A stretch of 49,591 bases of DNA from Sulfurospirillaceae bacterium (GTDB lineage: Bacteria > Campylobacterota > Campylobacteria > Campylobacterales > Sulfurospirillaceae): positions 1-49,591 of the forward strand of contig JAQUWL010000017.1 in assembly GCA_028692875.1 (NCBI GenBank). The letters are read 5' to 3'. The translations under genes and the position numbers were made by a program. This document shows positions 1 through 49,591 of this stretch, in pieces. Below the pieces are notes generated by a model. That model was given only the letters and a program-made list of their open reading frames with translations, did no database searches and was not told the origin of the DNA. Positions within the stretch are counted from its first letter, which is position 1. Each line of letters begins with the position of its first letter.

Positions 1-2
1 AA

Positions 3-971
3 AGACATGTAAAAATAAGTGCTAAAGTTAAACAAAAAAGCGATAAAAGCGTAAATGCAAAAGATGAGCCAAGGGATTTTGTGGCGACATCGCCAGCTTT
101 AGAAAAAGCCTTACATGTAGCAAAAAAAGCTGCTAGAACGACAGCTAGTATTTTATTGCTCGGCGAGAGCGGTGTTGGAAAAGAGTTGTTTGCAAACTAT
201 ATTCATAAAAATTCTCCACGTGCCAATAAGCCTTTTGTAGCACTAAATATGGCGGCGATTCCTGAAAACTTACTAGAGAGTGAGCTTTTTGGGTATGAAA
301 AAGGTGCTTTTACAGATGCTACTAGCGAGAAAAAAGGTCACTTTGAAGTAGCAAATGGTGGAACACTTTTTTTGGACGAGATAGGTGAAATGCCTGTGGC
401 ATTGCAAGCAAAACTTTTGAGAGTTGTTCAAGAGAGAGTTATGGTGCGAGTTGGTGGAACCAAGGAGATTCCCATTGATGTGCGAATTGTTTCAGCGACA
501 AATGCTGATATAAAAAAGTTTATTAGTGAAGGAAATTTTAGAGAAGATTTGTATTATAGGCTAAATACCGTTCCTGTTAAAATCCCCCCTTTGAGAGAGC
601 GAAAAGAGGAGATAGTGCCGATTTCTGAGTATACGTTGGCGAGTATCATAAAAAAATATGAATTAGACTCAAGGCATTTTTCACAAGAGGCGATAGAGTC
701 TCTCTTGTTGTATGGATGGCCTGGAAATATTAGAGAATTGATATCGGTGGTTGAGAGAGCGGCAATATTGAGTGATAGTGAAGAAATTACCTCTTGCGAC
801 CTATTTTTAGAGAGCAGAGAGGGTGGCAAGGATATCAAGACAATGGAAAAAGAGCTGATAATAGAGGTTTTACAAAGTGTTAAGAACGACCTAGATGAGG
901 CTTGTTCCATTTTGGGAATGAGTAAAAAAACGTTAGTAGAAAAAATAAACAAATACCATATAGAGGTGTAA
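3..971 (+). CDS. flgR: Sigma-54-dependent activator, probably FlgR (5' partial)
   Basis: The reading frame is open to the left edge, so the N-terminus (normally a receiver domain) is outside the window; 322 residues are visible. The AAA+ sigma-54 interaction domain is clear: Walker A GESGVGKE near residues 54-61 of the fragment, the sigma-54 contact loop as GAFTDA rather than the usual GAFTGA, Walker B GGTLFLDEIGE, and the downstream PLRERKEEI and GWPGNIREL motifs. A short C-terminal segment (about the last 45 residues, ending LGMSKKTLVEKINKY) resembles a Fis-type helix-turn-helix. The gene sits 2 bp before asd. From memory, the flgR-asd order is the same in Campylobacter jejuni, where FlgR with sigma-54 drives flagellar rod/hook genes. 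The family is certain. The FlgR identity rests on synteny and is inferred. A GTG at 81 is only an internal codon of the longer frame. Confidence 0.8.
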   Translation, partial: RHVKISAKVKQKSDKSVNAKDEPRDFVATSPALEKALHVAKKAARTTASILLLGESGVGKELFANYIHKNSPRANKPFVALNMAAIPENLLESELFGYEKGAFTDATSEKKGHFEVANGGTLFLDEIGEMPVALQAKLLRVVQERVMVRVGGTKEIPIDVRIVSATNADIKKFISEGNFREDLYYRLNTVPVKIPPLRERKEEIVPISEYTLASIIKKYELDSRHFSQEAIESLLLYGWPGNIRELISVVERAAILSDSEEITSCDLFLESREGGKDIKTMEKELIIEVLQSVKNDLDEACSILGMSKKTLVEKINKYHIEV

Positions 972-973
972 AG

Positions 974-1999
974 ATGAGAAAATACAATGTGGCAATAGTA
1001 GGTGCCACGGGAGCGGTTGGCGAAGAGCTTTTTAGAGTTTTGGAAGAGGTTGATTTTCCAATCAATAAAATCGTACCTTTGGCAAGTAGTAAAAGTGCTG
1101 GCATTGACATCGAGTATAAAGGTAAAAATTATAAAGTTTTAGAGCTTACTGAAAGTGTCTTTGAAGAGCAAGATGTAGAGATTGCTTTTTTTAGTGCTGG
1201 TGGAAGTATTTCAGCTCAATTTGCTCCTTTTGCAGCAGAAGCTGGCGCAGTTGTTATCGACAATACAAGTCATTTTAGGATGGACGCAGATGTGCCGTTG
1301 GTGGTTCCTGAATGCAATCCGGGGGATATAGCTCAATGGAAAAATAGAGGTATTATCGCAAACCCTAACTGTTCAACGATACAGATGGTTCAAGTTTTGA
1401 AGCCTTTGGATGATATTTTTGGCATCAAAAGAGTTGATGTAAGTACTTATCAAGCTGTTAGTGGTGCTGGAAAAGCTGGTATGGAAGAGCTTGTAAATCA
1501 AATGCAAGACTTTTTTGCGTTTAGACTTAGTGAGTGCGAGCCAAAAACATTTCCTTATCAAATCGCTCTAAACCTTATACCGCAGATAGATGTTTTTATG
1601 GAGAACGACTATACAAAAGAAGAGATGAAGATGGTCAATGAAACCCAAAAGATTTTGGGCAAAAACATCGAAGTAAGTGCAACATGTGTAAGGGTTCCAG
1701 TTATGCGAAGCCACTCTGAGGCGATTACGATTCATTTTGAAAAAGATGTAAATGTTGAAAGAGCGGTTGAAGCACTAAGAAATGCTGAAAATGTTGTTGT
1801 TTTGGATGATCCGAGCAAAAAAGAGTATCCGATGCCTATCATTTCAACTGATACAAACGATACTTTTGTAGGAAGAATCCGCAAAGACCTTAACCGAAGC
1901 AACGTGTTGCATTTGTGGTGCGTAGCTGACCAGATAAGAGTCGGTGCGGCGACAAATGCAGTTAGAATAGCTCAAAAATGGATTGCAATGGATGCTTAA
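974..1999 (+). CDS. asd: Aspartate-semialdehyde dehydrogenase
   Basis: This cytosolic enzyme reduces aspartyl phosphate to aspartate semialdehyde with NADPH, the branch point to lysine/diaminopimelate, threonine and methionine. The 341-residue length is normal for the bacterial family. The N-terminal NADP-binding loop reads GATGAVGEE (from residue 10), and the active-site cysteine is C133 in NPNCSTIQMV. The ATG follows the upstream activator stop by 2 bp, so the two are probably co-transcribed. The 3' end overlaps the start of the next membrane-protein gene by 8 bases. No anomalies seen. Confidence 0.96.
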   Translation: MRKYNVAIVGATGAVGEELFRVLEEVDFPINKIVPLASSKSAGIDIEYKGKNYKVLELTESVFEEQDVEIAFFSAGGSISAQFAPFAAEAGAVVIDNTSHFRMDADVPLVVPECNPGDIAQWKNRGIIANPNCSTIQMVQVLKPLDDIFGIKRVDVSTYQAVSGAGKAGMEELVNQMQDFFAFRLSECEPKTFPYQIALNLIPQIDVFMENDYTKEEMKMVNETQKILGKNIEVSATCVRVPVMRSHSEAITIHFEKDVNVERAVEALRNAENVVVLDDPSKKEYPMPIISTDTNDTFVGRIRKDLNRSNVLHLWCVADQIRVGAATNAVRIAQKWIAMDA

Positions 2000-2513
2000 G
2001 ATAATTGAAAAGTGGTTTGAACATGGCTTATGGGCAAGCAGACTCATTACGCTTAGTGCTGTTATTTTTAGCATACTTAGCGCTATGGCTCTGTTTTTTA
2101 TCGCAAGTGCGGATTTGTACAACGTTCTTGTTTTGACCTATAAATATTTTTTTATGGGCTATCATCCTGAAAATTTTCATGCAGACTTGGTTGCTGATAT
2201 TATCGGGGCAACAGATCTATATCTTATAGCTGTTGTTTTATTGATTTTTGGGTTTGGTATTTATGAGCTTTTTGTCTCAGAGATAGATGTTGCAAAAGGT
2301 TCTGGTGGAGATAAGATTTTGTATGTTAAGTCGCTTGATGAGCTTAAAGACAAGATTGCAAAAGTTATTGTTATGGTTTTGATTGTTAGTTTTTTCCAAA
2401 GAGTTCTACATGCCGAGTATAAAGGTGCACTAGATATGTTGTATCTTGCAATCTCTATTATGGCACTCTCTTTGGGGTTATATTTTTTACACAAAGGTGG
2501 AAAGCACGAATGA
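1992..2513 (+). CDS. YqhA-family (UPF0114) membrane protein
   Basis: A 173-residue integral membrane protein of the YqhA/UPF0114 family, whose function is not established. There are about four hydrophobic helices: roughly residues 15-40, 70-95, 115-135 and 140-165. The family-typical segment around [14 protein letters not shown] precedes a charged loop ([22 protein letters not shown]). The ATG at 1992 lies inside the last codons of asd; a TTG nine bases upstream is possible but has no advantage. The stop overlaps the hemE start (ATGA), so translation is probably coupled within an asd-yqhA-hemE transcription unit. Family assignment is good; role unknown. Confidence 0.85.
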
Positions 2514-3535
2514 TATTTATAGATGCCTGTTTTGGCAAAAAGACACCCTACACTCCAGTATGGATGATGAGACAAGCTGGAAGGTATTTGCCAGAATATA
2601 TGGAAGTTAGAGCCAAAGCGGGAGATTTTTTGTCGCTTTGTAAAGACCCAGCCAAAGCGTGCGAAGTGACACTTCAACCAGTAGATATTTTAGGTGTTGA
2701 TGCGGCTATTTTGTTTAGTGATATTTTGGTGGTACCTCTTGAGATGGGGATGGAGTTACAGTTTTTAAAAGGCGAAGGTCCTGTTTTTTCAGAGCCGATA
2801 AAAAATCAAGCCGACCTTGATAAGCTTAGTGTTGAAAAAGCAGTTGCAAATTTGGAATATGTATACGAAACGATACGCCAAATCCGAGGCAAACTCGCAG
2901 CTGATAAGGCTCTTATAGGTTTTTGCGGTGCTCCGTGGACGCTTGCAACATATATGATAGAGGGTCAAGGCACAAAGACGTATGCATTGGTTAAAAAATT
3001 GATTTACTCCAATCCTCAGTTTATGCACGCACTTCTTAAAAAAGTTACTGAAGTTCTGAAGCTCTATATGGAAAAGCAGATTCAAAGTGGTGTGAATGCC
3101 GTGATGATATTTGACTCGTGGGCGGCTGCTTTGGAGGAGAGCGCATATTTTGAGTTTAGTTGGTCGTACATGAAAGAGATTAGCTCATATCTTAAGCGAA
3201 AATATCCGCATATTGCAGTGATAATGTTTCCAAAAGGCATCAGTGGTTATCTGGACAAGATTGATGGCGAGTTTGATGTGTTTGGTGTCGATTGGTCAAC
3301 GCCTATTGAGCTTGCTAAGGCAAAATTGGGTAGCAAATACGTTCTCCAAGGCAATATGGAACCAACACGACTTTATGACAAAGAGGCGATTAAAGAGGGC
3401 GTGGAACGTATCGTTAAAGTGATGGGCAATAATGACCGTCATATATTTAACCTAGGACATGGCATATTGCCAGATATTCCTGTTGAGAATGCGAAGTATT
3501 TTATAAAACTCGTTCAAGAATCTACAAAACGCTAA
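2510..3535 (+). CDS. hemE: Uroporphyrinogen decarboxylase
   Basis: HemE removes four acetate carboxyls from uroporphyrinogen III to give coproporphyrinogen III in heme synthesis, in the cytosol. The 341-residue protein has the N-terminal signature [10 protein letters not shown] (residues 21-30), the second family signature [18 protein letters not shown] near 140-157, and the C-terminal [12 protein letters not shown] segment. Its ATG overlaps the stop of the preceding yqhA-like gene. A small hairpin follows the stop, and then the radical SAM gene. hemE next to this radical SAM gene is also the Campylobacter jejuni arrangement, as I recall. Confidence 0.97.
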
Positions 3536-3544
3536 CTTTATAAA

Positions 3545-3563
3545 AAGGGGCACAAAGCCCCTT
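3545..3563 (+). terminator. GC-rich hairpin between hemE and the radical SAM gene
   Basis: AAGGGGC pairs perfectly with GCCCCTT across the 5-base loop ACAAA. There is no long T-run after it, so it is more likely an attenuator or mRNA-stabilising hairpin than a strong terminator. A TACATGTA palindrome follows within 4 bases, at 3567. Confidence 0.55.
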
Positions 3564-3584
3564 CCTTACATGTAGGAGAAATCC

Positions 3585-4496
3585 ATGGAAAATATCATTT
3601 TTGGTCCTGTAACCTCTAGACGCTTTGGGCAGTCGCTTGGCGTGGATTTGAGTCCAAACAAAAAACAGTGTAATTTTGACTGCTTGTATTGTGAGCTTAA
3701 AGGTGCCAAAACTGTAACTAAAGCACAAGATACTCCTACATGTAAAGAAGTTTTAAACGCCATCGAAAATGCTCTGAAAGAGTATAAAAACATTGATGTT
3801 TTGACTTTGACTGCAAATGGAGAACCAACTCTTTATCCAGAGCTTGATGAGCTTGTTGATGGCATTAATCGTCTGAAAAAAGATTTTAAACTTTTAATTC
3901 TCTCAAACGGCTCTACGATAGACAATGATGATATTCAAAAAACACTTTGCAAGATAGATATCGTCAAGCTTTCGCTTGATTGTGCTACTCAAAAATGTTT
4001 TAAAAAACTTGACAGACCCGCAAAGGGAATAGAGATAACCCATATCATTGATGGTATGAAACGCTTTGCAAAAATCTTTAAAAACACCTTGGTTGTGGAG
4101 ATTTTGGTGGTTGAGGGCATAAATGACACTGTTGGAGAGTTTGAAGCTTTGCAAGAGGTTTTGGTTCAAATAGCACCTCACAGAGTAGACGTCGGCACCA
4201 TCGACAGACCGCCTGCTTATAATGTAAAAGGCGTGAGTGTTATGCGCTTGATAGAGCTTGCAAAGTGCTTGAAGGGTCTACATGTAAGCATTGCGTACAA
4301 AAAGGATTACGCACCAGAAAAAAGAGGTTTTTCAAAGGAGCAAATTCTTGAAATGCTCAAGCTAAGACCCCAAAGTACAAACGATATAGATTTTTCGTTC
4401 GATGCAAAAAGTGTGGAGATATTGAAAGATTTGGTAAAGCAAGGAATCGTTTTTACTCGCAATGTGGGGGGTACGGAGTTTTATACTACTCATTAG
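3585..4496 (+). CDS. Radical SAM protein (Cj1244-like)
   Basis: A 303-residue radical SAM enzyme. The S-adenosylmethionine-binding [4Fe-4S] motif is CNFDCLYC, with cysteines at residues 29, 33 and 36. A TANGEPTLYPE segment near residue 83 matches the glycine-rich SAM-contact strand of the family. The C-terminal part (from about residue 240: SKEQILEMLKLRPQSTNDID) looks like a small winged-helix region. The substrate is unknown to me. The start is supported by AGGAG 6-10 bases upstream. It overlaps the 3' end of the convergent membrane-protein gene by 11 bases. Two TACATGTA palindromes lie inside the gene, at 3737 and 4279. Confidence 0.88.
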   Translation: MENIIFGPVTSRRFGQSLGVDLSPNKKQCNFDCLYCELKGAKTVTKAQDTPTCKEVLNAIENALKEYKNIDVLTLTANGEPTLYPELDELVDGINRLKKDFKLLILSNGSTIDNDDIQKTLCKIDIVKLSLDCATQKCFKKLDRPAKGIEITHIIDGMKRFAKIFKNTLVVEILVVEGINDTVGEFEALQEVLVQIAPHRVDVGTIDRPPAYNVKGVSVMRLIELAKCLKGLHVSIAYKKDYAPEKRGFSKEQILEMLKLRPQSTNDIDFSFDAKSVEILKDLVKQGIVFTRNVGGTEFYTTH

Positions 4497-6465
4497 ATTT
4501 AGTCTCAATTTTTTTTTGACCATATCCAAAAGGTAAAACTAAATGGTGCGGACGTTTTAATATCTCTAAGATTAAAACTTTTAAAAAAGAAAATAGATTT
4601 CCAAAAGAGGTGTCTCTTGAGAGTAGTGAAACTTTTAAGGCTAATGAAAAACTTACTATTAGATTTATAGCACCAATCATCAACGTATACCCCAAATAGC
4701 ATAAAAATGTAGAAAATGATATATCCAAATGAACAGATGCGTATCCTAAATAAGCACTGGAAAAAGCTATGTGAGCAATATCTAAAGGCAAGTCAAACAA
4801 GTAACCTACATATGGGGTTATTCCCAAAAGAACTCCAAAAAAGAAATTTCCTGCAATCGCTCCATGATGCCCATGAAGGTAGCTTGCAAATTTTTCTCTC
4901 TTTTTGTCATCTAGTAGTTTTTTAAGTAAAGGCTGGTGAAAATACCTTTGTTTTAATTCTAGCAAATCAGCTCTATTGTCGAAATATCCAGAGATTAATC
5001 CTGATATAAAGAGCCAAATACCCGCAATACCGGCGAAAAAGAGTGCTTCAAAAGGTTTGAGTCCCTCTAGATAGTAAATGGCCTCTTTGTTGGTTAAAAT
5101 ATTGTCATTATTGCCAAGGGTCAAAAAAGCGATTATTGATGCAACCAAAAGAGCTAAAGTTACATTGCCTATAACCGCTGCAAATTGAGAACGACTCACT
5201 TGAAAAATAAGCTCCACAAGTCTTTTTTTGTTTGCGGTTCTTTTCCCCTCCTCTTTTTCTATAGCTTCTGCGAAACTAGATGCTGTCATGGCAGGTTGTT
5301 TTGTGGCTACAGTAAAGCCTAGCAAATGGATAAACACAAAACCCAATCCATAGTTTAAGCTAGTAAAAACAGTTTGGATACCCAGCGAAAATTGTTCTTG
5401 AGTAATGTATATTTTTAAAAGTGCCATAAAAGCTATGATAATACCTGCGCCAGAAGCACTCAAAAACATTTTAAAATAACCTGACATATCTTTTATGATA
5501 TAGTGTTCGCCATGCTCACTTGCATTATTGGTAATACTTCTTGCTACTATTTGTATGCCTTGAGCGTAAAGTTCAGACAAAGAGTTTTTTGTTTCATTTT
5601 TCACTACAGCTTCTTTAAAAAGCTCAACAAAAGCAAGATTGGACTCATTTGTATCAAAATATTGAATCAAATCTAAGATATCTTCAAGCCTCTTAATTGT
5701 TTGAGTTAATCTTTCTAGCTGATAGGTCAAATTTATAGAGATTCCTTGATTGAGAGATTTTTTCCTTAAGATGTTGACTTGCCCATAGCATTGTTCTATA
5801 AAAACTTTTAAATGGTCAAAATCAAGTCTTGTCTTTTCAATGGGTATAGAGTCTGATTGAATTGTATTTATATAAACAGCAATATTTCTTTGTAGTGCTA
5901 TAAAAGCAGAGTCTTTGTTTAATAATGATTTATCAAGTCGGATAAAATTGCTATCAAACTCTTCGGATGCTATCCAGATTGACAAAATTTCAATTGCATA
6001 TAAAAGTTCGCTAAAAAGGTGATTTTTTGTACTGACAATCTTTTTTGAGTTGCCAAATAAAGAGGAAAAAAACTCTATCCATTTTTTATTATCAATTTTA
6101 CTAACCCATATGGAATCATCTTTTTTGTTAAATAAAGTAGAAAAAATATAGGTCAAATTACCTTTTTGAGGAGGGTTTGGTAAAAACTTATTATAAAATC
6201 GCTCTCTTAGCTCATAGCCGAAATCATTGTTTGATAAAATGCCAAAATTTGTAATATTTGCAGATATCTTGGAGTCTATAAAAAGCAGATTTATTTCATC
6301 AGATATGTCTTGTGCAAGTTTGTTTTTTTCATTAAAAAATTTAATTAGTATATCAATCGATTCTAGGCTTGATTCAATATTGTTTAATTTGGTCGGTCTA
6401 ATAAAAGCTATAATTTGTCCTAGCTTGTCGATGAGATGTAAATCTTTTTTTTGAATATTTATCAA
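4486..6465 (-). CDS. 'Gcr'/SpecificRecomb-family membrane protein
   Basis: A 659-residue protein matching the family that databases call 'site-specific recombinase, Gcr' (COG4389 / PF10136). What I see does not look like a recombinase. There is a long soluble N-terminal half (residues 1 to about 330), then about five to seven hydrophobic helices, and conserved stretches such as FISGLISGYFDNRADL and GNFFFGVLLGITPYVGYLF. No serine- or tyrosine-recombinase catalytic motif is visible, so an inner-membrane protein of unknown role is the safer description. The indicated start is a TTG without a convincing Shine-Dalgarno site, and the true start may differ by a few codons. It is a single gene convergent with the radical SAM gene. 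Confidence 0.75.
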   Translation of the reverse strand: MINIQKKDLHLIDKLGQIIAFIRPTKLNNIESSLESIDILIKFFNEKNKLAQDISDEINLLFIDSKISANITNFGILSNNDFGYELRERFYNKFLPNPPQKGNLTYIFSTLFNKKDDSIWVSKIDNKKWIEFFSSLFGNSKKIVSTKNHLFSELLYAIEILSIWIASEEFDSNFIRLDKSLLNKDSAFIALQRNIAVYINTIQSDSIPIEKTRLDFDHLKVFIEQCYGQVNILRKKSLNQGISINLTYQLERLTQTIKRLEDILDLIQYFDTNESNLAFVELFKEAVVKNETKNSLSELYAQGIQIVARSITNNASEHGEHYIIKDMSGYFKMFLSASGAGIIIAFMALLKIYITQEQFSLGIQTVFTSLNYGLGFVFIHLLGFTVATKQPAMTASSFAEAIEKEEGKRTANKKRLVELIFQVSRSQFAAVIGNVTLALLVASIIAFLTLGNNDNILTNKEAIYYLEGLKPFEALFFAGIAGIWLFISGLISGYFDNRADLLELKQRYFHQPLLKKLLDDKKREKFASYLHGHHGAIAGNFFFGVLLGITPYVGYLFDLPLDIAHIAFSSAYLGYASVHLDISFSTFLCYLGYTLMIGAINLIVSFSLALKVSLLSRDTSFGNLFSFLKVLILEILKRPHHLVLPFGYGQKKIETKSNE

Positions 6466-6576
6466 CAGTTTTTCAAATTTATTATCTTTTTTCAGGTAAG
6501 TCCCTTTTTATGTTTTTTATTCCAAAAATTATTCTAATTTATTAAACAATTTTATCTAAATTTTCTTTGAAGTGCT

Positions 6577-6719
6577 TTTGCTGATATTGATGAGCTTGAT
6601 AAAGAAATGTCTGATTGACCGCAATGCAACAAATACCATATTATAGTTTATTTATGAAAAATCCTGTACAATACCTCCTAGAAACTAACCCTCAGTGCCA
6701 TATGTTATGGACTAATACA
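6577..6719 (+). pseudogene. Decayed 3' remnant of an IS transposase (DDE integrase type)
   Basis: The last 67 bp (6653-6719) match, inverted and with two mismatches, the IS end at 49466-49532. Translation gives ADIDELDKEMSD, then an in-frame TGA at 6616. After a net 7-base loss that changes frame it continues with KNPVQYLLETNPQCHMLW, the C-terminal end of a DDE integrase-core transposase. Nothing recognisable of the catalytic part remains upstream. The terminal TGTATTAG-type IS end stops 5 bases before the -35 box of the tRNA-Asn promoter. Confidence 0.85.
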
Positions 6720-6724
6720 ACTGC

Positions 6725-6753
6725 TTGACATATAAAGTATTTTTTACTATAAT
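6725..6753 (+). promoter_or_regulatory. Consensus sigma-70 promoter of tRNA-Asn
   Basis: A perfect -35 (TTGACA, 6725-6730), 17-bp spacer and perfect -10 (TATAAT, 6748-6753), with the mature tRNA beginning 25 bases after the -10. The same full-consensus architecture is seen before the tRNA-tuf cluster. Confidence 0.9.
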
Positions 6754-6778
6754 TTCGACCTCATTAAGAGCAAAATGT

Positions 6779-6853
<75 letters not shown>

Positions 6854-6986
6854 CTTTCTTTTTAACCCCTGCTTTAACGGGGTTTTAACCAATCATATTT
6901 TTCTCGGTGTCGTTTCGGCGTGTTTTATTAGTATGAAATATCCTTTTTGCTATAAAGCAACTTAACAAACCAAACAAAGGCTTTTT

Positions 6987-7901
6987 ATGTCCAAACAGCA
7001 CACTATTTTAAAGCAGTTTCGCTCATTTTGTTTTCAAAATAACGCTAAAGATTTGGAGCAAGCAATAGAGTATTTTTCCGTTTTTGGAGGTACTAGCTGG
7101 GCTGTAGATATGCAAAAACCTTTAATAGAGCTGGTTGAAAACAAACTTTTGAAAAATTACGCATATATTCATGGCGATATCACAAAACTTACACAGAGCA
7201 ACAAAATGAGCCATGCACTTTTAAGTGCGATTGCTTTGGGAGATAGTCGCATCAACTCTTCTTATAAAAGAATGCGCATCAGCAGAGAAGATGGCGACAG
7301 AGCATTGGATGTGTTGCTAGATAGCAAATTGGTTGAGATTGAGCATTCGGTTGAAAGACCTATGCGTGAAGAGGATGATATCTCCGAGAAGTTAAATTTT
7401 GTCCAGCCGTTTATGCGTTTTTGGTTTGCGTTTATTTCGCCTTTTTATAAAAGCATAAAAGAGGGCAATTATAAAGAGGTAAAAGAGAGATTTGCAAATC
7501 GTGAACAGGGATTTTGTGAGCCTATTTTTTGTAAGCTTTCACAAGCATTTTTGGTTAAAAGTTTTCAAGATGACCCAGTTGTTGAGATGGGGAGCTATTG
7601 GGATAAAAATGCGCAGATAGACATCCTAGCAAAAACAAAGTCTGGTAAACTGATAGCTGGTACATGTAAATATGCTAAATCTAAAGCAAATAAAACGGAG
7701 ATTGCCAAACTCAAAGAGAAGTGTGTTCTTGCAGAACTTGAGCCTGACATGTATGTAATTTTCTCAAAAAGTGGTTTTACAAATGAGTTAAAATCGTCAA
7801 AAAGCGAGAGTCTAAAACTTTTTACGCTTAAGAGTTTGAAGGTTTTAGTGGATGATGTTAGCGAGAAAGATTTTATCCCATGTTCTGGCAAAAAATATTA
7901 G
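6987..7901 (+). CDS. Stand-alone DUF234 (PD-(D/E)XK-like) protein
   Basis: A 304-residue protein whose C-terminal half matches DUF234, the nuclease-fold domain usually attached to archaeal-type AAA ATPases. Here there is no P-loop ATPase part. The N-terminal 100 or so residues instead look like a helical/winged-helix domain (SHALLSAIALGDSRINSSYKR). The nuclease-like core is visible as MGSYWDKNAQIDILAKTKSG followed by IAGTCKY (about residues 224-230). In relatives I recall the latter reading GECKY/GECKW, so the usual catalytic glutamate appears to be threonine here. That substitution falls exactly on a TACATGTA site (7661). The start is ATG with AAAGG upstream. Function unknown; possibly catalytically dead. 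Confidence 0.75.
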   Translation: MSKQHTILKQFRSFCFQNNAKDLEQAIEYFSVFGGTSWAVDMQKPLIELVENKLLKNYAYIHGDITKLTQSNKMSHALLSAIALGDSRINSSYKRMRISREDGDRALDVLLDSKLVEIEHSVERPMREEDDISEKLNFVQPFMRFWFAFISPFYKSIKEGNYKEVKERFANREQGFCEPIFCKLSQAFLVKSFQDDPVVEMGSYWDKNAQIDILAKTKSGKLIAGTCKYAKSKANKTEIAKLKEKCVLAELEPDMYVIFSKSGFTNELKSSKSESLKLFTLKSLKVLVDDVSEKDFIPCSGKKY

Positions 7902-8008
7902 AGTGAACTGCGACTGCTGGGAAAACTTTTTTAAATATCTTCTTGTTTTATGATATGTGGCGATGGCTTGTCGATACTATTTTGCCTACAAACCGCTATA
8001 ATCATTCC

Positions 8009-9274
8009 ATGCAAAATACTCAACAAACTAGCGCATTTGATGTTATTGTTATAGGTGCTGGAGCCTCTGGCATGGTGGCATCTATCATATTGGCACGTCA
8101 AAAATACCGTGTTCTATTGCTAGAAAAGCTTCCACAAATTGGTGCAAAACTAAATGCCACAGGTGGAGGAAAATGCAATCTTGCAAATACCCTTTCAAAT
8201 GAAGAGTTTATGGGCCATTTTGGGCGAGAAGGTCGTTTTATGAGCGAAGCTCTTAATGCTTTTGATGCCTCAAAACTGAGGGAATTTTTTCAAGAGATTG
8301 GTGTCGAGACGCATGTGCCAGATGGGCGAAGAGTTTTTCCTAAAACGCATAGTTCGACAACTGTTGTTCAAGCCCTTGAGTCAGAGATGAAACGCTTAGA
8401 TATTACGCTTTTGTGCTCCCAAAAAGTAGAAAAACTGCTTTATCAAGATGGGTGCATAAAAGGTGTTGTTGCAAATAAAAAAGAGTTTTATGCACCTTAT
8501 GTTATCCTCTCTACTGGAGGGTTAGGATATTCAAATTTGGGAGCACAAGGCGATGGTTATGCTTTGGTTTTGGATTTGGGGCACACCATAAAAAAGCCCT
8601 ATCCTGCGATGTTGCCTCTGTTTACAAAAGAGACATGGGTTGCACAATGTCGTGCCGATACCATACCAAAAGCAACCCTACATGTAGACCTTCCAAAATA
8701 CAAAAAAGTGCGTTTTTGCGGCGACCTTATCTTTACTTCAAAAGGCATTCGTGGTCCTGTTGTGTTGGATAGCGCTAGGGAAATCACTCCATTGCTAGAT
8801 AGCTATGAGAGTGTTCCGTTGTTGGTAAATCTTACGCAAGGACTCAACGAAGAGCAGATTTATCAAGCTCTTAAACAAGCCCATCTTCAAAATCCTCAAA
8901 ATGCCATCAGTTTGCATGTTGCAACTGTATTGCCGATATCTGTCGCTACGGCGTTATGCTTACATGTAGGGATTGAGCCTGATGCTCGTTGGGCTAAACT
9001 TTCGGGTGAGCAGAGAAGTGCTTTGGTAAAGATATTGGCGTGGACACCTTTACATGTAAGCGGGCATGAGGGCTTTAAAAATGCTATGATAACTCGTGGC
9101 GGTATCTCTTTGAAAGAGATTTGCCCTAAGACGATGCAAAGCAAACTTATAAGCGGACTTTTTTTGTGTGGTGAAGTGGTTGATTTGGATGGACCTTGTG
9201 GCGGTTTTAACCTACAATGGGCGTTTTCAAGTGGCTACATAGCGGGACATTTAGGAAAGCAAATAAACTTTTGA
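8009..9274 (+). CDS. HI0933-family FAD-dependent oxidoreductase (YhiN-like)
   Basis: A roughly 421-residue flavoprotein of the HI0933/YhiN family, often annotated as aminoacetone oxidase-like; the substrate is uncertain. The N-terminal dinucleotide-binding loop is VIVIGAGASGMVAS, followed by NATGGGKCNLAN, a family hallmark. The C-terminal FAD contact region is CGEVVDLDGPCGGFNLQWAF. I chose the ATG at 8009 because homology begins right after it; the frame stays open to a TTG at 7943, and a longer start cannot be excluded as neither has a strong ribosome-binding site. Three TACATGTA palindromes fall in the gene (8679, 8961, 9051), all read as Leu-His-Val. Confidence 0.85.
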   Translation: MQNTQQTSAFDVIVIGAGASGMVASIILARQKYRVLLLEKLPQIGAKLNATGGGKCNLANTLSNEEFMGHFGREGRFMSEALNAFDASKLREFFQEIGVETHVPDGRRVFPKTHSSTTVVQALESEMKRLDITLLCSQKVEKLLYQDGCIKGVVANKKEFYAPYVILSTGGLGYSNLGAQGDGYALVLDLGHTIKKPYPAMLPLFTKETWVAQCRADTIPKATLHVDLPKYKKVRFCGDLIFTSKGIRGPVVLDSAREITPLLDSYESVPLLVNLTQGLNEEQIYQALKQAHLQNPQNAISLHVATVLPISVATALCLHVGIEPDARWAKLSGEQRSALVKILAWTPLHVSGHEGFKNAMITRGGISLKEICPKTMQSKLISGLFLCGEVVDLDGPCGGFNLQWAFSSGYIAGHLGKQINF

Positions 9275-9350
9275 TGGTTTGATATATAAAAATACATATT
9301 TACCATAAACAGACGTTTATTATCTATCGCAAACTATGGGCTTAAAAAGG

Positions 9351-9387
9351 AAAGCCAATCTAAAAATAGTCTAGATTGAAGGCTTTT
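9351..9387. terminator. Bidirectional terminator hairpin
   Basis: AAAGCC plus ATCTA on the left pair with TAGAT plus GGCTTT on the right across a short loop, with a T-rich tail on the plus strand. It sits between the convergent flavoprotein gene and the YqaE-like gene, and the latter's stop codon lies inside the hairpin. Confidence 0.65.
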
Positions 9388-9544
9388 CTTTTGTGACTAC
9401 TAGCAATGCGTGAATCATGCCAGGGATAAAAAAACATAGCGTTAAAATCAGATTTAGCCAAAAAGTAGGCATAATGCCTTTTTTTAAAAAAACTGCCACT
9501 GGTGGCAAAAAAACTGCCAAAATGATCATAACCAATCTGCTCAT
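9371..9544 (-). CDS. YqaE/Pmp3-family small membrane protein
   Basis: A 57-residue hydrophobic protein starting MSRLVMIILAVFLPPVAVFL. Two membrane-spanning segments (about residues 3-20 and 27-47) flank a KKG turn, as in the YqaE/Pmp3 proteolipid family (PF01679). Family members affect membrane potential and salt or stress tolerance in yeast and plants; the bacterial role is poorly known. The frame extends 16 codons further upstream, but the internal ATG at 9544 has AAAGGAT correctly placed before it and matches the family start. Monocistronic. Confidence 0.85.
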   Translation of the reverse strand: MSRLVMIILAVFLPPVAVFLKKGIMPTFWLNLILTLCFFIPGMIHALLVVTKEKPSI

Positions 9545-9631
9545 GACTCTATCCTTTTTTACATAAATGATGTAATGGTAGCAAAAAAACAATAAAAACA
9601 GTAAATAAAATACTATTCGATAGGGTTTTTA

Positions 9632-10567
9632 TCAATTCCACTTCCAGCTCAGGCTGATACCACCAGTTTTTTCGTTTGATGAGGAGCCCCCATCGTGATT
9701 AATATCAAGTGATTTAAGATAGAAAGAGGTCTTTAATGAGCGATAAAACAGGTCAAAAGAGAGCTTTTGACCAAATGTATATTCTATGCTGGAAACATTG
9801 TAGCCCTCATCTTTTGCCTTGTCTATGACGTAAAAATAGTCAAATTTATTGTAGAGCAAGCCAAAAGATATTGCCCATTGAAGGCTTTTTGTTTTCCTTT
9901 GATTAATAAGTAGGCTCTCATTTGCACCTATAAAATTTCCCTCTGTACTAAAGCTATCCAAGGGAATACTGCTTAGTCGTATATTTGCTCCTGCAAGTCC
10001 GCCTCGGTAAAAATTGCCAAGGTCTGCTCTGAGGTTTGTCGTTACATCTAAAGAGAGTTCTCCTAAGGTCAAAGGATCTGTTTTATACCCGACATTGTAT
10101 GAAGCTCCGTAAATAAAATCATCCCCAAGTTGAGTATCCCACCCTTTTGGTTTCTCGTGCCCAATAAGTGAGTGAAAACCTTTTTGAAGCGAGTCTGCTT
10201 GAGTGGAAGGTCCAACCATTCCGATATTTACGCCTGCTTCATGAAAAAAATTTGATGATGATTTATAAGTCAAAAAATTTAAATTCGCATATCCAGCATA
10301 TGGTAAATCGTTTAAATCGGCTGTAGCTAATCTTTTGTTTTGTGGAGTAAAAATTGCATGAGAAAATGACATGGCAATATTTTTTTGCTCTAGGTCTATA
10401 AAGCTTAAAATATCTGGGAAGTTAGGTTTGTCTTCACTCATCCAAGTAGCATAAAAACCGTTAGTGTAGTGGTTATCTTTGCCTATTATGGCATCATTTT
10501 CCAAAACAACCGAAACTGTATCAGCATAAGACAAAGAAGCTATTAGCAACAGTATATATTTTTTCAT
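9632..10567 (-). CDS. lpxR: LpxR-like lipid A 3'-O-deacylase, outer membrane
   Basis: A 311-residue protein with a signal peptide (MKKYILLLIASLSYA) and a predicted beta-barrel of LpxR/DUF2219 type. Family motifs are ENDAIIGKDNHYTNG (residues 23-37), DLPYAGY (87-93), and the VGPSTQADSLQKGFHSLIGH stretch that carries the catalytic-site histidine region. LpxR removes the 3'-linked acyl chains from lipid A in Salmonella and Helicobacter pylori. The ATG at 10567 is chosen over a start 8 codons upstream because GAGGT precedes it by 5 bases and it begins the signal peptide. A long inverted repeat lies immediately upstream, at 10583-10636. Confidence 0.88.
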   Translation of the reverse strand: MKKYILLLIASLSYADTVSVVLENDAIIGKDNHYTNGFYATWMSEDKPNFPDILSFIDLEQKNIAMSFSHAIFTPQNKRLATADLNDLPYAGYANLNFLTYKSSSNFFHEAGVNIGMVGPSTQADSLQKGFHSLIGHEKPKGWDTQLGDDFIYGASYNVGYKTDPLTLGELSLDVTTNLRADLGNFYRGGLAGANIRLSSIPLDSFSTEGNFIGANESLLINQRKTKSLQWAISFGLLYNKFDYFYVIDKAKDEGYNVSSIEYTFGQKLSFDLFYRSLKTSFYLKSLDINHDGGSSSNEKTGGISLSWKWN

Positions 10568-10582
10568 TATAACCTCGCTCAT

Positions 10583-10636
10583 AAAGCACAATGCAAAAAG
10601 TTATTAATCACTTAATATTTTTTTGCATTGTGCTTT
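10583..10636. repeat. 17-bp perfect inverted repeat upstream of lpxR
   Basis: AAAGCACAATGCAAAAA at 10583-10599 is perfectly complementary to TTTTTGCATTGTGCTTT at 10620-10636, with a 20-base AT-rich loop. The left arm ends about 10 bases before the lpxR ribosome-binding site. It could be a 5'-UTR hairpin, an end-of-transcript structure for the upstream operon, or a regulator site; there is no T-run that would make it a standard terminator. Confidence 0.7.
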
Positions 10637-10705
10637 GTATTTGCTAAATATTTGTTTAACAATTCCATTTTCTATGATATTAAACTTAAAGTTCGCAAGA
10701 TTATG

Positions 10706-10739
10706 GTAAGAAACAGACTGCATCATATCTGTTTCTTAC
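10706..10739 (-). terminator. Hairpin downstream of the nfnAB-like gene
   Basis: GTAAGAAACAGA pairs perfectly over 12 bp with TCTGTTTCTTAC across a 10-base loop, just after the stop at 10749. The base of the stem merges with a TACATGTA palindrome at 10737. The T-tract beyond is weak. Confidence 0.6.
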
Positions 10740-10748
10740 ATGTAAAGG

Positions 10749-12992
10749 CTAAAAATTTTCCTTGATATAAGCATCTATCTCAACGGCGGATTGTTTGCCT
10801 GAACCCATTGCTTCGATAACCGTTGCTGCACCAGTAACGATGTCGCCACCTGCAAAAACACCTTTTCGTGAGGTTTGAGTTGAACCTTCATTTACAATAA
10901 TGGTTCCTTTTTTGGCCGTTTGCAATCCTTTTGTGCTTGCCGTAACCAATTCGTTAGGTATTGTTCCTATTGACATTATGACGGTATCCACATCAAGAAC
11001 AAACTCTGAGCCTTCAATCTCTACAACGCCTCTTCTGCCACTCTCATCTGCTTTGTCAAGCTCCATTTTAATGCACTTCAGACCACAGACATGACCTTTT
11101 TCGTTTGATAAGATTTCTATCGGATTTGTTAGCAGATGAAATGTAATATTCTCCTCTTTGGCATGTTCTACCTCTTCGGCACGTGCTGGTATCTCATTTG
11201 CACTTCTTCGATACACGATAGAAGTTTCAACGCCAAGTCGTTTTGCCACACGTGCCGCATCCATAGCAACATTGCCAGCACCGATAACAGCAACTTTTTT
11301 GCCGATAGTAGTAGGGGTGTGGTAGTTGTTTTGATTGCCCTTCATAAGATTAATACGTGTGAGAAATTCGTTAGCAGAAAGTACCCCAAGAGCATTTTCT
11401 CCTTTGATGCCCATAAAACGAGGAAATCCAGCCCCGCTACCGATAAATACTGCTTTGTAACCCATATCGAAAAATTCATCAACTATAACTGTTTTTCCAA
11501 TAACAACGTTTGTGTGAAAATTAACGCCAAGTTTCTTAATTCTTTCTATTTCTGCGTCTACAACGGTTTTCGGAAGTCTAAATTCTGGAATGCCATAAGT
11601 TAAAACGCCACCAAGTTTATGCAAAGACTCATATACATCGACTTCATAACCCATCTTTGCAAGCTCTGCTGAAGCTGCAAGTCCCGCAGGTCCGCTTCCG
11701 ACGACAGCAACTTTTTTACCATTTTTTTCAGGAGCTTTAACTTCCAAATGTAGCAATGACCAATCCCCAACAAATCGCTCCAAAAGACCTATTGCTATGG
11801 GTTCTTGTTTGATACCAACAATACAAGCACCTTCACACTGTTTTTCTTGCGGACAAACTCTACCACAGACAGAGGCTAATTTGGTGTATTCAGCCAAGAC
11901 TTCTGCTGAACCTCTAATGTCAGCATCTTTAAGTTTTTTGATAAATGCTGGAATATTTATGCCAACAGGACAAGCAGCGACACATCTAGGTTTTTTACAC
12001 TCTAAGCATCGGTTTGCTTCGGCCACAACTTCTTCTATGGTATAGCCAAGATTTACCTCTTGAAAGTTTTTAATTCTATATTTTGCATCTCGCATATGAG
12101 GGTTTGCTCGTCTTTTTTTGTCTTCGTGCTTTTCGTGCTCTATCGGACAGTGCTCATTCTCATTGTGGTCTTCAAGCAAGTTTTCTTCTCTAAGCCTTAG
12201 TCTATTTTGTGCTTCGTCAAAATTGACTTTGTAGCCATCAAACTCTGGACCATCGACACATGCAAACTTAACCTTGCCACCTATCTCAACTCGACATGCT
12301 CCACACATACCTGTTCCATCAACCATAAGAGGATTTAAGCTTACGGTTGTAGCTGGGATACCTAGTTTTTTGGCACACAATGTCGCAAATTTCATCATAA
12401 TCATTGGGCCAATAGCAACAACATGTGTAAAATCTTTTCCCTCGCTCATAAGTTTTTCTAGCATATTGGTTACATTGCCATGAAGTCCATAAGAGCCGTC
12501 ATCTGTACATATATGAACATTGGGTGTGAGAGCTTTAAACTCATCTTCAAGGATTAGCAGATTTTTAGAACGAGCACCTATGATAACATCTACATGTAAG
12601 CCGTTATCGACAAACCATTTGACTTGAGGATAAACGGGTGCCGTTCCAACACCACCAGCGATAAAAACAAAACGTTCTTTCTCAAGTTCGCTTCTATCTT
12701 TATGGATAAACTCGCTCATCTGCCCCAAAGGTCCAACGACATCTTGAAAGTGATCTCCTATCTCAAGAGCCTCCATATCAAGTGTGCTTTTGCCAACAAC
12801 TTGAAAAACGATATTGATTGTTCCAAACTCTTTGTCATAATCGCAAATAGTTAAAGGAATACGCTCGCCAAACTCATTAGTTTTTACAATCAAAAATTGC
12901 CCTGGCATCGCTTTGTCGGCGACACGAGGAGCTTTGATATCCATTGATAAAATATTTTCTGCTAAATACTTTTTTGTCATAATTTCAAACAT
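10749..12992 (-). CDS. Fused NfnA-NfnB type NADPH:ferredoxin transhydrogenase / GltA-like flavoprotein
   Basis: A 747-residue two-part flavoprotein. Residues 1 to about 270 form a ferredoxin-NADP reductase-like unit with a [2Fe-2S] site around D225, C230, C233 and C245 (DGTGMCGACRV...FACVDGPEF). Residues about 300-747 form the glutamate-synthase small-subunit-like unit, with N-terminal [4Fe-4S] cysteines C329, C332, C337 and C341 and a second set in VCGRVCPQEKQCEGAC. Two dinucleotide folds follow: VVGSGPAGLAAS and VIGAGNVAMDAA. In anaerobes NfnAB couples NADH, NADPH and ferredoxin by flavin-based bifurcation; fused versions also pass as SudAB or GltA. No large glutamate synthase subunit is adjacent, which favours Nfn/Sud over GltBD. 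It is the last gene of the operon, 15 bases after the EtfBA stop. Confidence 0.88.
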   Translation of the reverse strand: MFEIMTKKYLAENILSMDIKAPRVADKAMPGQFLIVKTNEFGERIPLTICDYDKEFGTINIVFQVVGKSTLDMEALEIGDHFQDVVGPLGQMSEFIHKDRSELEKERFVFIAGGVGTAPVYPQVKWFVDNGLHVDVIIGARSKNLLILEDEFKALTPNVHICTDDGSYGLHGNVTNMLEKLMSEGKDFTHVVAIGPMIMMKFATLCAKKLGIPATTVSLNPLMVDGTGMCGACRVEIGGKVKFACVDGPEFDGYKVNFDEAQNRLRLREENLLEDHNENEHCPIEHEKHEDKKRRANPHMRDAKYRIKNFQEVNLGYTIEEVVAEANRCLECKKPRCVAACPVGINIPAFIKKLKDADIRGSAEVLAEYTKLASVCGRVCPQEKQCEGACIVGIKQEPIAIGLLERFVGDWSLLHLEVKAPEKNGKKVAVVGSGPAGLAASAELAKMGYEVDVYESLHKLGGVLTYGIPEFRLPKTVVDAEIERIKKLGVNFHTNVVIGKTVIVDEFFDMGYKAVFIGSGAGFPRFMGIKGENALGVLSANEFLTRINLMKGNQNNYHTPTTIGKKVAVIGAGNVAMDAARVAKRLGVETSIVYRRSANEIPARAEEVEHAKEENITFHLLTNPIEILSNEKGHVCGLKCIKMELDKADESGRRGVVEIEGSEFVLDVDTVIMSIGTIPNELVTASTKGLQTAKKGTIIVNEGSTQTSRKGVFAGGDIVTGAATVIEAMGSGKQSAVEIDAYIKENF

Positions 12993-13007
12993 TATTATTC
13001 CTCGAGA

Positions 13008-14942
13008 TTACTTTTTTTCAAGCCCAAAGACAAATCCATTTTTCACCTCTTTAATCAGAGCTGGCATTATATCATCGTATTCGCCAACAATACCAAAATC
13101 AGCATTAGAAAAAATAGACTCCTTTGCATTTTTATTTATGGCGACAATGGTGTCCGCCTCCTTCATACCAACAACATGTTGAATCGCACCAGAAACACCA
13201 ACTGCGATATATAATTTTGGTCGGACCGTTTTGCCTGTTTGGCCAATTTGTCTAGCGTATTCGCATACGCCCAAATCCACGACAGGTCTGCTTGATGCCC
13301 ATTGAGCGTTTACGCCTTGCTCATTGAGTGCTTCTGCTAGGTCTTTGACAAGCTTCATATCGTCTGCTATAGCTCCTCTGCCACCTGTTACTATTACGTC
13401 TGCTTCAAACAAGGATGCCAAACCACTTTCTCCTCGATGTGTCTCTAGGATTTCAGCTACAAAATCTTCTTGAGTTAGTTTGGGATTAAATGTGCTAATA
13501 GTGCCTGTTCTGCTCTCATCTTTTTTGGGAACTTCAAAAGTGCCAGCACGTGCTGTTGACATTTGCGGGCAGACAAAGCCAAGTATGGTGGCTAGTTTTG
13601 ACTCTCCATAAGTTGGTCTTCTTGACTCTAAAATAGGTTTGTAGAGTACTTTTTTCTTTATGTCTTTATGTTCGCCTATCTCCAAAGCCGTACAATCAGC
13701 AGTTACACCACTTTTTGTCTTTACGCCGATACGAGGAGCAAGCTCACGTCCCGCAGTAGTTGCGGCAAATAGAGCTATTTCAGGCTTATGTGCTTTGATG
13801 ACTTGTTCAAAAATAGAGGCAAATGGCAAAATGCGGTATTCTGCGAGTCTTTCATCATCAACGATTATGACCTCGTCGCTTCCGTGATATATCAACTCTT
13901 TAGCTAACTCTTGAACATTTGAGCCGATTAAAAGTGTTTTAACTTTAGTGTCATTTCCTAGAGAGCGTGCAAGATGAACAGCAGGCGTTAAAAGCTCCAA
14001 AGATGGTCGTGAGAGTTTATCTCCAGCGACTTCCGCCCACGTCAAAACTCCGCTTGAGCCATCTCTAAAGTCAACAACCTCATAATCTTCTGGAACATCG
14101 CTCTTTTTAGCCTCTTTTTTTTCTGCTATCTCAAGAGTGTTTTTGCCAGATTTGATATTTTTTATCATATCAGCAACCAATGCTTCGGCACTATTGCCAA
14201 GACTCATTTTTACTGGAGGTCGTTCGCTTTTTATGTTTGTAACTTTTGCAACGATGGTTGGAGAGCCTGAGAGTCCTACTCTTGTATCGTCAAGATGTAT
14301 ATCATCAATATTGAACATCGTAACGCCAGTGTTTCGTGCTTTTATCGCCCCTCCAAGAGTTGGACGACGTGGCGGGATACCTGTTGGCGTAAAAGAGAGC
14401 GTACAAGGAATAGGCAATTTTAAAACCTGATAGCCTCCCTCAATGATGCGTTTAGCTATGATGTGAGAGTCTTTAAACTCAACATCTTCTATAAACGTAG
14501 CTTGAGGAATGCCCATATTTTCGGCAACTTGTGAAGGTACATGTGCCGTGTCTCCATCACTTGTTTGACGACCAGCAACGATGATAAAATCTTCATTTAG
14601 ACCTTTGCCAAAACCTAGATGTTTTAGCATGCCAGCTATCGAGTAGCCCGTAGTGTAAGTATCCGAGCCACCCAGCCGTCTATCAGAGAGCAAGTAAGCT
14701 TCGTCATAACCCATAGATATAGCCATCTTTAGGGATTGTTCAAACGATGGAGGTCCCATCGAGCAGACGATAAGTCTGACATCGCCCATCATATTTTTTA
14801 GTTGCAACCCAGCTTCAAGTGCATAAGAGCAGTCCACGTTAATCATCGACTTTGCTTTGGTTCTATCCATCAATCCATCTTCGCCCATTCGCATTTGAGA
14901 AGGAACGGGAACTTGCTTCATTAAACTAATTATCGTTGTCAT
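13008..14942 (-). CDS. Fused electron transfer flavoprotein EtfB-EtfA (FixA-FixB type)
   Basis: A 644-residue natural fusion. Residues 1 to about 265 are the ETF beta domain, carrying GRQTSDGDTAHV (124-135). The DGDTA-V form is, as I recall, that of EtfB/FixA proteins whose second cofactor is FAD (bifurcating class) rather than AMP. A linker rich in Lys/Glu (about 270-300) leads to the ETF alpha domain, with RRPTYGESKLATILG, GGRGAIADDMKLV, SSRPVVDLG and the FAD signature LYIAVGVSGAIQH. The start at 14942 has GAGGG upstream; an in-frame start further up would overlap the previous gene. Usually two genes, so the fusion is noteworthy. Probable partner: the adjacent ETF:quinone oxidoreductase. 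Confidence 0.9.
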   Translation of the reverse strand: MTTIISLMKQVPVPSQMRMGEDGLMDRTKAKSMINVDCSYALEAGLQLKNMMGDVRLIVCSMGPPSFEQSLKMAISMGYDEAYLLSDRRLGGSDTYTTGYSIAGMLKHLGFGKGLNEDFIIVAGRQTSDGDTAHVPSQVAENMGIPQATFIEDVEFKDSHIIAKRIIEGGYQVLKLPIPCTLSFTPTGIPPRRPTLGGAIKARNTGVTMFNIDDIHLDDTRVGLSGSPTIVAKVTNIKSERPPVKMSLGNSAEALVADMIKNIKSGKNTLEIAEKKEAKKSDVPEDYEVVDFRDGSSGVLTWAEVAGDKLSRPSLELLTPAVHLARSLGNDTKVKTLLIGSNVQELAKELIYHGSDEVIIVDDERLAEYRILPFASIFEQVIKAHKPEIALFAATTAGRELAPRIGVKTKSGVTADCTALEIGEHKDIKKKVLYKPILESRRPTYGESKLATILGFVCPQMSTARAGTFEVPKKDESRTGTISTFNPKLTQEDFVAEILETHRGESGLASLFEADVIVTGGRGAIADDMKLVKDLAEALNEQGVNAQWASSRPVVDLGVCEYARQIGQTGKTVRPKLYIAVGVSGAIQHVVGMKEADTIVAINKNAKESIFSNADFGIVGEYDDIMPALIKEVKNGFVFGLEKK

Positions 14943-14953
14943 AAATTCCCTCT

Positions 14954-16612
14954 TTACATATTTTGATATTGAGGACCGTCGCCACCGTATGGCGTCATCC
15001 ATGTAATAGCACTGTTAGGTGTTTTGATATCGCACGTTTTGCAATGCACACAATTTTCGGCATGAATTTTCAAGCTCAAATTGCCATCTTTGTCTAGATG
15101 TTCTTCATACACATCAGCTGGACAAAAATATTGACATGTAGTGCCGTATTGTTTCATATTGATTTCGGTAAAGTCTTTTATGTCGGCTACTTTTAGATGA
15201 ATCGGCTGTTCTTCGTCATGATGAGTGCCTGAGTAAAAAACACTTGTGACCTTGTCGAAAGTGAGTTTTTTGTCAAAAGTTAATTTTTTGGCAAATCGCT
15301 TTTTGAAAGACACGCCCTTAAAATCTGCCGTCTTCAAAGAGGTTGTGTTATCGTGTTCTAGTTTTGGTGCAAAAAAGCATGTGCCATTTGTGAGAAGTTG
15401 AAAACCAAACTTCATCGCTCCGATATACAAACCTTGCGTCATAACCGCTCTAAAGTTTCGATATGGATACATCTCTTCAAAGATGCGACTGTTGTCAATC
15501 AACTCTTTATATAGCGACAAACTCGCATCGCTTGTGTCGTTTTTGGCTAATGCTTTAACGGCTGTTTTTGCTGCACATATGCCTGAAGTAACCGCAAGAT
15601 GAATTCCTTTTAAAGCTGGCATAGCAACAAGTCCTGCGCTATCGCCAACGATAAGTACATTGTCGGTGTATGGTTTTGGCATAGAGTTCCAGCCACCCTC
15701 TGGTATCGTTTTTGCGCCAAACTCTATCAAGGTTCCATCTTTTAAAAACTTTTTAATATCTGGATGTTGTTTCCATATCTGCATCAGTGCGTGTGGGTCA
15801 AGGCTAGGGTCTTTATAGTCAAGTCCTACCGCAAATCCCAATGCAATTTTATTGTCTTTTAGTCCATAGACAAATCCACCACCAAACTCGTTTTGCTCAT
15901 CCAGTGGATAGCCAAAAGTATGATATGTCGCACCCTCTTTTATATTGCCCTCAGGCACACTCCATAACTCTTTTATCGCCAGTGAGTAGACTTGAGGCAT
16001 AGAGTCTTTTCGCAAGTCAAATTTGCTTTTGAGCTGTTTTGCAAGTGTTCCTCTAGTTCCTTCTGCAAGGATAACAAGACTAGCTTTTACAAGTGAGCCT
16101 TGTTGATAATTTTTCTGTTTTACTCCGTCATAGTTAACGCCCGTGTCGATAGTTTTAACGCCGACTACCTTGTTATTTTCGTACAAGATTTCATTTACCG
16201 CAAAACCTGAATAGACCTCAACGCCTCTTTTTTCCGCAAGTGTAGCGAGGTATTTGCAAATCTGGCACAAAGAGGCGATTTTATTGCCTTTGTTGTCCAT
16301 ACATGTAGGATGCAAAGGGAGTGCAAATGAGCCATTTTCGCTAAGCCACAAGGTCGCATCCGAGGTAACATCGCCATCAAAAGGAACACCCTCATACTCT
16401 TCAGGCGTAAGCAACTCTTTAAAAGCCTCAGGCTTAATAATCGCTCCAGAGAGTATATGTGCACCAATGGCATTGCCTTTTTCAATGACTATAATGCGTT
16501 TGGTTAGACCGTTTTTTTTAAATTCATCGGCCAGGCAAATCGCCGTACTCAGACCCGCTGGTCCAGCACCTACAATTACCACATCTGTAAAAATAATATC
16601 ATCGTTATACAT
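14954..16612 (-). CDS. Electron transfer flavoprotein:quinone oxidoreductase (ETF-QO, FixCX-like)
   Basis: A 552-residue FAD and [4Fe-4S] protein that moves electrons between ETF and the membrane quinone pool. The FAD-binding loop VVIVGAGPAGLS is at residues 11-22, then VIEKGNAIGAHILSGAI. The quinone/FAD region includes LVGDSAGLVAMPALKGIHLA. The C-terminal ferredoxin domain has CPADVY and CVHCKTCDIKTP. The ATG at 16612 begins the conserved part; an upstream ATG at 16654 would add 14 poorly conserved residues. It is the first gene of the operon with EtfBA and Nfn-like genes (gaps 11 and 15 bases). In function it equals FixC plus FixX in one chain. Confidence 0.92.
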   Translation of the reverse strand: MYNDDIIFTDVVIVGAGPAGLSTAICLADEFKKNGLTKRIIVIEKGNAIGAHILSGAIIKPEAFKELLTPEEYEGVPFDGDVTSDATLWLSENGSFALPLHPTCMDNKGNKIASLCQICKYLATLAEKRGVEVYSGFAVNEILYENNKVVGVKTIDTGVNYDGVKQKNYQQGSLVKASLVILAEGTRGTLAKQLKSKFDLRKDSMPQVYSLAIKELWSVPEGNIKEGATYHTFGYPLDEQNEFGGGFVYGLKDNKIALGFAVGLDYKDPSLDPHALMQIWKQHPDIKKFLKDGTLIEFGAKTIPEGGWNSMPKPYTDNVLIVGDSAGLVAMPALKGIHLAVTSGICAAKTAVKALAKNDTSDASLSLYKELIDNSRIFEEMYPYRNFRAVMTQGLYIGAMKFGFQLLTNGTCFFAPKLEHDNTTSLKTADFKGVSFKKRFAKKLTFDKKLTFDKVTSVFYSGTHHDEEQPIHLKVADIKDFTEINMKQYGTTCQYFCPADVYEEHLDKDGNLSLKIHAENCVHCKTCDIKTPNSAITWMTPYGGDGPQYQNM

Positions 16613-16835
16613 TAACACCCCATTCAATAGAAAAAATTCAAATAAATTTATCATAATCGAACGATAAACATCTAGCTATTAAATCTAAAATTTAACTAAT
16701 TTTTTCTTATTAAGTCTTTTATTTTAAGCTTTGTCTAAAATTTAGTAACCAACGGTAATGCTTTTAGGATGGGTTTACTAATTATTATTTTTATAGTTGT
16801 ATTATTGCCGATTATTTTTGTTATTAGGAGTTTTT

Positions 16836-17804
16836 ATGGAAGAAGAGAGTGTGTGTGAACAAAATAGATTGAAATTTTTCCCTATTATGATGTTTTCCAT
16901 CATCATGGGAATGAGTGGTTTGACTATCATGTATCAAAAAGCGGGTGTGTGGCTCGGCTTTCCGAAACTAATCGGCGATACGTTGATGGTTGTTAGTGCT
17001 TTTTTATTTGTTTTGGTAAGTGTGTTGTATCTTAGCAAATATTTTAAGTACTCCGAGATGGTTAAAAAAGAGTTTTCGCATCCTGTAAGGATAAACTTTT
17101 TTGCAGCCGTTTCTATCTCTATGTTGATGCTTGCTATTATATTTAAAGAGCATTATGAGACGATTTCTGCGTGCTTTTGGTATCCAGGGGCGGTTTTGCA
17201 TTTTTATCTTACGATGTATACCATCTCTTTTTGGATAAATCACAATCAAGTCTTAGACCACTCAAGTCCAGCGTGGTTTATCCCTGTTGTGGGGAATGTT
17301 TTGGTTCCAGTTGGCGGAGTTGGTTTTGCGAGTCAAGGTATTTTGATGTATTTTTTTAGTTTGGGTCTATTTTTTTGGGTTATACTCTTTGCCATCTTGC
17401 TAAATCGTATCATCTTTCATCATCAGCTTGCAGTCAAATTTATGCCAACGATGTTCATCCTTATAGCTCCGCCAGCAGTCGGTTTTATCGCATATTTTAA
17501 GATGTTTGAAACGATAGATATATTCGCTACGATGCTTTTTAACTTAGCACTATTTTTTACCCTTCTTGTCGCCTTTATGTATAAAAATTTTGTCAAAATC
17601 AAATTTTTTATCTCGTGGTGGGCGTTTGTTTTTCCTCTTGCTGCGATGGCGATAAGTGCGATGTTGATGCACCACGAAACGGGAGATTTTATGTTGTTGA
17701 TATTGTCATATACGATGGTAGCTATCACAACGATTGTTATCAGCATTGTTATTTATCAAACTATCTTACATGTAGGAAAAGGCGAGATTTGTATCGACGA
17801 GTAA
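16836..17804 (+). CDS. SLAC1/TehA-family transporter
   Basis: A 322-residue inner-membrane protein with about ten hydrophobic helices, matching the SLAC1/TehA/Mae1 family (anion channel, tellurite resistance or C4-dicarboxylate transport). Family-like features are PIMMFSIIMGMSGLTIMYQK at the start and WFIPVVGNVLVPVGG in the middle. The substrate cannot be read from sequence. The ATG at 16836 has AGGAG 6 bases upstream. It ends 4 bases before the convergent MFS gene. A TACATGTA site lies near the 3' end, at 17767. Confidence 0.85.
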   Translation: MEEESVCEQNRLKFFPIMMFSIIMGMSGLTIMYQKAGVWLGFPKLIGDTLMVVSAFLFVLVSVLYLSKYFKYSEMVKKEFSHPVRINFFAAVSISMLMLAIIFKEHYETISACFWYPGAVLHFYLTMYTISFWINHNQVLDHSSPAWFIPVVGNVLVPVGGVGFASQGILMYFFSLGLFFWVILFAILLNRIIFHHQLAVKFMPTMFILIAPPAVGFIAYFKMFETIDIFATMLFNLALFFTLLVAFMYKNFVKIKFFISWWAFVFPLAAMAISAMLMHHETGDFMLLILSYTMVAITTIVISIVIYQTILHVGKGEICIDE

Positions 17805-17808
17805 AACT

Positions 17809-18993
17809 CTATGCTACGAGCTGTTTGCTCTTTTTTGAATGGTACCAAGAAAAAAGTGATGCAAATATTAAGCTTGCAGACGAAAAACCAAAGATAAAGC
17901 CAAAATCGCCAGTTGCATCCGTAACGATACCAGCTATCAATGGTCCTATGATTTGCCCAACACCAAAAAAGAGCGTTACTAGACCCAAGATACGAGCGGT
18001 GTGTGAAGGTCCAAAAAGCTCAGCACTTAGTGTTGCCATGATGGAAGGCACCGCCCAAGTGGAGAGTCCGAAAAGACCAGCAGAAAGCAAAAGCCACGCT
18101 GAAGGGATAGAGCATGCCAAAAGACCGTGGGCTAAGGCTTGAAGTGCAAATAAAATTCCAAGTGTTGCATAGCGACCGATGCGATCACTCAGTGTGCCAA
18201 AAAGTGGGCCTGAAAAAAGACTAGACATTCCCAATATCGCCCAAAAAGTTCCTGATATCTCGGTGTTTACATGCCACTTTGCCATGGCGGTTGCAACAAA
18301 AAACGTCATATACATTATGGCGGTCATTCCAAACATAAAAAACAAAAAACCTGTACTTAAAAAAGAGGTATTTGCAAAAATCGTACGCAAAGATAGCGTA
18401 TCGTGTTCGTGATGATTTGATACATGTGGGACAAAAGCCAAAAGTGTGCGGTGTGTAAAAAAACTGACGCCAACAATAAATATTGCAAATATAGCCCAGC
18501 TTACACGCCACGGGTAAGGAAGAGTAAGCTCAACTAACGGCACAAGAGCGCCACTGACGATAATAGCCAATCCTATTCCAGCTACTACAACGCCTGTAGC
18601 ACGACCTTTTATCTGTTTTGGAACAACTTGCGCGATGTAGGTCATAACGGCTATATTTGCCAAAGCTCCAAAAAAGCCTGTGATGATAAACGCCAAAGAA
18701 GCCCATAGATAATGCGGTGTAAATGCCATCAAAATCATACTAATCGCCTGAGTCATAAGTGCTCGAGATATAAGAGTAGCTACGCCAAATCTTGCGTAAA
18801 ATTTTGCCACAACAAAAAGTCCTACAAAATACCCAAAAAAGTTCGCACTGCCTACGATGCCAGCCTGCGTGGCGTTCATTCCAAGTTCTATTTGCATATT
18901 TGGCAGTATCATGCCAAACGCAAAACGAGCCAATCCCAAACATGCAAAGACGATAAATATTCCACAAATGAGTGGTTTGATATGTTCTTTCAA
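17809..18993 (-). CDS. Major facilitator superfamily transporter (YbfB/YjiJ type)
   Basis: A 394-residue protein with twelve predicted transmembrane helices. The loop between helices 8 and 9 reads GTLSDRIGRYATLG, the MFS A-motif variant, and the first helix contains LGLARFAFGMILP, typical of the YbfB/YjiJ subfamily of predicted arabinose-efflux-like permeases. Substrate unknown. The start is a TTG with GAGGA upstream. It is convergent with the SLAC1-type gene and divergent from the helicase gene. Confidence 0.85.
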   Translation of the reverse strand: MKEHIKPLICGIFIVFACLGLARFAFGMILPNMQIELGMNATQAGIVGSANFFGYFVGLFVVAKFYARFGVATLISRALMTQAISMILMAFTPHYLWASLAFIITGFFGALANIAVMTYIAQVVPKQIKGRATGVVVAGIGLAIIVSGALVPLVELTLPYPWRVSWAIFAIFIVGVSFFTHRTLLAFVPHVSNHHEHDTLSLRTIFANTSFLSTGFLFFMFGMTAIMYMTFFVATAMAKWHVNTEISGTFWAILGMSSLFSGPLFGTLSDRIGRYATLGILFALQALAHGLLACSIPSAWLLLSAGLFGLSTWAVPSIMATLSAELFGPSHTARILGLVTLFFGVGQIIGPLIAGIVTDATGDFGFIFGFSSASLIFASLFSWYHSKKSKQLVA

Positions 18994-19052
18994 AGGAGTT
19001 CCTCGTTTTTAGGGCAATTATAGCGACATTAAAAAATTTTTACCATTTTGGC

Positions 19053-19058
19053 TATAAT
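19053..19058 (+). promoter_or_regulatory. Probable -10 element of the rhlE operon
   Basis: TATAAT preceded by GC, 100 bases before the helicase ATG, in the divergent region between the MFS and helicase genes. The -35 is weak (Campylobacterota promoters often lack one). The roughly 90-base leader contains complementary GTGTTT and AAACAC segments that may form a long-range stem. Confidence 0.5.
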
Positions 19059-19157
19059 ATCTCCACAAAACGGAAAATCCGTAAGCCATTTAGTGTTTTT
19101 ACCCTCTTTGTCTCAACAGTTTATCTGCTTTAAACACCAATAAGGAAACAATTTATT

Positions 19158-20447
19158 ATGCTATTTTCACAACTAAATCTTAGTGAGCCAATCTTAAGAG
19201 CCGTCAAAGAAGAGGGCTATACGACACCAACTCCAGTTCAAGCTCAAGCGATACCGCACATCTTAAAAGGGCGTGATATGCTAGCAGGTGCTCAAACAGG
19301 AACAGGCAAAACTGCTGGCTTTACTTTGCCTATTTTGGAACTGCTTTCACAGCAGAACCATCCAAAAGGCGTTCATCGCCTGCGTGTGCTTATACTAACT
19401 CCAACACGAGAGCTTGCTGCTCAAGTGGGCGAGAGTGTGCAGACTTACGGAAAATATCTTCCATTTAAAAGTACGGTTATTTTTGGAGGCGTGGGCATAA
19501 ATCCTCAAATCAAAACATTGCGACATGGTGTTGATATTTTGGTGGCAACGCCAGGACGTTTACTCGACCATGTGTCGCAAAAAACAGTGGATTTGAGCCA
19601 TGTTGATATTTTGGTGCTTGATGAAGCTGACAGGATGCTGGATATGGGATTTATCAGAGATATCCGCAGGGTTATCGCCTTGTTGCCTTCAAAACGACAA
19701 AATCTTCTTTTTTCTGCGACCTATTCAGATGAGATAAAAAAACTATGCGAGTCGATTTTGCGAAATCCAGCCATCGTCGAAGTTGCCAAGCGAAACACAT
19801 CAAGTGAGCTTGTAAATCAGCGTGTTATTTTGGTGGATTGTAGGCGAAAAAGTGTTCTTTTGGGAGAGCTGATAAGCAAACACAAATGGACACAAGTGCT
19901 GGTTTTCACAAGAACAAAGCACCATGCTAATAAACTTTCAGAGTATCTTCAAAAAATAGGTATCTCTTCAGCAGCGATTCATGGCAATAAAAGCCAAGGG
20001 GCACGAACCAAGGCTTTGGCTGATTTTAAAGCAGGCTCGGTCAAAATTCTTGTTGCGACCGACATAGCAGCTAGAGGACTTGATATAGACCAGTTGCCAC
20101 ATGTGGTCAATTTTGAGTTGCCAAATATCGCCGAGGATTATGTGCATCGCATAGGAAGAACAGGACGAGCGGGAAATGCTGGCGAGGCTATTTCGTTGGT
20201 ATGTGTCGATGAGTATGAGTATCTTAGAGGTATCGAAAAACTTATCAATCGCAAGCTAGAGCGTGAAACGATAGAGGGCTTTGAAGTTGATCCATCCATC
20301 AAGGCGGAGCCTATTTTGCAAGGAAGAGGTGGTAGCGGTGGCGGTAGCTCAAGACAAAAGACAACACATCGTCCTAAGCCAAGCGGTGTTTCAAGCCGTG
20401 AAGGTGCACCAAGAAACAACGACAGAAGAAGTAAAGATAAAAGATGA
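19158..20447 (+). CDS. rhlE: DEAD-box RNA helicase, RhlE-type
   Basis: A 429-residue ATP-dependent RNA helicase. In order: Q motif ([13 protein letters not shown]), Walker A AQTGTGKT (45-52), PTRELA (82-87), TPGR (131-134), DEAD (155-158), SAT (186-188), a second RecA domain with [12 protein letters not shown] and HRIGRTGR. The last 50 residues form a basic Gly/Ser/Arg-rich tail of the RhlE/RNA-binding kind. Typical roles are ribosome maturation and RNA turnover, notably in the cold. The stop overlaps the next gene's ATG. Confidence 0.95.
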
Positions 20448-20899
20448 AGATTTTGGTAGATGCGGATGCTTTCCCAAATGCCCTAAAAGAGGTGCTGATG
20501 CGAACGGTGCTTAAAAGGCAGATAACAACCATCTTTGTTGCCAATAAAAAAATAAGCATACCAAATGTGCCTTTTGTCTCCATGGAAGTTGTGCCTCAAG
20601 GGCTTGATGTCGCAGATAACCGTATCGCCGAGTGTTGCGAAGCTGAAGATATGGTTATCACTGCGGATATACCTTTGGCGGATAGGGTTGTGAGTAAAGG
20701 TTCTATCGCACTAGATCCACGTGGGACGATTTATGATGAGCACAACATCAAATCCCTTTTGGCAATACGCAATCTTATGCAAGAGTTGAGAGACTCTGGA
20801 GAGATAACTGGAGGTCCTAGCCCAATAGGCGAAAAAGATGTCCGTGCTTTTGCTGATGGACTAAATAGAATTTTGATGAAGAGAAAGCTAAAAACCTGA
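20444..20899 (+). CDS. YaiI/YqxD family protein (UPF0178)
   Basis: A 151-residue protein of the YaiI/YqxD family, a PIN/NYN-like fold. The opening [11 protein letters not shown] and central [15 protein letters not shown] carry the conserved aspartates, and [12 protein letters not shown] and [14 protein letters not shown] are family hallmarks. The biological role is not established; a nuclease-like fold is suggested by the acidic residues. It starts inside the helicase stop codon (ATGA), implying coupled translation and a possible RNA-metabolism link, which is inference only. Confidence 0.9.
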
Positions 20900-20930
20900 T
20901 ACAATTATCTTTACATGTAAGGAGTCAAAT

Positions 20931-21482
20931 ATGCGAATAGACCCAGCAGTAACTGCAATGTTGCTTGTAGATGTGCAAGAGCGACTTTTTCCACATATTG
21001 CGGACAATCTCTTAATAGCCAAACGTCTTGAGGTGCTATTGAAAGGCGTTAGTGCGTTAGATTTGCCGATACTGCGAAATCAACAATACACCGCAGGACT
21101 AGGCGACACCATAGAGTCTTTACGTGTATTGCTCAAAGATGATACGGTTTATGAAAAACGCACTTTTAGTTGTTGTGACAATCCTGACGTGCTTGAAAAA
21201 CTTAAAAGTCTATCGGCTAAAACGGTTATTGTAGCAGGAGCTGAAACGCATGTTTGCGTTCTTCAAAGCGTTTTGGATTTGGTTGAAAATGGCTATATCC
21301 CAGTTGTTGTTGCCGATGCGATGGGTTCTCGCAACCCAAAAGACCATGAGATTGCACTGCGTCGTATGGAGTCTTGTGGTGCGGTTGTTACCACCACCGA
21401 ATCACTTCTTTTTGAACTGCTTCGCACCTCGAAAAATCCCCATTTTAAAACAATCAGTGCTTTAGTGAAAGAGAGAAATTAA
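20931..21482 (+). CDS. Isochorismatase-family cysteine hydrolase
   Basis: A 183-residue alpha/beta hydrolase of the isochorismatase/nicotinamidase superfamily. The catalytic triad is D14 (LLVDVQERL), K76 (YEKRTFSCC) and C109 (GAETHVCVLQSV). It lacks nicotinamidase metal-site histidines that I can recognise, so it is closer to the YcaC/uncharacterised hydrolase branch; the substrate is unknown. AGGAG precedes the ATG by 6 bases and a TACATGTA palindrome lies at 20912. The 3' end overlaps the convergent ATPase pseudogene by 21 bases. Confidence 0.9.
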   Translation: MRIDPAVTAMLLVDVQERLFPHIADNLLIAKRLEVLLKGVSALDLPILRNQQYTAGLGDTIESLRVLLKDDTVYEKRTFSCCDNPDVLEKLKSLSAKTVIVAGAETHVCVLQSVLDLVENGYIPVVVADAMGSRNPKDHEIALRRMESCGAVVTTTESLLFELLRTSKNPHFKTISALVKERN

Positions 21483-22799
21483 TCTCTCTTTTCTGTTTAT
21501 GTTTAAATTAATATATTTTCTCAAAATCTTTTCTAGCTCCATTACTATTATTAGTGTCGATGCAAGCAAAAGCAATAACCCCCACATCTTTAGACTTACA
21601 GGTTGTATATTTAAAAGTTTCTGCATAAAAGGCGTGTACATGCACAAAACATGTATAGAAACTCCCATATAAAATCCGCCTACAAGGACTCTGCTAATCA
21701 TAATTTTATTGAAAATAGGTTCTTTGGAATCACGAGCTTTGCGAGAAAGCACATCCGGTTCGGCTTTTTCAACACCAAGTGCTACATCTTGAATGCCATT
21801 TGAAACGAGATTTAACCACAATATCTGTACAGGCAACAAAGGAATAGGAATAAAAAACAGCATTGACAAGACAACAAGAAATATCTCAGCAAAACCTGTA
21901 GAGATAAGCAAATGGATAACTTTACGAATATTGTCATACGCAACTCTTCCTTCTTTAATACCGTTAATAATGGAACTAAAAGAATCATCTGTCAAAATCA
22001 AGTCACTTGATTCTCTGGCAACATCTGTCCCGCTTTTGCCCATAGAGATGCCGATATTGGCAAATTTAAGAGCAGGTGCCAAGCTCCTTGGCGATAAAAA
22101 TGCCGTATTGGGATGGTTTCCTGTGACCATAACTACTTCGATACCTGCTTTTTGAGCGATTTTCACAGCCTCTATAACGCCTTCACGCAAAGGGTCGATG
22201 ATGGCAGAAAATCCAAGGTAAGTATATCCATTGGTTGCAATTTCTGCCTCTTTGCTTATTTTATAAGCTAGTGCAATATTTCTAAATCCTTTGCTTGCCC
22301 ATTCATCAACTTCTTGTATAACACTCTTAATATCTTTATTATTCAATTGGCTTTTGTCCAATATTACTTCGGGAGAACCTTTGATAAAGTGTATTTTTCC
22401 CCCATCTATCACATAAGCCATAAGCATATCTTGCTAGAGCAACATCTACTTAATCGCCTAAAAAAATAAATGCTTTACTCTCTTTATAAAAAGTTGCCTC
22501 ATTGCGCAAAATAGAACATAAAGGGATATATTTGTTGGTGTATTCATGGGATGTATAGGTTTTTTCTGTGGTTATAAAATGTTCAACACTTAAGCGATTT
22601 TGTGTCATTGTTCCTGTTTTGTCGCTTGCTATTAAAGTGCAAGAGCCCAGTCCTTTTATTGCAGAGAGTTTCCGAACGATAACATTTCTCTTGCTCATCA
22701 TTGAACTTGCTATGCTAAGAGCCACAGTAATATCTTCACTTTCAAGTTCAACTCTTTGTCCGTCTCGCAAAACATTTGCGCATTTTTAGTATGAAACAT
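21462..22799 (-). pseudogene. Decayed P2A-type cation-transporting ATPase
   Basis: Remains of a Ca2+-type P-ATPase, about half its normal length. A start (ATG at 22799 with AAAGGA) survives but runs out of frame into an actuator-domain scrap (VLRDGQRVELESED), which is joined directly to ALSIASSMMSKRN and the phosphorylation motif SDKTGTMTQN. An in-frame TAA (about 22448) then interrupts what would read LGD-x-VDVALARYAY. A frame change follows before FIKGSPEVILD and DPLREGVIEAV. Near 22100, MVTGNHPNTAF breaks frame (FIAKELG is legible in another frame) and a deletion removes about 100 residues including the TGDGxND hinge motif; PALKFANIGISMG follows. The last four to six helices are intact (PVQILWLNLVSNGIQD). 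At least five lesions; not functional. Confidence 0.92.
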
Positions 22800-22980
22800 A
22801 GTCTTTCCTTTTGAAAAGAAGTCTACTGCAAACAAAAGCTATAAAATCGCTAATCAATCAAATACTTAAGCATTATTATAACTTAATATTTACTTAATTT
22901 AATTTAAAATTAATATATTTTCGGTAAAGTGTAAAAGGAACGTAGCTTAGTTTTGTTGCATTTTTAAAGAAGGAGGATGA

Positions 22981-24180
22981 ATGAAAGATATAAAAATAGA
23001 GGTAAAAAACGTCTATAAAATTTTTGGTGATTCTCCAAAAAAAGCATTGACTCTTTTGCAAAAAGGTGTTGATAAAGATGAGATTTTTCGGCGCACTTCT
23101 CAAACAGTTGGTATTCAGGACAGCAGTTTTGAGATTTACAAAGGAGAGATATTTGTCATTATGGGTTTGTCTGGTTCTGGTAAATCCACAATGATACGAC
23201 TTATGAATCGCTTGATTGAGCCAACAAGTGGTCATATTTATATTGATGGTGAAGATATTACAGCGATGAGCAGAGCAAAACTACGCCAAACGAGGCGTGA
23301 GAAGATTAGTATGGTTTTTCAATCTTTTGCTTTAATGCCTCACATGAACGTTATTGATAATGTTGCCTTTGGATTGGAGTTAGGGGGTATGAGCAAACAA
23401 GAGCGATATAAGAAAGCTCAAGATGCACTTAGTCAAGTAGGGCTTAATGACTATGCTAACTCTTATCCGAGCGAGCTTAGCGGAGGAATGCAACAGCGTG
23501 TTGGATTGGCACGTGCACTTGCAAATGATCCGCAAGTGCTTTTGATGGACGAGGCATTTTCAGCACTTGACCCATTGATAAGAAGTGAAATGCAAGATGA
23601 GCTTTTAAAACTACAAGCAGAACACGAGAGAACAATCGTTTTTATCTCGCATGACTTAGATGAGGCGATGAAGATAGGCGACCGCATAGCGATTATGCAA
23701 GGTGGTGTAGTGGTACAAATAGGCACTCCGGATGAGATTCTTAAAAGTCCTGCAAATGACTATGTTCGCTCCTTTTTTAAAGGCGTCAATGTTGGTGGCA
23801 TTATGACCGCTCGCGATATTGCGAGTACTCAGCAAGTGACCATTATCCAAAAAGATGGAAACGGCACACTTGCTGCACTTCAGATGTTGCATGATTATGA
23901 CAGGGAATTCGGGTATATCGTAGATAAGAGAAGAAAATTTTTAGGGGTTGTTTCGGTGGATAGCCTTAAGGCAAAACCAAAGAGGGAGAGCGTGGATGTA
24001 GCTTTTATTAAAGATGTTGAACCCGTTGAAAGCTCTATGTATTTAAATGACATTATGGGTATTGTCGCCAAATCCCCCTGTGCAGTACCTGTTGTAAATG
24101 AAGACGGAAAGTATTTGGGAGCTATTTCAAAAGCTGCCTTGCTTGAGTCGCTAGATTATAATTGGGAGGAGGAGGAATAA
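22981..24180 (+). CDS. proV: Glycine betaine/proline ABC transporter, ATPase ProV
   Basis: A 399-residue ATPase energising osmoprotectant uptake. Walker [10 protein letters not shown] (62-70), Q-loop [12 protein letters not shown] signature LSGGMQQR (166-173), Walker [13 protein letters not shown] (186-197), switch histidine ISHDLDEAM. The C-terminal part from about residue 275 is a CBS pair, the ionic-strength sensing region in OpuA/ProV. The N-terminal extension with [16 protein letters not shown] is typical of ProV. AGGAGG lies 5 bases before the ATG. It is the first gene of proVWX. Confidence 0.95.
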
Positions 24181-25214
24181 TGGCAGCAAATGCGAATCCT
24201 TGGGGTGCAAGCCCTACTGTTGAAACTACTGATAGTGATTGGCTCAATAGCGATTCTGCAAAAGAGGTTGAGCCGTCTTTTGATTGGTTAAATCCCTTTG
24301 AGCAGACGCAAATCCCCTTTGATAGATGGGTTGAGAATGGTATTGATTGGATAGTGGAGCACTTTAGGGGTGTTTTTCAAGCGATTAAAATCCCTATTGA
24401 CACAACATTGAGTGGAATGGAAAGTTTTTTTCAGGCTATTCCCGCAACGATTTTTATCGTTTTGATGGCACTGTTTGCGTGGCAAATAGCAGGCAAAAAA
24501 GCCGCTTTTGGTACATTTATATCTTTAGCACTTATAGGTTTTATTGGTGCATGGAGCGAGATGATGGTTACGCTCTCATTGGTTTTTACTTCGGTTATTT
24601 TTTGTATAGTTATAGGTTTGCCATTAGGGATTTGGATTGCAAGAAGTTATAGAGCATCTTCGGTAGTTAGACCTATATTGGATGCCATGCAAACTACTCC
24701 AGCATTTGTTTATTTAGTGCCAGTTGTTATGTTGTTTGGCATTGGTAATGTTCCAGGTGTTGTAGTTACAATCATTTTTGCATTGCCTCCACTTATTCGT
24801 TTGACAAATCTAGGCATCAGGCAGGTGCCAAAGGATTTGATAGAGGTTTCTCAAAGCTTTGGTGCTAGTGCATGGCAAATGTTGATACGGGTACAGCTTC
24901 CAGTGGCGATGCCAACTATTATGGCCGGTATAAACCAAACCTTGATGCTTTCACTCTCAATGGTAGTTTTTGCTTCGATGATAGCAGTAGGTGGTTTAGG
25001 TCAAATGGTACTTAGGGGTATCGGAAGGCTTGATATGGGTCTTGCCGCTGTTGGAGGTCTTGGTATTGTGCTTTTGGCGGTAGTTCTTGATAGGTTGACT
25101 CAAGCATTAGGTACGCAAGAGCTAGGAATAAAAGCAAGAGGTCAAAAATGGTACGAAAAAGGACCCATCGGACTAGTTTATACCATTACATGTAAAAGGA
25201 GAAAAAATGGTTAG
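24180..25214 (+). CDS. proW: Glycine betaine/proline ABC transporter, permease ProW
   Basis: A 344-residue inner-membrane permease. A soluble N-terminal stretch with [19 protein letters not shown] is followed by about six helices and the binding-protein-dependent transport signature around [20 protein letters not shown]. The ATG at 24180 shares its A with the proV TAA, and GAGGAGG precedes it; an ATG 18 bases upstream is less well placed. The 3' end overlaps proX by 8 bases. A TACATGTA palindrome sits at 25187, just before the proX ribosome-binding site. Confidence 0.95.
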
Positions 25215-26211
25215 TGAAATTAAAAAAAGATTTTTGAGTATCGTGTGTATGGTATTAATTGTAACGATTGGAAATACAGCAGAAATGCCAGGGAAAGGCG
25301 TTAAGGTACACGTTATGCATAGCAGTATTGCAGGAGAGAAATTTCAAACAGAGATTATCAATGAAGCTTTAAGGCAGTTGGGCTATGAGGTTTTGCCTAT
25401 TGACGAGGTGGCATATGCAGTTATTTATAAAACGATAGCACAAAATAAAGCTTCAAAAGAGATTTATTATACAGCTGTTAATTGGACACCTTTACATGAA
25501 ACAATGTATGAAAAAGTAGGTGGCGATAAAGCAATGTATCGAAAAGGTGAGTATGTTTTAGGTTGTGCACAGGGGTACTTGATTGACAAAAAAACCGCTG
25601 AAAAATATAACATCAAATATATAAATGATTTAAAAGACCCCAAAATCGCAGCACTATTTGATACTAACAATGACGGAAAAGCAGATCTCGCTGGATGTAA
25701 TCCTGGATGGGGATGTGAAAAAGTTATTGAACATCAGTTAGATGCTTTTGATTTACGAGGTACTATCAAACACAATCAAGGAGAATATTCGGCAATTATT
25801 GCTGAGACTATTGCTAGATACAACCAGGGCAAACCGATTTTGTATTATACGTGGACTCCCTATTGGGTTAGTGGTGTATTGGTTCCAGGAGAAGACACTA
25901 CATGGCTTCAAGTGACGAAAACCGCACATCCTATCACAAAGGATACAACTTTGCCAAATGGAAATAATTACGGATTTAATGTTAATACTATAAAGATTGT
26001 TGCAAATGGAGATATCATAAAGCATAACCCAAGTGCAGCAAAATTATTTGAGATAGCAAGACTTGATATAAATGCGATTAATAGCCAAAATATGCTTATT
26101 GACAAAGGCGAAAAAAGCGAAAAAGATATTCAAAGACACACAAAGTTGTGGATAAAAGCCAATCAAAAACTTTTTGATGGATGGATTGAGCAGGCAAGAA
26201 AAGCAAAATAA
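25207..26211 (+). CDS. proX: Glycine betaine/proline-binding periplasmic protein ProX
   Basis: A 334-residue solute receptor for ProVW with an N-terminal export signal (hydrophobic about residues 10-22, cleavage probably near NTAEMPG). Ligand-box features are the tryptophans in [13 protein letters not shown] and [11 protein letters not shown], plus the [16 protein letters not shown] segment with a likely disulfide pair. KDT...[15 protein letters not shown] is also typical. Translation starts at the ATG with AAAAGGAG upstream. It is the last gene of the operon, ending 5 bases before the convergent deacetylase-like gene. Confidence 0.95.
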
Positions 26212-26215
26212 ACAT

Positions 26216-27130
26216 CTACTCTACAAAAGCTCTCAAAAGTGGCTCAATGTTAAATCGTTGTAGCAACTCTGGGAGCATGGGGGAAAGCATCGATATCCCT
26301 TTTGGCTCATTTTTGTTGCCGTGTATTAAAATGATGCTCCCCTCTTTTGGTTTTTGCTCTTTTGCTATCCATGCATCTGCACCCAATGGAATCAAAAAAT
26401 AAGTCTCCCTCAACTCTTTCATTAGATTCTCATCTGCTATCAAGCCAGGAAATCGAAAAAAGACAGAAGGTATCAACCCTTTGCCTAGGAGCATTTTTTC
26501 AACATCCAAAATCTCCTCTTTAAGTTTAGTTCCTACATGTAATAAGAAATTCTCGCTCAAGGGAAGAGTTTTATCGTAAAAATGAGTTTTGCTGTGGTTT
26601 ATCCAAGTGATGTCGAGATTGGGATTTTGTGCTAATTTTACAAACTCTTTTTCGTGATTTTCTACCCATTTTTCGGTAATAGCTATGCCAATGGGCAATC
26701 TTTTTTGAAGTGTTAAAATCTGCTCTAAAATTTTATTTTCATAACCCTCTTTGAGCGAAGGACACATATCCATACTCAGATACAAAGCTTTTTGTGCATT
26801 TGATGTTTGTCGTTGAAGTCCGCCTGTTTCAACTTGAGATGTTGCGGTTTCTAGCAGTTTTCCAAAAGGTGTTTGAAAAAGCTCTTTCGATATGGGTTTT
26901 AGTTTTTTGTCGATATCCTCAAAAGGCAAAATATCTGTTTTTAGTGTTTTTGTGTCAATAACAAAATAGTATTTTGAGCCATTTTTTACAAACGAGCGTG
27001 TGACAAGATGGAGTATTTCGTTTTGTTTGTATTGTTTCTTGAGGACTTTATATTCTTTTAAATCAATATGCGTTGCTTCAGCAAGAGAGATATTTACCGC
27101 AAGCAGTAGCCAAACTATTTTCTGTATCAT
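26216..27130 (-). CDS. Exported polysaccharide deacetylase-like protein
   Basis: A 304-residue protein with a signal peptide (IVWLLLAVNISLAEA). The NodB-type features are partial: LYLSMDMCPS for motif 1 (an aspartate in place of the usual TFDDG), NHSKTH for the zinc-binding HxxxH motif 2, FFRFPG for motif 3 and ILIHGNKN for the terminal histidine motif. A periplasmic hydrolase acting on N- or O-acetyl groups of a glycan is plausible, but motif 1 is unusual, so substrate and activity are uncertain. It stands alone between proX (convergent) and the 82-aa gene (divergent). Confidence 0.75.
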   Translation of the reverse strand: MIQKIVWLLLAVNISLAEATHIDLKEYKVLKKQYKQNEILHLVTRSFVKNGSKYYFVIDTKTLKTDILPFEDIDKKLKPISKELFQTPFGKLLETATSQVETGGLQRQTSNAQKALYLSMDMCPSLKEGYENKILEQILTLQKRLPIGIAITEKWVENHEKEFVKLAQNPNLDITWINHSKTHFYDKTLPLSENFLLHVGTKLKEEILDVEKMLLGKGLIPSVFFRFPGLIADENLMKELRETYFLIPLGADAWIAKEQKPKEGSIILIHGNKNEPKGISMLSPMLPELLQRFNIEPLLRAFVE

Positions 27131-27214
27131 TATAAGCCTTTTTGCATGATTGCAATCTTACCCAAATTTCTATCTTCGAAAAAAGATTTAGCTATTTTTT
27201 AGCTATATTTTTCA

Positions 27215-27248
27215 AAAAAATGATTATAATTTTGTGAAATCATTTTTT
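27215..27248. promoter_or_regulatory. Inverted repeat overlapping the -10 of the 82-aa gene
   Basis: AAAAAATGATT (27215-27225) and AATCATTTTTT (27238-27248) are perfect inverted repeats. The TATAAT at 27225-27230 overlaps the left arm. It could be an operator for a dimeric repressor or a hairpin in the short leader before the ATG at 27264. Confidence 0.5.
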
Positions 27249-27263
27249 GAGTGAGAAGGTTAG

Positions 27264-27512
27264 ATGACGTTGAACGAAGCGATGACTGAGATGCGCTACA
27301 GTGGTGTTGAGGAAGAGGATATTGAGGCAGTTATTGAGACTTGTAAAAAAAAGGGTATAACTCCTCAAAATTTAGACAAAGAGCTTCAAAGCAGAGGCTA
27401 TGATGCAGTATTTAGTTTTGAATATGATGAGTATGAGAGTTGGTATGAGGGTGGCAGTGGTGATTCTTCGCACAAGTCATCGGGAAAACAAAATTTATCA
27501 AGAAACGATTAA
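27264..27512 (+). CDS. Small acidic protein of unknown function (82 aa)
   Basis: I do not recognise a family. The first 50 residues are helical and acidic (LNEAMTEMRYSGVEEEDIEA, with KKKGITPQNLDKEL in a helix-turn-helix-like layout). The tail is rich in Gly/Ser/Asp/Tyr and probably disordered. The gene has a promoter-like TATAAT 34 bases upstream, and the start is supported by GAGAAGG. It is followed after 2 bases by the SnoaL-like gene, so the two are probably one unit. Its coding-like composition and promoter make it a credible gene. Confidence 0.7.
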   Translation: MTLNEAMTEMRYSGVEEEDIEAVIETCKKKGITPQNLDKELQSRGYDAVFSFEYDEYESWYEGGSGDSSHKSSGKQNLSRND

Positions 27513-27514
27513 AA

Positions 27515-27937
27515 ATGGCTATAAAACAATCAAAACAGTTGATAGAAGAGTATTATGATGTTATCTGGAATGAAAAAAAGCTAGACCAAGTTAGCAAGTT
27601 TGTTCATACGGACGTAACGTTTAGAGGCTCTTTAGGTATGAAAGTAGAGGGTGTAAGAGGTTTTTGTGATTATGCTCAGATGCTTTTTGGTGCTTTCCCA
27701 AATCTTTACCATGCGATAGAAGATATTGTGATGGAGGGCGATAAAGTAGCAGCAAGAATCGCATACACAGGCACTCACACGGGCAAACTATTTGGATTTG
27801 AACCAACAGGCAACAGAGTGCGTTATTCTGGTGCATCTTTTTTCAAACTAGAAGATGGAAAAATTCGCGATATTTGGGTTTTGGGTGACCTTAACACGCT
27901 CTATTCCCAACTTGATATTGTTGAAAAAGCTCAATAA
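27515..27937 (+). CDS. SnoaL-like / ester cyclase-family protein (NTF2 fold)
   Basis: A 140-residue protein with the SnoaL-like polyketide-cyclase fold pattern: YYDVIWNEKKLDQVSKFVHT at the start, FGAFPNLYHAIEDIVMEGDKV in the middle, and a FKLEDGKIRDIWVLGD strand pair at the end. Members are widespread and of mixed, mostly unknown, function. Here there are no polyketide genes nearby, so a specific reaction cannot be given. It overlaps the 3' end of the convergent EamA transporter by 7 bases. Confidence 0.8.
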   Translation: MAIKQSKQLIEEYYDVIWNEKKLDQVSKFVHTDVTFRGSLGMKVEGVRGFCDYAQMLFGAFPNLYHAIEDIVMEGDKVAARIAYTGTHTGKLFGFEPTGNRVRYSGASFFKLEDGKIRDIWVLGDLNTLYSQLDIVEKAQ

Positions 27938-28782
27938 TTTTTATTTGCGTACAAAGCGTTAATAGTAAGAGTTAAAAGTATAACACCACCACCTACTACA
28001 GTATAGGCGGTGGGAACCTCTTGAAGAAAAATCCAAACCCAAATAGGTGCCAAAATAGTCTCTAGTATGGTCAAAAGACCAATCTCTGCAGGAAGAAGTA
28101 TTTTTGTTCCTTCGCCTATCAGAATTCTTGAAATAGGAGATATGAGTCCTCCCATAAGCAATAAAATTCCTAAAGCGTATCCATCTAATATATCAATAGG
28201 CGAACATATAAAAGCCAACAAAGCTACGCTCAATCCTCCCACTCCAACACAAGCAACTCGACTAGTCTCTTTATAATTTCCCAAAACAACAAAAAGTGAC
28301 GAAAAAGAGATGACGCATAAAAGTGCATAAAAGTTGCCCAAAAAGCGTGCCGAATCCAAATCATTGCCGACTATAATAAACAGTCCAGCTAAAACAAAAA
28401 AAGTTGCTATAAAAACTCTTTTAGGTGTTTTTTGCCCCAAAAAGATAAATCCAATGAGAGCACCAAAAAGTGGAGCACAACTTAAGATAAAAACCGTATT
28501 TGCAACGGTTGTATTTTTAATTGCAAGTATAAAAAAAAGATTGCTTAGACCCATTAAAAAACCACTTGAGATAATTATTTTGAAATGTTTTTTATAGTGT
28601 GTGAGAACATTTTTTTTGTCTCGCAAGAAAAAAAGCACAGTGGCACTAGCAAACATAAAAAGCCCAAAATAAAACGCAACATTAAATGCAGATACATTCG
28701 CCATCTTTATAAGTAGCGACTCAAAACTCATAAGAAAAACACCCACGGACGTAATAAGAAGTCCTCTATTTTGAGTACTCAT
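27931..28782 (-). CDS. EamA/DMT-family transporter
   Basis: A 283-residue protein with about ten hydrophobic helices in two EamA repeats, typical of drug/metabolite transporters. The first repeat ends near FIIVGNDLDSARFLG and the second includes LLTILETILAPIWVWIFLQE, the recognisable EamA closing motif. The transported compound is unknown. Single gene, convergent with the SnoaL-like gene. Confidence 0.85.
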   Translation of the reverse strand: MSTQNRGLLITSVGVFLMSFESLLIKMANVSAFNVAFYFGLFMFASATVLFFLRDKKNVLTHYKKHFKIIISSGFLMGLSNLFFILAIKNTTVANTVFILSCAPLFGALIGFIFLGQKTPKRVFIATFFVLAGLFIIVGNDLDSARFLGNFYALLCVISFSSLFVVLGNYKETSRVACVGVGGLSVALLAFICSPIDILDGYALGILLLMGGLISPISRILIGEGTKILLPAEIGLLTILETILAPIWVWIFLQEVPTAYTVVGGGVILLTLTINALYANKNY

Positions 28783-28816
28783 TTGCTGAGGAATAAATAA
28801 AAGATAAATATTTGCA

Positions 28817-29050
28817 TCATTGTTGCTCTTTGCCTCTCAGCTCTTCTTTGTAGATAAGATAAATATCCTCTAGCTTAGCCCTAGCCCATGGCGTTTTTCT
28901 GAAAAATTTCAAACAAGATGTAGTACTAGGGTTGCTTTTGAAACAATTGACATTAAGTTTTTTTGATAGCCTATCCCGCCCATAAGCATTGTATAGTTCG
29001 ACAATAATCATCTCCAAAGTAATGCCATGTAGCGGATTGTTGGAGTGCAT
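28817..29050 (-). CDS. VF530-family (DUF2132) DNA-binding-like protein
   Basis: A 77-residue protein starting MHSNNPLHGITLEMIIVEL. The conserved NNPLHG-TLE opening, CFKSNPSTTSCLKFFRKTPW and ARAKLEDIYL match the VF530 family, whose solved member is a small helical DNA-binding-like fold of unknown role. The frame continues 11 codons upstream into the SDR gene, but the ATG at 29050 fits the family start and lies just 2 bases after the SDR stop. Co-transcribed with the SDR gene. Confidence 0.85.
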   Translation of the reverse strand: MHSNNPLHGITLEMIIVELYNAYGRDRLSKKLNVNCFKSNPSTTSCLKFFRKTPWARAKLEDIYLIYKEELRGKEQQ

Positions 29051-29052
29051 AT

Positions 29053-29805
29053 TTACTCTCGCTCTACAAAAAATCCAGCCCAAGATTGTGCTGTTGGCAT
29101 AACTTCAATGCTGTTTACGTTTATATGCTTGGGAAGAGCAGAGAGCGTAAAGATGAGATTTGCGATATCTTCTCCAACAAGAGGCTGCATGCCATTGTAA
29201 ACGTTATTTGCTTTTTCTTTGTCGCCCTTAAAGCGAACTTCAGAAAATTCAGTCTTTGCAAAACCCGGTTCAATATTTGTAACTCTAACATGTGTACCTT
29301 TTAGGTCGGTTCTGAGGTTAAATGAAAACTGTTTAACGAATGCTTTTGTTGCTCCATATACGTTTCCGCCCTCATAAGGCCAATTTCCAGCTATTGAGCC
29401 AAGGTTGAAGATATATCCAGTTTTTCTCTCTATCATAATAGGCAAAACCGCTTTGGTGACATAAAGCACACCTTTTATGTTTGTATCTATCATGGTCTCC
29501 CAGTCGTTTAAATTTACATCGTTGGCTTTTTCAAGTCCCAATGCTAAGCCAGCGTTATTTACAAGGATATCAATATTTTTATACTCTTTTGGAAGTGAAG
29601 ATATGGCGGCAAATACAGCCTCTTTGCTGGTTACGTCAAAACACAAAGGATATATATCGCACTCTTTATGTTTGGTCATAAATTCCAAAAGTCTTTCATT
29701 TCTTCTTCCTGTTATGATGACTTTATCGCCAGCTTTTGCAAACATTTCGGCAGTTGCCTCGCCAAAACCTGATGTTGCTCCTGTGATAAGCACTACTCTT
29801 TGCAT
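29053..29805 (-). CDS. SDR-family NAD(P)-dependent oxidoreductase (YdfG-like)
   Basis: A 250-residue short-chain dehydrogenase. The nucleotide-binding loop is TGATSGFG (residues 8-15), NNAG is near 80, and the catalytic Ser-Tyr-Lys appears as GSIAG and VYGATKAF. It resembles YdfG, the NADP-dependent 3-hydroxy acid/serine dehydrogenase, through NIEPGFAKTEFSEVRFKGD and the QSWAG ending. I use the second ATG (29805), which has AGGAA at the proper distance; the first ATG (29811) is directly adjacent to that site. Confidence 0.85.
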   Translation of the reverse strand: MQRVVLITGATSGFGEATAEMFAKAGDKVIITGRRNERLLEFMTKHKECDIYPLCFDVTSKEAVFAAISSLPKEYKNIDILVNNAGLALGLEKANDVNLNDWETMIDTNIKGVLYVTKAVLPIMIERKTGYIFNLGSIAGNWPYEGGNVYGATKAFVKQFSFNLRTDLKGTHVRVTNIEPGFAKTEFSEVRFKGDKEKANNVYNGMQPLVGEDIANLIFTLSALPKHINVNSIEVMPTAQSWAGFFVERE

Positions 29806-29874
29806 CCGCATTTCCTATAAATATTTTTAAGTATGTATTATACTTTTTGTTGCTTTAGCTAGAAGTAAATTTGT

Positions 29875-29880
29875 TATAAT
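29875..29880 (+). promoter_or_regulatory. -10 element of the cytochrome gene
   Basis: TATAAT 31 bases before the cytochrome ATG in the divergent SDR/cytochrome region. AAGGAA lies 4 bases before the start codon. No clear -35. Confidence 0.5.
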
Positions 29881-29910
29881 TTTGCGACTAAATTTTTAAG
29901 GAAATATGTT

Positions 29911-30285
29911 ATGTTGAGACTTTTCGTTGTTTTGTGTTTTTTGAGCGGTTTTCTTTTTGCTTGTAGTGGTGCATGTTTGGAGTGCCACCCCTCTTTGCTT
30001 AAAAATGGAAAATACGATAAAGACCATGAGATTTTGGCAACTTGTGCGTCCTGTCATGAAAATCACGAACAAAAAGAGGGTTCTAAGTGTGGTGCAGATT
30101 GTTGGGAGTGTCACTCTATCAAAGAGGTTTCGGAGTCAAATATTATTGAGCACAAAAATCTTAGATATTGTGCACCTTGTCATTTAAAACTTAATATTTC
30201 AAAAGCATCTCCGTCATCATCGCTATATCGAAATGGCGATACTTTTGGTAATTTTAAAGAAATTTTCAAAGAAAAACAAAAATAG
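29911..30285 (+). CDS. Small tetraheme cytochrome c, exported (possible lipoprotein)
   Basis: A 124-residue protein with four c-type heme-binding motifs: CLECH (22-26), CASCH (45-49), CWECH (64-68) and CAPCH (87-91). Two further cysteines occur at 18 and 60. The N-terminus is a signal peptide, and LFAC at 15-18 can be read as a lipobox, so it may be a periplasm-facing lipoprotein. Extra histidines (for example H39, H52, H81) are available as distal ligands. No terminal oxidoreductase is adjacent, so it looks like a free-standing periplasmic electron carrier of an anaerobic or microaerobic chain. I do not recognise the exact family. Confidence 0.85.
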   Translation: MLRLFVVLCFLSGFLFACSGACLECHPSLLKNGKYDKDHEILATCASCHENHEQKEGSKCGADCWECHSIKEVSESNIIEHKNLRYCAPCHLKLNISKASPSSSLYRNGDTFGNFKEIFKEKQK

Positions 30286-30393
30286 TTATTTTTTAAAAAT
30301 CTACTAGTTATTAAGCGATTTGATGTACAAATACTTTATCTTTTATTTTTAAAAAAGCCCTTTCTTACACACCAATGAAGTGCCCTAAAAGTA

Positions 30394-30422
30394 TTGACAT
30401 TGAAAAACTTTTGAGATATAAT
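30394..30422 (+). promoter_or_regulatory. Consensus promoter of the tRNA-tuf cluster
   Basis: TTGACA (30394-30399), 17-bp spacer, TATAAT (30417-30422), 19 bases before the first tRNA. A full-consensus promoter, as expected for a stable-RNA/tuf operon. Confidence 0.9.
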
Positions 30423-30441
30423 TTCACCTCACGTAAAAAAT

Positions 30442-30517
30442 GCTGGTGTAGCTCAGTTGGTAGAGCAACTGCCTTGTAAGCAGTAGGTCGGCGGTTCAAC
30501 TCCGTTCACCAGCTCCA
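30442..30517 (+). tRNA. tRNA-Thr (TGT)
   Basis: GCTGGTG pairs with CACCAGC, the anticodon loop contains TGT (threonine), and CCA is encoded. First of four tRNAs leading to tuf. The T-arm reads GGTTCAACTCC, a slightly non-standard T-loop. Confidence 0.96.
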
Positions 30518-30567
30518 TTTTTATGTGAAAAAACAGTGTTTGACCAGAGATAAAATGGTGGAAATAC

Positions 30568-30652
<85 letters not shown>

Positions 30653-30656
30653 TTAA

Positions 30657-30733
30657 GCGGGAGTAGCTCAGTTGGCTAGAGCATTAGCCTTCCAAGCTGG
30701 GGGTCGCGGGTTCGAGTCCCGTCTCCCGCTCCA
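30657..30733 (+). tRNA. tRNA-Gly (TCC)
   Basis: GCGGGAG pairs with CTCCCGC, the anticodon is TCC (glycine), and CCA is encoded. Only 4 bases separate it from tRNA-Tyr. The 140 bases after it, before tRNA-Thr(GGT), show no gene. Confidence 0.96.
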
Positions 30734-30873
30734 GATTTTGTACGAAACTGGGAGCTGTTGAATTTTTTCTGCTTACTCATATACTACAGAACAAGTTCAG
30801 TGGACTCACTATAGCTTATAAGATCAATTTGTAATTGTTTGCTGATATGATACGGTTCACCACGTTGCAATCG

Positions 30874-30948
<75 letters not shown>

Positions 30949-31016
30949 TAACTTAAAAGTTTTAATAACTTTAAATTAAGATGTATTAAAAAATAAAACT
31001 CAATACGGAGGAAAAA

Positions 31017-32216
31017 ATGGCAAAAGAAAAGTTCTCTAGAACAAAACCACACGTTAACATTGGAACTATCGGTCACGTTGATCATGGTAAAACTACACTT
31101 ACAGCTGCAATTTCAGCGGTTCTTGCAACAAAAGGACTTTGTGAGTTTAAAGATTATGATGGTATTGATAACGCTCCTGAAGAGAGAGAGCGTGGTATTA
31201 CCATCGCAACTTCACACATCGAGTATGAAACAGAAAATCGCCACTATGCACACGTAGATTGTCCAGGTCACGCCGACTACATTAAAAATATGATTACAGG
31301 TGCTGCTCAAATGGACGGTGCTATTCTTGTTGTTTCTGCAGCGGATGGTCCTATGCCTCAAACAAGAGAGCATATTCTTCTTTCTCGTCAAGTGGGCGTT
31401 CCTTATATTGTTGTATTTATGAACAAAGCAGATATGGTTGATGATGAAGAGTTGCTTGAGCTTGTTGAGATGGAGATTCGTGAACTTCTTTCTATGTATG
31501 ATTTTCCAGGTGACGATACTCCAATAGTTGCAGGTTCTGCACTTAAAGCTTTGGAAGAGGCAAAAGCCGGCAAGGTTGACACATGGGGTCAAAAAATTCT
31601 TGATCTTATGGCTGCAGTTGATGCGTATATTCCAGAACCAGTTCGTGAAACAGACAAAGACTTCTTGATGCCAATCGAAGATGTTTTCTCAATTTCAGGA
31701 CGTGGAACAGTTGTTACAGGTAAAATCGAGAGAGGTGCTGTAAAAATTGGTGAGACTATCGAAATCGTAGGTATCAAAGCAACACAAACAACAACTGTAA
31801 CAGGCGTTGAGATGTTCCGTAAAGAGATGGAAAGAGGCGAAGCTGGAGACAACTGCGGTATCTTGCTACGTGGTATCAAAAAAGAGGACGTTGAGAGAGG
31901 TATGGTTCTTTGTAAGCCAAAGTCAATCACTCCACACACTGATTTCGAAGCTGAAGTATACGTACTAAGCAAAGAAGAGGGTGGACGTCATACACCATTT
32001 TTTAACAACTATAGACCACAATTTTATGTACGTACAACAGACGTAACAGGCTCTATCACATTGCCAGAAGGTACTGAGATGGTTATGCCTGGTGATAACG
32101 TAAAGATTAAAGTAGCACTTATCAACCCAATCGCTCTTGAAGAGGGTACTCGTTTTGCAATCCGTGAGGGTGGCAGAACTGTAGGTGCAGGTGTTGTTTC
32201 GTCAATTATTAAGTAA
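31017..32216 (+). CDS. tuf: Elongation factor Tu
   Basis: The 399-residue GTPase that delivers aminoacyl-tRNA to the ribosome. G1 is [11 protein letters not shown] (starting near residue 19), switch II is DCPGHADY, and G4 is NKADMVDD; the C-terminal barrel ends [16 protein letters not shown] lies 6 bases before the ATG. The gene is in the standard tRNA-tuf-rpmG position. Confidence 0.99.
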
Positions 32217-32221
32217 TTTTA

Positions 32222-32253
32222 ACATGCAAGAAGGAAAATTCCTTCTTGCATGT
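32222..32253. terminator. Near-perfect 32-bp palindrome between tuf and rpmG
   Basis: ACATGCAAGAAGGAA pairs over 15 bp with TTCCTTCTTGCATGT, with an AA centre. It starts 5 bases after the tuf stop. With no T-run it probably works as a 3'-end stabiliser or partial attenuator that lowers expression of downstream genes relative to tuf. Confidence 0.6.
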
Positions 32254-32273
32254 AATCAACGCAAGGAAATCAA

Positions 32274-32432
32274 ATGACCGTTAAAATCGGACTAAAATGT
32301 GTAGAATGTGGCGACATCAACTACACAACAACTAAAAACAGCAAGACTCATACGGACAAGTTTGAGATGAGTAAGTATTGTCCAAGGCTTAAAAAACACA
32401 CTGTTCACAAAGAAGTGAAATTAAAAAGCTAA
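32274..32432 (+). CDS. rpmG: 50S ribosomal protein L33
   Basis: A 52-residue ribosomal protein. The sequence begins [17 protein letters not shown] and ends [13 protein letters not shown]. Zinc-ribbon cysteines are C9 and C12, but only one (C36 in KYCPRL) of the usual second pair is present, a mixed pattern also familiar from Campylobacter L33. GCAAGGA is upstream of the ATG. Too short for many gene finders, but unambiguous from sequence and position between tuf and tRNA-Trp. Confidence 0.97.
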
Positions 32433-32460
32433 GTTCTGTTTTTGAACTTAGCTTACATGT

Positions 32461-32536
32461 AGGGTAGTAGCTCCAACGGTAGAGCGCCGGTCTCCAAAAC
32501 CGTAGGTTGTGGGTTCGAATCCCTCCTGCCCTGCCA
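32461..32536 (+). tRNA. tRNA-Trp (CCA)
   Basis: AGGGTAG pairs with CTGCCCT (one G-T pair), the anticodon loop is CTCCAAA with CCA (tryptophan), and CCA is encoded. A TACATGTA palindrome (32454-32461) overlaps its first base. Confidence 0.96.
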
Positions 32537-32554
32537 CTAGTCAAGGTAATACAT

Positions 32555-32734
32555 ATGGAAAAATTAAGAGCTTATTATCATCATTCAAAGGCAGAGTTAT
32601 CCAAGGTAATCTTTCCTGTAAAGGATCAGATTAGAAATGCATTTATATCTGTTTTTGTAGTTGTTACTGTTATTTCGTTATTTTTGGCTTTAGTTGATCT
32701 ATTTATGTCTTTCTCGCTATCTTCTATTATATAA
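32555..32734 (+). CDS. secE: Preprotein translocase subunit SecE
   Basis: A 59-residue single-span membrane protein stabilising SecY. MEKLRAYYHHSKAELSKVIF gives the amphipathic helix with the conserved ELSKV(I)xP, followed by one helix (about 28-52). The start at 32555 excludes a 16-codon extension that would read into tRNA-Trp. It lies between tRNA-Trp and nusG, as usual. Confidence 0.95.
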   Translation: MEKLRAYYHHSKAELSKVIFPVKDQIRNAFISVFVVVTVISLFLALVDLFMSFSLSSII

Positions 32735-32747
32735 GAGAGCGTGAAAT

Positions 32748-33278
32748 ATGGCACATAAATGGTATGCAATTCAGACATATGCAGGTAGCGAACAAGCAGT
32801 AAAAAAGGCAATAATAAACCTCGTGCAAGATCGCGGAATTTCCGAGAAGCTTGCAAACATTATCGTTCCAACTGAAGATGTTATTGAGGTTAAAAATGGA
32901 AAGAAAAAGATTAGCGAGAGAAGTCTTTATCCAGGTTATGCATTTGCAGAACTTGATTTAGATACCGCTTTATGGCATATGATTCAGTCAATGCCAAAAG
33001 TAGGAAGGTTTATTGGTGAATCCAAAAAACCCACTCCATTAAGCGAAAAAGATATTGCATTGATTTTGGAAAAAGCACAAAACAAAGGTGCACCTAAGCC
33101 AAAAATATTCTTTGAGAATGGCGAGAGTGTTAGGATTACAGAGGGTCCTTTCGCAAACTTTACCGGTTCAGTAGAAGAGTACGATATGGAACATGGAAAA
33201 TTAAAATTAAATGTTTCAATATTTGGCAGAAGCACACCAGTAGAGATACTTTATTCACAAGTTGAAAAAATAGTTTAA
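32748..33278 (+). CDS. nusG: Transcription termination/antitermination protein NusG
   Basis: A 176-residue protein with an N-terminal NGN domain ([29 protein letters not shown]) and a C-terminal KOW motif ([21 protein letters not shown]). It binds RNA polymerase at the clamp and links to Rho or ribosomal S10. It starts 13 bases after secE. Confidence 0.98.
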
Positions 33279-33292
33279 AAGGAAAAACGAAG

Positions 33293-33718
33293 ATGGCAAA
33301 AAAAGTAATTGGCGAAATAAAATTGCAAATTGCGGCAGCAAAGGCCAATCCATCACCTCCAGTTGGTCCAGCTTTGGGTCAAAAAGGTGTTAATATTATG
33401 GAGTTTTGTAAAGCGTTTAATGAAAAAACAAAGGATATGGCAGGTTTTAAAATCCCTGTTGTTATTACTGTTTATGCAGATAAGAGCTTTACCTTTATTA
33501 CGAAACAACCACCTGCTACGGATTTAATTAAGAAGGCAGCAGGTATTACAAGTGGTTCAAGCAATCCACTTAAAAATAAGGTCGGAACGCTTACTAAAGC
33601 CCAAGTTCTTGACATAGTTGAGAAAAAAATTGTTGACCTTAATACAAATGACAGAGAGGCTGCCGCAAAGATTATTGCAGGAAGCGCAAGAAGTATTGGT
33701 ATTACAGTCGTAGACTAA
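33293..33718 (+). CDS. rplK: 50S ribosomal protein L11
   Basis: A 141-residue ribosomal protein of the GTPase-associated centre. N-terminal [20 protein letters not shown] and the Pro-rich thiostrepton-site helix region are canonical; the C-terminal half ends [20 protein letters not shown] precedes the ATG. Confidence 0.99.
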
Positions 33719-33735
33719 TTTGAACTAACCTTTTA

Positions 33736-33755
33736 CCGCCGAGGCTTAATGGCGG
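33736..33755 (+). other. Hairpin in the rplK-rplA gap
   Basis: CCGCC pairs with GGCGG across GAGGCTTAAT, 24 bases before rplA. A candidate ribosomal-protein autoregulation or L1-type mRNA target, inferred from position only. Confidence 0.35.
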
Positions 33756-33779
33756 AAGCAAAAATATGCGGAGAAAAGA

Positions 33780-34484
33780 ATGGCAAAAAGAGTAAATAAG
33801 AGATTTCAGGAAGTTCTGAAAAAAATTGATAAAACTAAAAAATATTCTGTTGAAGAGGCTTTGGCAAATGTAAAAAATCTAGCTTCGGCTAAATTTGACG
33901 AAACAGTTGAAATCGCACTCAAGTTAAATGTTGACCCTAGACATGCAGATCAAATGGTAAGAGGCTCAGTTATTCTTCCAGCTGGTACGGGTAAAGCTGT
34001 ACGTGTTGCTGTTATTGCAAAAGATGATAAGGCTGATGAAGCAAGAGCTGCTGGAGCTGATATCGTTGGAAGTGATGATTTGATTGAAGACATTCAAGCT
34101 GGAAAAATTAACTTTGACGTTCTTATTGCTACACCAAATATGATGGGCTTAGTTGGTAAAGTAGGTCGTATTTTAGGACCAAAAGGCATTATGCCAAACC
34201 CAAAAACAGGTACCGTTACTATGGATGTTGCAAAAGCTGTCGAAAACAACAAAGGTGGACAAGTAAACTTTCGTGTTGACAAACAGGGAAATATTCACGC
34301 AGGTATCGGCAAAGTAAGCTTTAGCGAAGACAAGATTAAAGATAATTTTGAAGCATTTGTAAGAGCTATTAATAAAAACAAACCAGCAGCTTCAAAAGGT
34401 AAATATATTAAATGTGCTGCACTATCATTGACCATGAGTCCTTCGATAGAGCTTGATAATCAAGAATTGATAGATTTAAGATAA
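33780..34484 (+). CDS. rplA: 50S ribosomal protein L1
   Basis: A 234-residue L1-stalk protein. [20 protein letters not shown] and the signature [20 protein letters not shown] are typical, and the C-terminus reads [27 protein letters not shown] precedes the ATG. Confidence 0.99.
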
Positions 34485-34489
34485 TTAGA

Positions 34490-34590
34490 TATCGTTAAAT
34501 AATACATCTTTGATTGGAGACAGCAGAGGCTTTGCTTAATTCGAGAGCGATTCTCGGCTCTACTTGAAATCACCAGTCGGAAAGGAGAAA
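34490..34590 (+). promoter_or_regulatory. rplJ leader (L10-type autoregulatory RNA)
   Basis: The 100-base gap between rplA and rplJ contains GAGAGCGATTCTC-type pairing and the GGAGACAGCAGAGGC region, in the place where the L10(L12)4 complex binds its own mRNA in other bacteria. Assigned mainly from position; the structure was not computed. Confidence 0.5.
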
Positions 34591-34593
34591 AAA

Positions 34594-35076
34594 TTGACAA
34601 GACAAGAGAAAGCTGAATTTATTAATTCTCTTACTGAAGAGTTCAAATCTTCTGACGCACTAATTCTTTGTGACTACAAAGGAATGAATGTAAAAAGCAT
34701 TGAAGCGTTGAGAATAAAAGCAAAAGATTTAGGCGTTAAAGTTAGAGTTGTTAAAAACACTTTAGCGTTGATTGCTATGAACAATGCAGGCATTAGTGGC
34801 GTTGAGGTTAAAGATACAAACATTTTTGTTTGGGGCGATGACCAATTGGGTGTTACTAAAGTTGTTGCAAATTTTGCTAAAGATAACGCTATTTTTAAAG
34901 TGAAGACAGGATTTGTTGGTGGTGAAGTTGCGGGTGCAGAAAAAATTGAAGCACTTTCAAAAATGCCATCTCGCAATGAGCTTATCGGAATGCTTCTATC
35001 AACATGGATGGCACCGATTACAAACTTTACAATCGGACTTGATGCTCTTAGAGCTAAAAAACAAGAGTCAGCGTAA
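34594..35076 (+). CDS. rplJ: 50S ribosomal protein L10
   Basis: A 160-residue base of the L7/L12 stalk. The start is a TTG at 34594 (reading (f)M-TRQEKAEFINSL) with AAAGGAG 7 bases upstream; a 10-codon upstream extension is not conserved. VRVVKNTLALIAM and ALSKMPSRNELIGMLLSTWM match L10, and the C-terminal helix that binds L12 dimers is present. Confidence 0.96.
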   Translation: MTRQEKAEFINSLTEEFKSSDALILCDYKGMNVKSIEALRIKAKDLGVKVRVVKNTLALIAMNNAGISGVEVKDTNIFVWGDDQLGVTKVVANFAKDNAIFKVKTGFVGGEVAGAEKIEALSKMPSRNELIGMLLSTWMAPITNFTIGLDALRAKKQESA

Positions 35077-35210
35077 GTTTTATGCTTACATGTAAAGCAA
35101 TAAAAAAACTCTGCCAACAAAGTTGGCTAGCTTTAGTGCCCTAGTGGTCAACGCAGTCAAAGAAGCTTTGCTTTTTTGGCGTTATTAAAATAATAATTAG
35201 GAGATTTGAA
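35077..35210 (+). other. rplJ-rplL intergenic leader with small hairpins
   Basis: It holds a TACATGTA palindrome (35087) within a larger GCTTACATGTAAAGC near-palindrome, a GCCAAC/GTTGGC hairpin (35113-35127) and an AAGCTTTGC-T6 stretch. Probably involved in the raised synthesis of L7/L12 relative to L10, an inference from position. Confidence 0.4.
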
Positions 35211-35582
35211 ATGGCAATTTCAAAAGAAGACGTATTAGAGTATATTTCAGGTCTATCAGTACTTGAATTAAGTGCATTGGTAAAAGATTTTGAAGAGAAG
35301 TTTGGTGTATCTGCTGCTCCAGTTATGGTTGCAGGTGGTGGTGCTGTTGCGGCAGCTGTTGAAGAAGAGAAGACAGAATTTGATGTTATTCTTAAAGACG
35401 GTGGCGAGAAGAAAATCAATGCTATTAAAGTAGTAAGAGAGATTACAGGTCTTGGTCTTAAAGAGGCGAAAGACGCTGTTGAAGGTGCTCCTACAACGAT
35501 CAAAGAGGGCGTATCTAAAGACGTCGCTGAAGAGATTAAAAAGAAACTTGAAGAAGCAGGCGCTAAAGCTGAAATCAAGTAA
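35211..35582 (+). CDS. rplL: 50S ribosomal protein L7/L12
   Basis: A 123-residue stalk protein. N-terminal dimerisation region ([20 protein letters not shown]), an Ala/Val/Gly-rich hinge, then the factor-binding domain [20 protein letters not shown] and [22 protein letters not shown] precedes the ATG. Confidence 0.99.
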
Positions 35583-35592
35583 TTTGATTATT

Positions 35593-35622
35593 GGGGAGAA
35601 GCAATTCTCTCCTAGACTTTTT
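35593..35622 (+). terminator. rplL-rpoB attenuator
   Basis: GGGGAGAA pairs with TTCTCTCC (one G-T) around a GCAA tetraloop, then CTTTTT at 35617-35622. This is the usual place for partial termination between ribosomal genes and rpoB. Confidence 0.7.
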
Positions 35623-35638
35623 ATGGGAAACCAATTAG

Positions 35639-44356
<8,718 letters not shown>

Positions 44357-44364
44357 AAAGGATG

Positions 44365-44403
44365 GGTTAAGTTGAGCGTATTTGCTTAACTTAACCTTTT
44401 TTT
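44365..44403 (+). terminator. Rho-independent terminator after rpoC
   Basis: GGTTAAGTT pairs with AACTTAACC, followed by seven T residues (44397-44403). This separates the rpo unit from rpsL-rpsG-fusA, which must have its own promoter in 44404-44450. Confidence 0.85.
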
Positions 44404-44459
44404 AAGCGATTTTTAAATAAAATTGCGGGTATTTTCGTAAATTGACAAAAGGAAATAAT

Positions 44460-44837
44460 GTGCCAACCATTAATCAACTCGTAAGAAATGAGAGAAAAAA
44501 GGTGATTAAAAAATCAAAATCACCCGCACTTGATAAGTGCCCTCAAAGAAGAGGTGTTTGTACAAGAGTTTATACTACAACTCCTAAAAAACCAAACTCT
44601 GCTTTGAGAAAAGTTGCCAAAGTCAAATTGACAAGCGGTTTTGAAGTCATTAGCTACATAGGTGGCGAGGGACACAACCTCCAAGAACACTCCATCGTAC
44701 TTGTACGTGGCGGAAGGGTAAAAGATTTACCAGGTGTTAAGTATCACATCGTTCGTGGAGCACTTGATACATCAGGCGTTGCAAAAAGAACAGTTTCAAG
44801 AAGCAAGTACGGTACAAAAAGACCAAAAGCTAAGTAA
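44460..44837 (+). CDS. rpsL: 30S ribosomal protein S12
   Basis: A 125-residue decoding-centre protein. The start is GTG at 44460 ((f)[14 protein letters not shown]) with AAAAGGAA upstream; a longer TTG frame is spurious. [17 protein letters not shown] and [16 protein letters not shown] carry the wild-type lysines at the streptomycin-sensitive positions. Confidence 0.98.
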
Positions 44838-44902
44838 ATTTAACATACAGGTAGTGCCCTAGTTTTGGCACTATTTGAGTAAAATTTTCAACTAAAATTT
44901 GA

Positions 44903-45385
<483 letters not shown>

Positions 45386-45473
45386 GATGGTGTTTGGAGT
45401 GTTTTTGTTATTTTTTAAAAATACTCCTTTCTTTTCTCAACAACAATACACCTAATATTGCAAGGAAACTATA

Positions 45474-47552
45474 ATGGCAAGAAATACTCCCATAAATATG
45501 GTAAGAAACATAGGAATTGCAGCTCATATTGATGCTGGCAAGACCACAACAACAGAAAGAATCCTTTTTTATACTGGGATGTCTCACAAAATTGGTGAAA
45601 CACATGAAGGCTCAGCAACAACAGATTGGATGGAGCAAGAGAAAGAAAGAGGGATTACTATTACTTCTGCTGCGGTAACATGTACATGGAAAGATCATCA
45701 AATTAACATTATCGACACCCCCGGCCACGTTGACTTCACCATTGAAGTTGAACGTTCTATGCGTGTTTTAGATGGAGCAGTTGCTGTTTTTTGTGCTGTT
45801 GGTGGTGTTCAACCTCAATCAGAAACGGTATGGAGACAAGCAAACCGTTACCAAGTTCCAAGAATGGTTTATGTCAATAAAATGGACCGTGTTGGAGCAA
45901 ACTTTTATAATGTTGAATCACAAATCAAAACTCGTTTAAAAGCCAATCCTGTGCCAATTCAAATTCCTATTGGTGCAGAAGATACCTTTAAAGGTGTTGT
46001 TGATCTTGTAGAGATGAAAGCATTGATTTGGGATGATGATGCTGCAATGGGTTCAAACTATCAAGTGGTTGAAATTCCAGCAGAATTAGCAGATAAAGCA
46101 AAAGAATACCGTGAAAAAATGATTGAAGCTGTTTCTGAAACCAGCGATATTTTAATGGAAAAATATCTTGGTGGCGAAGAGCTCACTAAAGAAGAGATTA
46201 AAGCAGGTATTAAAGCGGGATGTTTGGCAATGACATTTATCCCTATGATTTGTGGAACATCGTTTAAAAATAAAGGTGTTCAACCGATGCTAGATGCTGT
46301 TGTAGATTATATGCCAGCACCTACGGAAGTACATGCGATTAAAGGTGAGTACGAAGATGGTCGCGAGTGTGTTGTGGATTCAACAGATAGTGGTGAATTT
46401 GCGGCACTTGCATTTAAAATTATGACCGATCCATTCGTTGGTCAGTTAACCTTCGTTCGTGTTTACCGTGGTTCATTGGAGAGCGGAAGCTATGCGTACA
46501 ATACTACCAAAGATAAAAAAGAGAGAATCGGCCGTCTTCTTAAAATGCATGCGAACAAGAGAGAAGAGATTAAAGTCCTTCACTCTGGCGAAATCGGTGC
46601 GGTTGTAGGTCTTAAGGACACATTGACTGGCGATACGTTAGCAAGTGAAAAAGATCCTGTTATCTTAGAGCGTATGGTATTTCCAGATCCTGTTATCTCT
46701 GTTGCGGTTGAACCAAAAACGAAAGCAGATCAAGAGAAAATGGGTATTGCTTTGCAAAAACTTGCCCAAGAAGATCCAAGTTTTAGAGTTGAAACAGATG
46801 AAGAGAGTGGTCAAACTATCATCTCTGGTATGGGTGAGCTTCACCTTGAGATTCTTGTAGATAGAATGCTAAGAGAGTTTAAAGTAAGTGCAGAAGTAGG
46901 TCAGCCACAAGTTGCATACCGTGAAACTATTAGAGCAAGCGTAAATCAAGAGTACAAGTACGCTAAGCAATCAGGTGGTCGTGGTCAGTATGGTCATGTA
47001 TTTATCAAGATTGAGCCTCAAGATGCTGGCAAGGGCTATGAGTTTGTTAATGATATTAAAGGTGGAGCGATTCCAAAAGAGTTTATTCCAGCGGTTGATA
47101 AAGGTCTTAAAGAGGCAATGCAAGCGGGTGTTCTAGCAGGGTATAAAGTTGAAGATATCAAAGTAACACTTTATGATGGAAGCTACCACGATGTTGACTC
47201 TTCCGAGATGGCATTTAAACTTGCAGCTTCTATGGGCTTTAAAGAGGGTTGTAGAAAAGCAAAACCAGTTATCCTTGAGCCAATTATGAAAGTTGAAGTA
47301 GAGACTCCAGAAGATTTTATGGGTGATGTTATCGGCGACTTAAACCGCAGACGTGGTCAAATCAACTCGATGGATGATAGAAGTGGCAACAAAATCGTTA
47401 ATGCATTTTGTCCACTTGCTGAGATGTTCGGATACTCAACAGACTTGCGTTCCCAAACACAAGGACGTGCTAGTTACTCTATGGAATTTGACCATTACGA
47501 TGAAGTTCCAAAGAATGTTGCTGAAGAGATTATTAAAAAGAGAAACGGTTAA
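45474..47552 (+). CDS. fusA: Elongation factor G
   Basis: The 692-residue translocase GTPase. G1 [13 protein letters not shown] (about residues 17-29), G3 [10 protein letters not shown]4 NKMDRVGA, then domains II-V including [14 protein letters not shown] and the C-terminal [20 protein letters not shown] precedes the ATG. Standard rpsL-rpsG-fusA order without tuf after it. Confidence 0.99.
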
Positions 47553-47563
47553 TATCTTTACAT

Positions 47564-47588
47564 GTAAAGAGTTCTTTGAACTCTTTAC
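47564..47588 (+). terminator. Hairpin after fusA
   Basis: GTAAAGAGTTC pairs with GAACTCTTTAC across TTT. Its left arm overlaps the palindrome CTTTACATGTAAAG (47556-47569), so the two structures exclude each other. Only a modest T-rich tail follows. Confidence 0.6.
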
Positions 47589-47610
47589 ATTATTCTTTGC
47601 CTCAAAATTC

Positions 47611-47687
47611 GTCCTCATAGCTCAGCAGGATAGAGCATCAAATTCCTAATTTGAAGGCCGTGCGTTCGAATCGCGCTGAGGACACCA
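47611..47687 (+). tRNA. tRNA-Arg (CCT)
   Basis: GTCCTCA pairs with TGAGGAC, the anticodon stem TCAAA/TTTGA encloses TTCCTAA with CCT (arginine, AGG codons), and CCA is encoded. Located 58 bases after fusA. Confidence 0.95.
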
Positions 47688-47787
47688 TCGACTTTTTCCT
47701 CAAAATTTTATTTCATTCTAAAAATAACTAAAAAGCGTTATAATGTATCTGTATCGTAGTTTATTTATATGCGGGAAGTGCGAGGTT

Positions 47788-49275
47788 ATGAGTATACTCC
47801 AGACATTAAAAGAAAAAGCGAAAGACTATTCATTGCTTTATGTTGAAGACAATGAGAGTTTAAGAAATCAAGTTGAGAGGTTTTTGGCCAAATTTTTTAC
47901 CAATCTTTATGTGGCACAAGATGGCGAAGAGGGACTGCAACTCTACAAAAAAAATACTACTCAAATCGTTGTAACGGACATTAGAATGCCAAAGATGGAT
48001 GGCTTGCAGATGGCAAAACAGCTCAAAAAAATCAACCCAAAAGTTAAAATTATTGTAGCTTCAGCATTTGATGATAAAGAGTATTTGTATGATGCTATAA
48101 AAGCAGGAGCGTTTCGATATATCAAAAAACCTATTGCTGTTGAAAGTTTGAGTGAGATTTTACTTGAGTGCTTCGAGTTTATTTCATATGAAGAAAATAG
48201 TGAAATTTTTACACGCTATATGAAAGATATTTTTAATTATCAAGATAATTTATTGCTTCTGCTTGAAAACAAAAAGCCACTTATCGCCAATCAAAAGTTT
48301 TTTGAATTTTTTGATGTTAAGGATTTGAATGATTTTAATGCAAAACATGGAGAGTTTGGAAATGTTTTTTGCGAAGAAAGAGGGTTTATTTACAACAATG
48401 AAACAAGCTGGTATGAGCAAATTTTAAAAAACAAAGGAAAGCTTTTAAACGCTAAAATCAAAAAGAAAAATGGTGAGTTTGCCCATTTTGCACTAAAAGT
48501 AAAGCAGATACCAGAAGATAGAACAAAAATCATCTTATCATTAGATGATATTAGTGAGCTAGGACTTCTTAAATCAATATCAAATACAAATATTTTTGCC
48601 CCCAGAGATGAAAAGCTTCTTTTAAACCTTCTCAATTTTATAAGACTCAACGAAACTCCAATTAGACTTCACAACTACTATAAAGGTCTTAGTATTGCAA
48701 ACGAAGGCACAATAGAAGAGATGCAAGAAAATAAAATTCTTATCAAGACAAGCTATCTTCAACAAAAGGCAATTCGTTTTGAGGGGCTTTCTCTTTTGAG
48801 CTCTGAATTTTTGCCACACAATGTCGAATGTAATGGACTTGAGTTTGTGGATGAAGATAATGGGACAGCAAGTTTTAAAAAGATAAATTTTGTTATACAA
48901 AGCCAAATTGATAGAAAATATGTTCGAGTCAGACCAGAGGAAGGACATAAAGCCTTTTTGCATTATGGTGCTCAAAGATATGACTGTTCTGTGAGAGATA
49001 TAAGTATAAAAGCAGCCCGTTTGCGGTTTGAGACTCTTCCAGCAAGGATGAAGGTCGAAGACCTAGTAAAGGTTGATATTGCGTTGGGCGTTGGTTCTAA
49101 AAAGCTTATAATAAGAACAACAGGAAAAGTTTTTAGATTAGATGAAACCCCAAAAGATGCAACCGATGTTGTTGTGATGTTAGATTTGGGGGATAGTGTT
49201 TTGGAGGATTTGAGAGAGTATATTTCCAATAGACAAATTGAGTTAATCAAAGAGTTTAAAGTTTTGGATAAATAG
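47788..49275 (+). CDS. Response regulator with PAS-like middle and PilZ-like C-terminus
   Basis: A 495-residue cytosolic regulator. Residues 1 to about 125 are a CheY-like receiver: acidic pair E20-D21, phospho-acceptor D64 (VVTDIRMPKMDG), S92 and K114 (YIKKPI). Residues about 130-260 look PAS-like (LLLLENKKPLIANQKFFEFF, NGEFAHFALKVKQIPED). The C-terminal 120 residues resemble PilZ, with RKYVR as the c-di-GMP RxxxR motif and DISIKAARLRF in place of DxSxxG (the glycine is alanine). I chose ATG 47788 (GAGG upstream) over 47743. It is followed 8 bases later by a truncated membrane protein that may have been its partner sensor. Output probably concerns c-di-GMP signalling, by inference. Confidence 0.8.
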   Translation: MSILQTLKEKAKDYSLLYVEDNESLRNQVERFLAKFFTNLYVAQDGEEGLQLYKKNTTQIVVTDIRMPKMDGLQMAKQLKKINPKVKIIVASAFDDKEYLYDAIKAGAFRYIKKPIAVESLSEILLECFEFISYEENSEIFTRYMKDIFNYQDNLLLLLENKKPLIANQKFFEFFDVKDLNDFNAKHGEFGNVFCEERGFIYNNETSWYEQILKNKGKLLNAKIKKKNGEFAHFALKVKQIPEDRTKIILSLDDISELGLLKSISNTNIFAPRDEKLLLNLLNFIRLNETPIRLHNYYKGLSIANEGTIEEMQENKILIKTSYLQQKAIRFEGLSLLSSEFLPHNVECNGLEFVDEDNGTASFKKINFVIQSQIDRKYVRVRPEEGHKAFLHYGAQRYDCSVRDISIKAARLRFETLPARMKVEDLVKVDIALGVGSKKLIIRTTGKVFRLDETPKDATDVVVMLDLGDSVLEDLREYISNRQIELIKEFKVLDK

Positions 49276-49283
49276 GAAAACAG

Positions 49284-49493
49284 ATGAAAAAAAGGTCTAT
49301 TGCGGAAGTAAAAAGGTCTATTTATCGAATTGGGCTAGTTTTTTTTCTGACTCTATTTTTTGTGCTTTTATTGACAGCTGTTTATTTTCAAAACAATACA
49401 CTAGATAAATCAGAGAGCCAGTTTCATCAGTATATTGATGGATTTATAAAAAAAAGTCAAGAACATGTATTAGTCCATAACATATGGCACTGA
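49284..49493 (+). pseudogene. 5' fragment of a membrane sensor gene, interrupted by an IS
   Basis: It starts MKKRSIAEVKRSIYRIGLVF with a membrane helix (about residues 16-37), then a periplasmic-looking helix (QNNTLDKSESQFHQYIDGF). The native reading ends near 49465 (KKSQE); the last residues (VLVHNIWH) come from the IS end, and a TGA follows. The layout (short cytoplasmic tail, helix, periplasmic region) fits a histidine kinase, chemoreceptor or GGDEF protein, but the rest is missing. It begins 8 bases after the receiver-PilZ-like gene and was probably co-transcribed with it. Confidence 0.8.
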
Positions 49494-49591
49494 GGGTTAG
49501 TTTCTAGAAGGTATTGTACAGGAGTTTTCATATGTAAACCATGATGAGGGATTATGGTGTTGTAATCAATGAGCCAATCAGCCATTTTTTT
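49466..49591 (-). mobile_element. Insertion sequence end with transposase C-terminus (partial)
   Basis: The IS terminus TGTATTAGTCC begins at 49466. The minus strand from the window edge encodes MADWLIDYNTIIPHHGLHMK and continues TPVQYLLETNPQC to the end of the element. The DWLIDYNTxxPH pattern marks the C-terminal end of a DDE integrase-core transposase (IS3/IS481-like). The reading frame appears to run through the element's end, with its stop in the flanking DNA. It matches the relic at 6577-6719 in inverse orientation. The rest of the element is outside the window. Confidence 0.88.

Follow-up and report, generated by a model that had tools for sequence, protein, structure and literature searches.

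Right ends of IS481-like elements abut predicted promoter −35 boxes: target sites in Campylobacterales and a split sensor kinase gene in a Sulfurospirillaceae bacterium

Introduction

Promoter-directed insertion is known from TnGBS, ISLre2 and some ISKra4-group elements of the Mutator superfamily, which, in the sections of the source at hand, are described as inserting 13-17 bp upstream of the −35 box of sigma-A promoters (PMC3942029). ISAjo2-type elements, which belong to the IS1202 family, insert 5 bp from the XerC site of dif, according to the accessible portion of another report (PMC10132070). For the IS481 family, target duplications of 2-15 bp are given in the available text of PMC10045372; this text holds nothing on a promoter-directed target, and the available part of PMC9208149 contains no report of one. 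In a literature search that left most subscription papers outside, no report was found of IS481-like elements targeting promoters flush with the −35 box. What is known is promoter-directed insertion as such; what is new is its occurrence, at predicted promoters, in IS481-like elements that lie flush with the −35 box.

Here, an IS481-like element is described at the end of a 49,591-nt stretch of DNA from a Sulfurospirillaceae bacterium, called the window below, together with its relatives in other genomes. Judging from the target sites collected, the right end in this clade almost certainly lies, as a rule, exactly 5 bp upstream of a sigma-70-type −35 box and leaves the core promoter whole.

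A kinase gene split at the end of the window

The source genome (1.94 Mb, 44 contigs) includes the window as contig C22, and the end of the window is the contig end. Near this end lies the gene of a receiver-PilZ regulator (47788..49275, plus strand), which encodes 495 aa from ATG 47788 and matches Response_reg with 91.4 bits and PilZ with 24.7 bits (cut-off 22.5). Ten homologues of the protein were aligned; residues ~145-385, from receiver to PilZ, are conserved in 11 homologues and match no Pfam family above cut-off. The stop codon of this gene ends at 49275, and its downstream neighbour starts at 49284, after a gap of 8 nt. A sequence-only reading had described this neighbour as cut by an IS terminus at about 49465, beside the receiver-PilZ regulator, and both points hold. 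When the window is aligned with four more right ends from this genome, the sequence is shared up to ..GGACTAATACA and diverges beyond, which sets the exact boundary at 49465/49466.

The 5′ part of the cut gene comprises codons 1-60 and two bases of codon 61 (49284..49465, plus strand). The remnant frame runs on to 49493, and its 69 codons consist of host codons 1-60, codon 61 over the junction and a remainder from the IS. The idea that the frame represents an independent short gene, conserved in strains without the IS, was rejected because relatives have kinases at that place. The last five host bases, GAACA (49461..49465, plus strand), form the target duplication, whose second copy adjoins the opposite IS end, on contig C3. 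On the minus strand, 5 bp from the IS right end and antisense within the kinase gene, the −35-like target hexamer TTGACT (49455..49460) has no good −10 partner, the best having 3 mismatches at spacing 16-18. The IS right end itself fills the last 126 bp of the window (49466..49591, minus strand) and finishes with the minus-strand terminus ..TAATACA. It carries the C-terminal part of a transposase frame (49457..49591, minus strand), whose TGA stop (49459-49457) lies inside TTGACT and outside the IS. This fragment scores 23.0 bits with Pfam rve_3, below the cut-off of 26.5, while a longer 69-aa transposase copy on contig C11 has IS481 as its best model with 43 bits, far below the whole-protein cut-off of 224.

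A query of the genome with the kinase found beside the homologous receiver-PilZ gene in a relative (L035) identified the right-hand end of contig C3 (L052), where an open frame of ~776-777 aa enters from the contig end. The order there is IS left end, GAACA, kinase, and in the window it is kinase, GAACA, IS right end. Merging the halves at a single GAACA gives an open frame of 833 aa. Among the five right and six left ends of the genome, GAACA is common to C22 and C3 alone. Residues 32-467 of the joined protein, the junction included, align with the kinase of L036 at 24.5% identity; the first 61 aa of the kinase alone gave no convincing match to the kinases of relatives. The window half is linked to the C3 half by three features: GAACA present on both, a joined frame without internal stops and this alignment across the junction. 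Both items that the sequence-only reading proposed to look for beyond the window, the missing gene portion and the target duplication, are thus present at the right end of C3.

The C3 part contains dCache_3 (51.9 bits), PAS_9 (67.2 bits), HisKA (27.1 bits) and HATPase_c (60.6 bits), all four above cut-off in one frame, as in a dCache sensor histidine kinase, which agrees with the earlier suggestion that a signalling protein was lost. The 3′ end of the kinase gene overlaps by 4 nt a receiver-HD-GYP gene, the product of which also has a GGDEF match. The empty site would accordingly be a dCache-PAS histidine kinase gene between the receiver-PilZ and the receiver-HD-GYP genes. The exact 5-bp duplication and the 95-100% identity of the sister ends suggest that the loss of the kinase gene is recent. 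Taken alone, this inactivation of a kinase gene by an IS is unremarkable. The insertion may also silence the overlapping receiver-HD-GYP gene; the transposase runs antisense to the kinase gene, and expression of the downstream gene could therefore be reduced.

Long histidine kinases follow the receiver-PilZ gene in L034, L035 and L036; the kinase frame of L034 runs into an ambiguous stretch and its domain scan covers the first 679 codons. A kinase-like ORF adjoins the receiver-PilZ gene in 21 of the 39 relatives with an examinable next ORF, these 39 coming from 56 loci analysed out of 70 found. The kinase may be the input of the receiver-PilZ protein, a proposal to be read beside the 18 of 39 examined relatives that have no adjoining kinase. 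In about a dozen relatives (L059-L064, L070, L071, L080, L088, L090, L097 and others), a protein of ~250 aa replaces the kinase after the receiver-PilZ gene, often overlapping it.

The element and its transposase

Copies with both ends measure 1095-1105 bp and have the ends TGT/TGC...ACA. Their 5-bp flanks are identical in 17 of 25 cases, one base apart in one more and without match in seven; the duplication of 5 bp falls within the 2-15 bp of the IS481 family. Complete assembled copies were sought in the contigs of the source genome and none was found, and for this reason full transposases were taken from relatives. The transposase is a single ORF of ~352 aa. All five full transposases examined are above cut-off for rve (40-52 bits) and rve_3 (45-55 bits), and four of the five for HTH_28 and HTH_32, the one below being L226. 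The best NCBIfam family of all five is IS481 (NF033577) at 176-183 bits, short of its curated cut-off of 224, and the name IS481-like is used here for this reason. At E <= 0.01, the Pfam and NCBIfam matches of these five proteins are of the rve, IS481 or IS3 type only, with no Mutator-type family among them.

The transposase frame has no stop in the IS end and continues through the duplication. In 49 of the 79 cases, the third codon beyond the IS coincides with the TGA within TTGA, and the −35 box supplies the transposase stop.

At two loci, L168 and L225, an older right end is followed directly by a newer copy, and the same 5-bp copy lies between the two. From this arrangement the same bond was apparently hit twice in both, and one promoter may be hit repeatedly. 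In L218, the right terminus is doubled.

The clade is spread over seven families of the order, with Nitrosophilus labii (plasmid pHRV44) as one named host, and one betaproteobacterial plasmid; copies outside the phylum were sought in a plasmid collection. The latter copy, on a Sulfuricystis plasmid, is decayed, with 48% identity and internal stops, and is followed by AAGGC, TTGCAA, 17 nt and TAGAAT, in agreement with the promoter pattern.

Other copies in the source genome

The genome of the window has five right ends, on contigs C22, C3, C42, C11 and C38, each followed by 5 nt and then by a TTG-hexamer (in that order TTGACT, TTGACA, TTGCTT, TTGATT and TTGACA). A TATAAT-like hexamer stands 17-18 nt past the TTG-hexamer in four of them, the exception being the window's own. 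Besides C22 and C3, the contig ends of C11 and C2 form a second matching pair, sharing TATCA.

Among three further, diverged right ends, the same arrangement is found at the tRNA-Asn gene of the window and on C10, and is absent on C9. The copy in the window (6601..6719, plus strand, 81% match) is its second right end of this element type and is decayed. It is separated by ACTGC (6720..6724, plus strand) from a predicted promoter, TTGACA - 17 nt - TATAAT (6725..6753, plus strand), of a tRNA-Asn gene that starts near 6779. Neither another copy of ACTGC nor a left end was found for this right end. A right end in another genus of the same family (L228, G332:C222:3-125) is identical to that of the window IS over 41 aa; it lies upstream of a tRNA-Pro cluster and represents either a recent transfer or a misplaced contig.

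Target sites

The last 69 aa of the transposase were used to search 398 genomes of the order, and matches were obtained in 45. There were ~121 matches, 7 of them from the source genome itself; of the ~114 others, 75 were selected manually, and those omitted were mainly weak matches or fragments that stop short of the right end. With 8 ends of the source genome this gave 83 loci, 79 of which, from 23 genomes, had a recognisable right end (L192, L237, L238 and L239 were dropped for having none).

TTGACA with no more than one mismatch occurs exactly at offset 5 in 49 of the 79 right ends, 38 of these perfect; every other offset between 0 and 39 has it in 2 of the 79 at most. TATAAT, likewise with up to one mismatch, follows at spacing 16-18 in 63 of 79, at spacing 17 in 51 of those. 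In 300 dinucleotide shuffles, the −35 counts had a mean of 0.6 and a maximum of 4, and the −10 counts a mean of 4.5 and a maximum of 10. After the removal of similar flanks (n=66), the −35 is found in 37 and the −10 in 50. At least one site with no more than 2 mismatches in each hexamer is present in 19 of the 23 genomes. Sixteen of the 79 sites have no good −10, 18 have at least 3 mismatches in the −35, and L195, L202, L204, L223, L236 and L006 are plain misses.

The strongest position is the first T of TTGACA, with 1.54 bits. Among 17 clean copies, the left side showed no comparable motif, with no position above 0.74 bits. The proportion of sites with a matching −10 is 36/38, 9/11, 9/12, 7/10 and 2/8 for 0, 1, 2, 3 and at least 4 mismatches in the −35, respectively. 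As a background, 400 kb of one host genome gave a correctly spaced −10 match at 3-4% of positions, irrespective of how well the −35 matched. A good −10 is still present at 18 of 30 sites whose −35 has at least 2 mismatches; TTGAC as the sole signal was rejected on this ground. Both hexamers are thus selected, because −10 matches are far above this background even where the −35 is poor. When offset (0-11) and spacing (15-20) were both left free, 51 of 54 good pairs were at offset 5, with spacings of 15-20. The offset is constant and the spacing variable, and the element therefore measures from the −35.

The start of a tRNA gene lies within 200 nt of 23 of the 79 sites, and all 23 are among the 45 sites with two good hexamers. 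The control figure is 3 of 176 equally good strings, many of them surely not promoters, for which reason the excess over real promoters is smaller than these figures. In an Rfam scan of 40 of the 79 loci, RNase P RNA (L177, L197) and 16S rRNA (L174, L179, L183) were also found downstream.

The analysis was repeated on further genomes with a criterion fixed beforehand for the loci returned; four extra copies from genome G536 were added, with the end sought within 30 nt. A phylum-level search gave few new genomes and a family search around G327 gave more, while a family search around G042 had no matches in new genomes. Of 39 loci examined, 16 were dropped (15 without a recognisable end, and L303 with too short a flank) and 23 were counted, from which five rows were removed: the duplicate L162 (= L332), L151, L279 and L332 from genomes of the first search, and the already seen L247. 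The remaining 18 sites in 10 genomes agree with a promoter target. By hand count, the −35 has at most one mismatch in 8 of 18, the −10 at most one in 13 of 18, and both hexamers at most 2 in 13 of 18. The nine G536 copies have mostly weak −35 boxes and good −10 boxes.

Relation to described elements

The clade resembles TnGBS, ISLre2 and ISKra4-group elements in its fixed distance upstream of a promoter and, for most of them, in the right end facing the promoter, as far as the available sections of PMC3942029 describe them. In contrast to their distance of 13-17 bp, the insertion here is flush after the 5-bp duplication, and TTGACA (at most one mismatch) occurs at offsets 13-17 in at most 1 of 79 sites each. 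Their transposases are Mutator-like in the same text, whereas those studied here match rve and IS481 models. Membership in this promoter-targeting group was rejected on distance and transposase type, the orientation of the right end being shared.

With the ISAjo2 type, as presented in the accessible portion of PMC10132070, the clade has in common a fixed orientation, a 5-bp duplication and a position 5 bp from a protein-binding site. In that account, however, the target is dif, the length 1.5 kb and the transposase 441-457 aa, against promoter hexamers, 1095-1105 bp and ~352 aa here; on the size of the transposase, membership in IS1202 was rejected.

The rve core, the single gene, the TG..ACA ends and a duplication within 2-15 bp are shared with the IS481 family (NF033577; PMC10045372, available text). 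Unlike that family as described there, the clade scores below 224 bits, has 5-bp rather than the usual 6-bp duplications and has a promoter-directed target. IS481-family elements on Klebsiella plasmids (~41% identity) have a similar transposase length and oriented insertion; by eye, the copies L248-L250 have no promoter past the right end and lie beside hok genes. In all three, the left end is next to TCTCC just before hok-family genes; L334 is also annotated beside hok, and L333 (Enterobacter) is not. From these flanks, the Klebsiella relatives look like elements with another specific target.

Possible explanations of the target choice

Our inclination, by a small degree, is towards an account that takes the target preference, docking and the split kinase together. 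The transposase would dock on RNA polymerase-sigma70 seated at a promoter, from the side of sigma region 4, and the ends would be joined to the first bonds left accessible on the upstream side of the −35 element. The core promoter would survive and the host would be spared. In the window, the IS481-like element (~1.1 kb, 5-bp duplication) would have split the 833-aa kinase gene in codon 61 in an off-consensus event at the promoter-like antisense TTGACT. The likely outcome would be loss of the kinase, and perhaps of receiver-HD-GYP expression, altering c-di-GMP signalling by the operon. On its own, the proposition that this clade transposes onto promoter-bound RNA polymerase-sigma70, joining at the upstream edge of the −35 box, which then ends the transposase gene, seems to us evenly balanced between true and false.

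The HTH domains of the transposase might instead read promoter DNA directly, mainly the −35 hexamer and without a host protein, which we hold possible but rather doubtful. HTH_28 and HTH_32 are indeed recognized in most full transposases, the first T of TTGACA is the strongest position and the register is tied to the −35 and not to the −10. However, the −10, which lies 28-34 nt from the IS end, is matched at most sites, also at 18 of the 30 with a poor −35, and tRNA genes are over-represented among sites of equal hexamers. Taken together, the data on both hexamers, the register and the tRNA genes fit docking better than a reading of the −35 alone. A one-base register, with 49 of 79 sites at offset 5 and no more than 2 at any other offset up to 39, is also left unexplained by random insertion followed by selection for copies that spare promoters; insertion upstream of a promoter would plausibly be milder than insertion in genes, yet we consider this extremely improbable. 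Two doubts concern the window itself. An ordinary IS insertion, with nothing beyond the loss of one sensor gene, would suit an unremarkable knocked-out gene and a target with a poor −10, but is very unlikely in view of the target statistics of the clade and of the second window copy upstream of a tRNA promoter. An assembly artefact at a repeat as the origin of the split at 49466, with the kinase intact in the organism, could be suspected from the 44 contigs and from C22 and C3 both ending within a multi-copy repeat; two different IS ends are each beside GAACA, though, C11 and C2 likewise share TATCA and the joined frame is open, making an artefact highly improbable.

Significance

If docking on the promoter-bound polymerase is true, it would represent promoter-directed transposition with an origin independent of the Mutator-like elements and a base-exact register. 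It would also provide a testable link from the transcription machinery to target choice, for which Ty3, at polymerase III promoters in yeast, offers a comparison. Each insertion removes upstream regulatory DNA and keeps the core promoter, and could thereby alter the regulation of genes, those for tRNA and rRNA among them, while leaving them unbroken. The insertion sites would, in addition, mark sigma-70 promoters in bacteria in which few have been mapped.
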